Source: an uncultured Saprospiraceae bacterium
Lineage (GTDB): Bacteria; Bacteroidota; Bacteroidia; Chitinophagales; Saprospiraceae
Direction: 5' to 3'
Length of the DNA: 64,000 bases
Assembly (NCBI GenBank): GCA_938045585.1
Contig: CALIAU010000015.1
Span: 62,001 to 126,000, forward strand
This document shows, in pieces, positions 1 through 64,000 of this stretch. Below the pieces are notes generated by a model that was not told the origin of the DNA, made no database searches, and saw only the letters and a program-made list of their open reading frames with translations. The translations under genes were made by a program, and so were the position numbers. Numbering within the stretch: position 1 is the first letter of the stretch; the number at the start of each line of letters is the position of its first letter.

Positions 1-1
1 T

Positions 2-670
2 GAAATTTTGAGATCCTATCAACTTGATTTTTCAAAACATACCACACCAATTAACGCTAACCGCATTCAATACGTCTGGAACTCTATAACTTCTCAATTA
101 GCTAAAGCGAATAAAAAATTCATATACAAAGCAGTTAAAGAAGGGGCAAGAGCAAGAGAATACGAAGCAGCCATCACATGGTTAAACCAAGCTGGGATTG
201 TACATCAAGTATATAATGTAACTAATCCTTCATTACCTCTTACAGCATATCGAGATTTATCAGCATTCAAAATTTACTTACATGATGTAGGATTATTGAT
301 GCGAATGTCCAAACTTAATCCAAGTGTGTTGCTGAATGGGAATGAATTATTTAAAGAATTCAAAGGATCATTTACTGAAAATTATGTATCACAAAGTCTT
401 AGAAATTCGCTTAATAATCCGCCAAGCTACTGGACATCTGATAGAACAGCAGAGGTTGATTTTCTTATTGAATATATGAATCAAATTATTCCAATAGAAG
501 TAAAATCAGGTAAAGCAACTCGTTCTCGAAGTTTGGCTGAGTATAACAAAAAATACAATCCTAGAATAAGGATTAGATTATCTCCTTTAAATTTTGATAC
601 TGATGGAGCTTTTATAAATATCCCCATATTCTTTAGCGATAATATCATAGAATTTATACACAAAATGTAA
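2..670 (+). CDS. C-terminal part of a DUF4143-type AAA+ ATPase (left-truncated)
   Basis: The reading frame is open to the left edge, so the N-terminal ATPase part (Walker motifs) lies outside the window. A TTG at position 8 is only the first start-like codon, not the real start. What remains is the family's C-terminal half. It has a winged-helix-like segment (about residues 60-90, 'WLNQAGIVHQVYNV'), a 'FKIYLHDVGLLMRM' strand typical of DUF4143, and a nuclease-like end with E-V-D-F-L-I and I-P-I-E-V-K-S-G (about residues 148-168), which matches the PD-(D/E)xK-like pattern of these proteins. Family members are single-gene ATPases of unclear role, often in accessory regions and patchily distributed. 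The family call is confident; the function is unknown. Confidence 0.8.
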   Translation, partial: EILRSYQLDFSKHTTPINANRIQYVWNSITSQLAKANKKFIYKAVKEGARAREYEAAITWLNQAGIVHQVYNVTNPSLPLTAYRDLSAFKIYLHDVGLLMRMSKLNPSVLLNGNELFKEFKGSFTENYVSQSLRNSLNNPPSYWTSDRTAEVDFLIEYMNQIIPIEVKSGKATRSRSLAEYNKKYNPRIRIRLSPLNFDTDGAFINIPIFFSDNIIEFIHKM

Positions 671-997
671 CAAACATTGAAAACAGAAGTTATACTAAGC
701 CATTCCTATAAGTAAGAATGAATAGTATGGAAAATTGAAGTCAAATACAAAGTAGTTTCCGTGACTATAAAAAGTTGAAAATGTATAACTGTTATAAGAT
801 CTATGTTGGCGATTATTGAAAATAATGGAGTGCCAGCTGCTGTAGAGAAATAAGCCAGCATCTAAAATCTAAAGTCTTCGATAAAGATAGGGTATATTCT
901 AGAATTCGCTATTTAACATAATATTAATTATAGGTATTTTACATTGGTCAAGAATCCCAGTATACTGCAATACTTAGTTTACCACATATTTATCCTA
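671..997. other. Gene-poor stretch, no intact gene
   Basis: About 330 bases between the end of the ATPase gene and the convergent SRPBCC gene. No open frame of useful length, RNA gene or strong terminator hairpin was seen. The only coding-like signal is the short broken frame at 803-921, listed separately. A DUF4143 gene next to a degraded fragment suggests a decaying accessory region, but this is inference. Confidence 0.5.
803..921 (+). pseudogene. Possible remnant of a small helix-turn-helix-like gene (frameshifted)
   Basis: From ATG 803 the frame reads M-L-A-I-I-E-N-N-G-V-P-A-A-V-E and then stops at 851. Moving the frame by two bases at 848-850 gives I-S-Q-H-L-K-S-K-V-F-D-K-D-R-V-Y-S-R-I-R-Y-L-T and a stop at 919. 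Joined, the two halves read like a short winged-helix or helix-turn-helix segment (helix, 'NGVPAAVEISQHL' recognition-type region, 'RVYSRIRYL'). This is seen only by eye; without a homologue it could be chance. If real, the gene is broken by a one- or two-base indel and truncated upstream. Confidence 0.3.
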
Positions 998-1522
998 TTA
1001 ATGATTCACCAGTTCTAGTTTTCGTGGATCATCCTTATATGGATTCGATTTTTCATTTAAAACGATCCCATGTTCTAACCAGGCTTTTAAGTTCAACATC
1101 CAGAACGACCATCCAAGGCTGCAGCCATAGTAATACATTTTTATATCGTTCTCTGAAGCTGATGGAATTTCGGATTGATGTAATATGAGCTCTGTACGGT
1201 TCTCTTGTACTTTATTAAATTCTAGAGCAACCCTGCCACCTGGATTAAAGTCAAATTCTAATCGTTCATCTTGTTTTGCTAGCAATATATTACCCGTATG
1301 CGCATGTGGCCATCCAAACCATTGCCAGTAAGCTGTATTACCAGATTGCACAAGCGCTGATTTATCAATATTTGTATCACCATCTACATACTCAGCCTTT
1401 TCAAAGAACCATTTCTCTAGTTCTGATGATTTGGCCCAGGCATTATACACAGTGGAAATATCAGCATTAATGAAGATGCGACGTGTAAAATCAGTCCACC
1501 CTGATGAGAAGGTCATTTCCAT
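998..1522 (-). CDS. SRPBCC / AHSA1-like domain protein
   Basis: A 174-residue protein, the usual size for a single START-like SRPBCC (AHSA1) domain. It opens with the family pattern 'RRIFINADISTVYNAWAKS' and 'LEKWFF', where W-F follows the first helix. A glycine-rich strand (F-N-P-G-G-R-V) and a long C-terminal helix containing G-W-S-F-W-M-L-N-L-K close the fold. Such proteins bind hydrophobic ligands or act as small-molecule-binding partners; the ligand here cannot be told. There is no signal peptide, so it should be cytoplasmic. The start is ATG at 1522, with a second Met two codons on. It is preceded on the same strand by an unknown gene 31 bp away, so co-transcription is possible. Confidence 0.8.
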   Translation of the reverse strand: MEMTFSSGWTDFTRRIFINADISTVYNAWAKSSELEKWFFEKAEYVDGDTNIDKSALVQSGNTAYWQWFGWPHAHTGNILLAKQDERLEFDFNPGGRVALEFNKVQENRTELILHQSEIPSASENDIKMYYYGCSLGWSFWMLNLKAWLEHGIVLNEKSNPYKDDPRKLELVNH

Positions 1523-1552
1523 AGATTTCTATTTAACATAATAATGTAGGGC

Positions 1553-2293
1553 CTAAGTATATTTTATAAGCTCCATTTTCTTGCATTTATTATCATTCCA
1601 TTGTCTAATGCGTTTGTCCAACAATTGTTGACTAGCTTTTAATTCTTTTAGAGTCCATAATTTAATTTGTTTACTAGCACTGTCCTTAGCAGCAAATTTA
1701 GATCGTGCACGTTTGCCTAATTCTTTTAAAAATTCAGAAAAGAATTTAAAAACAATCTTTTTGTCTTTTTGCCAAAGCATAATCATAAAATAGTTTCCAT
1801 TGATGTTATCCAAGTCTTCAAATACATCTTCCACATCGTCATCAATCTCCGTAATTAAATCAAAAATCCGCCAATCCGCTAAGCTATAGTCTTTCTTTAG
1901 CTCCGGGATATAATCATATATAATTCTACGCATGAGTTTAACATCACAGGACTTGTAGAAATAGTAATACTCCAAGGAATAATCTGTGGGGTATTTATTT
2001 GTTCTTAATTGCAATTCATGCTTTTGATAACGCTCTATATGTTTTAGGTACTCCTCTGCCCTCTTCTTGCTTATACCTAAGTCTTTCATGCATCTATAAA
2101 TCTCCTTCCAATACTTCTTTAATTCAGACTTTTTTGTTTTCCAATTTGATTCTAGATATAAATCAAGATGATAGATAGCAATTTGGAGTTGCACTAATCC
2201 CCTATACAGACTGCTTTCTTTGGAGTAATTGCCTTTCGCTAAGAGTGTTGGAAGTTTCCTATATTCAAATAATGCATCAATTTTCTTTTCCAT
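1553..2293 (-). CDS. Hypothetical charged alpha-helical protein
   Basis: I do not recognise this family. The protein (about 246 residues from the Met at 2293; a longer frame from 2314 adds only seven hydrophobic residues) is rich in Lys, Glu, Tyr and Trp and appears entirely helical. A 'K-K-R-A-E-E-Y-L-K-H-I-E-R-Y' segment lies near residues 80-95, an acidic 'EIDDDVEDVFEDLDNI' stretch near 150-165, and a basic C-terminus. There is no signal peptide or clear membrane helix. I prefer the later Met because the protein then begins with a normal soluble N-terminus (M-E-K-K-I-D-A-L-F). It could be an RNA- or nucleotide-binding helical protein, but nothing shows this. Confidence 0.6.
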   Translation of the reverse strand: MEKKIDALFEYRKLPTLLAKGNYSKESSLYRGLVQLQIAIYHLDLYLESNWKTKKSELKKYWKEIYRCMKDLGISKKRAEEYLKHIERYQKHELQLRTNKYPTDYSLEYYYFYKSCDVKLMRRIIYDYIPELKKDYSLADWRIFDLITEIDDDVEDVFEDLDNINGNYFMIMLWQKDKKIVFKFFSEFLKELGKRARSKFAAKDSASKQIKLWTLKELKASQQLLDKRIRQWNDNKCKKMELIKYT

Positions 2294-2440
2294 GCTGTAA
2301 AAAAACAAAATCATAGCTTAGCAAACAACTTGATTTATTTTTAGAAAAAAATCGAAATATGATTTACCTTTTCGTTTACCAAGCAACTAATAGGTGTTAG
2401 GAACTTAGTATTTAGAATAAACTCCATAAATATTACAATT

Positions 2441-3352
2441 ATGAAAACTCTTAAAAATCTTTGTATTCTCCTTATTCTTAGTGTCTTCTGCATACCTATA
2501 CATGCACAGTTTGGTGGTTTAGGTAAGAAAATCATGAATAAAACTGCGGATAAACTAGAAAGAAAAATTGAAAACGAAGTAGCAGAGCGTGTTGCAAACG
2601 AAATTGCATCGCGTGCAATGCGACCAATTAATACTGTATTAGATTCCATCTTTAAGGCAGAAAAGGTAAACTGGGAAGAAATGGGTAAATCCATGGAAGA
2701 TTTTGCCGCGAATATGGACCGTACTGCCGATTTACCTGCATCCTATAGTTTTGATTTTGTGGTCGACATTGAAATGAAAGACTATGACAAGAACAAGCAT
2801 AAGATGGAAATGTACTTATCTAAGGACAATAATTATTTTGGTATGCGAAACCCAGATGATGGAGATAGAAAAAATGATATTGTTGTGATGGATTTTGAAA
2901 AAGGAATAACAGGTATGTTTAGAGAGGTGGATGGCAAAAAGGAAGTAATGGCCCTACCTAACATGACTGAAATGGGAATGGCAATTGCTGTCGCAGCAAT
3001 TGATGAAGAAGAATTTTCAGATTTCGAATTTAAGAAAACAGGCAAGACTAAAAATATCCATGGCTATGAGTGTCACGAATATGTAGGTGAGACAGAAGAT
3101 GAAGAAATGAAAGGATATATTGCACATGACTTTCCGGTGGATATGATGAGTGTTTTTGGAGAAGCAAGTAAGCAGTTTATGCCAAAAAATCTGACGGATA
3201 TAACAGAAGAAATGAAGGGCTTGACAATGAAGTCAGAGAGTAAATTTAAGAACGGGAAAAAATCGACTTGGGAAGTGAAGAAGATTAATGATGATGGTCA
3301 TACCTTGCAGATTTCTGACTATAAAAAAGTAGGGATATCAGCAGCAAATTAA
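2441..3352 (+). CDS. Secreted DUF4412-like protein
   Basis: A 303-residue protein with a signal peptide (M-K-T-L-K-N, hydrophobic core, cleavage near A-H-A-Q at about residue 22). An alanine/glutamate-rich amphipathic helix (about 30-65) follows, then a beta-rich domain (about 100-290) with 'IHGYECHEYVGETEDEEMKGYIAHD'-type features. The pattern of a strand, a His-Gly-Tyr-x-Cys-His motif and later 'MKSESKFKNGKKSTWEV' fits DUF4412, a periplasmic lipoprotein-like beta fold common in Bacteroidota. Its role is unknown. The gene stands alone and shares a strong bidirectional hairpin with the convergent reductase gene. Start: first ATG before the signal peptide. Confidence 0.7.
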   Translation: MKTLKNLCILLILSVFCIPIHAQFGGLGKKIMNKTADKLERKIENEVAERVANEIASRAMRPINTVLDSIFKAEKVNWEEMGKSMEDFAANMDRTADLPASYSFDFVVDIEMKDYDKNKHKMEMYLSKDNNYFGMRNPDDGDRKNDIVVMDFEKGITGMFREVDGKKEVMALPNMTEMGMAIAVAAIDEEEFSDFEFKKTGKTKNIHGYECHEYVGETEDEEMKGYIAHDFPVDMMSVFGEASKQFMPKNLTDITEEMKGLTMKSESKFKNGKKSTWEVKKINDDGHTLQISDYKKVGISAAN

Positions 3353-3379
3353 CAACAAGCTAAACTAGTTTATATATAC

Positions 3380-3410
3380 AAAAGGCTTCTAATTGAATTA
3401 GAAGCCTTTT
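3380..3410. terminator. Bidirectional hairpin terminator
   Basis: A perfect 15-bp inverted repeat (AAAAGGCTTCTAATT and its complement around a single G) lies between two convergent genes. Runs of A and T flank the stem on both sides, so it can work as a rho-independent terminator for the DUF4412 gene and for the aldo/keto reductase gene. Confidence 0.85.
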
Positions 3411-3440
3411 GCTTTTTCAACCTATAGTTTTCACTAGTCT

Positions 3441-4481
3441 TTAAGGAGTGGCGTTAGGATACAATTCATTAATCTCCTCGATCCCTTTTAAAACCTCATC
3501 AGAAAGCTCAAGATCAATGCTATCAATATTTTCCTTCAACTGTTCCATATTCGTAGCTCCAAAAATATTACTACTGACAAAGGGTCTTGAATTCACAAAT
3601 GCCAATGCCATTTGGCTGGTAGTCAATCCATGTTCCTGTGCAAGTGCATGATACTTATCAGCAGCGGGTAAGGCATTCACTCCTCTATAACGTGGCCAAT
3701 GTGTTTTAAACTTATTTAAACGACTTTTTTCATTTGCTCTCCCATCACTATATTTTCCTGTTAATAGTCCCATGGCTAATGGGGAATATGCTAAGAGTCC
3801 AATCTTTTCTCTGATAGACACTTCTGACATTGCATATTCAAAAGTTCGGTTAGTAAGACTATACGGATTTTGAATAGACACTGGTCTGTCTACTTGCATA
3901 GCATCGCAAATTTGTAAATGGCGCATGGTGCCCCAGGGTGTTTCATTCGACAAACCATAGTGGCGGATTTTGCCTGCCTTTTTTAATTCTTCCAGAGTAG
4001 ATATAACATCAGAAAAATTGTCCTGCCATTCTGTATCATGCGTATAGTAACGTGTGCCAAATCGAGGAGACTGCCTTTCCGGCCAATGCAATTGGTAGAG
4101 ATCTAAATACTCTGTTCTTAAGCGTGCCAAGGACTTTTCAATTGCCTCCATAATTGCTCTACGCCCAAAGCCTAAATCTTCGCGTATATAACTCGCTAAA
4201 TATGGGGAAGGACCGCTTACCTTGGATGCGAGGATATACTTATCTCTATTTTTTCTTGCCTGAATCCAAGTACCAATAAATTCTTCAGTTTTCCCATAGG
4301 TTTTCTGTCGACAAGGAACGGCATATATTTCTGCAGTATCTATTATATTAATCCCACGGTCAAGTGCATAGTCTAGTTGTTCGTGCGCCTCTTGTTCTGT
4401 GTTTTGTTGCCCAAAGGTCATTGTACCTAGGCACAGTTTACTGACCTCAATATCAGTATTGCCAAGTTTAGAATATTTCAT
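3441..4481 (-). CDS. tas: Tas-like NADP(H)-dependent aldo/keto reductase
   Basis: 346 residues, the same length as E. coli Tas and alike from end to end. It shows 'LGTMTFGQQNTEQEAHEQLDYA' at 18-39, the aldo/keto reductase tetrad Asp48, Tyr53, Lys87 (in I-L-A-S-K-V-S-G) and His132 (L-Y-Q-L-H-W-P), and the conserved 'SIQNPYSLTNRTFE' and 'VSSNIFGATNMEQLKENI' cofactor-binding segments. It should reduce carbonyl compounds in the cytoplasm using NADPH; the natural substrate of Tas proteins is not firmly known. The gene lies 14 bp downstream of a coiled-coil gene on the same strand, so the two may share a transcript. Family identity is firm. Confidence 0.9.
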   Translation of the reverse strand: MKYSKLGNTDIEVSKLCLGTMTFGQQNTEQEAHEQLDYALDRGINIIDTAEIYAVPCRQKTYGKTEEFIGTWIQARKNRDKYILASKVSGPSPYLASYIREDLGFGRRAIMEAIEKSLARLRTEYLDLYQLHWPERQSPRFGTRYYTHDTEWQDNFSDVISTLEELKKAGKIRHYGLSNETPWGTMRHLQICDAMQVDRPVSIQNPYSLTNRTFEYAMSEVSIREKIGLLAYSPLAMGLLTGKYSDGRANEKSRLNKFKTHWPRYRGVNALPAADKYHALAQEHGLTTSQMALAFVNSRPFVSSNIFGATNMEQLKENIDSIDLELSDEVLKGIEEINELYPNATP

Positions 4482-4495
4482 GTATATCTGTTCTT

Positions 4496-5434
4496 TTAGG
4501 ACTCTAAAATAGAGTCTCTTTTGTCATTTAATGTGATAGTAGATTCTTTTGCTTTTTGGAGTTCTCTGTTTAAGGAGGCATTGATGGATTCAATCTCGTC
4601 TCGGGTTTTTAACACATTATTTATGGTATGGTTTATCTTTTGTTGTACTATCCAATCGGAAATTAGATTGTCAAAAAAGAAATCTAGAAATGAATGAAAA
4701 TTTTGGAGTTTAAAACGTAGACTCACTTCCATGCCTAAGTCGCGCAGTTCTTTTTCGTAATAACGTAAAAGTTGCTGAGTGGTATGTACATAGCCATTTG
4801 CTTTGTCTATAGCATGGCGCTTTTGATAATTTGCACCTCTACCTCCTCTTCCAGCCATATCCCAATGTCCCCAATGCTTAGCATTTTTTAATTCATTATA
4901 GACAGCAATGACAGAACGTTTTGCCTTCTCCCCTGCTTCGATTGCTTCTACTATTTCCTTTTTAAGAATAAAGTTGCGCTCCAGCTGGTTTGCAATCTCG
5001 TATAAGTCGTTTGCAAGTGGATTGTTTGAACTTTTTATTTCAACTTCTCTCCGCTTTTTTAATTGCTCTAAATCACTTTTTAATTTAACGACAGACCTGG
5101 TCTTTTTTTCAAGCAGCTCTTTTTCGTAAATTAAAAGGTCATGCGTCTTTTTGAGTTCTTTGTATTTAAGTGTGGCTTGTAGATATTCTTGTCGTTCTAT
5201 TTCTAGTTGTTCTTCCTTGCTTCCAAGCACCTTTGTGAAGAGTGATTTGAGACCAATCTTCTCTAGATTTTCAATATCCTTTAGCTCATCATCAATTACT
5301 TTATCCAGTTTATCGAGTTCTATATTAGAACTAGATATTTGCTCTAGAATATCATCTAAATGACTTTGTATTTTCTCAAGAGAATTAATCTCTCCTAAAA
5401 TTGCGTGTATTTCGGCTTGTATTCTACTTTCCAC
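4496..5434 (-). CDS. Hypothetical coiled-coil protein
   Basis: A 312-residue soluble protein of unknown family. Residues about 1-160 are long charged heptad-rich coiled coil (many E, K, L, I). A short conserved-looking break at about 185-205 holds 'HWGHWDMAGRGGRGANYQKRH', rich in Trp, His and Gly, and is probably a functional loop. A further helical segment with aromatic residues ('FHSFLDFFFDNLISDW') follows, then a final coiled coil. There is no signal peptide or membrane segment. It lies just upstream of tas. The glycine/tryptophan loop between two coiled coils is the part most likely to be diagnostic. The start is the first ATG, and no better one is seen. Confidence 0.65.
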   Translation of the reverse strand: MESRIQAEIHAILGEINSLEKIQSHLDDILEQISSSNIELDKLDKVIDDELKDIENLEKIGLKSLFTKVLGSKEEQLEIERQEYLQATLKYKELKKTHDLLIYEKELLEKKTRSVVKLKSDLEQLKKRREVEIKSSNNPLANDLYEIANQLERNFILKKEIVEAIEAGEKAKRSVIAVYNELKNAKHWGHWDMAGRGGRGANYQKRHAIDKANGYVHTTQQLLRYYEKELRDLGMEVSLRFKLQNFHSFLDFFFDNLISDWIVQQKINHTINNVLKTRDEIESINASLNRELQKAKESTITLNDKRDSILES

Positions 5435-5545
5435 TGGCTTTCTACGATTAATAGTATGAAATTATATAAATATTATTCAAAGTCTGTCTAACTTTAGAAT
5501 GAAGACAATTTATATTAAATTAAGGATGAATTAAAACTTGTACAA

Positions 5546-6535
5546 ATGGGATTTTTGAGCTCAATAAAAAAATTATTTTTTGCAACAGAAGCAGTAAGTA
5601 AATCAGCAGCAGAAAAGCTAGGTGATGCAGCAGTAAATGCAGGATCAGACGTTTTAGACAAATCAAAAGATGTAGCTGGTAATGTATTGGATACAGTAGG
5701 CGATAAAACAAGTGGTCTGCGGGATGCCATTATGGAGGGTGCTGGTACTGTATTAGAAAAAGGAAAAGATATTGTTTCTGATATCAGTGAAACGGATCTA
5801 GTAAAAAAAGCTTCGGATGTAACTGAGTCTATTGGTGAAAAGGTGATGAGTGCGGGAGATAAGCTAGGCGAAGTCGTTGAGGGAGTTGGTGATAAGGTCT
5901 TGAATACCGGAGATACTATTACTGATACGGGCAGTGATGCTGCTAGTGCTGTAGAAGGTACTATAGGGAAAGTGGGAGGAACAGTATTAGCTGCTGGAGC
6001 AGGTGCTACAGAAAAATTAACGGATATCGCTGAAGATGTGGGTTCTAAGGTACTTGAAGTAGGTGGAGATCTTACAGACAAAGCTGCTGCCCTTGCGGAA
6101 GATGTGGGTGCTAAAGTATTGGACACTGCAGGTCCAATATCAGAGAAAGTAGGATCTAAAGTTTTGGATGTGAAAGATGATATGGTGGAAAGAGCGAAAG
6201 AAATAACGGATGATCTTGGCAACAAATTAGACGAGACCATAGAAAAAGCTGAAAAATTTGCCGCAGAAGAAGCAGCCAAGCCTAAAAAAGAATTTGTGGA
6301 CGATACACTGGATATCAGTGGCTCTACCCTAGACGGAACAGACGATTTCTTTTCTAAGGCATCAAAGTATGCAGATGGCGATCACGGTGCCTTTTCCGAG
6401 GGAAAAATCACTATTTCAGATGAAAAATTGCCCCTAGATTCTCCTAAAGAACCTATCAAAGCAGCTGGTTTTATTGACCTTGATGGCGATGGGGATGAAA
6501 TAGTAGATGATGCGATTTTAGATGAAAGTGAATAA
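5546..6535 (+). CDS. LEA-like / apolipoprotein-like repeat protein
   Basis: A 329-residue protein of low complexity. From about residue 15 to 245 it is built of irregular 11- to 20-residue amphipathic repeats rich in A, D, K, G, V and T, with recurring 'VGDKV', 'VGSKVL', 'EDVGAKVLD' and 'KDVAGNVLD'. This composition resembles late-embryogenesis-abundant (LEA) group 3 proteins and other surface-binding amphipathic helices such as YtxH-like proteins. The C-terminus is acidic with 'DLDGDGDEIVDDA', a possible calcium-binding loop. No signal peptide is evident. A desiccation or membrane-surface protective role is inference from composition only. The long antisense frame is a by-product of the repeat composition. 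Confidence 0.7.
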   Translation: MGFLSSIKKLFFATEAVSKSAAEKLGDAAVNAGSDVLDKSKDVAGNVLDTVGDKTSGLRDAIMEGAGTVLEKGKDIVSDISETDLVKKASDVTESIGEKVMSAGDKLGEVVEGVGDKVLNTGDTITDTGSDAASAVEGTIGKVGGTVLAAGAGATEKLTDIAEDVGSKVLEVGGDLTDKAAALAEDVGAKVLDTAGPISEKVGSKVLDVKDDMVERAKEITDDLGNKLDETIEKAEKFAAEEAAKPKKEFVDDTLDISGSTLDGTDDFFSKASKYADGDHGAFSEGKITISDEKLPLDSPKEPIKAAGFIDLDGDGDEIVDDAILDESE

Positions 6536-6605
6536 TTTTCACATCTAAGGCAGCATTTCTAGAATGTATAGGGTCTTGACATTGAATAGTGATTAATAGA
6601 TTAGT

Positions 6606-7166
6606 ATGTCCCCTTTAAATATCAAAGGTATTACTGAAAAAGATCTCATAGAACAATGCTTAAGAGGCGAGCGGAGTTCGCAGAAAGAACTTTTTGAGCT
6701 CTATGCACCAAAAATGATGCATGTATGCTTAAGATATGCACGCTACAACGCTGAAGCACAAGACTTTATGCAAGAAGGCTTTGTGCGTGTCTTTAAGTAT
6801 CTATCTCAGTATAACTTTGAGGGTTCCTTTGAAGGATGGATTCGCAGGATAATGATTAATACTGCTCTAAAGAACTTGAAAAAGAAGAGCGTATCTCATG
6901 AATTTCCTGGCTTAGATAATTATAAAGAACGTAGTGTGGATCCCACCATCTTCTCTAAATTATCTGAGCAAGAGTTGCTAAAACTCATCAGCGAATTACC
7001 AAATGGATATAAAATTGTATTTAATCTCTTTGCAATAGAGGGTTACTCCCATAAGGAAATTGGTGAACAGTTAGGTATTGGAGAAAGTACTTCTCGTTCC
7101 CAACTTGTGAAGGCAAGGCGTCTATTGCAAACTAAAATTTATAATTTAAAAAAGCTTGCAGTGTGA
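6606..7166 (+). CDS. ECF-type RNA polymerase sigma factor
   Basis: 186 residues, typical of extracytoplasmic-function sigma factors. Sigma region 2 spans about residues 28-95 ('LFELYAPKMMHVCLRYARY', 'DFMQEGFVRVFKYLSQYNFEGSFEGWIRRI'), with the core-binding acidic segment and the -10-recognition helix. Region 4 spans about 121-180 ('LPNGYKIVFNLFAIEGYSHKEIGEQL'), where G-Y-S-H-K-E-I-G-E-Q-L and S-T-S-R-S-Q-L form the helix-turn-helix. The stop codon overlaps the GTG start of the next gene by 4 bp, so sigma factor and its partner are translationally coupled. That partner probably controls the sigma factor's release. Confidence 0.92.
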   Translation: MSPLNIKGITEKDLIEQCLRGERSSQKELFELYAPKMMHVCLRYARYNAEAQDFMQEGFVRVFKYLSQYNFEGSFEGWIRRIMINTALKNLKKKSVSHEFPGLDNYKERSVDPTIFSKLSEQELLKLISELPNGYKIVFNLFAIEGYSHKEIGEQLGIGESTSRSQLVKARRLLQTKIYNLKKLAV

Positions 7167-8725
7167 AAAAGAGCTTAGACAAGGCATTTAAAGATAAGTT
7201 AGAGCATGGTACTGCTTCTTACCCTGAGGACCTTTGGGATAAGATAGAAGCGCAGTTACCGCAAGAAGAAAACGCACCCTCCAGCTTTTTAGGAAACTTC
7301 GGTATTTTGGGTTCTCTTCTATTGTTACTCCTCTTTAGTTTTGGACTATATTATTTTACTAAAGCAGATACGAACACAGATCAGTCTATTGAGACTTCTA
7401 TAAGTGAAGTACAAACAGAAGCGAATCAAACTCAAAATAGCAAGAGGCCTAATACAAGAGCAAATATATCTCAATCCGAAATACTATCATCAACTGATCT
7501 AGATGATAAAATAGAAATCAATCAAGACAAAGGAGAAATATTAATAAGCAACGATGAAAATCAAACTAGTGCTAACAGCAACACCGTATTAGGTAATAAC
7601 AGAATTATTGGATATACAAACAATTCTACAAGTTCAGAAAGAAATTTGATACCACGGGAGGAAAATCAGTTTAATAGCTCTGTTGTTAATCAATTAGCAA
7701 ATGTAGATCGTAATGATGCTGTTCAGCAGCAAGAAAAGAGATTTACACAAGACTATGCTGTGGGCAGTTCGGAGTTTATATCTTCTGATGGTGCTAACAA
7801 TATTCTCTTAAACAAAGGAGACACTAATTCCGAAGCTGCTAAACCTGCAAGTAAGAGTTTAGCAGAATTAGAAGGAAAGGCTAGATCTGTTGACAATACA
7901 AGCAATGCGAATGCATTCCTAGCGCGATTAGAAAGTAGAAAAATAGAATCAGTTCAGTATTTAAAAAGTAACAGACGTAGATATAATGCCAAGAAACTCT
8001 TGACAGAATGTCCAGCATTTATAATAACAGGCGGAAAAGGTATAATACTAGATTTTTACTTTTCCCCTGACTATGCAATGCGCGAATTTAATCCACGCGA
8101 TATAGAATTTATTCAGTATTCAGCAGAACGAGCTAGTACTGAAAATCCATTCTTATCTTTTTCTGCGGGAATGCGCTTTTCTTATGTGAATAAATCAGGC
8201 CTAGCCTTAAGAACTGGCATAAACTTTACGCAGATAAATGAGAACTTTCAGTACCTCAATACAAATGTAACAGGCGTAGATACTATTATTAAAATTCAAG
8301 ATGGAACAAACGTGCGCGATACTACCTTTGTAGAAATTGGCGAAACAGTAGAGCTTAGTACGCACAATCGCTACCGCTCTGTTGATGTGCCAATGCTTAT
8401 TGGCTTAGAAATGCCATTCAACAGAAAGGTAAAACTCAGTCTAAATGCAGGTGTATTTGTAAACCTATTGTTCCAACAAAGAGGACGCTTTATAGACCAA
8501 CAAGGTCATCCAAATTGGTTTGTAGGTCAAAACGTGTATAAGACAAGTCTAGGACTAAGTTATTACGGTAGTTTAGGGGTTAACTACTTTATAAATCCGA
8601 GAATGGACTTTATGTTAGAACCAAATCTAAGGTACTACTCTCAATCCTTTACGGTAAATAACTATCCGCTAACACAGGAGTATTTAAAGTTTGGAGTACT
8701 AACCGGTATACGATATCATTTTTAA
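7163..8725 (+). CDS. Predicted trans-envelope regulator: cytoplasmic head, membrane helix and outer-membrane barrel
   Basis: 520 residues, GTG start overlapping the sigma stop (GTGTGA). Residues 1-45 form a short charged cytoplasmic segment with 'YPEDLWDKIEAQL', the arrangement seen in many Bacteroidota anti-sigma-like proteins. Residues about 46-66 are one membrane helix. Residues about 70-270 form a long Asn/Gln/Ser/Thr-rich linker with no fold. Residues about 280-520 look like a PorT-family outer-membrane beta-barrel: 'FSAGMRFSYVNKSGLALRTGINF', 'MLIGLEMPF', 'MLEPNLRYYS', and a C-terminal aromatic strand ending R-Y-H-F. If correct, one chain reaches from cytoplasm to outer membrane and could signal to the ECF factor. 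The role is inferred from position; the topology is read directly. Confidence 0.75.
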   Translation: MKKSLDKAFKDKLEHGTASYPEDLWDKIEAQLPQEENAPSSFLGNFGILGSLLLLLLFSFGLYYFTKADTNTDQSIETSISEVQTEANQTQNSKRPNTRANISQSEILSSTDLDDKIEINQDKGEILISNDENQTSANSNTVLGNNRIIGYTNNSTSSERNLIPREENQFNSSVVNQLANVDRNDAVQQQEKRFTQDYAVGSSEFISSDGANNILLNKGDTNSEAAKPASKSLAELEGKARSVDNTSNANAFLARLESRKIESVQYLKSNRRRYNAKKLLTECPAFIITGGKGIILDFYFSPDYAMREFNPRDIEFIQYSAERASTENPFLSFSAGMRFSYVNKSGLALRTGINFTQINENFQYLNTNVTGVDTIIKIQDGTNVRDTTFVEIGETVELSTHNRYRSVDVPMLIGLEMPFNRKVKLSLNAGVFVNLLFQQRGRFIDQQGHPNWFVGQNVYKTSLGLSYYGSLGVNYFINPRMDFMLEPNLRYYSQSFTVNNYPLTQEYLKFGVLTGIRYHF

Positions 8726-8768
8726 GCAAATAAGCAGCGAAAGCAACCAACGAAGTATCTAATTAAAA

Positions 8769-9734
8769 ATGAGTGTAAAAATGAATAGAATATTAAAAAT
8801 TGCAACAATTCCCATTTGCGTTTGCATATTCTTACTTGCTGGATGTATAGATGAATTTGAGAATATTTATCCCTATGAAAAATCAATAGCGAGTTTTTTC
8901 GATAAGGTACAGAGCCTAGAAAAACAATTTAGTTTTGATGCGGCGGCTGGCTCACAATATGTATCTGATAGAGGTACTATTTTGGATATACCTCCGAATG
9001 CCTTTGTTGATGCCTCAGGAAACTTGATCACTGGGATGATTGACTTTACTTTTATTGAAGTACTGGATAAAAGTCTTATGATGATTTATGATAAGCCTAC
9101 TATCACAAGTTCAAACACAATATTAGAAAGTGCAGGTGTTTTATATCTAGAGGCACGTCAAGATGGAAAAGAACTAAGTCTGATAGAAGGTATTGAAGTG
9201 CGTATTCCTTCTGATAACATGAGAGATATGCGCTTATTTGGATGGAGTGAAACTGCAGTTGAACCAGCTATGGCTTTTGCTTGGAACCTTATATCTGACG
9301 TATCAATAGCTCGGGATGAATGGACGGATCCTAATACGAATCTTGATGTCTCAGGTTTTTATATGTCATTAGGAAGATTAGATTGGATCAACTGCGATGC
9401 TTTTATAAACTATCCAGAAGAAGAATTGACATCCCTATGTTTAAATTTTCCAGATGGTTATGATAATAGGAATACCATCTCCTATGTGATTTTTGAAGAT
9501 CTGAATAGTGTTATTCGTATTCCCAAAAACAATAGCTATCAGGAAACTTGTTTTCCAGACGACCAAGCTCCTATCGGTGAAAGAATAAGTATAGTCAGTA
9601 TTAGAGTTGTAGATGAAGACCAATACGAACTAGGAATGATAGAAAATGTCGTAATCACAGCGAACTTCGAGGAAGACATGCTGTTTAGTTCACAGAGTTT
9701 GGAACAAATTTTGGATATATTAGCACAGTTTTAG
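8769..9734 (+). CDS. Lipoprotein with ZU5-like N-terminal domain
   Basis: 321 residues with a lipoprotein signal: hydrophobic core, then L-L-A-G-C (Cys about 26 from the first Met; an alternative Met four codons later at 8781 also works). Residues about 60-150 show 'YVSDRGTILDIPPNAFVDAS' and 'VLYLEARQDGKEL', the 'P-x-N-A-F-x-D-x-x-G' pattern of Bacteroidota lipoproteins carrying a ZU5-like beta domain. The rest is beta-rich and unassigned. It follows the sigma/barrel pair by 43 bp on the same strand and ends at a strong terminator, so the three genes are probably one operon. Being on the envelope, it may be a ligand-sensing or assembly partner of the barrel protein; this is inference. Confidence 0.75.
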   Translation: MSVKMNRILKIATIPICVCIFLLAGCIDEFENIYPYEKSIASFFDKVQSLEKQFSFDAAAGSQYVSDRGTILDIPPNAFVDASGNLITGMIDFTFIEVLDKSLMMIYDKPTITSSNTILESAGVLYLEARQDGKELSLIEGIEVRIPSDNMRDMRLFGWSETAVEPAMAFAWNLISDVSIARDEWTDPNTNLDVSGFYMSLGRLDWINCDAFINYPEEELTSLCLNFPDGYDNRNTISYVIFEDLNSVIRIPKNNSYQETCFPDDQAPIGERISIVSIRVVDEDQYELGMIENVVITANFEEDMLFSSQSLEQILDILAQF

Positions 9735-9783
9735 GATACTACCCAAAAACCTAAAGAAGTATTTTTATTCGTAAATGGGAGCC

Positions 9784-9819
9784 GCCTGTCTGGAGAAAGT
9801 TTCGGACAGGCTTTTTTTT
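9784..9819 (+). terminator. Rho-independent terminator after the sigma operon
   Basis: Stem GCCTGTC (9784-9790) with GACAGGC (9805-9811), extended by a G-U and a G-C pair, followed by eight T residues. It ends the sigma factor, barrel protein and lipoprotein unit. Confidence 0.85.
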
Positions 9820-9986
9820 AATTGCATTTATACCTTTTACCTAAGGTAGGTTAAGTTACTTATCACTAGTTCTTTCCGTCTAAACATTGTCTCTAGCTGT
9901 TATAAAAATTAAAATGTAAGTTAATAGTGTTTTAATTTTAAGCGCTGTTAAAAAGTTTACTTTAGATTAAGAGAAATGCTATCACT

Positions 9987-10646
9987 ATGAACAAGACAAT
10001 CAAATTTAGCACAGTCATTTTCGGCCTTATTATTTTTTCTTCTTGTGCACGCAATTATACCTATCTCCATGGCGAGAACATGGATAAGAATGGTACAGCC
10101 TCATCAGATCTTGTTATAGAGTCTAAGTATGCAGGTATGGCTTTCGATCATGCCGTCTTTGAAGTATCAATCCTGAATAATTCTGAGAAGAATCAAACCT
10201 TTGCCACAAGAGATATTATTTTACGCTTAGATGATATGACAACAGACAATGTTATAAAACTCTATCCACAGACCAAGTTTGAGATGCGCGATCATCTGTA
10301 TTTGAACGGACGCAGTCTCCAAAGAGGAAATTATAGATCCAACAGAGTAAAGGGTCCTTATACACAGGGCAAAGCAAATTTCAATGAGCACGAAAAGATT
10401 GATTACGTGCAACATACGCAGCCAAGATTTTTAGGTTTGATTGAAGGACTTGACAATAGCCGCAAACAATACATTACCGATTGGGTATTTGAACGTGCTG
10501 TGATAGAACCTGGACAAACAGTAAGCTTTGATCTGTTCTTCCAACGTAGAATGCGCAGTGGGAATGTGGAGCTAGAATTTCATTCTGAATATGATACATA
10601 TATAGTCCCGTACGAATTTAATTATACGGTAGTACGATACAGATAA
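9987..10646 (+). CDS. Hypothetical lipoprotein
   Basis: 219 residues. The signal peptide ends in F-S-S-C (Cys about 20), so it should be lipid-anchored in the periplasm or outer membrane. The mature part appears to be an immunoglobulin-like beta sandwich: 'FDHAVFEVSILNNSEKNQTF' resembles the DUF4352/cohesin-type strand order, and 'VIEPGQTVSFDLFFQRRM' is a typical closing strand pair. I do not recognise the family. The gene is monocistronic, with its own hairpin terminator. An unusual dense basic segment ('NGRSLQRGNYRSNRVKG') in the middle suggests a surface-exposed loop. Confidence 0.65.
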   Translation: MNKTIKFSTVIFGLIIFSSCARNYTYLHGENMDKNGTASSDLVIESKYAGMAFDHAVFEVSILNNSEKNQTFATRDIILRLDDMTTDNVIKLYPQTKFEMRDHLYLNGRSLQRGNYRSNRVKGPYTQGKANFNEHEKIDYVQHTQPRFLGLIEGLDNSRKQYITDWVFERAVIEPGQTVSFDLFFQRRMRSGNVELEFHSEYDTYIVPYEFNYTVVRYR

Positions 10647-10653
10647 TTACATT

Positions 10654-10686
10654 AAAAAAGCCACAAGCATAAGCTGTGGCTTTTTT
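10654..10686. terminator. Bidirectional hairpin terminator
   Basis: Stem AAAAAAGCCACA (10654-10665) with TGTGGCTTTTTT (10675-10686) and a 9-base loop, between two convergent genes. The A and T tracts serve both directions. Confidence 0.88.
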
Positions 10687-10710
10687 AATGCTTTGTATTA
10701 GAGTAGGTGA

Positions 10711-11211
10711 TTATAATAAGCCTTTAATATCAGCTGGTGAATAATTGACTGATTTCAAAACTTTACCATCTTCTTTTCTGAAGACTAGGTACTCCTCCCC
10801 TTTCTTTTGAATGTAGGATTCGGTCTCTGACTTATCCATGTAATGTTTTTGGGTTGCCTCTGCTTCTTCCATTGTCTTGCAGACCTTACTCATATTTGAA
10901 CGTTGTACTTCTTCAAATAGACCTTTAAACTTTTGGCCTAATCCAAATTCTAAAATAGCACCAGATAATACATATTGTATATCACAAAAGGCATCAGCCA
11001 CTTCGACCAAATCATTTGCCTCTATTGCTTCTTTTAATTCTCTCAGCTCCTCTTCAATAAGATTTATCCGTAGCTTACATCGTTCTTTAGATGGAATGAC
11101 AGGTGTATCTAAGATGGGTAATTCAAACGTTGAATGAAATTTTGATACGTCATTCAATGCATTTGGTTCTCCAAAAGTGGTTTTGTTTTCTAAGTCTATT
11201 ACTTCTTTCAT
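10711..11211 (-). CDS. MazG-like all-alpha NTP pyrophosphohydrolase
   Basis: 166 residues. The core helices carry the metal-binding pattern of the all-alpha NTP-PPase superfamily (MazG / HisE-like): E-E-x-x-E at about 54-58 within 'LIEEELRELKEAIE', then E-x-x-D at 70-73 and D77 within 'VEVADAFCDIQYVLSGAIL'. These residues bind Mg2+ and hydrolyse a nucleoside triphosphate to monophosphate and pyrophosphate, so it is probably a house-cleaning enzyme. A C-terminal extension (about 120-166, 'GEEYLVFRKEDGKVLKSVNYSPADIKGLL') is seen in phosphoribosyl-ATP pyrophosphohydrolase-like proteins of Bacteroidota. The exact substrate is unknown. There is a single-gene unit on this strand. Confidence 0.82.
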   Translation of the reverse strand: MKEVIDLENKTTFGEPNALNDVSKFHSTFELPILDTPVIPSKERCKLRINLIEEELRELKEAIEANDLVEVADAFCDIQYVLSGAILEFGLGQKFKGLFEEVQRSNMSKVCKTMEEAEATQKHYMDKSETESYIQKKGEEYLVFRKEDGKVLKSVNYSPADIKGLL

Positions 11212-11422
11212 AAGGTTTACATATAATAGAAATGAAGATATGATAATTAACAGAGAGACGAGAATAAAAACCTCTAATTGTTAGCTATTGCTGGACTTTG
11301 TATGTTTCCTAAATGTAAACCACTAAGTCTATTCTTGTTTAAGAAAATGTACTTTCCGCATAAGTTCTTTTAATTCTCAAGTATTTTGCGTAAATTAATA
11401 GGGTACCAAATTCTCAAAGCAT

Positions 11423-11842
11423 ATGATGAACCAAGAAGTAAGACGCATCATGACAACGAATCCAGTTGTTGTGGGTCCCAAAGAAAGTATTAATTCTGTT
11501 TCGCAAATGATGATAGATAAGAAAATTCAGCAGATCCCTGTGGTAGAAGACGGCAAATTATTGGGCCTTATCACCTCCTTCGATTTGTGGAAGAATAATT
11601 CTGAAAAATCTACAGTAGAACAGGTCATGAATAAAAATGTACTTGTAATTACTCCTAAGGATAAAGTAGGTACAGCGGCGCAGCTATTTATGGACAAGCG
11701 ATTTAAGACTTTGCCGGTAGTAAACCTTAGAAATGAATTAAAGGGTGTAGTCACTGCCTTTGATGTCATTCGACATAATATGACCGAGGCATTTCCTAGG
11801 CCTATACTCTACCCGGAGGTTTTTGAGGAGATTAAAGCATAA
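11423..11842 (+). CDS. Tandem CBS domain protein
   Basis: 139 residues made of two CBS motifs and little else. The first is about residues 8-60 ('IMTTNPVVVGPKESINSVSQ', 'IQQIPVVEDGKLLGLITSFD') and the second about 70-125 ('NKNVLVITPKDKVGTAAQL', 'FKTLPVVNLRNELKGVVTAFD'). Such pairs form a Bateman module that binds adenosine nucleotides and senses energy state. Stand-alone CBS proteins regulate partner enzymes or channels; the partner is not shown by the neighbourhood. The start is ATG at 11423 (a second Met follows at once). It ends before a strong terminator. Confidence 0.9.
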   Translation: MMNQEVRRIMTTNPVVVGPKESINSVSQMMIDKKIQQIPVVEDGKLLGLITSFDLWKNNSEKSTVEQVMNKNVLVITPKDKVGTAAQLFMDKRFKTLPVVNLRNELKGVVTAFDVIRHNMTEAFPRPILYPEVFEEIKA

Positions 11843-11928
11843 GAGCTACAGTGTTTTCACCTAGATATTGTTCTTGTACGAATAGTGCACAAGAAAGTGT
11901 GTAACTACTAAAGAAAGAACACAAAAAC

Positions 11929-11960
11929 AAAAAGGCGAACCAATAATGGTTCGCCTTTTT
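11929..11960. terminator. Bidirectional hairpin terminator
   Basis: A perfect 14-bp stem, AAAAAGGCGAACCA (11929-11942) with TGGTTCGCCTTTTT (11947-11960), and a 4-base loop ATAA. It separates the convergent CBS and TPR genes. Confidence 0.9.
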
Positions 11961-11981
11961 CATTCCTTAAAAGAAAGCATA

Positions 11982-13256
11982 CTACATGCCTTCTAACTTC
12001 ATTTTGTACGCTTCTGCCTTATCAAGCTGATTAAGTCTAGCGTAAATTTCTTTTAATGCAATTAATGTATTCTTATCTGTGCCATCAATAGCTTCTGCTT
12101 TTTCAAAGAACGGTAGTGCCTGTCCAAAGATAGAATCCATCTCTTTCTTCTTAGCATCGTATTGTTTCATACCTGCTGATGAAAAATCATTTGCTAATTC
12201 ATTAATAGTACCTACCATATTTGCTGCTTTATTATAGTACAAAGCACCTACACTATATGTAGCGTCAAAATTCTTTGGTTCTTTAGCGAGACCTTGATTG
12301 TAGTAATCCATTGCCTTATCAAAGTATTCACCTGCCTTTGCAGCATCTCCATCTTTAGTCGACTGCTGGTGTAACTGATCATATACAGACCCCATTGTTA
12401 CATACACAGAAACATTGTCTGGCTCTTTTGCAATTGCCTGCTCTAGTTTTCCCGTAAGCACCTCTAACTGACCTGATTGTAGGTAGTGGTTTATTTCAGT
12501 AAATAAAAGACCTGTATCATCAGGATTTGCTTCTCTTCCTGCTTCAAGAATCATTGTAGCTTTTTCAGCATCTCCTTCCTTGTTATAGATGTTATAAAGA
12601 GCATCATAAATAATTGCATCTGACTTACCCATTTCTTTTAACTGTGTAAAATATGGCTTAGATGCCATTTCATCACCTCCATAATAAGCACTGACTGCAG
12701 TAAATAAAACTTGATCGCTATACACAGCAGGATCTGCATCTAATCTAGAATCCTTTCCCTTAGCTGTAAGCATGTCCTTAATTTCTAAGGTCTTTTGGAA
12801 ATTTGAAAATGCATTCTTATAGTCCTTAGCCGTATAAAACATTGCAGCTGCATTGTTTAAGTGATTTTCTAAAGACATCATTCCTTTTAGTGCTTTCTTT
12901 TCTTGTCCCATTTCCATTGCCTTAGAATATGCTTTGTAAGCTATCATTGCAGCATCTGGTACTGGACTTTTGAAATTGTTATCTGTAGCATACTGGATAT
13001 AGGTAGCATCAGAAATGCCGTTCAATAATTCTCCCTGCTTTAACCAGTTTTTACCTTCACTTGCGAAATCGGCATCTTCAAATGCAGAGCTTAACATAGT
13101 TACTGCAGCTGCGACATCTAATTCGTCATTTAAAGGATTCTTATTATACTTCTTGATTACTTTTTCCGCTTCTTTAAAGGCTTTCTTACCTGTTTGAGCG
13201 AAAGATGTTGTTGCTGCCATTAAGAACAAAAACGCAACATAAATTAGATTTTTCAT
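11982..13256 (-). CDS. Secreted TPR-repeat protein
   Basis: 424 residues with a signal peptide (M-K-N-L-I-Y-V hydrophobic core, cleavage near S-F-A-Q at about 21). The rest is helical repeat: paired helices with the A/G-x-x-x-Y-x-x-A pattern, for example 'AMFYTAKDYKNAFSNFQKTLEI' (about 145-165), 'IIYDALYNIYNKEGDAEKATMIL' (about 215-235) and 'VSVYVTMGSVYDQLHQQ' (about 275-290). It should be a periplasmic scaffold for protein-protein contacts. It lies 101 bp downstream of gyrA on the same strand, a gap large enough for its own promoter. The partner is unknown. Confidence 0.8.
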   Translation of the reverse strand: MKNLIYVAFLFLMAATTSFAQTGKKAFKEAEKVIKKYNKNPLNDELDVAAAVTMLSSAFEDADFASEGKNWLKQGELLNGISDATYIQYATDNNFKSPVPDAAMIAYKAYSKAMEMGQEKKALKGMMSLENHLNNAAAMFYTAKDYKNAFSNFQKTLEIKDMLTAKGKDSRLDADPAVYSDQVLFTAVSAYYGGDEMASKPYFTQLKEMGKSDAIIYDALYNIYNKEGDAEKATMILEAGREANPDDTGLLFTEINHYLQSGQLEVLTGKLEQAIAKEPDNVSVYVTMGSVYDQLHQQSTKDGDAAKAGEYFDKAMDYYNQGLAKEPKNFDATYSVGALYYNKAANMVGTINELANDFSSAGMKQYDAKKKEMDSIFGQALPFFEKAEAIDGTDKNTLIALKEIYARLNQLDKAEAYKMKLEGM

Positions 13257-13356
13257 ATAGATTTTTAATTAGATAATTACTTACTCCTGTAACACGAATT
13301 TAAAGGAATAATGATTCTTAACAAACGTTAATTAAATATTTAAGAAATGTTAAAGA

Positions 13357-15822
13357 CTATTCTTCTTCCTCATTTGCTCCATTTTCAATGACTTCAACGT
13401 CAGAAATCTTCTCGTTTTCTTTCAAAGTTATAACACGGACACCCTGAGTGGCACGACCCATTACTCTAATATCACTTACTGGCATACGTATAATTATACC
13501 CGATTCTGTAGTAATTAGCAGGTGATCTGTAGGCTGGACGGCCTTCATAGCACTCATTTTGCCTGTTTTTTCAGTGATTTGCATGGTTTTGACACCTTTT
13601 CCACCTCTATTTGTAATAGAGTACTCATTTATTGCAGTTCGTTTGCCGTTTCCTCTTTCTGAAACAACCATGATAGCTGTATCTAAATCTCCCTTTGGCG
13701 TACTGATCATACCTATCACCTCATCATTATCTGCATCTAATCGCATACCACGTACCCCTGCAGCTGATCTTCCCATAGCACGTACCTTGGATTCATCAAA
13801 TCGTATTGCTCTTCCATTTCTGTTTGCTAGCATAATCTCACTATCGCCTGTTGTCAACTTCACTTCCAGAAGTTCATCCCCCTCATTAATCGTAATGGCA
13901 TTAATACCGTTTACACGCGGACGTGAGAAATTCTCCATAAGCGTCTTCTTAATCACCGCTTTCTTTGTACAGAATATCACGTAATGGCTGCCTAAGAAAT
14001 CTTTATCTGTTAGATCCTTAACCATTATATAGGACTTCACTTTTTCTTCTTTAGGAAGATTAATTACATTTTGGATAACACGTCCTTGCGAAGTTTTAGT
14101 CGCTTCTGGAATCTCATATACACGTAACCAGAAACATCTACCCTTATCTGTAAACAAGAGCAGATAGTTATGCGTATCGGCTGTAAACATATGCTCTATC
14201 CTGTCCTCATTTCTAATTTTAGAACCTCTGGAACCCTTTCCTCCTCTACTTTGTGCCTTGAACTCATCTGCTTTAGTACGCTTGATATAACCCAATTTTG
14301 AAATCGTAATTACTACGTTTTCATTTGGAATCATATCTTCTATGCTGATTTCTCCATCTGCAAAGGTAATCTGAGTTCTACGTGCGTCTCCATATTTCTC
14401 TTTTAACTCTAAGAGCTCATCTTTTGCTATTTGGCGCTGTCTTTCTTCGTTAGAAAGAATATCTTTTAAATCTGCAATTGTCTTTTGTAATTCTGCATAC
14501 TCAGCACGTAGCTTGTCCATCTCTAAGCTTACCAGCTTTTGAAGACGCATTTCTAGAATTGCCTTTGCTTGGATTTCACTTAGATCAAAGGTAGCCATGA
14601 GGTTTTCTTTGGCCTCATCTACTGTTTTAGAGGAACGAATAATTTTTATTACCTCATCTAAGTTATCGATTGCAATAATCAACCCTTCCAAGATGTGGGC
14701 GCGCTCCTCCGCCTTTTTTAGATCGTATTTTGTGCGCCTAACAATTACCTCAATTCTGAATTTGATAAACTCAGAAATAAGTTGTTTCAGATTTAAGATC
14801 TGTGGTCGTCCATTTACCAGAGCCACATTATTCACGCCGTATGAAGACTGTAGTGGCGTAAACTTATACAGCTTACTTAGAACAACTTTTCCAATGGCAT
14901 CTCTCTTTAAATCCACTACGATACGCATACCGTTTCTATCAGATTCATCGCGTATATCAGAAATACCTGTTACTTTCTCATTCTGCACTAATTCAGCAAT
15001 CTTCATTACAAGATTGGCTTTATTCACTTGATATGGAATCTCAGTTATAATAATTCGCTCTGCCCCCTTAGCCGTGAGTTCTATATCAGCCTTCCCTCTT
15101 ACTACTACTCTTCCTCTTCCTGTTTTAAATGCTTCTTTTACCCCCTCTGTACCATATATGATTCCTCCTGTTGGAAAATCTGGCGCTTTTATATGCTCCA
15201 TTAATCCATCAATGTCAATATCTGGATTATCAATTTGTGCAACGATACCATCTACTACCTCAGTCAAATTATGTGGTAACATATTGGTTGCCATACCTAC
15301 GGCAATACCTGACGCTCCATTGACTAACAAATTGGGCAGTGTTGTTGGCAATACAGTTGGCTCTTCTAAACTATCATCAAAATTCAGTCTGAAATCAACC
15401 GTCTCCTTATTAATATCTGATAGTATCTCATCTGAGATCTTCTTCAATCTTGCCTCCGTATAACGCATCGCTGCAGGGCTATCTCCATCTAAGGAGCCAT
15501 AGTTCCCTTGGCCATCCACTAAGGGATATCGTAAAGACCAATCCTGAGCCATTCGTACCATAGAGTCATACACGGAGGTATCTCCATGTGGGTGATACTT
15601 ACCTAATACTTCCCCTACAATTCTTGCGGACTTCTTATGTGCCTTTCCACTGGTAAGACCCAATCCAGACATGCCATAGAGCACTCGCCTATGTACAGGT
15701 TTTAATCCATCCCGTACATCTGGTAAAGCTCGAGACACAATTACCGACATAGAATAATCTATGTAGGCTGTTTTCATCTCATCTTCAATGTTAATCGGTA
15801 TAATTCGTTGATTATCTGCCAT
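13357..15822 (-). CDS. gyrA: DNA gyrase subunit A
   Basis: 821 residues, normal for GyrA. The ATP-independent cleavage subunit carries '[19 protein letters not shown]' (33-51), the quinolone-resistance region '[18 protein letters not shown]' (76-93) and the catalytic Tyr121 in A-M-R-Y-T-E-A-R-L, which bonds covalently to the broken strand. The C-terminal beta-pinwheel contains a GyrA-box-like sequence (Q-S-R-G-G-K-G), which marks gyrase rather than topoisomerase IV. Thr82 and Asp86 sit where E. coli has Ser83 and Asp87; Thr occurs naturally there in some Bacteroidota, so this is not evidence of resistance. The C-terminus is acidic. A TAnnTTTG-type promoter element lies about 35 bp upstream. 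Confidence 0.97.
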
Positions 15823-15856
15823 TTATATATTATAATTTCAAATCAAAAATAGAGTA

Positions 15857-15864
15857 CAAATTTA
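15857..15864 (-). promoter_or_regulatory. Possible -7 element for gyrA
   Basis: On the minus strand the sequence reads TAAATTTG, matching the Bacteroidota -7 consensus TAnnTTTG, and leaves a short leader of about 28 bases before the ATG. No good TTG/TTTG -33 box is seen at the usual spacing, so the call is tentative. Confidence 0.35.
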
Positions 15865-16043
15865 CTCAAATGAGAGCAGAAAATGTAGTAATTTTGAGTT
15901 TAATTAGGACCTATTAATAGCTGCAACAAAAAGCGAATTTATCTGTTCTAAGACTTGATAAAAAGCCTCTCATTCCTAACTAGAAAGACGCTTAGATTTA
16001 GCAGCTTTAGCAATAGAGTTAGCATTCATAATTCATTCAAATT

Positions 16044-16778
16044 TTGCCTATCAGCACAGTAAAACCATATTCCAGTTCAGCTTCCAAAAAAGAGGAGGTA
16101 ACACAGATGTTTGATGGGATAGCACCCTATTATGACCTCCTGAATGCGGTACTTTCTCTTGGCATCGATAAGCGGTGGCGTAAAACAGCCATACAACATG
16201 TTGCAGCATACAAACCTCAGACTATTTTGGATATGGCAACAGGCACGGCTGATCTTGCTATACAGGCCTCTAAAGCTATTCCTGAAGCAAAGATAACGGG
16301 CGTTGATATCTCCTCTAAAATGATTGAATTAGGTAATCAGAAATTGACTAAAAAGTCTTTGACAGACAAGATAGAATTGCATGTAGGTGATTCTGAGAAT
16401 ATGGATTTTGAAAGTAATAGTTTTGATGTCGCAATGGCTTCTTTTGGAGTGCGTAATTTTGGCGACTTGGAAAAGGGTTTGAGTGAAATGCATCGCGTTA
16501 TAAAACCAGGGGGTTCTATACTCGTCCTTGAATTCAGTAATCCTAGGACTTTCCCATTTAAACAGGCCTTTAACGCATACTTTAAATACCTTTTGCCCGT
16601 TATAGGGAGGATAAAATCAAAGGACCCCAAAGCCTACAAATATTTATACGAATCAGTGCAAGCGTTTCCCGATTATGATAGGTTTGGAGCGATTTTAGAA
16701 AACATTGGATTTAAAAAAGTGGTTTGGAAGCCATTAACTTTAGGAATATGTACGATTTACGAAGGAGTAAAAGTTTAA
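16044..16778 (+). CDS. ubiE: Demethylmenaquinone methyltransferase (UbiE/MenG)
   Basis: 244 residues of a class I SAM-dependent methyltransferase that converts demethylmenaquinone to menaquinone, the respiratory quinone of these bacteria. Motif I is 'ILDMATGTADLAI' (about 60-72). The UbiE-specific 'MFDGIAPYYDLLNAVLSLGIDKRWR' region (22-46), 'FDVAMASFGVRNFGDLEKGL' and 'YLYESVQAFPDYDRF' follow in the normal order. The start is TTG: an in-frame stop at 16029 leaves only TTG at 16044 or an ATT, and the N-terminus 'M-P-I-S-T-V-K-P-Y' fits the family. Its 3' end overlaps the porT-like gene, a conserved pairing in Bacteroidota as far as I recall. Confidence 0.93.
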   Translation: MPISTVKPYSSSASKKEEVTQMFDGIAPYYDLLNAVLSLGIDKRWRKTAIQHVAAYKPQTILDMATGTADLAIQASKAIPEAKITGVDISSKMIELGNQKLTKKSLTDKIELHVGDSENMDFESNSFDVAMASFGVRNFGDLEKGLSEMHRVIKPGGSILVLEFSNPRTFPFKQAFNAYFKYLLPVIGRIKSKDPKAYKYLYESVQAFPDYDRFGAILENIGFKKVVWKPLTLGICTIYEGVKV

Positions 16779-17494
16779 TTGTTCTAGTAGTTCTATGCTT
16801 TGTAAGCATTGCTAGTCTTTCTGCACAATTTAATGCGAAAGACAATTATAATTACCTGGATTTCCAGCGTAAGCCCTACTACTTTGGAATGTCCTTTGGC
16901 TACAACAGCTCCGGTTATCAAGTAAACCATTCACGTCAGTTTGTTGCCAATGATAGCATCAATATTGTAGAAGGTGCAAATGGTCCCGGTATTACCCTTC
17001 TCATGATCGCAAACTTAAAAATTGGTGATTATTTTGATTTTAGAATTCTTCCAGGATTCTCTTTCGCAGAACGTCGTTTGGAATATACCTCAACACCTAT
17101 TGCACAGACAGGTGGCACGAATGAAACATACACACGTCAGGTCGAATCTGTATTTGCAGAAATTCCTTTTCAGCTGCGTTTTAAATCAGCTCCCTATAAG
17201 GACAAACGGATGTACGTGATGGCAGGTGCTAAATATTCCTATGATGTAGAGTCTGGTGCACGTATTCGTAAAGACAGAGCCGCACAACTCGTGCAGATTT
17301 CTCCCCATGATTTTCAGGTAGAATATGGGGTCGGGATGCAGTTTTTTATGCCCTTCTTTATCTTCTCGCCAGAAATTAAAATTTCCCAGGGCCTTGGTAA
17401 CATTCACATATTTAAGGATAACCTAAATGACTCTAGCGTATTAGAAACAGTCAAAAGCCGCATTTTCTCTATTTCATTTCACTTTGAAGGTTAG
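16748..17494 (+). CDS. porT: PorT/SprT-like T9SS outer-membrane protein
   Basis: About 248 residues from the Met at 16748 (the frame extends to 16724 but the later Met gives a proper signal peptide, 'LIVLVVLCFVSIASLSAQ'). After the signal it has an N-terminal stretch 'YLDFQRKPYYFGMSFGYNSSGY' and about eight beta strands with alternating hydrophobic residues, ending in an aromatic C-terminal strand (S-F-H-F-E-G). This is the pattern of PorT/SprT, an integral outer-membrane part of the type IX secretion machinery. The position directly after ubiE, overlapping it by 31 bp, supports the call. It would serve export of the T9SS cargo proteins seen elsewhere in the window. Confidence 0.8.
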   Translation: MYDLRRSKSLIVLVVLCFVSIASLSAQFNAKDNYNYLDFQRKPYYFGMSFGYNSSGYQVNHSRQFVANDSINIVEGANGPGITLLMIANLKIGDYFDFRILPGFSFAERRLEYTSTPIAQTGGTNETYTRQVESVFAEIPFQLRFKSAPYKDKRMYVMAGAKYSYDVESGARIRKDRAAQLVQISPHDFQVEYGVGMQFFMPFFIFSPEIKISQGLGNIHIFKDNLNDSSVLETVKSRIFSISFHFEG

Positions 17495-17656
17495 GGCGTA
17501 ACCCACCTTCAGTGGGTCGGGTCATTCAGGGGTTCCGCCTGCCTGCCAAGTCACGCAGGCAGGTCCCCTAACGGCGACAGCTACGCCCTGCCTGCGTGCG
17601 CAAGCAGGCAGGTCCCTTACTACCTGCCTTCCGAGGAACGCAGGCAGGTCCCTTAC
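17494..17656. repeat. GC-rich nest of palindromes (REP-like element)
   Basis: A GC-rich island in AT-rich DNA, directly at the stop codon of the porT-like gene. The outer frame begins GGGCGTA (17494-17500) and its complement TACGCCC is at 17582-17588. Inside are a hairpin ACCCAC/GTGGGT (17501-17517) and then copies of one palindrome: CCTGCCTGC (17538-17546) with GCAGGCAGG (17555-17563); again at 17587-17595 with 17604-17612; and a variant CCTGCCT/AGGCAGG at 17623-17648. Each is followed by TCCC and TTAC or TAAC. The copies look like a mobile or amplified palindrome inserted within an older one. It encodes nothing. Confidence 0.8.
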
Positions 17657-17744
17657 GCAAGGTTTGTCAATTAAGATTAACAAAGCAGCTTTCCTATAAA
17701 GACTTCACAATTCATCCGGTCTTATAACTCCAAAACGATCCACA

Positions 17745-18191
17745 TCATAAGCCTATAGCAATGAGAGTAGCGACAATAAAATCAATATTTTGTTTTACTC
17801 GAATTACAAGTCCTATCGTATCCGTATTCCATTGAGAACAACTTACAATCCCTACCTCTTCCAGTTCATGCATAATTCTGTAGCTATTACGACCATCTTC
17901 TGAAACAAATAAGTAACGACTATTATCGGGACAGTCTAAGACAAAGCGTGTATGTCGCATATGAATTATAAGACTTGCTACGAACCCTCCGATAGCTTCA
18001 ATTTCAAATTTCCTTTCTCTTAGCTTAGTGAGTTTATATTCCTTCTGAGTGATAACAGAGCTGTACAAAATATAGCCTTGGTCAAGTTGTGATCCTGTAG
18101 AAACTCCTATCTTCTCACCATAGGAACCTAACAATACTAATTCTCCTTCTCTTAATTGCTTTTTTGACTTTAGTATATATTTTCGATGCAA
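17745..18191 (-). CDS. Hypothetical protein
   Basis: 148 residues, family not recognised. It begins with a basic segment ('KYILKSKKQLREGELVLLGSYG') and is predicted mostly beta: 'GYILYSSVITQKEYKLTKL', 'FEIEAIGGFVASLIIHMRHTRFVLD', 'RYLFVSEDGRNSYRIMHEL', ending in a hydrophobic strand or short membrane-like segment ('IDFIVATLIAIGL'). The alternation of strands recalls Tubby/scramblase-like folds, but this is a weak impression. The start can only be TTG at 18191, because an in-frame TAA lies five codons upstream. It sits 38 bp downstream of acpH in the smc operon and ends next to the palindromic repeat. Confidence 0.55.
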   Translation of the reverse strand: MHRKYILKSKKQLREGELVLLGSYGEKIGVSTGSQLDQGYILYSSVITQKEYKLTKLRERKFEIEAIGGFVASLIIHMRHTRFVLDCPDNSRYLFVSEDGRNSYRIMHELEEVGIVSCSQWNTDTIGLVIRVKQNIDFIVATLIAIGL

Positions 18192-18229
18192 GGTAGAAAG
18201 GTCTTAAACAAAAGTTTATACAATTGGGT

Positions 18230-18811
18230 TTAGAATGTACATTTTGATTTCGCCATTGCTAAAAGCTCTGGAAAGAATAAATTAAAAAGACGATTAAACT
18301 CTTCTTCGTTTTCATCTAAATCTTGAATGGCACTTACAAAATTCGATGGGAATTTAGTCCGCGTATCCATATAGTTAAATGACCTTGTCAATCCTTCCCT
18401 ATTGCCAAAGGCAGCAAGAAAATCTGTCTCCATCATAGCCTCAATTTTTGAAGCGAGTTTGGCAGGCATTTGTTCTTTATAACTATTGAAATGTGTATAG
18501 ACTGTATCAATGAAATCTCTTAAACTTTCATCACTATAATCCTTCCAGTTTTTAATAAGAAAGTAATCCCAAATGATATCAATGATCACAGAAGAATACT
18601 TTCCATGCCTTGGCCTAAGTATAGCAACTGCCTCACGTACATAGGGATGTTGATCTGTGAAACTATCTATTTCTCTGTGTAGGTAGATACCTTCCAGGAT
18701 TCTGCCTGAATAGTTTTTTAATTCATTAGGTCGCACCGCATCTGCTATAAAATTACCTATCAAGATTTCAGGATCTGAACAAGACAAAAAACAGTGTGCG
18801 AGGTAATTCAA
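18230..18811 (-). CDS. acpH: Acyl carrier protein phosphodiesterase (AcpH-like)
   Basis: 193 residues, the usual length of AcpH. The N-terminus 'MNYLAHCFLSCSDPEILIGNFIADAV' and 'GIYLHREIDSFTDQHP' carry the HD-like metal-binding His and Asp residues of the family, and 'IIDIIWDYFLIKNW' follows. AcpH removes the 4'-phosphopantetheine group from acyl carrier protein. The start is TTG at 18811, since the smc stop lies at 18813-18815 and no ATG fits; the N-terminal sequence fits the family exactly. One base separates it from smc, so it is surely co-transcribed. Confidence 0.88.
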   Translation of the reverse strand: MNYLAHCFLSCSDPEILIGNFIADAVRPNELKNYSGRILEGIYLHREIDSFTDQHPYVREAVAILRPRHGKYSSVIIDIIWDYFLIKNWKDYSDESLRDFIDTVYTHFNSYKEQMPAKLASKIEAMMETDFLAAFGNREGLTRSFNYMDTRTKFPSNFVSAIQDLDENEEEFNRLFNLFFPELLAMAKSKCTF

Positions 18812-18812
18812 A

Positions 18813-21800
18813 TTAGTTATTTACTACTTTAAGCGTTGGAGTATATTCATAATTTCTAAAATCAACAGGACTCATTGCAGATACTCCCTGCTCTTGCATA
18901 AAGACACCATATAAAACCTCCAAGGCAGCCATAGTTGCTTTGTTGTGTGTTATGATTATGAACTGTGAGGTATCTGAGAACCTATTAATGAGCTTAGAGA
19001 ACTTAAGTACATTGGCATCATCCAATGGTGCATCTACCTCATCAAGAATACAGAATGGTGCCGGCTTTAAAAGGTATAATGAAAACAATAAGGCCGTGGC
19101 AGTAAGGGTCTTCTCTCCTCCTGATAATTGAGATAGAGACTTAGGTCGTTTTCCTTTAGGTTTTGCTATCACTTCTATCTCGGACTCCAATGGTGAGTCT
19201 GGGTTTAGTAGAATTAGTTCGCAGTCGTCATCATCAGAAAACAAACTTCTAAATACATCTTTGAAGTTAGCATTGATTCTGTCAAATGCATCCTTAAACT
19301 TCTGTGTGGCATCTGTTTCTATTTCTACAATAGTTTGCAACAAAGATTCTTTTGCTGCGATGATATCTTCGCGCTGGGTAATGATTTCATCGTGCCTTTG
19401 TTTTGTTTCTTCATATGCTGTTACCGCCATTGGGTTTACCTCACCATAATGGGATATTTTATGTCTCAGTTTTTCAACGCGTTCACCCATTTCTGCATAG
19501 TCCAACTCTTCATCGATTTCACCTGATGCAAGTACCTCTTCTAAGGTAATATCAAATTCAATTTTAAGACGCTCTGCAACTCCATTCATTTCTAGTTGAT
19601 AGCCATGGTGTTGCTCTTTGTTTTCATTGATTTTTATTTGAAGAGCCTGCTGCTGCCTGTTTAACTCGCGTATACTAGTCTCCATCTCCGCTATCCTATT
19701 GCGCACCTCATAATATTCTTGCTCGTCAGCATTCAGCAATTTTTGCTTCTCGTCCTTTTCTTGATAATCTGTTATCAAGGCCTGTTCTAATTCAGCTATT
19801 AATTGTGTAGCCTCTTCTACAACACGTTGGTTTTCTGAAGACTTATTTTTCTCTTGCTCCCTACTCTGCTGATTCTCTTCTATTTGCTTTTCTAAATAAT
19901 CTATTTCTGTTTTGAAGTTTTGTTCCGTGCCTTGCTGCCGTATGTGTTCAATTTGTTTTTCATTGAACTTTTCGGAGGCTTCTGTCAGGCGTTTTTCTAA
20001 ACCTATTATCTCATCTTCACTTTTATCAGGCATATTCCTGATTTCGGTTTTTTGAGATTCCAACTCTTCTAATTTAGTCTTGTAAGTTGAAATCTTTTCG
20101 TGCGACTTCGCCAATGATTCCTGGGTGAGCTTTTCTTGTTCTCTTGACTCTTGGAAACTCGTGTTTTGTAACTGTGTTTCTGTTTCAATTTTAACCAAGG
20201 CTCTTCTTTCTGTACCTATGGAATTTTGCACTTCTACAAGTTCAGCACGGAGGCTGTCAATCGTTATACCGGCAAGCTTTTCCTGCACTTCTACTGTCTT
20301 GTCAGCTATAATTTTAATTTCTGCTTCTTTGGTCTTTATCTCTGCTCTTACTTTCTCAAGTCGTTGTTTTCTACCTATTTTCTTCCCTTCAAATAATCCT
20401 AAGGAGCCTCCACGCATCTCGTTGGCTCTTTTAAGTACGGATCCATTTTTACTAATCAGTACAGCGTCTTTTGATATTGCACTATCTGCATTTGCAAACA
20501 CCGACTCTGGAACCACATAGGCATTTGCACAGAGCATATCCATTAACTTGTCATAACGCGTGTCTACTTGAATTACCGATCTTAGATTTTTCCAACTGGG
20601 ATCTCCACTATTCTGCATATGATCAGCAGCAGTAATTTCTTCTAATAGAAAGAAATTTGCCTTTCCTCTCTGTGCGGATTTTAGCAAGGACAATCCTTCA
20701 TACGCCTCCTTAATGTTATTTACTATAAAGTGATTTGTATAGGGTTCTAAGAACTGTTCTACAGCAGATCTATATTCTTCGTCACAACGTATAATATCTG
20801 CAAGCATGGTAAGAGAACCACCCCAATTCTTTTTGAGATACTTGATAGAATCAGGAAAGCCTTCTAAGTTCTCAATCATATTTCTGAGTAAGCCTTCCTC
20901 TGATTGGAGTTTGTCTAAATGTCGATTCTTGTCGGCTAATGAAGCTTTAAGCTGTTCGAGTTCTGCTCTAAGGACCTTCTCCTCTTCGACAGATGCAGTA
21001 ATTTGAGAAAGAATATTTTCTTCCTTGGAATTAAGACCAGATATAACACCCTCTAAGCTTTGCAAGGCGGTTGCTAAGGCCTGTAGCTTAGGTCCTAGTG
21101 CATTATTGTTATCATTTATGAAGCTTAGATTCTTTTCAAAGGTTGCCACATTATTATGCTCGATGGCCATTTCCTTTTCGAGCTCATTTGTTTGGTCAGT
21201 AAGCTCATGAAGTAAGGCCTTATTCTTTTCGAAATCATTTTTTACTATGTCATACTGTGATTTGAGTTTTTCGTAATCCGTCTTAGCGGTTTCAAATTCC
21301 TCTAGTATCCCAGTTGACTCCAGACTTAATTTATCTAGCTGTGTGCGCTTTTCTTCAAGTTGGATTTTTAATGTATTGTTTCGTTCTTCTCTAGAAGCAA
21401 TAGATTTGTTTAGTGATTTTACTGATTCTGTGTTAAAATGTAACTTCTCTAAGTTGATATTCTTCTCGTTTTCCTTGGCTCTAATGATTTCAAATAAATC
21501 ATTAATTTCTTTCTGCTTACCACTTACTAGCTGTTCTTTTTCTAGATTATCCTTCTTGAATTTTTCTAAATCTGCTTCCAGCGTGGCTGCCTTCGTGTTA
21601 TCACCCGCATATTTCTCTTCTTGCAAACTTATTTCATGTTTGCTCGCCTTGTATTTTCCCTCTAGATCTTTAATATGAAATCTGGTGTATACAATTGACT
21701 TCTCCTTATATTCAGCCTTGAAGTCATTAAATTTCTGCGCTCGTTTCGCCTGTCTTTCCAAGGAACGCATATGATTACTTAGTTCGAAAACTATATCCTC

Positions 21801-22373
21801 GAGACGTTCAAGATCTGCTTGTGTACTCTTGAGTTTAAGCTGAGTCTCATGCTTGCGCACCTTGTACTTTGATATTCCAGCGCCTTGCTCAAACATCTTT
21901 CTACGGGCATTATTCTTATTCTGAAGAATACTATCTACCATGGCAAGTTCAATGATGGAATAGGAATTAGACCCAATTCCAGCATCAATAAACAAATTGA
22001 GAATATCTTTTCTCCTACACGTAACGTTGTTTAGTCTATATTCACTATCACCATTTCTATAGAGTAACCTAGATATAGATACGGTGTTGTATTCTACTGG
22101 TAATATGTTCTTTGTATTCTCGAAGGTCAGTGTAACCTGACAAACACCTGCCTGTTTTCTACTTCTTGTACCATTGAAAAGAACATCACTCATTTTATTG
22201 AGTCTCAGCTCTTTACTCTTCTGTTCTCCTAAAACCCATCGTATAGAATCTACTATATTCGATTTTCCAGACCCATTTGGTCCTATAATTCCAATCTGAT
22301 TTTGTTCAAATGGAATAAGTGTGTCATTCGCGAAGCTTTTAAAGCCCTTTATCCTTAAACTCTGTAGTCTCAT
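18813..22373 (-). CDS. smc: Chromosome segregation protein SMC
   Basis: 1186 residues, full length for bacterial SMC. Walker A is 'GPNGSGKSN' at 31-39. Two long coiled coils flank a hinge at about 500-640 ('WGGSLTMLADIIRCDEEYRSAVEQFLEPYTNHFIV', 'GLFEGKKIGRKQRLEKV'). The C-terminal head has the ABC signature 'LSGGEK' at 1083-1088 and Walker B 'CILDEVDAPLDD' at about 1108-1119. The ATP-driven dimer compacts and segregates the chromosome with ScpA and ScpB, which are not in the window. It begins the minus-strand operon that continues with acpH and a hypothetical gene. The start is an ATG directly at the N-terminal 'RLQSLRIKGFKSF'. Confidence 0.97.
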   Translation of the reverse strand: MRLQSLRIKGFKSFANDTLIPFEQNQIGIIGPNGSGKSNIVDSIRWVLGEQKSKELRLNKMSDVLFNGTRSRKQAGVCQVTLTFENTKNILPVEYNTVSISRLLYRNGDSEYRLNNVTCRRKDILNLFIDAGIGSNSYSIIELAMVDSILQNKNNARRKMFEQGAGISKYKVRKHETQLKLKSTQADLERLEDIVFELSNHMRSLERQAKRAQKFNDFKAEYKEKSIVYTRFHIKDLEGKYKASKHEISLQEEKYAGDNTKAATLEADLEKFKKDNLEKEQLVSGKQKEINDLFEIIRAKENEKNINLEKLHFNTESVKSLNKSIASREERNNTLKIQLEEKRTQLDKLSLESTGILEEFETAKTDYEKLKSQYDIVKNDFEKNKALLHELTDQTNELEKEMAIEHNNVATFEKNLSFINDNNNALGPKLQALATALQSLEGVISGLNSKEENILSQITASVEEEKVLRAELEQLKASLADKNRHLDKLQSEEGLLRNMIENLEGFPDSIKYLKKNWGGSLTMLADIIRCDEEYRSAVEQFLEPYTNHFIVNNIKEAYEGLSLLKSAQRGKANFFLLEEITAADHMQNSGDPSWKNLRSVIQVDTRYDKLMDMLCANAYVVPESVFANADSAISKDAVLISKNGSVLKRANEMRGGSLGLFEGKKIGRKQRLEKVRAEIKTKEAEIKIIADKTVEVQEKLAGITIDSLRAELVEVQNSIGTERRALVKIETETQLQNTSFQESREQEKLTQESLAKSHEKISTYKTKLEELESQKTEIRNMPDKSEDEIIGLEKRLTEASEKFNEKQIEHIRQQGTEQNFKTEIDYLEKQIEENQQSREQEKNKSSENQRVVEEATQLIAELEQALITDYQEKDEKQKLLNADEQEYYEVRNRIAEMETSIRELNRQQQALQIKINENKEQHHGYQLEMNGVAERLKIEFDITLEEVLASGEIDEELDYAEMGERVEKLRHKISHYGEVNPMAVTAYEETKQRHDEIITQREDIIAAKESLLQTIVEIETDATQKFKDAFDRINANFKDVFRSLFSDDDDCELILLNPDSPLESEIEVIAKPKGKRPKSLSQLSGGEKTLTATALLFSLYLLKPAPFCILDEVDAPLDDANVLKFSKLINRFSDTSQFIIITHNKATMAALEVLYGVFMQEQGVSAMSPVDFRNYEYTPTLKVVNN

Positions 22374-22611
22374 GTGGGCAAATATAGAGAAACTTTATAT
22401 GTATTAATTCTATATGTAATCATATTTATACACAATTTGCTTATATATAAATATTAATACATTATTGTCTCATTATCAATCAATTATAAAATCGTTAGGA
22501 AAAAGAAATACGCTCTTTCAGGCGCATTAAAATCAAGTAAAACTTAGCTTAAAAAATGGAGCTAAATGCAAATGTAAATTTTGTATGTTAGGGTAAGTTA
22601 AAACCTACATA

Positions 22612-23154
22612 ATGAAACTCTTGAAGATCCTTTTAAGTATCTTATTTATACTCTTAACTTTCTTCTTTGCGATGGGCTTTATAAAATCAAAAATAGCCTA
22701 TGGTCACGAAGTTATTGTGAACAAACCTATATCAGAAGCCTGGTCTGTTCTGCAGGATGAAACAAAGATGGCTGATTGGCTAGCTGGCTTTAAAAGTATT
22801 GAACACCTAAGTGGAGATAAGGGTGCTGTGGGTTCTACCTATAAGGTTATTGTCAATCCTGGAGAGGGTCAAGCCGATTTTGAAATGATTGAAACCTTAA
22901 AGTCCATCAAAGAAAATGATCACATTAGGCTCGAACTAGATAGTGAAATGATGCTGTTTGATCAAACTACACGCCTTGAAACTGTAGATGGAGGTACCAA
23001 AATCACAACAGAATCACTGGTAAAAGGTAAGGGCATTATGATGCGTTCCATGTTTGCAATCATGGATCTATTTACAGATTCATTCACTAAACAAGAAGTA
23101 GAGAATATTGAGAAGCTTAAGGTAACTATTGAATCAAATACTAAACAATATTAA
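22612..23154 (+). CDS. Membrane-anchored SRPBCC-domain protein
   Basis: 180 residues. A single hydrophobic helix at about 5-25 (signal anchor or uncleaved signal) precedes one SRPBCC/polyketide-cyclase-like domain: 'HEVIVNKPISEAWSVLQDETKMADWLAGFKSIE' (about 32-65), then beta strands and a final helix 'FTDSFTKQEVENIEKLKVTIE'. The fold binds small hydrophobic molecules; the ligand is unknown. It stands alone between smc (divergent) and the giant secreted protein, with about 240 bp of AT-rich intergenic DNA upstream. Confidence 0.8.
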   Translation: MKLLKILLSILFILLTFFFAMGFIKSKIAYGHEVIVNKPISEAWSVLQDETKMADWLAGFKSIEHLSGDKGAVGSTYKVIVNPGEGQADFEMIETLKSIKENDHIRLELDSEMMLFDQTTRLETVDGGTKITTESLVKGKGIMMRSMFAIMDLFTDSFTKQEVENIEKLKVTIESNTKQY

Positions 23155-23334
23155 TATTCAAATAGAAATATTTTGTCCGTGCACATATAAAAAGCTTGTT
23201 TTTCAGTTTTTATCACCTTTACAGCCATTCAATAGAAATTTTAAATAATACATTTGAAAGGAATGTTAGTGATTTTAGCTCACTACCAAGTTTTTTTTTT
23301 ACAATCACTACAGTAACAATCAATGCTATTCGCT

Positions 23335-26300
23335 ATGAATTTAAATCACACCACACTCAGATTTACCCTAGTCAGTTTTGTTTTATTTTTTTGCATACAG
23401 CTTAATAGCCAACTCTTCCACGATGATCTCGTCTTAGAAGGCAATCTCACCTTTCAAGAAATTGTGGAAAAAACAGAAAAACACTTTGATGTCAAAACAC
23501 GTGTTAGAGGTCAAGGTTATAAACAATTCCAACGATGGAAATACTGGGCTGCTCGTAATCTAGATGAGAATGGAAAAGTCAGATCAGATGCAGATGCCTT
23601 ACGATCTTATAACAAATTCGCTGCAACTAGTAATACGCCTCAGCGAACCCTAGATGGTAATTTTATTGAGTTGGGTCCTTTAGCTGCTACGAATACTTCC
23701 ACTTGGTCTTCGGCCTTGGGACGTATCAGTGCGGTAGGATTGGATGTATCAGATGATGCACATATTATTGTTGGTGCCCCTACAGGAGGTATTTGGAAAA
23801 CATTAGACTATGGAGCCACTTGGACTCCTCTTTTTGATGAGATGCTTTTAATGGATGTATTTGGAATTGAAATATCCCATGCAGATCCAGACAGATATTG
23901 GGTTGGCCTAAGTGATGGTATATTAACATCGACTGATGGTGGAACTACCTGGACTGCCGTAGGTGGTGCAACGAGTGGTCTCTTTAATACAGTTGAAATG
24001 CATCCAATGGATGCTGATTTAGTATTTGCTGTTGAACAAGGAACTGGAAGAGTGCACAGATCTGAAGATGGTGGTGATAATTTTAGTATTGTCATGGATC
24101 ATAATTCATTTATGTATGATCTAGAATTTCATCCTAGCAATCCTGATATAATCTATGCCTCTGGTAATGATGCCATGTATATATCTACAGACACGGGTGC
24201 TAGCTTTAGTGAAATAACAACAGGGCCATGGAATGGCTTTGGCAATACACTTATGATGGCAGTAACGCCTGCTGCTGAAGATCGTATCTATGTTCTGGAA
24301 GAAACAGGAGGTGGATTTAATGCAGTGTATATGAGCGAAAATTTGGGATCTACTTGGACAACTCTTTCTGACAATACCTGTAACTGCAATAATATTATGG
24401 GCTATGACCAAAATGGCTCTGGTGGTCAAGGACCTAGAGATATGGATATCATTGTATCTCCTGTGAATCCCGACATCATACATGTTGCAGGTGTAGAAAC
24501 TTGGAGATCAACTAACCTTGGAGAATCGTTTATTAAAACGACTAACTGGAGTTCGCCTGGACAATCCAACTTTGTACATGCAGATGTGGATTTACTGATG
24601 TATGATAATGAAAGAATTATTGCAGGAACGGATGGAGGTATCTATGTATCAACGGATGATGCAACGAGTTGGACAGATATAACTCCTGGCATTGGTGTTC
24701 GCCAATTTTATCGTATTGGAGCCTCTGCAACAGAGGAAGATCAAGTCTCAGGTGGTTCTCAAGATAATGGAACAGGTATGCTAAAAGATGGTATTTGGTT
24801 TGACTTTATGGGTGCAGATGGCATGGAAACCTTTGTCGACTGGAGTAATCCGGATGTTGTCTATGGTACAGTACAATTTGGAGCCTTATATAAATCCGTA
24901 GACGGTGCGCAGAGCTTAGCAAATATTTCGACACCAGGAGGAGATGGAAATTGGGTAACTCCTTTTGAACAAGACCCTGTTGATGCAAACGTTATTTATA
25001 CAGCAAGAGAAGAATTATGGAAAAGTGAAAATGGGGGATCTACTTGGACTGCCTTAACAAATATAAATAATGGATCTAGAGTAGATGAATTTAAAGTCTC
25101 TCCTGTAGATAATAATTATTTGTTTCTAACAAGCGGCAATGTCATGCGTATTTCCACGGATGGAGGAAATACTTGGACGACATCTGATCTACCTGCGGGC
25201 GTAAATTATATCGCCGTGCATCCACTTAATCCTGAGCGCCTTGCCATTGCAGTTACAGGATCAGTAAATAAAATCTATGAAAGTTTTGATGCAGGAACAA
25301 CATGGAATAATATTACTGGAAATTATCCTGATTTTGTCAGTGCAGCCTGTGTCTTATATGATCAGGTAACAGGTGGCTTATTTGCTGGAGGAAATCCAGG
25401 TATTTATCATACTGAATCTACAGATGCAGTACAATGGGAAGATGTTTCTTTTAACTTACCTAAGGTCCGTGTCACTGAGCTTGAAATTAGAGATTTGACC
25501 ATGTATGTGGCTACCTATGGTCGAGGTCTGTGGAAGGTTGGTTTTGAATGTGACGAGAATGTAATTGGCAAAGCATGTAATGATTCTGATCCATGCACCA
25601 GTAATGATGTCTATGATGAGAATTGTAATTGTGCAGGTGTAATTGCAGATTCGGACGGAGATGGTGTTTGTGATGCTTTAGATGTTTGTGAAGGAGGGGA
25701 TGATAATGAGGACTGGGATCATGATGGAATACCTAATTTCTGTGATGGTTGTGCTACAGATTGTCCAGATTCTGATTGTGATGCCATCTGTGACGAGGAT
25801 GATATTTGCCCAGGTGGTGATGATGCTTTGGACTTTGATGGAGATGGCATACCAGATTACTGCGATGACTGTGACACACAGGTAGGTCAAGCTTGTGATG
25901 ATAATGATCCGTGTACTGTTTTAGATACGTTTGATGAAAACTGTAATTGTATTGGTGTATTTGCAGATGCCGATGCAGATGGTGTTTGTGACGAACTAGA
26001 CCTTTGCCCTAATGGGGATGATACCTTGGATGCGGATGATGATGGTTTGCCAGATGATTGTGACCATTGTCCAAATCCAGGAGATACGCCTTCTCTTTTC
26101 CTTGAATTTTTAGTGGATACATATCCTGGCGAAAGTACATGGGAAGTACGGAACACTCTTGACGAGGTAGTAACTTCTTCTTTTGGCAATTATGCTGGTG
26201 TAACGGATACCGTCTTTGAGGAAATGTGTGTGGATCCAGATTGCTATGAATTTATCGTGTATGACACGTATGGAGATGGCATCTGTTGTGGTTTTGGTCA

Positions 26301-26826
26301 AGGACACTATATACTAACAAATGCAGCAGGTGACACAATAGCACAAGGCGGTGAGTTTGATTTTATAGATGTAACAGAAATTTGCATTGAAGGAGATCTT
26401 GTAACAGATTTGACAATGAATTCACTCATGTTGCCAACAACTGCCAGTGGTCTAACTACTCTGTTTTTTGCTGTTACTGTTTTTGAAGTCGGTGCGTCTA
26501 GTTCAGAAGGTGATATAAGTATCATCTTACCTAAGGATGATAGATTACCGATTGATTGGGATCCTTCTGCGACCATAGTAGGTCCTTCTGAAGTTGATAA
26601 TGCTATGTGGACTTATGATGGTAGTGATGATTCATTTCACATATGGACCAATACAGGAAGTATACCTTCTAATGGATCATCTACAATTGGTTTTTCAGGA
26701 AATTTTGATCCGCAGGCAACCACAGGTTTAGTAAGTTTTACGGCTACAATACTTGAAAATAGTGGTGGCGAACAAAATGGAACAAATAATATTGATGTCG
26801 AAACGCTCATTTACTTTAGTAATTAG
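23335..26826 (+). CDS. Giant secreted beta-propeller protein with TSP3-like repeats and novel C-terminal domain
   Basis: About 1163 residues from the Met at 23335, which begins a signal peptide ending near L-N-S-Q. Residues about 110-740 are repeated BNR/VPS10-like blades with 'S-x-D-G-G-x-T-W' Asp-box motifs ('STDGGTTWTAVG', 'SENGGSTWTALT', 'STDGGNTWTT'), as in sortilin-type or sialidase-like propellers. Residues about 745-925 hold Cys/Asp-rich calcium-binding modules ('DSDPCTSNDVYDENCNC', 'DSDGDGVCDALDVC'). A Cys-containing domain (about 925-1025, 'YDTYGDGICCGFGQG') and a tail of about 140 residues follow. No type A T9SS tail is present; the tail is shared with two other proteins here. Catalysis is unproven; it is probably an adhesin or surface hydrolase. 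Confidence 0.85.
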   Translation: MNLNHTTLRFTLVSFVLFFCIQLNSQLFHDDLVLEGNLTFQEIVEKTEKHFDVKTRVRGQGYKQFQRWKYWAARNLDENGKVRSDADALRSYNKFAATSNTPQRTLDGNFIELGPLAATNTSTWSSALGRISAVGLDVSDDAHIIVGAPTGGIWKTLDYGATWTPLFDEMLLMDVFGIEISHADPDRYWVGLSDGILTSTDGGTTWTAVGGATSGLFNTVEMHPMDADLVFAVEQGTGRVHRSEDGGDNFSIVMDHNSFMYDLEFHPSNPDIIYASGNDAMYISTDTGASFSEITTGPWNGFGNTLMMAVTPAAEDRIYVLEETGGGFNAVYMSENLGSTWTTLSDNTCNCNNIMGYDQNGSGGQGPRDMDIIVSPVNPDIIHVAGVETWRSTNLGESFIKTTNWSSPGQSNFVHADVDLLMYDNERIIAGTDGGIYVSTDDATSWTDITPGIGVRQFYRIGASATEEDQVSGGSQDNGTGMLKDGIWFDFMGADGMETFVDWSNPDVVYGTVQFGALYKSVDGAQSLANISTPGGDGNWVTPFEQDPVDANVIYTAREELWKSENGGSTWTALTNINNGSRVDEFKVSPVDNNYLFLTSGNVMRISTDGGNTWTTSDLPAGVNYIAVHPLNPERLAIAVTGSVNKIYESFDAGTTWNNITGNYPDFVSAACVLYDQVTGGLFAGGNPGIYHTESTDAVQWEDVSFNLPKVRVTELEIRDLTMYVATYGRGLWKVGFECDENVIGKACNDSDPCTSNDVYDENCNCAGVIADSDGDGVCDALDVCEGGDDNEDWDHDGIPNFCDGCATDCPDSDCDAICDEDDICPGGDDALDFDGDGIPDYCDDCDTQVGQACDDNDPCTVLDTFDENCNCIGVFADADADGVCDELDLCPNGDDTLDADDDGLPDDCDHCPNPGDTPSLFLEFLVDTYPGESTWEVRNTLDEVVTSSFGNYAGVTDTVFEEMCVDPDCYEFIVYDTYGDGICCGFGQGHYILTNAAGDTIAQGGEFDFIDVTEICIEGDLVTDLTMNSLMLPTTASGLTTLFFAVTVFEVGASSSEGDISIILPKDDRLPIDWDPSATIVGPSEVDNAMWTYDGSDDSFHIWTNTGSIPSNGSSTIGFSGNFDPQATTGLVSFTATILENSGGEQNGTNNIDVETLIYFSN

Positions 26827-26874
26827 AGCTTTGGAATTTATTTTGCTTTAACATAAATGCCATAAATAAACTAA

Positions 26875-26916
26875 TTAGGAATCTTAGCTATCTGTTATAC
26901 TTGCTAAGATTCCTAA
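26875..26916 (+). terminator. Hairpin terminator-like inverted repeat
   Basis: A perfect 14-bp inverted repeat, TTAGGAATCTTAGC (26875-26888) with GCTAAGATTCCTAA (26903-26916), and a 14-base loop, about 50 bp after the stop codon. No T tract follows, so it may protect the 3' end of the mRNA rather than terminate it. Confidence 0.55.
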
Positions 26917-27026
26917 GTAGTTCATGGACTTATCTCTCATCCTTTTATATTTCATGTATTTAATTCTACAATCAGTGGCTTTTAGTCCATTTTCATTATA
27001 GCTTTGCGCAATATTTTGCAAAGCCA

Positions 27027-29225
27027 GTGAAAAAACTCAATATCATATTATTTCTTTGTTTGCAAAGCCTTCTTTTTGCACAGCCTGCTGTAGAGGATTT
27101 TAAGGATATCTTTCGATTAGAGATCTCTAGCACAGCTACGCCAGTCCAAATTGATGGAAAACTAGACGATGCAGCTTGGACAAATGCAAATATAGGATCT
27201 GACTTTTGGCAGAAGGTACCCTACTTTGCGGAAGCTGCTGATCCACGCACTGAAGTCATGCTCAGTTATGATGAGAATAACCTCTATGTTGCTGCTAAAT
27301 GCTTTCAGAAACAAGACGTAATTATTACCTCTTTAAAGCGCGATGAATTTTGGGATAGCGATGGTATTGCTATTGTATTAGATCCACTAAATACGCGCAC
27401 AAATGGATTTCTTTTTGGAGTAACAGCAGCAGGACAACAATGGGATGCACTACGCTCTCCAGAGGATATTAATAGTGACTGGAGCAATAAGTGGTTTAGT
27501 GAGGTATATATAGGAGAAGAATTTTGGTCAATGGAAATGGCGATTCCACTACGTATCCTTCGTTTTAGTCCGAACGAAAAAGAATGGGGAATGAATTTCG
27601 TACGAGGACATATTAACGAAAATGAATTTCACAACTGGACTGCTGTTCCTGAATCCTTTTGGCCGCCAGATGTCGCTTTTGCAGGAGCCCTCATTTTTGA
27701 TGAAGCACCAGTACCTAAGAAGGGAAATTTTAATCTCATACCCTTTGTTACAGGATCGGTTAATAAGATAGTAGATGAAGACGTCGTTTTTGATTCTTCA
27801 GCAGGTCTAGATGGTCGAGTATCATTAAGTTCTACATTAAATCTAGATCTTACCTTCAATCCAGATTTTTCGCAAATTGAGGTAGACGAACTAGTAACTA
27901 ACCTCACACGCTTCAACATCTTCCTACCAGAAAAGCGAACGTTCTTTTTAGAGAACGGTGACCTTTTTGCTGATTTCGGGTATTCTGCAGTGCGTCCGTT
28001 TTTTTCAAGAACAATTGGTCTTGATAGCGAACGTCAGGCTGTGCCGATATTGTATGGTGCACGATTAACGGGAAATGTCACAAATAAAACGCGCATTGGT
28101 ATAATGAATATCCATTCTTTAAAAAGTGAAAATAGCTTTGCGCAGAATCAAAGTGCGTTTAGTGTTCAAAGGAATTTTGGACGTTCATATATTCGCGGGT
28201 TATTTTTGAATAGACAGTCATTTGATGGTAGCGAAACGGTAGAACAAGATTATGGAAGGAATGCAAGTATTGATGCAGCGTACCAAAGTGATGATGGTAA
28301 AGTAACCGCCTGGGGAAGTATCCATTCTTCTTATAAACCAGCCGTGACTGATAAAACGCTTTTTTACACATATGGTTCTGAGTACCGTGACCCTTCTTGG
28401 GAGTTACTATTAGCTACAGCAAGTATTCAAGAAAATTACTTTGCGGACATGGGTTTTGTCCAACGAACAGAGAACTATGATGCAGAAAGAGATAGCGTTA
28501 TTCGTGTTGGCTTTAATGATAATATTCTAAGAGTTGCACGTACTTTTCGACCTAAAGAAGGAGCAGTTACTCGCTATGTACTAGACTTCACAAATGTGTA
28601 TTATACGAACCCTGATTGGAGTTTTAATGAATTATTTAATAGTCTAAGTTTTGGGATCGCTTTTCGAAATACTTCAGAGTTTGAGTTTGCTTTAGAGCGG
28701 AATGAAATTGATTTGTTATTCCCATTTAGCTTTGTATCGGAGGGTACGCCTCTGCCTTCAGACAGGTATATTAATAATAGTGTTGCAGTTGCTTATTCTT
28801 CCGACGAACGTAAATTGATCAACTTTGGAATTGGTGGACAAACGGGAAGTTTTTACAATGGGAATTTAAGTCGTGTAGAAGCAGATCTCAATTTCAGAGT
28901 ACAGCCCTGGGGTAATTGGGGCTTTGGATACCAATGGAACAGATTGAAGTTTCCGGATCCATATGGAAATGAAATCATAAGCGCTTTTTTAAGCAAATTG
29001 GAAATTGGTTTTAATAGAAATCTATTGTGGACTACCCTCTTTCAATATGTGGCGCAAAATGAATTTATGGGAATTAATTCTAGACTGCAATGGCGCTTTT
29101 CTCCTATGTCGGACATGTTCTTAGTGTATGTTGATAATTATGATGTGTTTGAAGGATTAAGTCGATTTAGTGGAATTCAGACCAATAATAGAGCACTTAT
29201 TCTCAAAGTCAATTACTGGTACTAA
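27027..29225 (+). CDS. DUF5916 protein: CBM9-like domain plus outer-membrane barrel
   Basis: 732 residues, GTG start, with a signal peptide ending at F-A-Q (about 19). Residues about 30-230 are a carbohydrate-binding-module-9-like domain: 'PVQIDGKLDDAAWTNA', 'RTEVMLSYDENNLYVAAKCF', 'MNFVRGHINENEFHNWTAVP'. Residues about 240-732 form a large beta-barrel region containing 'FNPDFSQIEVDELVTNLTRF' and 'PEKRTFFLENGDLFADFG', the landmark of DUF5916, and it ends in an aromatic strand. It is an outer-membrane protein that may bind or take up a polymer; no substrate is shown. An inverted repeat GCTTTGC/GCAAAGC lies just before the start codon (27001-27024) and could affect translation. Confidence 0.85.
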   Translation: MKKLNIILFLCLQSLLFAQPAVEDFKDIFRLEISSTATPVQIDGKLDDAAWTNANIGSDFWQKVPYFAEAADPRTEVMLSYDENNLYVAAKCFQKQDVIITSLKRDEFWDSDGIAIVLDPLNTRTNGFLFGVTAAGQQWDALRSPEDINSDWSNKWFSEVYIGEEFWSMEMAIPLRILRFSPNEKEWGMNFVRGHINENEFHNWTAVPESFWPPDVAFAGALIFDEAPVPKKGNFNLIPFVTGSVNKIVDEDVVFDSSAGLDGRVSLSSTLNLDLTFNPDFSQIEVDELVTNLTRFNIFLPEKRTFFLENGDLFADFGYSAVRPFFSRTIGLDSERQAVPILYGARLTGNVTNKTRIGIMNIHSLKSENSFAQNQSAFSVQRNFGRSYIRGLFLNRQSFDGSETVEQDYGRNASIDAAYQSDDGKVTAWGSIHSSYKPAVTDKTLFYTYGSEYRDPSWELLLATASIQENYFADMGFVQRTENYDAERDSVIRVGFNDNILRVARTFRPKEGAVTRYVLDFTNVYYTNPDWSFNELFNSLSFGIAFRNTSEFEFALERNEIDLLFPFSFVSEGTPLPSDRYINNSVAVAYSSDERKLINFGIGGQTGSFYNGNLSRVEADLNFRVQPWGNWGFGYQWNRLKFPDPYGNEIISAFLSKLEIGFNRNLLWTTLFQYVAQNEFMGINSRLQWRFSPMSDMFLVYVDNYDVFEGLSRFSGIQTNNRALILKVNYWY

Positions 29226-29339
29226 GATACTGGCACTAAGAATTCTAATCTTTTCTCTCTTCCAAATTTAAAATACTCCAGATTAAGCACTCCTCAGTCT
29301 AGCAATAATGTTGTATTTTACGCTACTAATCATAAACGC

Positions 29340-31553
29340 ATGACAAATTGTAAGAAATTAATTCCACTATTTTTGTGTTTGAGTTTGATCCTAATAATAC
29401 AGTCCTGTAAAGTTGAAAAAGATATGAATACGAGTGAATCATTGATGTTTGAAAAATCAAAATCTATATCGGCACCCTCTCCCAAAAAAGAGGCACATGA
29501 AATGACCATGCATGGTGATATGAGAACGGATAATTACTATTGGATGAAGCTGTCTGATGAACAGAAAAATGCGAAAAAACCAGACGGGCAAACTCAGGAA
29601 GTTTTAGATTATTTGAATGCAGAAAACGCATATACAGATAAGATGACCTCTCACCTTTCTAATTTTAAAGATAAACTCTATGAAGAGATCGTGGGAAGAA
29701 TTGCACAGACAGATATGTCAGTGCCTTATCTATTCAATGGCTACTATTATAAAACAAAATATGAAGAGGGAAATGAATATCCCTTTTACCTAAGACAGAA
29801 AGGCTCATTAAGTGCTAAGGAAGAACTGTTATTAGATGTAAATGCATTAGCAAAAGATTATGAGTATTACCAAGTAGCTGGGCGTTCTGTAAGTCCTGAC
29901 AACAAAATACTTGCCTATGGCGAAGATACCTTAAGTCGAAGGATCTATACACTGCGATTCAAAAACTTAGAGTCTGGAGAATATTATGATGATGTCATTG
30001 AAAATACTACTGGAGGTGTTACTTGGGCAAACGATAATAAAACTGTTTTTTATACAAGGAAGGATGACGCGCTACGTTCGTACAAAATTTTTAGGCATGT
30101 GCTTGGAACCTCCGCAGCACAAGACAAGGAAATCTATCATGAAAAGGATGAGACCTTCTCTACCTTTGTCTATAAAACCAAGTCTCAAAAATTCTTGGTT
30201 ATAGGATCCTATGCTACCCTCTCTCAGGAATATCGTTATTTAGATGCCGATGATCCCATGGGTGAGTTTAAAATGTTCCAAAAACGTGAGCGCAATTTAG
30301 AATATGGCATTGATCACAAAGGAGATCAGTGGTATGTACGCACGAATAAGGATGGAGCTAAAAACTTTAAGCTCATGTCTACTAGCTTAGATAAAACAGC
30401 TAAGGAAAATTGGAAGGATTACATCGCACATAGAGAGGATGTTTTATTTGAAAGTTTTGATCTGTTTAATAAATTCCTGGTACTCTCAGAACGCCACCAA
30501 GGAATTACTAAATTGAAAGTAAAAGAGTGGGATGGTAAGGAACACTTTATTGAATTTGACGAGGAAGCATACCTAGCCTATACAAGCGCAAATCCAGAAT
30601 TTGATACAGAAACTTTGCGTTTTGGTTTTACATCCCTGACTGTACCAAACTCCACCTTTGATTATAACATGACAACGAAGTCAAGAGAGTTAATGAAGCA
30701 ACAAGAAGTGGTTGGTGGTTTTAATTCAGATGACTATGTTTCTGAACGGGTATTTGCTACTGCAGACGATGGGACTAAAATTCCAATCAGTTTAGTGTAT
30801 AAAAAAGGAATGAAGAAGGACGGTTCAGCGCCCTTCCTCTTATATGGCTACGGTTCGTATGGAAATAGTATGGATCCCTATTTTAGCTCAGTGCGTTTAA
30901 GTTTACTTGATCGTGGTTTTGGGTATGCGATTGCGCACATCCGTGGTGGTGAAGAAATGGGAAGGTACTGGTATGAAGAAGGTAAACTTTTTAACAAGAT
31001 AAATACCTTCACTGATTTTATAGCCTGCGGGAAGCATCTAGTAAACAATAAATATGTGTCTGAAGACCAGTTATATGCTATGGGAGGAAGTGCAGGTGGC
31101 CTTTTGATGGGAGCAGTGTATAATATGGAACCTGACATGTGGAATGGTCTTGTTTCCGCAGTACCCTTTGTTGATGTTGTAACTACCATGCTAGATGAAA
31201 CGATTCCGCTTACTACAGGTGAGTATGATGAATGGGGAAATCCAAATAACAAAGAATATTACGAATACATTAAATCGTATTCTCCCTATGATAATGTTGA
31301 GGCCAAAGATTATCCTGCCATGTTAGTTACTACTGGCTACCATGATTCGCAGGTTCAATATTGGGAACCTGCTAAATGGGTTGCTAAGTTACGTGAAATG
31401 AAAACTGATCAAAATCCACTCATTATACATTGTGAAATGGGTGCAGGTCATGGAGGGAAATCTGGAAGATTTGAACGCTATAAAAATACTGCCTTAGAGT
31501 ATGCTTTCTTTCTAGATCTCGCTGGTAAAAGTGAGGTAGACAATAAGGGCTAG
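29340..31553 (+). CDS. ptrB: Oligopeptidase B-like S9 serine peptidase, lipoprotein
   Basis: 737 residues. The N-terminus is a lipoprotein signal (I-I-Q-S-C, Cys about 23), so this enzyme is anchored outside the cytoplasm, unlike E. coli protease II. Residues about 60-470 form the seven-blade propeller that gates the active site ('NYYWMKLSDEQ', 'GGVTWANDNKTVFYTRKDD'). The hydrolase domain has G-G-S-A-G-G around the catalytic Ser, 'YHDSQVQYWEP' with the Asp, and 'GAGHGGKSGRF' with the His. The enzyme cleaves short peptides after basic residues. The Ser-Asp-His order and spacing fit oligopeptidase B. It is monocistronic and converges on pyrF with a 19-bp gap. Confidence 0.92.
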   Translation: MTNCKKLIPLFLCLSLILIIQSCKVEKDMNTSESLMFEKSKSISAPSPKKEAHEMTMHGDMRTDNYYWMKLSDEQKNAKKPDGQTQEVLDYLNAENAYTDKMTSHLSNFKDKLYEEIVGRIAQTDMSVPYLFNGYYYKTKYEEGNEYPFYLRQKGSLSAKEELLLDVNALAKDYEYYQVAGRSVSPDNKILAYGEDTLSRRIYTLRFKNLESGEYYDDVIENTTGGVTWANDNKTVFYTRKDDALRSYKIFRHVLGTSAAQDKEIYHEKDETFSTFVYKTKSQKFLVIGSYATLSQEYRYLDADDPMGEFKMFQKRERNLEYGIDHKGDQWYVRTNKDGAKNFKLMSTSLDKTAKENWKDYIAHREDVLFESFDLFNKFLVLSERHQGITKLKVKEWDGKEHFIEFDEEAYLAYTSANPEFDTETLRFGFTSLTVPNSTFDYNMTTKSRELMKQQEVVGGFNSDDYVSERVFATADDGTKIPISLVYKKGMKKDGSAPFLLYGYGSYGNSMDPYFSSVRLSLLDRGFGYAIAHIRGGEEMGRYWYEEGKLFNKINTFTDFIACGKHLVNNKYVSEDQLYAMGGSAGGLLMGAVYNMEPDMWNGLVSAVPFVDVVTTMLDETIPLTTGEYDEWGNPNNKEYYEYIKSYSPYDNVEAKDYPAMLVTTGYHDSQVQYWEPAKWVAKLREMKTDQNPLIIHCEMGAGHGGKSGRFERYKNTALEYAFFLDLAGKSEVDNKG

Positions 31554-31572
31554 TGGATACAGCGCATAAGGT

Positions 31573-32373
31573 TTACAAATAAGAAGCCATCTGTGTCTGT
31601 AGTAATTTTGCTTTTTCACGCGAAGCAGCAGCAAAGTCTTGACTGTCATCTGCGTAGATAATCCCTCTACTGCTATTGACAATAAGTCCACACTTGGAGT
31701 TCATTCCATGTTTCACAACTTCTTCGAGACTGCCCCCTTGTGCACCTACGCCTGGAACGAGAAGGAAATGATCGGGAATTATTTTACGTATTTCAGCTAG
31801 GTCCTCAGCTCTAGTTGCTCCCACTACATACATAATTTGATCCTTGCTTCCCCACTCTGAAGATGTTTCTATGACAGATTTGTAGAGAGCTTGACCATTG
31901 GACTCAAGACGCTGAAAATCATAACTACCCTGATTAGAAGTAAGCGCAAGTAGGATGCTCCATTTGCCCTCATATTCTAAAAAAGGACTCACAGAGTCTA
32001 CTCCCATATAGGGTGCTACTGTAATGGAATCAAAATCCATATGTTTAAAAAATGCGTCCGCATATTTTTTTGTTGTATTCCCAATATCTCCACGTTTAGC
32101 ATCAGCAATAGTGAAAATCTCTGTAGGTATATAATCTAAAGTTTTCTGTAAAGATTGCCAGCCTTTTACTCCTTCTGCTTCATAGAAGGCGATATTTGGT
32201 TTATATGCGATGCAAAGATCTTTGGTAGCGTCTATGATTTGCTTGTTGAAAGCAAAAATAGGATCCTCTTCTTCTAAAAGATGTTTGGGAATACGACTTA
32301 GATCAGTGTCGAGGCCTACGCAGAGAAAAGATTTTTTCTTTTGAATTTCTTGGAAGATTTCCTGAGAGGTCAT
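31573..32373 (-). CDS. pyrF: Orotidine 5'-phosphate decarboxylase (type 2)
   Basis: 266 residues, the length of type 2 OMP decarboxylases. '[20 protein letters not shown]' (16-36) is the type 2 opening and '[23 protein letters not shown]' (about 87-109) holds the catalytic Asp91, Lys93 and Asp96. '[17 protein letters not shown]' binds the phosphate. It makes UMP, the last step of pyrimidine synthesis. Its ATG overlaps the TGA of the nfu gene (ATGA), so it is translated with the iron-sulfur genes mrp and nfu. That pairing has no known biochemical reason and may reflect co-expression only. Confidence 0.95.
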
Positions 32374-32630
32374 GCGTTCACTCCATTAACTGCTTCTACC
32401 CCTTTGATCTCAGGGAACTTGGATTTTAATTCTTGTTCAATTCCTGCTTTCATTGTCATGGTGGACATAAAGCAGTTTTCGCAGTTTCCTAACCATTTAA
32501 TCTTAACAATCATGTCTTCTGTGACTTCAACTACTTCCACATCACCCTCATCAACACGCAAGTGCGGCCGTACATTATCTAATGCGCGATCAATTTTTTC
32601 TAGAAAATCTGCTTTTTCGGCTACTGACAT
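32370..32630 (-). CDS. NifU-like Fe-S scaffold/carrier (NFU domain)
   Basis: 86 residues: one NFU domain. Cys50 and Cys53 in '[21 protein letters not shown]' form the C-x-x-C that binds a bridging 4Fe-4S cluster in a dimer. '[17 protein letters not shown]' (20-36) is the standard beta start. The protein accepts a cluster from the scaffold machinery and passes it to apo-enzymes. It lies 15 bp after the mrp-like gene, another Fe-S carrier family, which supports the role, and it overlaps pyrF. Confidence 0.93.
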
Positions 32631-32645
32631 GCTGTAAAGTTACAT

Positions 32646-33731
32646 CTAATTCTTCATTTCTACCCTCTTTGTTGGGGCTAGCATTTCTTTTCTTATGGCT
32701 AATTGCTTCAAAAATGTATCACGGACACTATTAAACGCACTATTAAACCGTTCTACCTCATTAATTGCGATCTTTCCTATATCGCCACTTTCTCTTGCTT
32801 CTGCTACTAAGGGGACCTGCCCGAGTAAGGCTGTTTTACAGTAATTCGCTAGTTTGGCTCCTCCTCCCTGACCAAATATGAAATACTTTTTACTTGGATC
32901 TTCTTTGGGAGTAAACCAGGACATATTTTCTACTACACCCAAAATAGGAACATTTACATTGGGAAGAAGGAACATATTAGCTGCTTTGACAGCATCTTTA
33001 ATCGCTACTTCTTGTGGGGTTGTGACCATAACAGCGCCGGTAATAGCCAGAGATTGTACAAGGGTTAACTGAATATCTCCAGTTCCTGGGGGAAGGTCAA
33101 TAATAAGAAAGTCTAGATCTGGCCAAATGCAGTCATAGACAAATTGTTTAATTATTCCACCTAAGCGGGGTCCTCTCAAAACAACAGCCTGTTCCGCATC
33201 TATTATGTTCCCTATTGAAATAGCGTAAATACCATTTTTCTCAATTGGCAATAATTTATGCTTGCCATAAATTTCGCGCACCTTAGGTCGTTCATCTGCA
33301 ATACCAAGCATCGTTGGTATGGACGGGCCATATAAGTCAGCATCCATTATCCCCACTTTGAAGCCCATATTAGCGAGACTTTGGGTTAGGTTTAGAGAAA
33401 CTGTAGATTTTCCTACACCACCTTTACCACTGGCTACTGCTATTATATTCTTGATCTGAGGAAGAGGACTATTGGCTGTACCTGCTGCCTGTTGCGTTTC
33501 CATATGGACATCTAACTCAGCTTCAGGGTATTCCGCTTTTATTTTTTGCTCGCAGGCCATAAATACCTTTGAACGATCATCCATACTCGCCTTAGGCATT
33601 TGGAGTGAAAAACTAACATTATTTCTATCAATCTTGAGATTGGTAACAAGTCTCTGACTGATGATATCTCTCCCGCTTCCTGGATCAATTATGGATTGTA
33701 AAATCCTGACTATTGTATTGTTATCTATCAT
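32646..33731 (-). CDS. mrp: Mrp/ApbC-family P-loop ATPase (Fe-S carrier)
   Basis: 361 residues. An N-terminal DUF59/FeS-assembly domain (about 5-75) precedes the deviant Walker A 'SGKGGVGKST' (101-110), 'MDADLYGPSIPTML' and 'LIIDLPPGTGDIQLTL'. This is the Mrp/NBP35 family of Fe-S cluster carriers. The C-x-x-C pair that many members use near 'ENMSW' is absent: the chain reads 'ENMSWFTPKEDPSKKYFIFG'. As far as I recall, Bacteroidota members often lack it, so the cluster may bind elsewhere or not at all. The operon is mrp, nfu, pyrF. Confidence 0.92.
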   Translation of the reverse strand: MIDNNTIVRILQSIIDPGSGRDIISQRLVTNLKIDRNNVSFSLQMPKASMDDRSKVFMACEQKIKAEYPEAELDVHMETQQAAGTANSPLPQIKNIIAVASGKGGVGKSTVSLNLTQSLANMGFKVGIMDADLYGPSIPTMLGIADERPKVREIYGKHKLLPIEKNGIYAISIGNIIDAEQAVVLRGPRLGGIIKQFVYDCIWPDLDFLIIDLPPGTGDIQLTLVQSLAITGAVMVTTPQEVAIKDAVKAANMFLLPNVNVPILGVVENMSWFTPKEDPSKKYFIFGQGGGAKLANYCKTALLGQVPLVAEARESGDIGKIAINEVERFNSAFNSVRDTFLKQLAIRKEMLAPTKRVEMKN

Positions 33732-33793
33732 AAATTGAATCTAAACATAAAACAAAATCTTCACTTCAAAGTTCTCTATAGTCGAGTTTTATA

Positions 33794-33801
33794 TACCTTT
33801 G
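33794..33801 (+). promoter_or_regulatory. Possible -7 element for the ribF-GT gene
   Basis: TACCTTTG matches TAnnTTTG and lies 21 bp upstream of the ATG at 33823. A TTG box at the usual 17-23 bp spacing is not seen, so this is tentative. Confidence 0.35.
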
Positions 33802-33822
33802 TACCACAGAGCATAAAGGTAA

Positions 33823-35799
33823 ATGAGAATACTCACAAATCTGAGTGAAATACCGGAGTTTAATAATGCAGTGCTTACTATAGGATCCTTTGATGGCATC
33901 CATATGGCGCATCGTAAAATTATACGGCAGATCGTTGATCTAGCGGAAGAACTTTCGTCGCCTAGTGTTCTCATTAGTTTTGATAGACATCCACGTGAAG
34001 TGGTTTACCCTAAAGATGATAGCTTAAGACTACTCACTCTTCAGGATGAAAAGGAAGATTTGCTCCAAGACCTCGGTTTAGACTACTTAGTCCGATTACC
34101 GTTTACGGTTGAATTGTCACAAATGGGCCCACGAGAGTATATTGAAAAAATACTTATCGAAAAATTCAGACCTGCCTATATCGTTGTTGGTTATGATCAT
34201 AGATATGGATTAAATAGAACCGGTGATTTTGCTCTGCTCGAAGAATATGGTAAAAGTCATGGCTTCAAAACATTAAAGATTAGTAAACTAGAGATTGAAG
34301 AAATTACAATCTCTTCCTCGAAAATTCGCAAAGCCATTACTGAAGGAAATATTGAGGAGGCAAATTTTTTATTAGGTTACAATTATAGCTTAGCTGGTGA
34401 AGTCATCAAGGGGGATCAGATAGGGAATACGATAGGCTTCCCTACAGCTAATCTTTCTATCGCGAATAAAAAGAAGCTCATTCCAAAAAATGGCATTTAC
34501 GCTTGTTATGCACATCTACATGACAAACGTTATAATGCTATGCTATATATAGGTGTAAAGAGCTCTGTTAGAAAAGACAATGGGCAGGTTATAGAGGTTC
34601 AGATTTTAGACTTTGATCAAAATATCTATGGGAAAGAAATGCGCATAGAGGTTCTTAAACAGATACGCGAGGATATGCATTTTGATTCGATGCTTGCACT
34701 CAAAGAACAAATTAGACAGGATGAACTTGCTATACGGAGCTATTTTAAAAGCAAGGTGGTGCCTAAGACTAAAGCATTAAGCAATGTGCTTATTTTAAAT
34801 TATAATGGACTTAACTATTTAGAAACCTATCTACCTAGTATATCTTATAGTAGCACAGAAGATTTTGAAATCACTGTAATTGATAATGATAGTACGGACA
34901 ACTCGATTGCATTTGTAGAAGAATGGTATCCTGAAATAAAACTTATTCGGCTCGCAAAGAATTATGGTTTTGCCGAGGGGTATAATAGAGGAACAAAGAA
35001 CATTGATTCAAAGTATCTCGTATTTTTAAATTCAGATGTAGAAGTAAATTCGAACTGGTTAGATCCGCTCATTAATTTAATGGAAAGTGATGAAACGATT
35101 GGAATTGCAAGTCCAAAAATTATGGATTTAAAGCAGTCGGAAAAATTTGAATATGCGGGTGCTGCGGGAGGCATGATGGATGCCCTAGGATATCCATTTT
35201 GCAGGGGGCGTTTATTTGATAGTCTGGAAGAAGATCAAGGACAGTATGATGGAATAGCTGAAGTATTCTGGGCAAGCGGTGCAGCCTTTGTTATTAGAAA
35301 TACATTATGGAAGAAAATGGGTGGTTTTGATAGCAGCTACTTTGCGCACCAAGAAGAAATTGATCTTTGTTGGCGGATTAAGCGCGCAGGATATAAGGTT
35401 GTCGTGCACTCTGATTCTGTTATTTATCATTTAGGAGGAGGCACGTTGTCGTATGAAAACCCTCAGAAAGTGTATTTAAACTTTAGGAATAATCTTACTA
35501 CTCTTATTAAAAATGAATCTGGAGCAAAGTTACTATGGCTCTTCCCTACTCGCCTCATTTTAGACGGTGTTGCAGGCTTGCGATTTTTAATGCAAGGAAA
35601 ACTCAAAAGTACTAGTTCAATTGTCAAAGCTCATTTCGCTGTGTATGGAAATTTCTTTAAGATTTTACAAAGGCGTAAAGAAATCAAACAACTTATAAAG
35701 CAGCATGCAATTGCTGAGTCTAATATGACAGGTAAAAGCTCAAAGTCTATTTTAATCGCTTATTATCTCAAAGGGAGAAAAAAATATACTGAATTATAA
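33823..35799 (+). CDS. ribF: RibF (riboflavin kinase/FAD synthetase) fused to a family-2 glycosyltransferase
   Basis: 658 residues, twice the usual 310 for RibF. Residues 1-180 are the FAD synthetase: 'TIGSFDGIHMAHRKI' (19-33) and 'ITISSSKIRKAI'. Residues about 185-310 are riboflavin kinase: 'GNTIGFPTANLSI' and 'NGIYACYAHL'. With only a few linker residues, a GT2 domain begins at about 323 ('NVLILNYNGLNYLETYLPSI'), with 'VIDNDSTDNS', 'FLNSDVEVNSNWLDPLI' (metal/sugar-nucleotide binding), 'FWASGAAFVIRN', and 'FAHQEEIDLCWRIKRAGYKV'. There is no stop or frameshift at the junction. Two GTG codons there (about 34755-34760) could start a separate GT2. It overlaps the RluA gene by one base (TAATG). 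Confidence 0.9.
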   Translation: MRILTNLSEIPEFNNAVLTIGSFDGIHMAHRKIIRQIVDLAEELSSPSVLISFDRHPREVVYPKDDSLRLLTLQDEKEDLLQDLGLDYLVRLPFTVELSQMGPREYIEKILIEKFRPAYIVVGYDHRYGLNRTGDFALLEEYGKSHGFKTLKISKLEIEEITISSSKIRKAITEGNIEEANFLLGYNYSLAGEVIKGDQIGNTIGFPTANLSIANKKKLIPKNGIYACYAHLHDKRYNAMLYIGVKSSVRKDNGQVIEVQILDFDQNIYGKEMRIEVLKQIREDMHFDSMLALKEQIRQDELAIRSYFKSKVVPKTKALSNVLILNYNGLNYLETYLPSISYSSTEDFEITVIDNDSTDNSIAFVEEWYPEIKLIRLAKNYGFAEGYNRGTKNIDSKYLVFLNSDVEVNSNWLDPLINLMESDETIGIASPKIMDLKQSEKFEYAGAAGGMMDALGYPFCRGRLFDSLEEDQGQYDGIAEVFWASGAAFVIRNTLWKKMGGFDSSYFAHQEEIDLCWRIKRAGYKVVVHSDSVIYHLGGGTLSYENPQKVYLNFRNNLTTLIKNESGAKLLWLFPTRLILDGVAGLRFLMQGKLKSTSSIVKAHFAVYGNFFKILQRRKEIKQLIKQHAIAESNMTGKSSKSILIAYYLKGRKKYTEL

Positions 35800-36527
35800 T
35801 GGCGAGACACTTTGATATAGTTTTTGAAGACGAACATATAATACTGCTCAACAAATCTGCAGGTGTATTATCTGCTCCAGATCGATATGATCCAGACATA
35901 CCCAATCTCAAGGCTACGCTCAGCAGAACACGTGATGAAGTATATGTAGTTGACAGAATTGATAAAAACACGAGTGGATTAGTTTTGTTCTGTAAGACGG
36001 AAGAAGCCAAGAAGATGTTTACTGAGCTCTTTGAAACACAGTCCATAAAAAAGACTTATAGAGCAATAGTGCAAGGAAATCTGATGCCAGAAAAAGGGAT
36101 AATTGATTCTGCTGTATTAGTCCAAAGAGATAAAGTCAAAGTGAGTATTTCACCGAAAGGAAAAAATGCCATGAGCCATTATAAAGTATTAGAACGATTC
36201 AAGAATTACTCGTATGTATCTTTAGTGAAGGAAACAGATAGACGACATCAGTTACGGATTCATTTGTATTCAAAATCTTGTCCAATTGTTGCAGATAAAA
36301 TGTACGGAGCCTCAGGTGATTTTTTCTTAAGTCAAATTAAAAAGAAACGTTTTAATTTAAAGAAAGATGAGGTAGAACGTCCATTGATTTCTAGACAGGC
36401 CTTACATGCTTATTCCTTTCAGTTTACACATCCAGTAAGTGAAGAAGAATTAATTTTTGAAGTAAATCCTCCTAAAGACATAAGGGCATTGTTAACACAG
36501 TTGCGTAAACTTAACGCTGCCAGTTAA
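35799..36527 (+). CDS. RluA-family RNA pseudouridine synthase
   Basis: 242 residues. 'VVDRIDKNTSGLVLFCKT' (50-67) holds the catalytic Asp55 in the R-I-D-K-x-T-S-G motif, and 'VKETDRRHQLRIHLYSKSCPIVADKMYG' is the RluA C-terminal motif ('R-x-H-Q-L-R-x-H'). It converts uridine to pseudouridine in rRNA or tRNA; the target site cannot be told. The ATG overlaps the preceding stop (TAATG), so it is coupled to the RibF-GT2 gene. It has no S4 domain at the N-terminus. Confidence 0.93.
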   Translation: MARHFDIVFEDEHIILLNKSAGVLSAPDRYDPDIPNLKATLSRTRDEVYVVDRIDKNTSGLVLFCKTEEAKKMFTELFETQSIKKTYRAIVQGNLMPEKGIIDSAVLVQRDKVKVSISPKGKNAMSHYKVLERFKNYSYVSLVKETDRRHQLRIHLYSKSCPIVADKMYGASGDFFLSQIKKKRFNLKKDEVERPLISRQALHAYSFQFTHPVSEEELIFEVNPPKDIRALLTQLRKLNAAS

Positions 36528-36645
36528 ACTGTGTTAAGTAATTTAATACGCTAGACTAAGTTATCTATTTGTTAAATGAATAAGTTTGAATTAGAATTTA
36601 CTAATTTAAATATCAATTCATATTTTCTAACCAAATAATATTACT

Positions 36646-38175
36646 ATGCGAATAAGTTTATGCCTTAGTTTTTTACTTTACGCAATTTTAGGATTTAGTC
36701 AAATCTCGGAATCAGATTTACTTCAAAAAGAAAAGAATAGATTAGAAAATTTAAAGAATGTCTTACTAGATGCTGATGGCTCGGAATTTAATAAGAGTAC
36801 AGCCCTTGAACTAAGAAGCATGGTGGATGCAGATGACGATGGTATGGATGATGACTGGGAACTTGCGAATGGCCTAGACCCTACGGATAACAGAGATGCA
36901 TGGACAGATAAAGATGGGGATGCAATAAAAAACATGTTTGAATTTCAATTATCTACAGATCCCAACTCCCCTTTAGATCCTGTAACAACAAATTATAATC
37001 CTGATACGGATGATTTCAACTCTTTAATTCAATCAGGTTTAGGTAGTATTCTAGTTCTCAAAATGTCCGAAGGAGTATATACTTCTGAAAATACAACATC
37101 TTTTGCAGAAACAGATTCTCGCATTATGATTCAAGGAGGATGGAATTCGGATTTTACTGAACATAATCCTGATAAATATATAACACGATTTGTTGGTGAT
37201 GGTACGGATGAAATTTTATATCTGAGCTCCCTGACGGAAGCGGAGAATGATCTTGAAACTTATATTCTCATTTTAGAAGGCTTTGAAATAGAACAGGGAG
37301 GCAGCACCTTTGGGAATATTAACTTTATTACCTGGGGTGTAGAAAACGCTGTTTTTGTCGTCTATGATGTAATTTCATCAAATAGCGCAACCCATGGTAT
37401 GACCTTTCATCATTGGAGTGGTTCACATGGAAAAGTATTTCTTGTCAATTCAGAATTTAGTGGTAACGCTTCCCATGGCTTTAGAAATCAAACTACCTCT
37501 GAATCCACAGGAGACTGGAAGTTTTATAATATCACACTATCTAGAAACGGGTCAGATGGTAATCCAGGCTTCAGGAGTTTTACTATAAATTCAGAAGTAA
37601 ATCTTGATGCTACCAATATCATTGCAATTAATAACCTTGGGAGCTCAAATTTAAACCTGGGTGATACATATACTGGCACGATTAGACATTCAAATTTTGT
37701 ATTCAGTGATATTTCAGATACTGAAATGACACATGAAAATTCCATTCAACAAAATCCGCAATTTATAAACCCTCCAGGAGGTGATTACACTCTAGGCAAT
37801 ACTTCACCTTGTATAGATAGTGGTGTGGATATAGGACTTCCCTTTGCTGGTTCCGCCCCTGATATGGGAGCCCATGAGTTAGGTGATATTATGAGTTTCA
37901 ATAATAACATCGATCTAGCTGGTATTAATTTCACTCTTGTTTCTAATCTTATCGAACAGGGTCAGGACATAGAAGTTGTATGCGATTTTGATCAGAAGGT
38001 TCGCTCAATACAGCTCCAAATCTATGATGCTCAGGGCAGGCAGGTAAAATCTTCTGCACTCGATAAACGAACGAAGAGGCAAAATATATCTAACAGCTTC
38101 TTACCAGGGACTTACTTGATGCAGGTATATGTGAATGGATCACTACTCTCTGCGCAACAATTTATAATTTTTTAG
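36646..38175 (+). CDS. Secreted T9SS cargo protein, beta-helix-like, with type A tail
   Basis: 509 residues. Signal peptide 'MRISLCLSFLLYAILGFSQ'. Residues about 60-105 hold Asp-rich TSP3-like calcium sites ('DADDDGMDDDWELANGLDPTD', 'DKDGDAIKNMFEFQL'). Residues about 110-410 resemble a right-handed beta-helix ('SHGMTFHHWSGSHGKVFLVN', 'SGNASHGFRNQTTSES'), as in polysaccharide-degrading or surface proteins. Residues about 430-509 are a type A T9SS sorting tail ('QLQIYDAQGRQVKSS', 'FLPGTYLMQVYVNG'), so PorT and partners should export it. Enzyme activity, if any, is unknown. A TAAGTTTG element lies at 36581. Confidence 0.83.
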   Translation: MRISLCLSFLLYAILGFSQISESDLLQKEKNRLENLKNVLLDADGSEFNKSTALELRSMVDADDDGMDDDWELANGLDPTDNRDAWTDKDGDAIKNMFEFQLSTDPNSPLDPVTTNYNPDTDDFNSLIQSGLGSILVLKMSEGVYTSENTTSFAETDSRIMIQGGWNSDFTEHNPDKYITRFVGDGTDEILYLSSLTEAENDLETYILILEGFEIEQGGSTFGNINFITWGVENAVFVVYDVISSNSATHGMTFHHWSGSHGKVFLVNSEFSGNASHGFRNQTTSESTGDWKFYNITLSRNGSDGNPGFRSFTINSEVNLDATNIIAINNLGSSNLNLGDTYTGTIRHSNFVFSDISDTEMTHENSIQQNPQFINPPGGDYTLGNTSPCIDSGVDIGLPFAGSAPDMGAHELGDIMSFNNNIDLAGINFTLVSNLIEQGQDIEVVCDFDQKVRSIQLQIYDAQGRQVKSSALDKRTKRQNISNSFLPGTYLMQVYVNGSLLSAQQFIIF

Positions 38176-38317
38176 ATTATAGCTATTTTAAATATATATG
38201 TGTAATTAGCTTAGCTGCGTTAGACAACGCATTTATAGAAGATATATATTTGTTTTATCTATGTGCTATTTGTCGCTGCAAGCAATATAATTCTAACGAT
38301 TATAGTTAATTGATTGC

Positions 38318-38325
38318 TATATTTG
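38318..38325 (+). promoter_or_regulatory. Possible -7 element for the DUF4956 operon
   Basis: TATATTTG matches TAnnTTTG and lies 23 bp before the first ATG of the four-gene operon; a second copy is at 38245. No TTG box is found at the usual distance, so both are tentative. Confidence 0.35.
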
Positions 38326-38348
38326 ACCTATAGTTAAAATAGAACATA

Positions 38349-39116
38349 ATGTTCGATATAGAACTGCAAAATTATAATCCTGATACTCCTTCATTTTACG
38401 TCATACTCGTTACGGCGATATTTGCGTTCGTATTGTCCTCCGTTATTGCTATAACCTATGAGCTTACAACTAAAAGCATTTATAAACGTGCCCATTTTAT
38501 GCAGGCACTCGTTATGATATCTATTGTGGCAGCAACTGTCATGCAAGCAATTGGTGATAGCCTGTCCAGAGGTCTAGGGATGCTTGGAGCCTTATCCATC
38601 ATTCGTTTTAGAACAGTACTAGATGATCCGCGTAATATCACATTTATGTTTGCCTCTTTGGCGTCCGGAATTGCATGTGGTGTACTAGGTTACAGTATTG
38701 CTTTGACAGGTACCCTAGTATTTTGTTTGGCTGCAATTATTTTACGTTTCTCACCTATGAGTAACTCGAATGAATTGATTGGTAGTTTACGACTGCAGGT
38801 TCCAAAAGAAGAGGGCTATCAAAAAATACTAGAAGATAAAATATCGCGGCATTGCAAAAACTTCGAAATGGAACGTATTCGTTTTTTAAATAGAAGGAAA
38901 AATGCAATTCTTGCTATTACAGAAGATGAGGATTTAGATGATGATCCGCATGGGAATGTAGAAGAAGAAATCGCTAGAGAAAATTTACAAGAGTTCACTT
39001 ATTTAATCAGATTAAATAAGCGATCCACTATTATGGCTCTGACAAGCTCATTACAAGAGATAGATGGCTTAGAGCGACTGCGTATTAATTTTACAAAACA
39101 ACCTACTAAGTTATAA
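38349..39116 (+). CDS. DUF4956 integral membrane protein
   Basis: 255 residues. Four hydrophobic helices at about 18-38, 50-70, 78-105 and 110-135 form the membrane part. The family landmark lies between helices 2 and 3: 'LSRGLGMLGALSIIRFRTVLDDPRNITFMFASLASGIACG'. A cytoplasmic C-terminal domain (about 145-255) is mixed alpha/beta with acidic 'DEDLDDDPHGNVEEE'. DUF4956 proteins are often neighbours of VTC-type polyphosphate polymerase and CotH-kinase genes in bacteria (recalled, not checked). Here no VTC gene is in the window; a CotH protein lies about 17 kb away. It begins the operon with HlyD, TolC and CAT-like genes; HlyD follows after only TAA-GCA. Confidence 0.88.
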   Translation: MFDIELQNYNPDTPSFYVILVTAIFAFVLSSVIAITYELTTKSIYKRAHFMQALVMISIVAATVMQAIGDSLSRGLGMLGALSIIRFRTVLDDPRNITFMFASLASGIACGVLGYSIALTGTLVFCLAAIILRFSPMSNSNELIGSLRLQVPKEEGYQKILEDKISRHCKNFEMERIRFLNRRKNAILAITEDEDLDDDPHGNVEEEIARENLQEFTYLIRLNKRSTIMALTSSLQEIDGLERLRINFTKQPTKL

Positions 39117-39119
39117 GCA

Positions 39120-40133
39120 TTGAAACAGTTTAATTTATTCTATATAAGTGTTTTGATTTCATGTGTACTCTTATACTTTGTATTAGGGCAACCAGAAGAT
39201 AATTCTAGTTTTTCTATTTATGGTTTTGCTGAAAGTAATGAGACAGAAGTGAATTATAACTATCCTGTAGTTGTAGAAAAAATTCTTGTCACACCTGGTC
39301 AAGAGGTTGATTCAGGTCATGTGATGATGCATCTAACACGAAGAAAGTCAAAGGAAACACTGGCAGATCAGGGATACCGTATCGCTGAATTACGTGCCAA
39401 GGAAAATGTATGGCAACAGAAAATAGAAAATGACATCGCTGAATTGGAATTGTCAAAGCAAACAAAGACGACTGAGCTGCAAACCGAGATTGATGTCATC
39501 CGCAAAGAAATTGATTTTAAAAAATCACTGGCAAGTGACCTGAAAACTATAAGTAATAGCCCCTCTGCATTTAAGCCCTTAGAAGATGATATTTTACAAT
39601 TAGAAGAGGAGAAGAATCTTTTTGTCCGAACTGTTGATTTAAAATTAGAAGGGCTAAAAAAAGAATTGGCAATTGGAAACACGCCTATCCAGAAACAAAT
39701 TTCCTTATTGAATGCAGAAGAAAGTTTTGAAAAATCTCAAGAGGTTTTACATATAGATGTCACAGCACCTATGGATGGTTTAATCGGTAACATTGGTTGT
39801 AAAGAGCAGGAACATGTTCCCTCCTATTCTACTCTACTTTCATTTTATGAACCTCATTCTTCTATAGTGACAGGATTTGTACACGAAGATGTGACCGTTG
39901 GAGTGACCTTAGGTGATGTGTTTCAAGTAAGTTCTTTGGTTGATCCTAGTATAAGCTATGAGGGGGTTGTAACAGGTCTAGGTTCAAGGATAGTGGAAAT
40001 CCCCACTAGGCTAAGAAAATTAGAAAGTATCAAATCCTATGGCAGAGAAATAAATATCTCTATTTCGCCTGAGAATAATTTCCTTCAGAAGGAAAAGGTT
40101 AGCCTACGCTATATTGACCCATCGAAAACATAG
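39120..40133 (+). CDS. HlyD-like membrane-fusion protein
   Basis: 337 residues. One N-terminal membrane helix (about 7-24), a split lipoyl-like half ('VVVEKILVTPGQEVDSGHVMMHLTRR', about 48-75), a long coiled-coil hairpin (about 90-205, Glu/Lys/Leu-rich), and a return half and beta-barrel part ('VTAPMDGLIGNIGC', 'FVHEDVTVGVTLGDVFQV'). This is the periplasmic adaptor of type I secretion or tripartite efflux. Start is TTG: it is in the same frame as the preceding gene (TAA, GCA, TTG), with no ATG. Its 3' end overlaps the TolC-like frame. The usual inner-membrane ABC or RND pump is missing nearby; DUF4956 is in its place. Confidence 0.85.
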   Translation: MKQFNLFYISVLISCVLLYFVLGQPEDNSSFSIYGFAESNETEVNYNYPVVVEKILVTPGQEVDSGHVMMHLTRRKSKETLADQGYRIAELRAKENVWQQKIENDIAELELSKQTKTTELQTEIDVIRKEIDFKKSLASDLKTISNSPSAFKPLEDDILQLEEEKNLFVRTVDLKLEGLKKELAIGNTPIQKQISLLNAEESFEKSQEVLHIDVTAPMDGLIGNIGCKEQEHVPSYSTLLSFYEPHSSIVTGFVHEDVTVGVTLGDVFQVSSLVDPSISYEGVVTGLGSRIVEIPTRLRKLESIKSYGREINISISPENNFLQKEKVSLRYIDPSKT

Positions 40134-41331
40134 TGGATTGCGAATCACCATCCTATTCATATTATTTCCGTTTTTATTACATACGCAAACAACGTCTGAT
40201 GGCACCGCATTTCTTACCCATGCATTAGTTACAGTAGATAGTTCTTTGATTGTTAAATCCTATGAGACTGTTTACTTCCCATGGATAGAAGAATATGAAT
40301 TCAGAACAGAGACGAATGATTTTGATTTTCAAGAGCAAGAATATGTTTTGCGACTGAGTCCTAGTACAGCTAGAAAACGTAAGGCACAGGCAAGATTATA
40401 CAGTTTATTACAAGCGCGTCCCGATGTAGAATTGCAAGCGGCCTTTTGTGATAAATCGGCGCAGGTCCATGCTGATTGGTTGAGTTTGTACATTATTGAT
40501 ATTCAACTCAAGCAACTGGATGCACTCAATAAGAACTTAGAAGATCGATCGCGCGTATATGAAAAGTATATGGGTATTTACAAATTCGACTTCCAGAAAC
40601 TAGTAGAGATTGAGCAGAATAAAACGGATTTAAACTTAAAGCAGTTTAGTCTTAATAAGGAGCGTGCCTATATTCTAGCGAAGTACAATCTTGGTCTACA
40701 AGAATTTGATTTCAGCAAGTTTATTACGACAGATGATATTTTAGAGACGCTGGCGAATGATAAGCGTATGGTTCATTCTAATAATCTAATTGAAGATGCC
40801 TATAAATTAGATATGATTAATGCCGAAATAGATTTAGAGAAAGCAGAACAAAGTCAAATATTAGATTATGTACAGTTGCGTTACAGTGGCCCCCATGATG
40901 ACCAGTTTAAAGAACGTCTATCTATAGGCATGGGTATCCGTCTTCCTAACGATGGTAACAGAAAACTAAAACTTAAGGAGCTACAGTTAGACTATGATAG
41001 AATACTAGCGGATCAAGAAATGGACAAACAAGATGCTGAGTACAAATACCTCGAGATAAAACAAGAACTGCAAGAGAGTTTGGAGGTATACAATTACTAT
41101 CAAGAGCAAATTCAGAAAGAACGCAGCCAGTTAAAAAACTTATCTGCTAAGATTACAGCTGAAGAAGGCTACAATCCAATTTCTATTTTGGACATTGAAG
41201 AAAGAGCTATCAGTAATGATGTCGAACGTATTGAAATCTTAGAAGATATTTTATTCGATTATTTGGATTACCTAATACGTTCTGAAAAATTATGCAGCTC
41301 GGAATTGAATAACTTTTTTGAAAAACTCTAA
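40114..41331 (+). CDS. TolC-like outer-membrane factor
   Basis: About 405 residues from TTG 40114, or 397 from TTG 40138, which begins directly with a signal peptide (M-R-I-T-I-L-F-I-L-F-P-F-L-L) and lies 4 bp after the HlyD stop. I see no ATG. The body is almost all long alpha-helix with two repeats (about 90-215 and 230-400), as in TolC-family channels ('RARLYSLLQARPDVELQA'-like helices, 'SIGMGIRLP' beta strand, 'EQIQKERSQLKN'). The strand 'SIGMGIRLPNDGNRKLKLKELQL' is the typical TolC strand-helix junction. With HlyD it would form an export or envelope-spanning duct. Confidence 0.8.
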   Translation: MTHRKHSGLRITILFILFPFLLHTQTTSDGTAFLTHALVTVDSSLIVKSYETVYFPWIEEYEFRTETNDFDFQEQEYVLRLSPSTARKRKAQARLYSLLQARPDVELQAAFCDKSAQVHADWLSLYIIDIQLKQLDALNKNLEDRSRVYEKYMGIYKFDFQKLVEIEQNKTDLNLKQFSLNKERAYILAKYNLGLQEFDFSKFITTDDILETLANDKRMVHSNNLIEDAYKLDMINAEIDLEKAEQSQILDYVQLRYSGPHDDQFKERLSIGMGIRLPNDGNRKLKLKELQLDYDRILADQEMDKQDAEYKYLEIKQELQESLEVYNYYQEQIQKERSQLKNLSAKITAEEGYNPISILDIEERAISNDVERIEILEDILFDYLDYLIRSEKLCSSELNNFFEKL

Positions 41332-41954
41332 TGCATTATCTCGATTTAGATACTTGGAATCGTAGAGAACATTTTGAACTCTTTAGCAAATACAAGGAAC
41401 CCTATTGGGGACTGACTGTAGAGATAGATGTAACTATTGCTAAATGCTTAGCAGATTCACTTTCGGTTTCTTTATACATCTATTATTTACATGCTGCTGT
41501 TCATGCTGCGAATCAGATTAAAGAATTCAGCTACAGAATTGATGAAAATAATCGGATTGTTGTCTACGATGAAATACATGCGTCTTCTACTTTAAACCGA
41601 GAAGATGGCAGCTTTGGCTTTAGCCAAATTACTTATGCTGAAGATTTCTCAGATTTCTTAGCACATGCCAATAAAGAAATAGAACGGGTACAAACGAGCA
41701 GCTCATTATTTGGCTCAGTACATACGGATAATGTAATTTTCTTTTCAGCACTACCCTGGGTCCATTTTACTTCTTTGTCACATGCAAGGAATTTTGAAAC
41801 AACTAAGGGAATACCAATGATAAGCTTTGGAAAGATATTACAAACAAAGGATACGTTTACAATGCCTGTATCAATCCATGTACACCATGGATTGATAGAT
41901 GGTCTACATGTAGGAAAATATGTAGATGCCTTTCAAGAGATATTAAACTCATAA
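41331..41954 (+). CDS. Chloramphenicol acetyltransferase-like protein
   Basis: 207 residues, the length of type A CAT trimers. The C-terminal catalytic motif is 'IHVHHGLIDGLHVGKYVD': His186 and Asp190 in H-H-x-x-x-D-G-x-H correspond to His195 and Asp199 of CAT III. 'YLDLDTWNRREHFELFSKY' at the start and 'FFSALPWVHFTSLSHARN' are family features. The fold transfers acetyl groups from acetyl-CoA. Its ATG overlaps the TolC stop by one base (TAATG), so it belongs to the operon. In Bacteroidota such proteins are not always drug resistance; a role in acetylating an exported product or polymer is equally possible. Confidence 0.9.
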   Translation: MHYLDLDTWNRREHFELFSKYKEPYWGLTVEIDVTIAKCLADSLSVSLYIYYLHAAVHAANQIKEFSYRIDENNRIVVYDEIHASSTLNREDGSFGFSQITYAEDFSDFLAHANKEIERVQTSSSLFGSVHTDNVIFFSALPWVHFTSLSHARNFETTKGIPMISFGKILQTKDTFTMPVSIHVHHGLIDGLHVGKYVDAFQEILNS

Positions 41955-41975
41955 AAGACATCTACCATTTTGTTT

Positions 41976-44900
41976 TTAGTTTTCTGACTGATATAGGAGT
42001 GTTTCTGCATCTGCATTATTCAATCCATTCAACTCCCCTCCTGATCCAGATAATATCGTCATAGTATAGGTCGTGGTTCCAGAAGTACCCTGTGGATCAT
42101 AGCTGGCCTCAAAACCAAAAGAGGAATTATCCAATGCATCAATACTCACATTGCTTGTCCAGATATGGAAGGAACTATTTGAATCATCATAGGTCCAAGA
42201 AGGATTATCTATAGTAAATGGACCTATTTGTGTTAGGCTAGGATCATAGGTAAAACTTAACCTAGCATCTCTACCCATTATTACAGTCACAGTGCCATTT
42301 GTTTGTTGATTGTCTAGCTCTTGTACACGAACAGTCCAAGCCATATCAGTAATACCGTTCGACGTTGTAGGTAAGAAGGTCATGATAGCAGATAGATCTG
42401 GTACATTATCAGAAGGAAGTATAAGTGTTTGTACTGTATCACATTCTATACTTCCATCCTCCGTTGTTACACAGAGCACATTATCGGTATATACTGGCTG
42501 CAAGATCGTTACCTCATCTATGTACCATCCTTCCTCTGCTACAAAGGTATCGGATGCAAACAAAAAGCGAATATTCACTGTTTCTCCTGCATACGAATCG
42601 AGATCTACACGCGTTTCAATATAGCCTCCACTATTTCCAGAGAAAGCGGGATTACCAGCTAAGGGGTCTACGCCATTTCCTTGTATCGTGCTATTGTATC
42701 CATTCTCAATCATAAGAGATCCCAAATCTACCCAAGTTGTTCCGTCCGTTGAAATCTGAAACAAACCTCCATCCCAGTTTGCTTCTGTATTGTAGTTGTG
42801 CCATACAGAAAGAACATCTCCGGCATTTATTGTAACTGGAGTAAGTTCTAAGAAGTGAATATTTTCTTCTGTTATATTAGGAATAAACCAAGCAAAGCTT
42901 CCACCGTTGGGGTTGGCTGTTCCCAGTGTCCAAGGTTCCGAACCTGTTTCAGTAACGACTGTATAATTTCCATCTCCGGATTCATTATCATCGCTAAAAT
43001 TAATTACTGAAGAATCTCCACTTCCATCTAAACGTACATCATAATTACATTCATATAGCTCACTTGGATTGAGCGTTCCGATATTATCATTTAATATATT
43101 TCCTGTAAAAGTTCCACAGTTATTATTGTCAATTAGTACTGTAGTCGGAGCTAGTGTGTCCATTAGAGTAACATCATTGAGTGTTCCAAAACTTAGGACA
43201 GAAAGATCGTAGGTGATGGTATCTCCTAGTTTTGCAGAAACAGGTCCATTCTTTTCAACCTGAAATCCTGACAAACAAAGTGCTGGTAAATCAAAATTCT
43301 CTGTACCATCTGTTACACTACCCGAAGATCCCTGATCCGCTCCTTCTCCTAATCCTCTTCCTGCAAAGGCTTCCCATATTATACATTGGTTTGCACCGCC
43401 ATTATTTATCATATCTGCCTCCAATATAGCATCTCGACCATCTACAAAGCCCGGACCGCAGGGCTGTAACTTTAAGCCATCAATCACCAACTGTAAGGCA
43501 ATATTATTTCCACCAGTCCCATTGTATATATCTGGATCAAAACCATGTTCTTCTATTAAACCCCAGGTCATATCCCATAACATTGCACACCATACAGAAC
43601 CTACTCCATGGGGTACGGAAACATTATCTACATCTGCATAGGTATGCGGATTTACATTCATATCTGTACTGTAGGGAAAGGCTCTAATACCATTTCCAGT
43701 TGGAGTCTGTCCTAGCACATAGGTTCCAATTCCTCGTAGGTCTGAGCCCTGATCCCCTTCTTCTATTGTCATCATGAGACCAAAGTAATCACTCCAACCC
43801 TCACCCATTTGTTCGCTCCCATTTAAGCAGCCTGAAGAAGCAGGTCCACCCGTGAGACGAATAGAAATACCATGGCCGTACTCATGTACGATTATTCCAT
43901 TATCTAAATCACTATCGCGATTAGGTGGAGAGGAAACGTCAAGGTCGAAACTTACATTCACATTGTTCGCCAATTCAGTTTTTATAATATTACAATCAGC
44001 CAGAGTTATCATAATAGAAGGAATAGTAATGTTATTATTTGTACCTCCCATATTAAAAGGACCACCCCCTACATTATTACATACGACAACCGCAATTGCC
44101 CCTTCGTCTTGTGCTGCTATTACCTTGTCTACAAAATCACAGTTACCTCTATCAATAAGGGCTATGTTTCCATCTATTTCTGCGCCATTTGTAATAGGAT
44201 CACAGGCTTCGTTAGGTTCTACATACACAAGATCTCCTGTGTACTGTCCTGAGTCTGCACCGAAATTTGCAACTGCAGCAATGTAGTTACCTGCGATATT
44301 TGAAGGACTATTGACCTCCAAAAAGAGATTCGATCCGCTCTGCGTCCATTCAAACATTTGCATACGTGGATTTGAACCGTCTGGAGGTGTGCCGAAATTT
44401 GCATTATTTGTTCCAGATCCATCTTGCGCATCAGCATTTACAAAATCACTCCCTGCACCACCATTCCCATAATTGTTTTCTTGAAAATTTCCACTTACTT
44501 CATCGAATCCATATTGATACATCACATCATGAATGATGTTGTTCCAGAAAAATAAATTCGTGATCGCCACATCTTCATAATCTATAGGGTCATCGTTTAG
44601 ATCAATTGGAAAATCAAAATCTAAACTTGCACCTCCATCTGGCGCATATCCAAATTGGTTGTCTGCATTTCTATCCTCACTTGCCCAGACATTATTCCCT
44701 CTCGTATCTGTATAATCAGCACCATCTGAACCATCATCATCATGCCATCCAAAGGGAGAGGCATTTGGTGCTAGGGTCCAAGGAGCAGATTCTATTGTTC
44801 TACCTCCGTGTGTTGGTGACTCTATGGGCATTGCGTATACATTGTATGTGTTTGCTAAGCTAGGAGCATGTGTTGCGTGTTCTTTGCAATTATGTACTTC

Positions 44901-45599
44901 CGTATGCTTTTCAGCAAAATGATTCGCACGTACTGGTCTATCTAAACTTACTTCATGCGAACATTCAATCGTCCAAGATAATTTAGAGACAAATTCTCCA
45001 GTTCTTGCATCAATTCGCGCTACCCAGAAAAATCCATCATCTTTCTTTACGAAGACAATTTCCCAGCAGAGTTTTAACTCGCTTTGTTTTCCAAATTGAT
45101 AAACTAATCGAGCTGTAATATCTTCACTCGATAGGCTACTAGCTCTCAGAATATGATTTTGCTCTGCGGAGTTTCCATCCTTAACTATACTTTCTAATCC
45201 ATCAAATGCCATTTCAAAATGTTCAGCAACTGCAGCACAACTTTGCTCTAAAGAAATACTTGGCTCTGTTAGAACCTGACTAAATTTCTGAGGGTTGATA
45301 AATGAGGAATGTGCAGAGAGTACCGTTTGGTTTTCCCGCACGTTGACATTGGCAACTGCATCTATAACTTCTAAACCATTATACAATTGTTTAAAATAGA
45401 CATGATGCACACCATTGTGTTTGGTCTGATATATATCCTTGGTAAAAACGGAAGCTCCATTAAATTCTGATCCAAATTTGGAACTGTGTTTATCCAAGAT
45501 GGCAGACTTTGCAATGTTTTCTATCTGCGCTAACTGAGCTGATGTTTGAATTTGGAATGCGCATATTCCAAAGAAGAATAGTAGAATAGTGTTTTTCAA
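41976..45599 (-). CDS. M36 (fungalysin-type) metalloprotease, secreted, with novel C-terminal domain
   Basis: 1207 residues. Signal peptide ends near T-S-A-Q (about 21). A fungalysin/thermolysin propeptide (about 45-190) is followed by the M36 peptidase: 'NLFFWNNIIHDVMYQYGFD', a PA-domain insert at about 470-525 ('ALIDRGNCDFVDKVIAAQDEGAIAV'), then 'VHEYGHGISIRLTGGPASSGC' at about 568, where H-E-Y-G-H binds zinc, and 'QMGEGWSDYFGLM' with the third ligand Glu. A DUF11-like repeat (about 783-833), a MAM/immune-inhibitor-like domain (about 863-1036) and the shared tail (about 1070-1207) follow. It is probably a secreted collagen/gelatin-type protease. It has no type A tail. Confidence 0.92.
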   Translation of the reverse strand: MKNTILLFFFGICAFQIQTSAQLAQIENIAKSAILDKHSSKFGSEFNGASVFTKDIYQTKHNGVHHVYFKQLYNGLEVIDAVANVNVRENQTVLSAHSSFINPQKFSQVLTEPSISLEQSCAAVAEHFEMAFDGLESIVKDGNSAEQNHILRASSLSSEDITARLVYQFGKQSELKLCWEIVFVKKDDGFFWVARIDARTGEFVSKLSWTIECSHEVSLDRPVRANHFAEKHTEVHNCKEHATHAPSLANTYNVYAMPIESPTHGGRTIESAPWTLAPNASPFGWHDDDGSDGADYTDTRGNNVWASEDRNADNQFGYAPDGGASLDFDFPIDLNDDPIDYEDVAITNLFFWNNIIHDVMYQYGFDEVSGNFQENNYGNGGAGSDFVNADAQDGSGTNNANFGTPPDGSNPRMQMFEWTQSGSNLFLEVNSPSNIAGNYIAAVANFGADSGQYTGDLVYVEPNEACDPITNGAEIDGNIALIDRGNCDFVDKVIAAQDEGAIAVVVCNNVGGGPFNMGGTNNNITIPSIMITLADCNIIKTELANNVNVSFDLDVSSPPNRDSDLDNGIIVHEYGHGISIRLTGGPASSGCLNGSEQMGEGWSDYFGLMMTIEEGDQGSDLRGIGTYVLGQTPTGNGIRAFPYSTDMNVNPHTYADVDNVSVPHGVGSVWCAMLWDMTWGLIEEHGFDPDIYNGTGGNNIALQLVIDGLKLQPCGPGFVDGRDAILEADMINNGGANQCIIWEAFAGRGLGEGADQGSSGSVTDGTENFDLPALCLSGFQVEKNGPVSAKLGDTITYDLSVLSFGTLNDVTLMDTLAPTTVLIDNNNCGTFTGNILNDNIGTLNPSELYECNYDVRLDGSGDSSVINFSDDNESGDGNYTVVTETGSEPWTLGTANPNGGSFAWFIPNITEENIHFLELTPVTINAGDVLSVWHNYNTEANWDGGLFQISTDGTTWVDLGSLMIENGYNSTIQGNGVDPLAGNPAFSGNSGGYIETRVDLDSYAGETVNIRFLFASDTFVAEEGWYIDEVTILQPVYTDNVLCVTTEDGSIECDTVQTLILPSDNVPDLSAIMTFLPTTSNGITDMAWTVRVQELDNQQTNGTVTVIMGRDARLSFTYDPSLTQIGPFTIDNPSWTYDDSNSSFHIWTSNVSIDALDNSSFGFEASYDPQGTSGTTTYTMTILSGSGGELNGLNNADAETLLYQSEN

Positions 45600-45689
45600 A
45601 ATTTGGGGTTTTTTGTGATGTAGTGAAAATAGTGAAAAATTCTAAATATTAGGACAAAAGCTGAATGCCGAAAACGGACAAAGATGCAC

Positions 45690-47573
45690 TTAGAGTTGTT
45701 CAAGTTTTGAACTTGCCGCTTCCCAGGCCTCCATATGTTGCTCTATATCATTTTCGTGTTCCTTTATTTTCTTACTTAGAGGAACAAACTCATCAGAATT
45801 ATACACATTGGGATCTGCTAATTTAGTGTGTATATCTTTAATATTTGACTCTAGTGTATCTATTTTCTTTTCTAGATTAGAAATAAGCCGCGTGAGTTTT
45901 TTTCGTTCGTGATAGTTTTGATTTTTGCTGCCCGACTTTGCTTCTCCCTTTGCTTGGTTCATTTGAAGTTCCCTAAAGTCCATGCCTCTTTTCTCAAGAA
46001 CATAATCAATATCCCCTAAATACTCTTTCACCACTCCCTCTCTAAATTCGTAGGTTTTGCTTGAAAGACCAGATAGAAATTCTCTATCGTGCGAAACAAT
46101 GAGCAGAGTTCCTTTAAAGTCCATCAGAGCTGTCTTCAAAATATTCTTCGACATCATATCCAAATGATTGGTAGGCTCATCTAGGATCAAGAAGTTAAAG
46201 GTATTGCACATCATACAGGCCATGGCCAATCTCGATTTCTCCCCTCCCGATAAGACTGATACTTTTTTATCTACATCTTCGCCAGAAAACAAGAATGCGC
46301 CTAAGATGGAACGCAGTTTGGTTCTGTATTTTTCTTCACTCCTATTCTCTATTGTTTCGAGCACCGTTATAGATGTATCTAAGGCATCTGTTTGGTCTTG
46401 GGCAAAATAATAGGTAGTTACATTGGATCCAATTTCACATCCTCCCGAACTTTGTTGAATTTGATTGGCAATTATTTTTAGCAGGGTTGTTTTACCCATT
46501 CCATTCTGACCTATAAAGGCAATCTTTTCTTCCCGTTCAATAGTAAGATTTACATCGGAAAACACTAGATGTTCGCCATAGGATTTAGATACATTTTTTG
46601 TTGAAACGATTTCTCTGCCTGCTCTTAGCACCTCTCCCCAACGCAGATTAAAAGCGGAGAATTCACCATCATCATATTCAATAATTTCTTCCTTATCGAT
46701 TTGCTTTTGAATAGACTGTGCCATTTTAGCCTTTGTTGCTTTTGCTCTAAATCTATCCACTAATTTTTGGCGATCCTCTAATTTCTTTTTTTGATTTTCG
46801 GAAGATGATTTCAGTATGGCGTTTCGTTCTTCTTTCTCTTTGACAAACTTGGAATAGTTGCCTTGATAGATTTCTAGTTTGCCCTTATATAAGTCAAATA
46901 TTTGGGTCACCGTATTATCAAGGAAACGCTTATCGTGCGAAATTAAAATATAGGATCCTGTATATTTCTTAAGATAATTTTCAAACCAAATAATAGATTC
47001 TATATCTAAATGATTGGTAGGCTCATCTAATAAAATTAATTCATGCTTTGATAACAAGAGTTTAGCTAACTCAACACGCATTTTCCAACCACCACTAAAC
47101 TCTCCAATTTTTCGATCTAAGTCCGCATCCTTAAAACCTAAACCCTTAAGTACCAGTTCGATTTCTTTTTCTGGTTGTTCAATGTAACTTGAAACTTTTA
47201 CCTGTAGGTCATCGTACTCATTTAGTAGCTGCTCTGAATCTTTCTTAGCATCTGCTAAGTGTTTTTCTATCTCAACCAACTTGTCTTTCGCTGTGTAATA
47301 TTCTTCGTAGACTTTTTTAGTAGCCTTACGTACAGTTAGGCTATTGTCGCTTTCTAAAAACTGTTTGAGGTAGCCAATATTATATGTACCAGGTGTCGTG
47401 ATTGTTCCTTCTGTGGCCTTAATGTCCTTATTGATTATTTTGAACAGAGTCGTTTTGCCCGTTCCATTCCTCCCGACCAGGCCTATTTTTGCCTTATCAA
47501 ATATTTGAAAGTTAAGCTTTTCAAATAGCCTATCTGCACCAAAATAATGTGTAAGATTTTGGACCTGTAGCAT
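45690..47573 (-). CDS. ABC-F family ATPase (ribosome-associated)
   Basis: 627 residues with two complete ATP-binding cassettes. The first has 'GRNGTGKTTLFKI' Walker A, 'EFSGGWKMRVELAKLL' signature and 'LILLDEPTNHLD' Walker B; the second has 'GQNGMGKTTLLKI', 'LSGGEKSRLAMACMM' and 'FLILDEPTNHLD'. No membrane segment is present and a C-terminal coiled coil ('LTRLISNLEKKIDTLESNIKDI', about 560-600) is seen. These are ABC-F translation factors that act on the ribosome rather than transporting. Last gene of the folE-fabD-yqgE-ABC-F run, 1 bp after yqgE. Confidence 0.95.
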   Translation of the reverse strand: MLQVQNLTHYFGADRLFEKLNFQIFDKAKIGLVGRNGTGKTTLFKIINKDIKATEGTITTPGTYNIGYLKQFLESDNSLTVRKATKKVYEEYYTAKDKLVEIEKHLADAKKDSEQLLNEYDDLQVKVSSYIEQPEKEIELVLKGLGFKDADLDRKIGEFSGGWKMRVELAKLLLSKHELILLDEPTNHLDIESIIWFENYLKKYTGSYILISHDKRFLDNTVTQIFDLYKGKLEIYQGNYSKFVKEKEERNAILKSSSENQKKKLEDRQKLVDRFRAKATKAKMAQSIQKQIDKEEIIEYDDGEFSAFNLRWGEVLRAGREIVSTKNVSKSYGEHLVFSDVNLTIEREEKIAFIGQNGMGKTTLLKIIANQIQQSSGGCEIGSNVTTYYFAQDQTDALDTSITVLETIENRSEEKYRTKLRSILGAFLFSGEDVDKKVSVLSGGEKSRLAMACMMCNTFNFLILDEPTNHLDMMSKNILKTALMDFKGTLLIVSHDREFLSGLSSKTYEFREGVVKEYLGDIDYVLEKRGMDFRELQMNQAKGEAKSGSKNQNYHERKKLTRLISNLEKKIDTLESNIKDIHTKLADPNVYNSDEFVPLSKKIKEHENDIEQHMEAWEAASSKLEQL

Positions 47574-47574
47574 A

Positions 47575-48138
47575 TTAGTTTTGTCTTTGCCCGTCAGGGA
47601 TTTGGGCTATAACTGAATATATATCCCCTTTGTTAGCCAGTACCTTTGACCATAGAATACGTGTATTACTTCCAAAGATATAATTTGGGAAAAACTCTGA
47701 ACTCAACCACGAACCATGTTTGATTTCGTTAGCTAGCTGGCCTTCTGACCAACCGGTATATCCTACAAAGAAGCGTATATCTTTAGGTAATATTAATTTG
47801 GATTCAATTAGGAATTTTAGTTTCTCAAAATTTCCTCCCCAAAAGACACCCTTATCAATTTCAATACTTTCATCCAGGATGTCACCTACGGTATGAATAT
47901 AATGTAGTGTTTCTTGGGCAACAGGTCCTCCAAAGTAAATATTCGATTCTATTTCTGGAAAATCCTTAATTAGATCATTGATTTTTAAATCTGTTTTCTT
48001 ATTGACAACAAAACCTACGGTACCTTCTTTTTTATGATGATCACATAAAAGAATCACAGCTCGCTTAAAGTTAGGATCTAGCATAAATGGTTCAGCTATA
48101 AGCATACTCCCTTTTTCAACTGTGTAGCTTTTACTCAT
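47575..48138 (-). CDS. yqgE: YqgE/AlgH family protein
   Basis: 187 residues. 'GSMLIAEPFMLDPNFKRAVILLCDHHKKEGTVGFVVNK' (6-44) is the hallmark of YqgE/AlgH, followed by 'IYFGGPVAQETLHYIHTVGD' and 'RFFVGYTGWSEGQLANEIKHGSW', all in the family order and length. The molecular function of this widespread cytoplasmic family is unknown (AlgH affects alginate regulation in Pseudomonas). It sits between fabD (3-bp gap) and the ABC-F gene (1-bp gap), so it is part of the operon. Confidence 0.93.
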   Translation of the reverse strand: MSKSYTVEKGSMLIAEPFMLDPNFKRAVILLCDHHKKEGTVGFVVNKKTDLKINDLIKDFPEIESNIYFGGPVAQETLHYIHTVGDILDESIEIDKGVFWGGNFEKLKFLIESKLILPKDIRFFVGYTGWSEGQLANEIKHGSWLSSEFFPNYIFGSNTRILWSKVLANKGDIYSVIAQIPDGQRQN

Positions 48139-48141
48139 TGC

Positions 48142-49014
48142 TTAGACAAATTGTTCAATTTCTAAACTTCTATCAAATTTCCTAAAGAAACCTGAAAGCA
48201 CTTTGGCTCCCACCTCTACATATTGTTCTATACTATCATTCTTCATAGCTTCCATAGTCTTTGTCCATAAGACGGGTGCTGTCAATTGTGCTATGAGATT
48301 TGTTTTTATAAGATCAGGATCTGTTGTTCTTTGTGCAGTTACATTTTGATAGACTGCCATTTTTGGTGTTTTGAACTCTGTGTTCTCGATTGCATTCCGT
48401 AGGTCTAATTCTGCTGATTTCATAAACGGAGAATGGAAGGCTCCACTCACTTTTAATACAATTGCGCGACGCGCTCCTTTATCTAAAAATGTTTGCACAC
48501 TGTTTTCTATAGCCAGCTTACTACCTGATATGACTACCTGCCCCGGGCAATTAAAGTTGGCAGCAACTAGCTCATCTAATCCTGCACAAATTTCAATGAC
48601 CTGTTCGTCTTCCAAACCTAGAATTGCAGCCATAGTGGAATCTGCTTCTTCACAAGCACGTTGCATGGCCTGTGCGCGTTTAGATACGATGCTAAGCCCA
48701 TCAGTAAAGCTCAGGGTATCGTTTGCTACTAAGGCTGTAATTTCACCTAAGGAATGGCCTGCTACAGCTGTTATTTCCTCTTTGTTTACCTTATCTAAAA
48801 AACGAGAGTAGGAATACAAAAACACTGCGGGTTGGGTTACCTTGGTTGCTTTGAGATCATCCTCATTGCCATCTGACATAATACTTGCAATATCAAAGCC
48901 TAATATCTCATTCGCTTCGATAAGCAGCTTTTCATTTGCAGGATTTGTTTCGAGCATAGACTTTGCCATGCCAACAAACTGTGAACCCTGACCAGGAAAT
49001 AGACACGCCTTCAT
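48142..49014 (-). CDS. fabD: Malonyl-CoA:ACP transacylase
   Basis: 290 residues from the ATG at 49014; a frame starting at 49035 would add seven unlikely residues and overlap folE. 'FPGQGSQFVGMAKSM' at the start and the catalytic Ser88 in G-H-S-L-G-E (with the later His in 'VSGAFHSPFM') identify the transacylase. It loads malonyl units onto acyl carrier protein for fatty acid synthesis. The ATG lies 1 bp after the folE stop, so it is co-transcribed with folE upstream and yqgE downstream. Confidence 0.95.
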   Translation of the reverse strand: MKACLFPGQGSQFVGMAKSMLETNPANEKLLIEANEILGFDIASIMSDGNEDDLKATKVTQPAVFLYSYSRFLDKVNKEEITAVAGHSLGEITALVANDTLSFTDGLSIVSKRAQAMQRACEEADSTMAAILGLEDEQVIEICAGLDELVAANFNCPGQVVISGSKLAIENSVQTFLDKGARRAIVLKVSGAFHSPFMKSAELDLRNAIENTEFKTPKMAVYQNVTAQRTTDPDLIKTNLIAQLTAPVLWTKTMEAMKNDSIEQYVEVGAKVLSGFFRKFDRSLEIEQFV

Positions 49015-49015
49015 G

Positions 49016-49612
49016 TTATTTAAGATTTGCTCCAACTAGGTTAAGAAATTCTTGACGTGTTTCTACATTTTTAAACTGCCCTGTAAATGCAGAAGTTGTT
49101 GTAGATGAATTTTGCTTTTGAACACCTCGAATCATCATGCACATATGCGCAGCTTCAATAACAACAGCTACACCCAAAGGCTTTAGCGTCGTATCGAGAC
49201 ATTTTAGTATTTGATCCGTTAACCTTTCTTGCACCTGCAGTCTTCTAGAAAAGACTTCTACAATGCGCGGGATTTTGGATAAACCTACAATATATCCATT
49301 GGGAATGTAGGCGATATGTGCTTTTCCATAAAAGGGTAAAATATGGTGCTCACACATGGAATAGAGTTCGATATTTTTAACCAAGACCATTTCGCTATAA
49401 TCCTCCTTGAACATGGCTTTTTTAAGAATTTCTACTGGATCTTGATTGTAGCCCTTGGTAAGGAACTGAATCGCTTTAGCGGCCCGTTCAGGTGTTTTTT
49501 CCAGCCCTTCTCTGGTTTTATCTTCGCCCACGCCATCTAAAATAGAAGCATACTGCTCTTTTAGGGCCTTGGTGGTCTTTTCATCGTAGGATTCATCCAT
49601 TCTATAAGTCAT
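49016..49612 (-). CDS. folE: GTP cyclohydrolase I
   Basis: 198 residues. Zinc ligands are the Cys and second His of '[22 protein letters not shown]' and the Cys of '[21 protein letters not shown]', as in E. coli FolE (Cys110, His113, Cys181). '[22 protein letters not shown]' is the family signature. It opens GTP to dihydroneopterin triphosphate, the first step of folate or tetrahydrobiopterin synthesis. It is the first gene of the folE-fabD-yqgE-ABC-F operon. A TAACTTTG element on the minus strand at 49681-49688 could be its -7 box. Confidence 0.96.
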
Positions 49613-49781
49613 ATCTCTCTTTTTTACTGTCTAAAAACTATACAATAGTAGTCTTGACTAGATTGTTCTAAATGAAGCAGCAAAGTTAATAATTTATCAA
49701 TCTTTGCCTTGCGTCTTTATATTTATCAGTTTGATAGAAAAATTTAGCAAATTAGGTACTTAGGCAGTATTTTGTGCATAA

Positions 49782-50831
49782 TTGGCTAGTTACGGTTCAA
49801 ATATCGCCTCTCGTATTCGGTCTTTGTTAGACGAAGACAAAAACTTGCATATTATATTCTGGTTACTACTCTATCTATTCCTAGTGATTATAGATTATAA
49901 CGAAGAATTTGTATACACTCTGGTAAAAGAACTTATTAACGTCATTTTCTTTGCCGCCATCGTCTATATTAACCTCTTATACATCATACCAAACTATCTC
50001 AGCAATAAGAGCATTTTCACTTATATTATAGTATTAGCGGTGACTGCTGCCATACTTACGCCCTTAAAGACCCTAGCTCTGTATCTGATAAGTTCTGGAG
50101 ACACCCAATTACAGAATAGCATCTTATCCAATATGGCCTATCTGTTTTTGTCTTCCTTGTTCATAGGTTCGTCCTCCACTATTTATCATATTGTAAGAGA
50201 TTGGTTGACGCAACAACAGGAGAAAAAAGAATTACAAAATAAGACTCTACAATCAGAATTACGGTTTTTAAAATCTCAAATCAATCCGCACTTTTTGTTT
50301 AACACCCTGAACAGTTTGTATGCCTTAACTCTAAAGAAATCAGACCAGGCTCCGGAGATTGTACTTAAACTATCCGAGATGATGCGTTACATGTTGTATG
50401 AATGCAATGAAAAAGAAGTTCCCCTTGTAAAGGAACTCAACTATATCAAAAATTATTTGGAATTAGAAAAGATCCGACATGGCTCTAAGTGCAAAATAGA
50501 CTTTGATGTCAATGGAAATTCTGACAATAAATATATTGCACCTTTGATGTTTATCCCCTTCATTGAAAACAGTTTTAAGCACGGATTAAATACTTCCTTA
50601 GACAAGGCCTACGTAGATATTAAAATTGACATCATTAATGATGAATTAAAGATGGAGATAGAAAACAGCAAGGTGCATGACGTACCTACACAGTATAATA
50701 AACGTAGTGGAGGTATTGGTCTAGTGAATATAAAACGACGATTAGAACTGCTATATCCAGGCAAGTATTTGCTTGATATAGATGATGATCCTAATAAATA
50801 TTTGGTTAATTTATCTATTCAATTAATATAA
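49782..50831 (+). CDS. LytS-type sensor histidine kinase
   Basis: 349 residues. Four membrane helices at about 22-38, 50-68, 79-103 and 117-136 precede a His-kinase domain: 'KSQINPHFLFNTLNSLYAL' (about 165-183; phosphoacceptor His170) and the N-box 'FIPFIENSFKHGL' with 'GGIGLVNIKRRLELLYPG'. This His_kinase class pairs with LytTR regulators and senses envelope or carbohydrate state. Start is TTG 49782: a TAA stop lies directly before it in frame and no ATG precedes the first membrane helix. It forms an operon with the LytTR regulator 9 bp downstream. Confidence 0.92.
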   Translation: MASYGSNIASRIRSLLDEDKNLHIIFWLLLYLFLVIIDYNEEFVYTLVKELINVIFFAAIVYINLLYIIPNYLSNKSIFTYIIVLAVTAAILTPLKTLALYLISSGDTQLQNSILSNMAYLFLSSLFIGSSSTIYHIVRDWLTQQQEKKELQNKTLQSELRFLKSQINPHFLFNTLNSLYALTLKKSDQAPEIVLKLSEMMRYMLYECNEKEVPLVKELNYIKNYLELEKIRHGSKCKIDFDVNGNSDNKYIAPLMFIPFIENSFKHGLNTSLDKAYVDIKIDIINDELKMEIENSKVHDVPTQYNKRSGGIGLVNIKRRLELLYPGKYLLDIDDDPNKYLVNLSIQLI

Positions 50832-50840
50832 AATAATTCT

Positions 50841-51557
50841 ATGCTAAACGTACTTATTGTTGATGATGAACCTCTAGCGATTGATATTCTGGAGTCTTAT
50901 ATTCAGAAAATTCCAGACCTTAACTTAATCGCAAAATGTTCTAATGCTATTGAGGCAAATGAAGCTTTAAATGCTAATAGTATCGATCTTATGTTTTTAG
51001 ATATTCAGATGCCGCAGCTGACTGGAATCGAACTTCTAAAAACCTTAACGAATCCTCCTTTAGTCATCTTTACTACTGCCTATTCTGAATATGCAGTTGA
51101 GGGTTTTGAATTAAATGCTGTAGACTATTTACTCAAGCCTATTTCGTTTGAACGCTTTTTTAAAGGAGTGAATAAGGCTATTGATAAATTCAAGTCCCAG
51201 TCTACTGAAATTAGCTTTGAGGGTGAAGAGCCGTTCTTCTTTGTAAAGGCCGATAAGAAACTTATCAAGGTGCGCTTTGATGATATTTTGTATGTAGAGG
51301 GGCTTAAGGATTATGTTATCATTCGACAAAAAGAAAGTCGGGTAATTACCTTACAAACTATGAAGTCTCTTGAAACCAAACTAAACAACACGGTATTTAA
51401 ACGCATCCATCGTTCCTATATCATTAATCTTACTAAGATCAATGCTATAGTTGGGAACATGGTAGAGATAACTGAAAAGGGACAGGCAAAGCATATTCCT
51501 ATAGGTAAAAACTATAGAGAAGAATTGTTGGAGATTGTAAATCAAAAGCGTTTATAA
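50841..51557 (+). CDS. LytTR-family response regulator
   Basis: 238 residues. The receiver domain (1-120) has Asp8-Asp9, the phosphoacceptor Asp54 in 'LMFLDIQMPQLTG' and the Lys of 'AVDYLLKPI'. The LytTR DNA-binding domain is at about 140-235 ('FFVKADKKLIKVRFDDILYVEGLKDYV', 'FKRIHRSYIINLTKINAI'). It is phosphorylated by the LytS-type kinase encoded just upstream and should bind DNA direct repeats to regulate transcription. Its stop codon is next to the probable start of the fructosamine-kinase gene. Confidence 0.94.
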   Translation: MLNVLIVDDEPLAIDILESYIQKIPDLNLIAKCSNAIEANEALNANSIDLMFLDIQMPQLTGIELLKTLTNPPLVIFTTAYSEYAVEGFELNAVDYLLKPISFERFFKGVNKAIDKFKSQSTEISFEGEEPFFFVKADKKLIKVRFDDILYVEGLKDYVIIRQKESRVITLQTMKSLETKLNNTVFKRIHRSYIINLTKINAIVGNMVEITEKGQAKHIPIGKNYREELLEIVNQKRL

Positions 51558-52414
51558 TTACAGAATCAAATCTAAACGCTCTATCCAAAATTGTAAATGA
51601 CACTATTGTTTCCTGCATACCAATTGCAGGAGGTGATAGTGCATCTGCCTTTCAATTAAGCACAAGTGATGCACATTATTTTCTAAAGCAAAGTTCTGCA
51701 CCCAATGCATTGGCCATGTTCGCTGCAGAATTCCAAAACTTAGAATATTTAGCGAAGCATAGTACATTTGCCATCCCCCGCCCTATATATTATGGACTCT
51801 TAGAAGAAGTTGGATCCATACTTCTGATGTGCTATCTCGATAAATCTGATAAGACAGATTTCAGAAACTTTGGAAGGACTTTGGCAAAGATGCATCATCG
51901 CAGTAATGTCAGCTATGGTTTTAGTTTTGATAATTTTATTGGGCGATTAGATCAATACAATACAGAAACTAAAAACTACTATACACATTATAGAGACTAT
52001 AGGATTGAGCCTCTCGTAGAAATGGGACATGCAGCGGGACTTTTGGATACTAGGGATAGGAATAGCTTTGACCGTTTTTACACAAGGCTACAAGAGCTCT
52101 TAGTCGAAGAAGCGCCAGCATTGATTCACGGTGATTTATGGAGTGGTAATTTTATGTTTATCCAGAGCGGTAATCCAGCCATTTTTGATCCTGCACTGTC
52201 TTACAGCAGTAGAGAATTTGATATTGCTATGATGCATTTGTTTGGTGGCTTCCCAGAAGAATGCTTTGATGCCTATCAGGAGATATTCCCTTTAGAAGCT
52301 GGATGGGAAGAACGTATGGAATATTTTCAACTCTACTACCTGCTTGTACATCTCTGTATGTTCGGCCGATCGTATCATGCACGGACAATGGAAATTCTAA
52401 GAAAATTTACTTGA
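51557..52414 (+). CDS. Fructosamine kinase family protein, non-standard start
   Basis: About 286 residues. The frame runs back from the visible TTG at 51710 to the preceding gene's stop. Those residues match the family: 'IPIAGGDSASAFQLSTSD', then 'HYFLKQSSAPNALAMFAAEF'. An in-frame stop at 51515 bounds it, and between there and 51710 I see no ATG, GTG or TTG in frame; ATT 51557 (or ATA 51554) gives the best N-terminus. 'LIHGDLWSGNFMF' (catalytic H-G-D) and 'FDIAMMHLFGGF' are the kinase motifs. The enzyme phosphorylates ketoamine-sugar adducts on proteins or small molecules. It follows the LytTR gene directly and ends 2 bp before the convergent T9SS gene. Confidence 0.85.
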   Translation: MTESNLNALSKIVNDTIVSCIPIAGGDSASAFQLSTSDAHYFLKQSSAPNALAMFAAEFQNLEYLAKHSTFAIPRPIYYGLLEEVGSILLMCYLDKSDKTDFRNFGRTLAKMHHRSNVSYGFSFDNFIGRLDQYNTETKNYYTHYRDYRIEPLVEMGHAAGLLDTRDRNSFDRFYTRLQELLVEEAPALIHGDLWSGNFMFIQSGNPAIFDPALSYSSREFDIAMMHLFGGFPEECFDAYQEIFPLEAGWEERMEYFQLYYLLVHLCMFGRSYHARTMEILRKFT

Positions 52415-52416
52415 TC

Positions 52417-54870
52417 CTACTTGTTGAAAAACTCAAACTTAGAAGTATAGGCATTCTCCTTGGTTACTACCTTAAGTAGATAGAGTCCAGGATTCTGCTC
52501 AACGTGCAGTTGGTAATACTGTGCGTCAATATTACGTACCTGTTGTAGGAGAACACCATTCAGGTTATATATTTCTATATGCTGAATATTCTCCTGATTA
52601 AGCAACTCAATATTCAATTCTGAGCTGGTTGGGTTCGGATATAAGAAGGTTGGATTCTTAGTCTCTTTCAGCTCTTCCTTCTCATCGTCTTTGCTTCTAA
52701 TTGGTACTTGAATACTTTGATCTTTCAGTTTTACTCTACGACCATTTGCATCTGATGCATAGACGTCGGTCAGATCAATACTTATTAATCGCTCTGCTCC
52801 CTCTTCCAGTCTAAATCCTTCTACCTCTTCTTCTACGATAAAGGAGAGAACAGCAACAATACCCTGTCCACTAGAATTTAATCCGGTCGTCTTGGTGATC
52901 GCCGTTTCAATTCTACCATCCATCGGTACTATTTGCAGATCAACAGTTGGATCATTATGATTCAACCAAGAAGATTTCAAATAGTGCATTTGCATACTAG
53001 AAGAGTCTGCAAGATCAGCGCTTACGTTAAGAGCAAAAGAAAAGGAATGTACATCAATAGCAGGGAATTCATCATTACCCGCAATGATATTTATATGAAG
53101 TACTTCGCCAGAGTCAACTGACTCTTCTTGTGTTTCTAACTCAATGATATAATCATCCGTAATAAGAGACTCATACTGTGAGTAAGATCTCATATTACCA
53201 TAGTTCTCTAAGATCGCGTCAATATCTTCCGCTGTTACTACACCATCTCCATTTGAATCAGAATGTATAGCATCATCTGAAGTATCCCCTGATTGACCAT
53301 ACCAGATACCGTGGTCGAGGTTCTCTTTTGTCGGTACGAGTTTACCTATATCAGCACCAATTTTTTGCAAATCGGCCAGACTCACCTTTCCGTCATTATT
53401 TGCGTCCCCTTCCCAGATACAATCATCTACACAAGGACAGACACCTGAAGAATCTTGAGAAGCCGTTACTGTAACAACTGTTCTTACCTGATGACAGGCA
53501 TTCGCTGCAGTACAATAGAAGACATCAAAGGCATCTTCTCCAACAAAACCTGGATTAGGCAAATAAACTATTTTGTTTAGTCCAGAGATAGTGTAACAAC
53601 TATCTTCTTCCGTTTCGCCCTCATCTAAAAGATTCAAGCTACCGTTTGAAGGGCCACTCAGTACCATCCAATCTGTTCCTTCTATAGGTACTTTGTAATC
53701 AATTACAAAAGGCGTATTTGCTAGACCTTCAAACTCGTAGGTATACCAGTTAAATGGTTGTTGGTCGTTTACTTCAATAGAAATATCCGCAGTATAATCT
53801 GTAAGACCATCTGAGGCTGTATAAAAGAAATTTTGTACACCATAGTAGCCTTCTGGTGGCAGGTAGGTGAACTCACCATCTCCTATGTATTCTAACTCTT
53901 CAGAGTAGTCAATTATAGTAAATTCTTTCAAGTCATTATCGTAGACATTGAAGCTAATCTCTGTATTTTTTGAAGTATAAAACTCATCATCCCGAATGAA
54001 TGAATTGTTATACGGTGTGTCATAGACTTTAACATATACTGTATAGTTAAAGCCAGCAGTATTGACAAACTGTAAAGAATCTAGTCCGCTAAAATTACTT
54101 TCTGGATTGTAGGTATAGGCATATTCATTGACTTGATCTATTGCACCACTTGTTGTGCCATAGTTATCATTCAGTGTATAACCGATGCCTGGAAGCGTAA
54201 AAGAAACGGAGGATTTATTTGTTGTGAATAATTGTTTGTCCTGATCAGCATCGATAACTGTGTTTGGAATTGCCACAACAACACTATTGCTGTGTGTTCC
54301 AAAGGTATCCATCACCAAATACTGTGTGTACATTTTGTCCTCCGAACTGAGAGCAAACAAATCAATCTCATCCACATTTGTCACTGCATCAACATCCTGC
54401 TCTAGAACAGTTCCTAATAACTCTAAGTCACCCGCAGTACTGTTGTCATTCGTTAGAACATCTACACTTAGTTCTGAATCAATCAAAACATAGTCACGTG
54501 TAGCTCCAACGATGGAAGCAACCGTGTTTAATTCTAATACGGTGTATTGTGGTTTAGGGATAAAGGAAATAGGTCCAGGTACATAGTACTCTACAGTGAA
54601 TGTTGCGTTCCCTGGCTGCATGCCTCCTGTGAAGATAAATTCGTACATCTCATCCCCTAGGAAGGTAGGTGCACTAATATCTCCCCAATCACTTGTTTGA
54701 TCAACAAATAAAAGTGTTGGACTGATAGTAGACTCTATGATAATGGATTCTTGGCCGCTAAAAGGAACCGTCACAGAAATGTGATCTGGATTCTCTTGTG
54801 CTACTAGACTTATAGGCAGACATATAAGCACAAAAAACAAACAATTAAGTAAGTTCTTTAAACGACTCAT
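52417..54870 (-). CDS. Secreted T9SS cargo protein with Ig-like and dockerin-like repeats, type A tail
   Basis: 817 residues. A signal peptide is present. About residues 130-500 hold repeated Ig/cadherin-like (VCBS-like, Big_9-like) domains with 'NDNSTAGDLELLGTVLE', 'LNDNYGTTSGAIDQV' and 'YFYTASDGLTDYTADISIEV'-type features. A calcium-binding dockerin-like segment follows (about 515-575): 'DANNDGKVSLADLQKIGADIG' and 'DSNGDGVVTAEDIDAILENYG'. A cohesin-like domain lies at about 590-720. The last 80 residues are the type A T9SS tail ('FLYPNPTSSELNIELLN', 'IEIYNLNGVLLQQV', 'GLYLLKVVTKENA'). It is a cell-surface adhesin or scaffold candidate. Confidence 0.88.
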   Translation of the reverse strand: MSRLKNLLNCLFFVLICLPISLVAQENPDHISVTVPFSGQESIIIESTISPTLLFVDQTSDWGDISAPTFLGDEMYEFIFTGGMQPGNATFTVEYYVPGPISFIPKPQYTVLELNTVASIVGATRDYVLIDSELSVDVLTNDNSTAGDLELLGTVLEQDVDAVTNVDEIDLFALSSEDKMYTQYLVMDTFGTHSNSVVVAIPNTVIDADQDKQLFTTNKSSVSFTLPGIGYTLNDNYGTTSGAIDQVNEYAYTYNPESNFSGLDSLQFVNTAGFNYTVYVKVYDTPYNNSFIRDDEFYTSKNTEISFNVYDNDLKEFTIIDYSEELEYIGDGEFTYLPPEGYYGVQNFFYTASDGLTDYTADISIEVNDQQPFNWYTYEFEGLANTPFVIDYKVPIEGTDWMVLSGPSNGSLNLLDEGETEEDSCYTISGLNKIVYLPNPGFVGEDAFDVFYCTAANACHQVRTVVTVTASQDSSGVCPCVDDCIWEGDANNDGKVSLADLQKIGADIGKLVPTKENLDHGIWYGQSGDTSDDAIHSDSNGDGVVTAEDIDAILENYGNMRSYSQYESLITDDYIIELETQEESVDSGEVLHINIIAGNDEFPAIDVHSFSFALNVSADLADSSSMQMHYLKSSWLNHNDPTVDLQIVPMDGRIETAITKTTGLNSSGQGIVAVLSFIVEEEVEGFRLEEGAERLISIDLTDVYASDANGRRVKLKDQSIQVPIRSKDDEKEELKETKNPTFLYPNPTSSELNIELLNQENIQHIEIYNLNGVLLQQVRNIDAQYYQLHVEQNPGLYLLKVVTKENAYTSKFEFFNK

Positions 54871-55109
54871 GATTAGTTTTGGTTAACCTAATGTAAAGAT
54901 GCAGAAAATAAATGAATTATTCATATACGAGCCTTAATATTATATAATTCGTTGAGATTCTTATATTTGGGTGTAGAATTAGCTGTATATAAAGCAGATA
55001 CATATTACGCTATAAGTAGATACGTTAGCTACACAATCGTAAATATTATGAATAATTTATATTTACATGTTTTTGATTATCAACTAAGTATAAATTAGTT
55101 AATTCTTTT

Positions 55110-56552
55110 ATGTTAGACGTCAAGGTATACAAGGCACTTTCAAACACTGAAAAAAAGATCAGGAACAGGTTCACAAAGTACCTGAATTCGCCCTATTTTA
55201 ATGTAAATCAGGACATTATAGCACTTCATGCGATATTAGAAGAGCAAATTGGCGCAAAACATCCGATCACAAAAGAATTCATCTGGAAGCAGCTCCGACC
55301 TGATGAAGCCTATCAAGATAAGGTACTCAGAAGTTTACTCAATAAATTATTGGGACAGTTTGAAGATTTTTTAGCACAAGAGCAGTATCAGTCCAAGCGA
55401 TTGACCAAGACACTTTTCAAACTAAAACAGGTACAAGATGATAAATATGAGATTCTAAGGAATCAAATTGTAAAAGAAGCGAGAACCATCGAGGAACGTT
55501 ATCATGAACTTTCCGCAGACTTTCACCTTGACATGTACCTTATTGAAAATTTGTATTTCTTCATCAGTTTTGATTTCCAAAGGAAGCAGAGAAAATCAGC
55601 TAAAAAAACCTTCAGCCTTTCCAAGACGCTCCACCATCTAGATGTCTACTACATAGCGGAAAAATTACGATTTATTTACATCCAGTTATTTTGGGATGAG
55701 TATTTTGAAGGAGATAAAAATGACCTATTTAATGATGAGATTTTACGCGCTGTAAACAAGGGACGTTTCAGAAACGAAAAACTCCTTGTTGCCTTCTACT
55801 ACTCTATCCGTACACTGACAAATCCAGAGAGAGAACATTATTTTAAATCACTCAAAGAACTAGTCCAAGATAACTTTGATGTTTTCAAAAAAATTGATCA
55901 ACGATTTTTCTATGATGTGCTACTCACCTATTCTATTCGACGCATGAATAAGGGAGATAGAGATTACCTAACAGAGTCGTATAGATTATACAGAGACTCT
56001 GTAGAGCGTGGTGTGGTAATGACGGATAACGAAATGTCTCCCGTGACCTTCAGAAATATCATCGCAATTGCCCTACGTGTGAAGGAGTTTGAATGGGTAG
56101 AAGACTTCGCGGTGGAATACGTAAATCATCTGCCTAAAAGTGAACGAGAAAATGCATTGAACTTTAATTTTGCGCGTATTCATTTTTACAAAAAGGCTTA
56201 TGGGGAAGCTCTCCTATCTATGCATCAGGTAAACTTGGATGATTTGTTTTATGATTTAAATGGAAGAACATTGTTGGTAGCACTCTATTATGAGTTGCAA
56301 GAAACGGAGGCGCTCATCTCCAGTGTGCAAGCATTCAAAAATGTTTTGAAACGAAAAAAATTGAGCCAGGCTGCTAAATCTAGGTACAACAACTACCTCA
56401 AATTGGCGCAGAAGTTGGCCCTCGTAAACCCGAATGATAAACGCAAATTAAAGGTCATTCAAACGCAGATAGATGAGTTATCTTCTGTAAATAAACCCTG
56501 GCTAAAAGAAAAGATGGAAGAGCTATTACCTAGCTCAGTAAAAAGCAGTTAA
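55110..56552 (+). CDS. Hypothetical alpha-helical protein
   Basis: 480 residues, no recognised domain. It is all helical, without signal peptide or membrane segment: 'LSNTEKKIRNRFTKYLNSPYFNVNQDIIALHAILEEQI' (about 10-47) at the N-terminus, then repeated helix pairs ('LRSLLNKLLGQFEDFLAQEQYQ', 'AYGEALLSMHQVNLDDLFYDLNGRTLLVALYYELQETEAL'), resembling degenerate TPR or HEAT-like solenoids. The N-terminal 'F-x-K-Y-L-N-S-P-Y-F-N' segment looks conserved and suggests a Bacteroidota-specific family, perhaps multi-copy (not checked). Its stop and the photolyase stop on the other strand share TTAA at 56549-56552. Confidence 0.7.
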   Translation: MLDVKVYKALSNTEKKIRNRFTKYLNSPYFNVNQDIIALHAILEEQIGAKHPITKEFIWKQLRPDEAYQDKVLRSLLNKLLGQFEDFLAQEQYQSKRLTKTLFKLKQVQDDKYEILRNQIVKEARTIEERYHELSADFHLDMYLIENLYFFISFDFQRKQRKSAKKTFSLSKTLHHLDVYYIAEKLRFIYIQLFWDEYFEGDKNDLFNDEILRAVNKGRFRNEKLLVAFYYSIRTLTNPEREHYFKSLKELVQDNFDVFKKIDQRFFYDVLLTYSIRRMNKGDRDYLTESYRLYRDSVERGVVMTDNEMSPVTFRNIIAIALRVKEFEWVEDFAVEYVNHLPKSERENALNFNFARIHFYKKAYGEALLSMHQVNLDDLFYDLNGRTLLVALYYELQETEALISSVQAFKNVLKRKKLSQAAKSRYNNYLKLAQKLALVNPNDKRKLKVIQTQIDELSSVNKPWLKEKMEELLPSSVKSS

Positions 56553-57862
56553 AGCGCGTCATTGAGAGCTGCTTTGTAGGTAGCTAAACAACGCTCTCTT
56601 GCCTCCTTATGGTCTACAATTGGCTCTGGATAGGCCTCTGTTCCATACTCTGGAACCCACTGTTTTACATAGATCAAATCCTTATCGAATTTCTTCAACT
56701 GGGAGCTGGGATTAAATATTCTAAAATAAGGTGCCGCGTCGGTCCCAGAACCAGAGGCCCACTGCCATCCACCATTGTTACTGGCAAGATCAAAATCTAA
56801 AAGTTTTTCAGCAAAATACGCCTCTCCCTTTCTCCAATCCATAAGCAGGTGTTTGGTCAAAAAAGAGGCAGTTACCATGCGTACCCGATTGTGCATATGA
56901 CCTGTTGCATTGAGTTCGCGCATACCTGCATCTACCAATGGATATCCTGTTTTTCCCTCACACCAGGCCTTAAATTCTTTCTTGTTATCGCGCCAAGGTA
57001 TTTTATCATATTTTGCTCGAAAAGCGGAGCCTACTACATGGGGAAAATGATACATAATTTGCGCATAGAAATCTCGCCAAATGAGTTCGGATAAATAGGT
57101 CTCATTTAAGAGGATGGCTTTCCTTGCTTTTTCACGAATACTGATAGTTCCGAATCTAAAATGTATACCTAATTTTGAGGTTCCATTAAGGGCAGGATAA
57201 TCCCTGTTTTTATCGTAGGATTTTATAATATTTTGGCTGACAGTCTTCGAAGGAAAACTGATTTTTGTAGGCACGAATCCTATCTTTTTCAGACTGGGCA
57301 TTCGGTGTTTTGTCTTGTTATAATTATTGAATTTGATGGATGGGAATGAGCGAAAATACTTTGACTTAGAGCCCTCTCCATTTGAATTTAGAACTTCTAA
57401 CCACTTGCGTTTATAGGGGGTAAAAACCGTATAGGGAAGCCCATCGGATTTTACTACTTCTGACTTTTCAAAGATGACATGATCCTTAAATGTATGCAGC
57501 TGAATATCTGATTTTCTAAGTAACCGGGCTACCTGATCATCTCTGATTTTCGCATAGGGTTCAAAGTCATGATTCGTATAAACGCCATGGACCTTATAAT
57601 CTTTTAGAACAGTTTTAAAGGCCTGTTGTGGATTGCCATATAAGACCTTAATTGAGCTTGATTTAGCCTTTAATTGTTCTTGTAAACTTTTAAGCTGCTC
57701 GTAGATAAAGCTAATCCGCGGATCATCTTCTTTTAGTTCAGCAATAATATTCTTGTCAAAAATGAAAATGCATTGGACTGGTAAACCGGCATGTAAGGCG
57801 TGATATAATCCCGCATTATCCTCTAATCTTAAATCCCTTCTGAACCAGAATACATTTACCAT
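56549..57862 (-). CDS. phrB: Deoxyribodipyrimidine photolyase / cryptochrome family
   Basis: 437 residues. N-terminal antenna domain ('VFWFRRDLRLEDNAGLYHAL', 'FIFDKNIIAEL') and C-terminal FAD domain with 'SKLGIHFRFGTISIREKARKA', 'SELIWRDFYAQIMYHFP', 'GKTGYPLVDAGMRELNATGHMHNRVRMVTASFL' and 'SNNGGWQWASGSGTDAAPYFRIFNP', the standard photolyase order and length. It repairs UV-induced pyrimidine dimers using light; a cryptochrome-type sensor cannot be excluded. The gene overlaps the convergent hypothetical gene by 4 bp at the stops. Its ATG is 62 bp from the divergent TPR-lipoprotein promoter. Confidence 0.95.
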   Translation of the reverse strand: MVNVFWFRRDLRLEDNAGLYHALHAGLPVQCIFIFDKNIIAELKEDDPRISFIYEQLKSLQEQLKAKSSSIKVLYGNPQQAFKTVLKDYKVHGVYTNHDFEPYAKIRDDQVARLLRKSDIQLHTFKDHVIFEKSEVVKSDGLPYTVFTPYKRKWLEVLNSNGEGSKSKYFRSFPSIKFNNYNKTKHRMPSLKKIGFVPTKISFPSKTVSQNIIKSYDKNRDYPALNGTSKLGIHFRFGTISIREKARKAILLNETYLSELIWRDFYAQIMYHFPHVVGSAFRAKYDKIPWRDNKKEFKAWCEGKTGYPLVDAGMRELNATGHMHNRVRMVTASFLTKHLLMDWRKGEAYFAEKLLDFDLASNNGGWQWASGSGTDAAPYFRIFNPSSQLKKFDKDLIYVKQWVPEYGTEAYPEPIVDHKEARERCLATYKAALNDAL

Positions 57863-57908
57863 TCGTTGTTTTTAATTAAGAATCACAAGAATAAGGTCTT
57901 TATTGTAC

Positions 57909-57937
57909 TTGGAATAATATTTTTGATTGTAAATTTG
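57909..57937 (+). promoter_or_regulatory. Bacteroidota-type promoter for the TPR lipoprotein
   Basis: TTG (57909-57911) and TAAATTTG (57930-57937) with an 18-bp spacer, which fits the TTG-N(17-23)-TAnnTTTG pattern of this phylum. The ATG of the lipoprotein gene follows 29 bp after. Best promoter candidate in the window. Confidence 0.5.
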
Positions 57938-57965
57938 TTATTACTTACTAACGCACAATCAATCC

Positions 57966-58889
57966 ATGAAATACCCAACGTTAATACTCGCATTTGCTAT
58001 TCTCTTAGTTTCTTGCAAACAAGATTCCTTTGTAGACCACACAGCACTTTTTAAGGATTATCCAACTCTAGCCCCATTGAATGATGCGTATATGCAGTTC
58101 AAAGACGATGAGGCGGCATTCAATCTTTTGAATGATATTGGAAGAGTAGCCTTAGATAAGAAGGTGCCTAAGCCACAAAAGAAATTACTTTTAGAAGCTG
58201 CCTTAGATGTTGCAAATCAGAATAATCTAAATTCTAGAGCGATTGCAATACTGTATCCTTTGATTCGAGATTATGATGACGCTGAGAAAAAGACCTCATG
58301 GATGGCACAGCTTGCTGATAATTTCTTTTCAGCAAATAAAAATGCAGCAGCGAATGTTATCACCTCTGCTCTTGTTAGTTCAGGTGCTTCGGATAAGTTA
58401 ATCTCCAGTCTAGAATCTAAGTCGAGCCTAAATGGTCAGAACGTAGATGATTATATTAAGCAGTTAGGAGAAAGTATTTTTGAAAATCCGGATGACATGG
58501 GATTAAACAGAAATGCTAGCATGAACTATATCGATGCTTGTCAAGCCTATGCCCTATCCAATCCTGGAAGTAAAAACAGTCCTGAATATTTGTACAAGGC
58601 TGCAGAGGTAGCAAAAAGTATTCGTTCTTCTTCTAAATCCTTATCTCTTTATGATTGGATCTTAAATAAGTATCCTGATCATGAAAGAGCACCTACTGCT
58701 CTCTTTATTAAGGGCTTTATTTTGGAAAACGAATTAAAGAATCAGGTTTCTGCCAAGGCTGTTTACCAGCAATTTTTGGAAAAATATCCAAACCATCAGT
58801 TGGCTGACGATGTCAATTTTCTCGTTGAGAATCTAGGTAAGTCGGATGAAGAGATTGCTAAGATCATTGAGAGCAAGCAGAAGAAATAA
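57966..58889 (+). CDS. TPR-like lipoprotein
   Basis: 307 residues. Lipobox L-V-S-C (Cys about 17) places it on the outer or inner membrane facing the periplasm. Helical repeats follow: 'AFNLLNDIGRVALDKK', 'AAEVAKSIRSSSKSLSLYDWILNKYPDHERAPTALFIKGFILENEL', 'AKAVYQQFLEKYPNHQLADDVNFLVENL'. The last part (about 205-290) resembles the YbgF/BamD-like TPR pattern 'YQ-x-F-L-x-K-Y-P-x-H-x-L-A-D-D'. A role in envelope assembly or protein docking is suggested by fold only. It is followed by a very strong hairpin. Confidence 0.78.
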   Translation: MKYPTLILAFAILLVSCKQDSFVDHTALFKDYPTLAPLNDAYMQFKDDEAAFNLLNDIGRVALDKKVPKPQKKLLLEAALDVANQNNLNSRAIAILYPLIRDYDDAEKKTSWMAQLADNFFSANKNAAANVITSALVSSGASDKLISSLESKSSLNGQNVDDYIKQLGESIFENPDDMGLNRNASMNYIDACQAYALSNPGSKNSPEYLYKAAEVAKSIRSSSKSLSLYDWILNKYPDHERAPTALFIKGFILENELKNQVSAKAVYQQFLEKYPNHQLADDVNFLVENLGKSDEEIAKIIESKQKK

Positions 58890-58929
58890 GGATTGGAGAG
58901 TAAGCAAATGACTTTGAACTAAGTCTTAA

Positions 58930-58974
58930 AAATTATAGTAAAATCAAACAACGCGTTTGATTTTACTATAATTT
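58930..58974. terminator. Strong bidirectional hairpin terminator
   Basis: A perfect 20-bp stem (AAATTATAGTAAAATCAAAC, 58930-58949, with its complement 58955-58974) and a 5-base loop. It sits between two convergent genes and is the longest perfect hairpin noticed in the window. It can act in both directions. Confidence 0.85.
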
Positions 58975-58989
58975 AAAACCTAAGCTTTA

Positions 58990-61900
58990 CTAGTGTACAT
59001 AATTAATCACTATCGTAGCAATATTATTTAGTAGATCTGTTTCCGCCTCATTCATTTTAAAATGCACGGTACTCGTTAAAGTTCCATCTTGTGCTCCTGG
59101 ATCTATCGACAGGTTATAACCAAATTTATATTCTGTCATCGTATCAATACCACTGTCCCTAGTCCATATGTAATAATTTGGATTTGAATTATCAAAGGTC
59201 CACATCGCATTTTCAACTGCTTCTCCATTTAGCGTCGTCAAACTTGGGTCATATGTAATCTCCAATTTCGGATCCTTGTTCACATATACTGTGAGTGGAT
59301 CCGCAGAGTTTTGCCCTGCGTTCTGTTGAATGGATAGCACTATAGGATTTGATTCAATATTGTTCGTATTTAATACGCTCGAAGAGGCAGAAATCTCAAA
59401 ATCTGACTCACAAGGTTCTGATTCGAAGGTTACATTTAGTTTAGGTCGGCTTGACTCTGTAGCAAATTCATCTGAGGCAAAAGCCACATCGTTCCCTCCT
59501 GGTTGATGTACAAGAATTAAAGAAAAAGGTCCAGTATTCGTTATTCCTGTCAGTGTTGTAGAATACGTTGTGCCTAGAGTAAATGAACCTGACATTGTTC
59601 CTACTAAAAGATCTTGACCGGGAGCATTGCCAGTTGTCAGCGTTGTCTCTGTCCAATCTACGTCGTCACTTTTATAAATTTCTATTGTTCCGTTTCCTGC
59701 ATCTGATTCTGTCGTAAGCTCTAGTGTCAAATCCACAATAGGACTTGTAATTGCACTTAGATCAAATTTTAAATAACCTAATCGATTACCATTTTCTACA
59801 CGTAAAATATTCACATTGAATCTTGTAGTCCCTTGCAGGTAGGCATCATCAATCGCAGTCAAAGTACTACTGCCACTTGTTTCTACTTCTACGCCTTCAC
59901 AATTACAAGCACTTGTGTAGATATCATTAATAGTACAGGCATTTCCATCATCACAGGCTGTTCCTATTATGCTATCATCTTCTCCTGGGCACTGATCAAA
60001 GGCATCGCAAACTCCATCTCCATCTGCATCTGCAAGTACACCTGCACAATCACAGTCTGTTGTGTATACATCATTTTCTGTGCATGGGTCTCCATCGTCA
60101 CAGGCTGTTCCTATTAGATTATCATCAAGGTCCTGGCACATATCGAGGTCATTACAAACGCCATCGTTGTCAGAATCTAAACAATCAGGATCATCCTCTC
60201 CTGGAGATCCACAGATATTATCTGCAGATAACTCCCATAAGGAAGCATCATTTTGGGATCCAACAGGATTATTTTCAGTAGGTACTAAAGAGTGTCCTAC
60301 TCCATCTGCTTCTATAGGCCAAGGCAAGACATCATCATATTCTACTTTGATAAGTGTGTCATTTGCTAAACTCACAAATTCAATCAATTCACCTCCATTA
60401 CTTAAGGCGCCTCCATATTCTCCGAAAACAACAATATCAGGGCATTTAGTGGCAAGTGCTGTAGCATTACTCGCTATAACTAAAAAGCTTTGCGGCGGCA
60501 TAGTTGTACCAAATGGAAAAGTAAAATCTACACCACTCGTTATCTCCAATAAACTAATATCGATAGTCTCTGTGGTACTTGTATTTTTTATTTCTAAGAA
60601 CTCTAAATCTCCTCCAGGGACAGCACCAAAATCTCCAGGATTGTACATGATTTCTGTAAGCTTAAGCCAACTTAAATCTGAATTCTCTACAGGGATTCCT
60701 TGACATATACAATTATCTGTATACACATCGTTTACCGTATTGGGATCTCCATCATCACAAAATGTTCCTAATAGATTATCATCAAAGTCTGGGCAAATAT
60801 CTTGGTCATCACAAATGCCATCACTATCAGAATCTAAACAATCAGGATCATCTTCTCCTGGAGAACCGCACACATTATCTTCAGATATTCTCCATAAGGA
60901 GGCATCATTTTGTGAACCAACAGGATTAGGTACAGTAGGCACTAAAGAGTGTCCAACTCCATCCGCTTCAATAGGCCAAGGTAAGACATCATCATATTCT
61001 ACTTTGATAAGCGTGTCATTTGCTACACTCACAAATTCAATCAATTCACCTCCATTACTTAGGGCTCCTACATATTCTCCGAAAACAAGAATATCAGGAC
61101 ATTTTGCAGTTAGAGCTACAGCATTACTCGCTATAACAAGAAAGCTTTGCGGTGCCATCGTTGTACCAAATGGAAAGGTAAAGTCTACACCATCCGTTAT
61201 CTGCAGCATACTAATATCGATAGTCTCTGTGGTACTTGTATTTTTTATTTCTAAAAACTCTAGTTCTTCACTAGGTATACTGCCTAAATCTCCCGGGTTG
61301 TACATTATCTCTGTAAGCTTAAGCCAACTCAAATCTGAATTTTCTGCAGGTATTCCTTGACATATGCAATTATCTGTATACACATCGTTTACCGTATTGG
61401 GATCTCCATCATCACAAAATGTTCCTAATAGGTTATCATCAAAGTCTGGGCAAATATCTTGGTCATCGCAAATGCCATCGTCGTCAGAATCTAAACAATC
61501 TGGATCATCTTCTCCTGGAGAACCACACACGTTATCGATAGATAACCTCCATAAGGAAGCATCATTTTGGGATCCTACAGGATTCGTTTCCGTTGGTACT
61601 AAAGAATATCCACCACCATCTGCTTCAATTGGCCATGGTAAAACATCATCATATTCTACTGTGATAAGCGTATCATTTGCTAAGCTTACAAATTCAATCA
61701 CTTCACCTCCATTACTTAAGGCACCTACGTATTCTCCAAAAACAAGAACATCTGGGCATTTCGCAGTAAGTGCTGCAGCATTATTTGCTATTACTAAAAA
61801 GCTTTGAGGAGCCATAGTTGTACCAAATGGAAAAGTAAAACCTACACCATCTGTTATCTGCAGCATACTAATATCCAGAGTCTGCGTTGTACTTGTATTT

Positions 61901-64000
61901 TTTATTTCTAAGAACTCTAAATCTCCTCCCGGAACAGTACCAAAGTCTCCAGGATTATACATGATTTCAGTCAGCTTAAGCCAGCTTAAATCTGAATTTT
62001 CTACCGGGATTCCTTGACACATGCAATTCGTTGTATACACATCGTTCACTGTGTTAGGATCTCCATCATCACAAAATGTTCCTAATAGGGTATCATCAAA
62101 ATCTGGGCATATATCTAATTCATCACAAACACTATCTAGATCAGAATCTGCACACGATTCATCTTCTCCTGGAGAGCCACAAACGTTATCAAGAGATAGG
62201 GTCCATAAGGCAGCATTATTTTGAGGTCCAACAGGATTTGTTTCTGTTGGGACTAAAGAGTATCCCACTCCATCCGCTTCTATAGGCCAGGGGGAAACAT
62301 CATCGTATTCGACACGTATAATTGTATCTCCTTGGAAGGTTGCAAAGTCTATCTTTTCTCCGCCGTTGCTTAAGGCTCCTTCATATTCACCGAAAACAAG
62401 AACATCTGGACATTTTGCAGTAAGCTCTGCAGCATTGCTCGCTATTACTAAAAAGCTTTGAGGCTCCATAAGCGTACCAACAGGGAATGTAAATACTACG
62501 CCATCCGTTATCTGTAATCCACTTATATCTAGTGTCTCTGTTGTACTTGTATTTTTTATTTCCAAAAACTCCAATTCTACACCGGATACAGTTCCAAAAT
62601 CTCCTGGGTTGTACATAATTTCCGTAAGCTTTATCGCGCTTAAATCGGCGTTCAGAAATAGATTTAAACAGTGTAAGGCACTCCATTCATTCCCCTGTTT
62701 TACCCTAGCTAATAGGTTAGTAGAAGCATTGAAGACGATGTCTTCATTTGAATACAGAATGGCATCTGGATTAATATCACCTCCAGACATACGCGGATCT
62801 ACCCCGTTCGTCGTGTAGTAGATGTCTCCATTGCTATTCGGATTATCTAACTCTAGTGTATACCCACCATCCACAGCAAGCTCTTGGACTTCAACAGCTA
62901 TATTATTATTTAAAAAAAGTGGCGGGTCAATGTTTGGGTAATACCCTTCATCTCTCATTGCGACTATTAATTGATCCACATTGCCATCCATTAGGCCATC
63001 CAGCCTATCTACCTCAGCCTGCCAATGATCATCTCTCGTTCTGGTAACACCATCATCTATACCATCTCCCCATCTAGCGGATTCTGCCACAATGGCATTT
63101 CCAATGAAATCATTTATTGCACTCCATCTATCTCTAGAGTTGTCATCCGTCATTGCACCATCATTAAAGCACAACTTATATGCTCTATCTGCAAATGACA
63201 TCATAAAATCATCATTGACTTTTGATTTATTAAATACACGTGCAGATGCACTCCCTCCATTATCATTACTTTCAAAAGCAGGATGCACCCAAGCTCCATT
63301 GTTCGAATTATTTGTTACATCCCATGACCATTCGCAATCCCAACCGAAATACATAAAGGGTCCAGTTGGATTATTTCTATTACCTCCCCACCAATTGTTA
63401 TGCGGCCAATCTTGTACTCCCGTCATCCAAGAAATCAATAGGTAATCAGCTAGTTTTTCAACATCTAAATATTCTTGAAGCTCCTCATAATTATTGTCTT
63501 GAGACATATCCTTATCTAATAAAGGGCCAATCATGTAGTCATAACGATCGTCAACTCCTCCTTGATCACCACCGTGACTTACAGCAAACCAATCTTCTTT
63601 TTCTCCTCCTAGATAGGTAGAGGTAAATGCTTCATCGGGGCGTTCAACAGGATTGTATAATCCCCAGTACAAACCGTTTACATATAAGTGCACAAAGGTA
63701 CCATGGGATCCTATGCCGGAAGAGGCAATTTGTGACTGCCTATACCATTCATCCCGTGTATATGCTGTTCTATCTGGATTCCAATTTCTTGTCCAGGCCC
63801 TATTGTTTCCTGCTCTGAGTACAATCCTATCAAACTTATTTTCTGCACTTTCTGCACCAACTGGCGCATTTCTAAATATATCTGAATCCCAATTCGTTGC
63901 GCCATAAATTGCTTTAAAAGACAAACGCATAGACCTCTTTAATCGGTCGTGACTGTGTGGCTCTATCCCCCCATCTTCTTGTTCATTCTTATCAGGTGCA
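58990..64000 (-). CDS. Giant secreted CotH-kinase protein with four lamin-tail units and shared C-terminal domain (right-truncated)
   Basis: The frame is open to the window edge, so the N-terminus and signal peptide are missing; the Met at 63930 is internal ('HSHDRLKRSMRLSFKAIYG' continues upstream). About 1-320 (from that Met): CotH kinase domain ('RIVLRAGNNRAWTRNWN', 'FVHLYVNGLYWGLYNPVERPDEAF', 'YFGWDCEWSWD'). About 335-420: a chitobiase-C-like beta domain. Then four lamin-tail units of about 219 residues, each with 'LTEIMYNPGD', 'PWPIEADG', 'CGSPGED' and Cys/Asp-rich 'GTFCDDGDPNTVNDVY'. A carbohydrate-binding-like domain ('DDAYLQGTTRFNVNILRVENG') and the shared tail end it. Family known: CotH phosphorylates proteins on the spore coat; here the substrate is unknown. 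Confidence 0.9.
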   Translation of the reverse strand, partial: APDKNEQEDGGIEPHSHDRLKRSMRLSFKAIYGATNWDSDIFRNAPVGAESAENKFDRIVLRAGNNRAWTRNWNPDRTAYTRDEWYRQSQIASSGIGSHGTFVHLYVNGLYWGLYNPVERPDEAFTSTYLGGEKEDWFAVSHGGDQGGVDDRYDYMIGPLLDKDMSQDNNYEELQEYLDVEKLADYLLISWMTGVQDWPHNNWWGGNRNNPTGPFMYFGWDCEWSWDVTNNSNNGAWVHPAFESNDNGGSASARVFNKSKVNDDFMMSFADRAYKLCFNDGAMTDDNSRDRWSAINDFIGNAIVAESARWGDGIDDGVTRTRDDHWQAEVDRLDGLMDGNVDQLIVAMRDEGYYPNIDPPLFLNNNIAVEVQELAVDGGYTLELDNPNSNGDIYYTTNGVDPRMSGGDINPDAILYSNEDIVFNASTNLLARVKQGNEWSALHCLNLFLNADLSAIKLTEIMYNPGDFGTVSGVELEFLEIKNTSTTETLDISGLQITDGVVFTFPVGTLMEPQSFLVIASNAAELTAKCPDVLVFGEYEGALSNGGEKIDFATFQGDTIIRVEYDDVSPWPIEADGVGYSLVPTETNPVGPQNNAALWTLSLDNVCGSPGEDESCADSDLDSVCDELDICPDFDDTLLGTFCDDGDPNTVNDVYTTNCMCQGIPVENSDLSWLKLTEIMYNPGDFGTVPGGDLEFLEIKNTSTTQTLDISMLQITDGVGFTFPFGTTMAPQSFLVIANNAAALTAKCPDVLVFGEYVGALSNGGEVIEFVSLANDTLITVEYDDVLPWPIEADGGGYSLVPTETNPVGSQNDASLWRLSIDNVCGSPGEDDPDCLDSDDDGICDDQDICPDFDDNLLGTFCDDGDPNTVNDVYTDNCICQGIPAENSDLSWLKLTEIMYNPGDLGSIPSEELEFLEIKNTSTTETIDISMLQITDGVDFTFPFGTTMAPQSFLVIASNAVALTAKCPDILVFGEYVGALSNGGELIEFVSVANDTLIKVEYDDVLPWPIEADGVGHSLVPTVPNPVGSQNDASLWRISEDNVCGSPGEDDPDCLDSDSDGICDDQDICPDFDDNLLGTFCDDGDPNTVNDVYTDNCICQGIPVENSDLSWLKLTEIMYNPGDFGAVPGGDLEFLEIKNTSTTETIDISLLEITSGVDFTFPFGTTMPPQSFLVIASNATALATKCPDIVVFGEYGGALSNGGELIEFVSLANDTLIKVEYDDVLPWPIEADGVGHSLVPTENNPVGSQNDASLWELSADNICGSPGEDDPDCLDSDNDGVCNDLDMCQDLDDNLIGTACDDGDPCTENDVYTTDCDCAGVLADADGDGVCDAFDQCPGEDDSIIGTACDDGNACTINDIYTSACNCEGVEVETSGSSTLTAIDDAYLQGTTRFNVNILRVENGNRLGYLKFDLSAITSPIVDLTLELTTESDAGNGTIEIYKSDDVDWTETTLTTGNAPGQDLLVGTMSGSFTLGTTYSTTLTGITNTGPFSLILVHQPGGNDVAFASDEFATESSRPKLNVTFESEPCESDFEISASSSVLNTNNIESNPIVLSIQQNAGQNSADPLTVYVNKDPKLEITYDPSLTTLNGEAVENAMWTFDNSNPNYYIWTRDSGIDTMTEYKFGYNLSIDPGAQDGTLTSTVHFKMNEAETDLLNNIATIVINYVH
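60025..62650 (-). repeat. Tandem array of four near-identical lamin-tail coding units
   Basis: Four direct repeats inside the CotH gene. The same codon block (for M-Y-N-P-G) recurs at 62612, 61958, 61301 and 60644, giving periods of 654, 657 and 657 bp (218, 219 and 219 codons, exact multiples of three). Units 2 to 4 are closest to one another; unit 1 differs more. Each unit holds one lamin-tail domain followed by a calcium-binding Cys/Asp module. The similarity points to recent duplication or gene conversion. Confidence 0.9.

Follow-up and report, generated by a model that had tools for sequence, protein, structure and literature searches.

Three unrelated secreted proteins encoded in the window (the whole stretch of DNA analysed, 64,000 nucleotides from an uncultured Saprospiraceae bacterium) end in the same domain of about 140 residues, which lies outside the Pfam and NCBIfam families searched. 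This tail is probably a C-terminal sorting domain for T9SS cargo, and we infer export by the T9SS from the sequences. The strongest functional evidence is that the tail shares its terminal slot with the type A domain on homologous passengers.

The first of the three genes (23335-26826, plus strand) encodes a VPS10-like propeller protein with a signal peptide, judged by eye, and a Sortilin-Vps10 match of 3.2e-30; its tail, at 26401-26823 on the same strand, covers residues 1029-1169 of a 1169-residue frame and scores 233 bits. The second (41976-45599, minus strand) is an M36 metallopeptidase gene scoring 917 bits against NF038113, from position 8 to position 779 of that 869-position model, and its tail (41979-42407, minus strand; 237 bits) occupies residues 1079-1219 of a 1221-residue frame. 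The third (58990-64000, minus strand) encodes a protein with CotH (1.9e-12), LTD (3.3e-43) and CBM96 (4e-10) matches, the LTD being present in four stretches. Its reading frame extends past the window edge, where a signal-peptide-like start was seen with the N-terminus taken from the neighbouring stretch, and its tail (58993-59412, minus strand; 214 bits) comprises residues 1530-1668 of a 1669-residue frame. An earlier, sequence-only reading had placed the tails correctly to within about 20 bases. They are 140-143 residues long, have 27 invariant columns in their alignment, and the second and third tails are 46% and 26% identical to the first. With the M36 tail as query against the whole genome, the tails of the propeller and CotH proteins were recovered at E = 2.6e-36 and E = 1.8e-18, respectively; chance likeness is thereby excluded, and the common domain which that reading had aligned by eye is a homologous one. 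Its further observation that the passengers are unrelated was borne out by Pfam, which assigns them Sortilin-Vps10, Peptidase_M36 with PA and MAM, and CotH with LTD and CBM96, respectively. The tails are also not type A domains, as had been stated: when the three proteins were searched at full length, neither Pfam nor NCBIfam gave a match in the tail region. Two other secreted proteins in the window do carry type A domains, one clearly (52417-54870, minus strand; TIGR04183, 42.0 bits) and one marginally (36646-38175, plus strand; 24.5 bits, cut-off 23).

The genome (4.31 Mb in 44 contigs, 98% complete) yielded 25 matches to the M36 tail at E up to 0.01. One of these, C8:115239, has a frame of 44 residues which lies at the end of a contig, and was left out; in each of the 24 ORFs that were examined, 0-4 residues separate the end of the tail from the stop codon. 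A further copy, on C21, lies behind a PKD domain. The 24 copies are partly dependent: the CotH protein and the tail protein C25:47406 have 239 passenger residues in common at 72% identity, which indicates that part of the passenger was duplicated along with the tail. Over 22 tails an N, a W and a pair NN are invariant, and the nearly invariant positions include the S, G and E of an end block GSGGE-x-N-x-x-NN. The pair was located in 51 tails from this and other genomes, and in 48 of them it is followed by 9-14 residues before the stop codon; a 52nd tail is without it.

The N-terminus could be read in 21 tail genes, the other three of the 24 being cut by contig ends. Judged by eye, 20 begin with a Sec signal peptide and one with a lipoprotein-like signal. 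The sole tail protein with the latter (L017:997-1560) has a degenerate tail in a frame of 188 residues. Among the passengers are peptidases of the M36, M43 and M14 families as well as VPS10-like propellers and a lipase-like hydrolase; there are also pectate-lyase-like proteins and beta-helix proteins, and both SdrD_B repeats and CBM96 occur. Two proteins, L063:1804-2382 from an uncultured Saprospiraceae MAG and C22:35018-35548 (L168) from this genome, are scarcely larger than a signal peptide plus a tail. The second lies in a cluster at C22:34198-39585 in which three small tail genes (201, 272 and 176 aa) alternate with three small type A genes (352, 351 and 265 aa) on one strand, with gaps of 14-275 bp. 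A type A gene stands directly downstream on the same strand in 9 of the 24 tail genes and is absent from that position in 15, and the nine include tandem clusters; an obligate downstream type A partner was therefore rejected as a rule.

An ordinary Ig-like module would be expected often to be internal, and the PKD domain of the same genome was used as a control. Among 30 of its 50 matches, located in 11 frames, none was terminal; none lay within 90 residues of the stop codon, the nearest being 98 residues away. The frames which bear PKD domains end in type A, in type B or, in three cases, in the tail. With none of the 30 PKD matches terminal and the tail terminal in all 24 ORFs of this genome, the tail behaves as sorting domains do and unlike the modules which precede them.

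Searches of Pfam and NCBIfam with 22 tails at E up to 10 returned stray weak matches only, so that no known domain with another function was found above cut-off. The NCBIfam library includes the models for type A and type C, and that for type B also has an NCBIfam accession; at the same threshold none of the 22 tails matched TIGR04183 (type A), TIGR04131 (type B) or NF033708 (type C), and the 49-position model NF045639 (GCX_COOH) gave no match to the 22 tails searched. All 26 type B matches in the genome are located away from tails. In a profile comparison type A against type B gave 56%, compared to 0.2% for the tail against type A and 0.2-0.5% for the tail against either type. The best match among PDB sequences had an E of 0.058, plasmid records contained no tail match, and among the open-access papers listed no title or abstract opening dealt with such a further signal-class domain.

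An AlphaFold2 model of the tail, built from four sequences, has nine strands with a mean pLDDT of 71 and a pTM of 0.67. Among solved folds it comes closest to integrin domains (Z 11.4, rmsd 3.6, 128 residues, 9% identity); next to these stands the receptor-binding domain of A2M (Z 10.4, 8% identity). The tail is thus predicted with moderate confidence to be an Ig-like beta-sandwich, a fold which alone reveals no function. No T9SS domain was among the 50 fold matches listed in each of two structure searches, a result which excludes nothing.

The relation to type A was examined in the ORFs of 20 stretches plus the window, using a type A profile made from 38 terminal domains of this genome. There were 45 type A ORFs and 16 tail ORFs, and none had both. 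Comparison of the passengers of tail and type A proteins within this set gave five in-genome pairs. The clearest consists of the neighbours C7:27873 (tail) and C7:30077 (type A), which are 49% identical over 499 aa, ie over the entire M43-CUB passenger; beyond it the former has the tail and the latter about 110 residues followed by a type A domain. Over 812 aa the propeller protein of the window is 25% identical to C35:6099 (E = 5e-44), which has a type A domain, and the other tail and type A pairs are C2:232650 and C2:238721 (44% over 162), C25:47406 and C25:50838 (48% over 371), and C9:44739 and C9:47795 (37% over 118). A type A homologue of the window CotH protein was not seen in this partial set. 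With the M36 family added to the five pairs as a further passenger family common to the tail and the known signal, the tail stands at the terminus where related proteins carry type A, and it is probably another export or surface-sorting tag.

The M36 protein of the window matches a model, NF038113, which is named for T9SS-dependent M36 peptidases. A second M36 match in the genome, C2:117734 (707 bits), shares a frame of 1170 residues with a type A match. M36 matches occur in 72 of 80 family genomes, and 30 homologue loci, from 30 of those 72 genomes, were examined: 26 end in type A (including L107, a weak match 37 residues from the stop codon, and L117, whose frame is cut by the end of the locus), three in GCX_COOH and one in the tail. 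The three GCX_COOH ends (NF045639; L109, L116 and L130) come from three other genomes and represent a third domain type in the slot. In the M36 tree the tail copy falls in a group of five (support 98/96) whose other members end in GCX_COOH (three) or type A (one), and the row nearest to the tail copy is a GCX_COOH end. The tree shows exchange at the slot, with its direction left unspecified. Because GCX_COOH is also held there in 3 of 30 M36 proteins, occupation of the slot is by itself no proof of export.

That similar tails occur in other Saprospiraceae had been supposed in the sequence-only reading, and a 22-row profile found them in at least 21 of 398 family genomes and at least 7 of 395 phylum genomes, 25 genomes together. 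The tail is rare in the family; 10-13 candidates per genome were scored, so the per-genome counts are minimum values and rare members may have escaped. At least 10 tails each were found in G473, another genome of the same genus, and in G399, from another genus. Widening the profile (19 rows, in part seeded from the same genomes) gave matches in at least 4 of 295 class genomes, each already found. Among 33 loci from other genomes, which cover part of the G473 and G399 matches, the tail ends within 9 residues of the stop codon in 31. One of the other two, L055, scored below the 15-bit limit; L027, the single case of a tail inside a protein, is a partial match of 56 positions (23.9 bits) lying 154 residues from the stop codon. 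Four more distant relatives (L026, L090, L092 and L094) were seen in G249, a single-contig genome from another family of the class, the terminal position having been read in L026. Comparison with G473 orthologues, which gave a result for two of three pairs (the L062 pair gave none), showed 65% identity in the tail against 76% in the passenger for M36, and 58% against 77% for M43.

The genome has SprA and at least 150 type A matches (150 of 282 candidates were scored), together with 26 type B matches (23 above cut-off), 10 PorP-family matches (9 above cut-off) and 5 PorV-family matches (3 above cut-off), the last of which do not indicate which protein would serve the tail. SprA was present in all 25 tail-bearing genomes, ie no tail was found in a genome without it, but the background is 303 of 395 phylum genomes, and the seven of seven tail-bearing genomes in the phylum draw are not significant (p = 0.36). 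The co-occurrence was accordingly rejected as proof of a T9SS link. No PorP-family gene, among the 10 matches in the genome, lies within 14 kb of any tail gene, and a linkage to PorP/SprF in the style of type B was likewise rejected.

The sequence-only reading had proposed either an alternative T9SS cargo signal or a surface-retention domain. The terminal slot, the signal peptides and the exchange with type A support that proposal as a whole; export and retention are inseparable by sequence, and dependence on the T9SS is our deduction. In the reading we favour, the tail would function in the manner of the type A, B and C domains. The passenger would enter the periplasm by means of its N-terminal signal peptide, and at the outer membrane the SprA translocon and a shuttle would recognise the tail, folded as the modelled Ig-like sandwich; for the shuttle, a member of the PorV family is more likely than a gene-linked PorP/SprF protein. 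The tail would thus bring the passenger to the cell surface. The cleavage site of T9SS signals is placed by PMC11969387 in a flexible linker preceding the domain. In several proteins the tail begins only about 10 residues after the last passenger domain (a CUB domain in L009 and a PKD domain on C12), and for that reason it may perhaps remain uncleaved, as is probable for type B domains. The corresponding spacing in M36 is about 30-45 residues, which makes the argument against cleavage weak. There is about an even chance that the tail represents a fourth, independently evolved class of T9SS signal, a 'type D' of about 140 residues, Ig-like, without detectable relation to types A, B or C, present on about 25 proteins and exchanged with type A.

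The best fold matches (integrin domains and the receptor-binding domain of A2M) are modules that serve in binding or adhesion, and they suggest the main alternative, ie that the tail attaches to a glycan, an outer-membrane protein or a co-secreted partner and in this way docks or retains the protein at the surface, export being directed by something else. The nine type A genes directly downstream of tail genes and the three alternating pairs on C22 fit such a partnership, as do the two proteins which are almost nothing but signal peptide and tail. However, 15 of the 24 tail genes are without such a neighbour, and T9SS cargo genes are generally clustered in this genome. A domain that served for binding alone would have no need of a terminal position, and its carrier would require an export signal, of which none was seen. 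We regard this explanation as possible but distinctly less probable than a sorting role.

It is less probable again that the tail is a structural cap with no part in sorting, an Ig-like module of the CARDB/DUF11 type on proteins which are periplasmic or exported by other means. One of five divergent relatives does have a CARDB match, below threshold (E 0.0014, 19.2 bits against a cut-off of 22.7), one of the 22 tails has a weak match to DUF11 (E 0.039), and L027 provides one partial internal match. Terminal position in 24 of 24 ORFs, exchange with type A on shared passengers and the absence of terminal domains among the 30 PKD controls all argue against a cap. Shared descent with type A, the tail being a highly divergent and elongated form of it, seems very improbable: type A domains are Ig-like sandwiches too, according to PMC11285876, but the tail is about twice as long (about 140 residues against a 72-position model), the profile comparison gave 0.2% where type A and type B gave 56%, and TIGR04183 matched none of the 22 tails at E up to 10.

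Prediction of T9SS cargo depends almost solely on the C-terminal domain. If the tail is a sorting signal, the secretomes of these bacteria are undercounted, here by about 25 proteins, among them M36, M43 and M14 peptidases, a lipase-like hydrolase, and pectate-lyase-like and adhesin-like proteins. The pair C7:27873 and C7:30077, with the same passenger and different C-terminal parts, would then be a natural test case for one translocon accepting unrelated signals. Should the tail be a type D signal, either the T9SS or a shuttle reads shape rather than sequence family, or there exists a second destination defined by a shuttle.

Among known systems, the CARDB and DUF11 Ig-like modules resemble the tail in a 'PDLxP' start and in faint matches below cut-offs, and CARDB also ends in E-x-N-x-x-NN; those modules, however, are usually internal or repeated, whereas the tail is terminal. 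GCX_COOH, a 3-coathanger stack domain, is like the tail in replacing type A on M36 (3 of 30), but its model does not match the tails. Type C (NF033708, ChiA) would be alike as a further class of terminal signal, for which the tail is a candidate, and differs in that its model found none of the tails. Types A, B and C are the T9SS signal types described in PMC10202324, where type B is probably uncleaved and dependent on PorP/SprF; type B cargo is steered to its destination by shuttles, according to PMC12618676. The tail resembles type B (TIGR04131) in being terminal on large surface proteins and possibly uncleaved, and differs in having no detectable sequence relation to it and no PorP-family gene within 14 kb. 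Compared to type A (TIGR04183) the tail again has no detectable sequence relation and is longer (about 140 against about 72 residues), but both are terminal, both stand on secreted multidomain proteins with homologous passengers, and both appear Ig-like, the tail by modelling and type A as described in PMC11285876.
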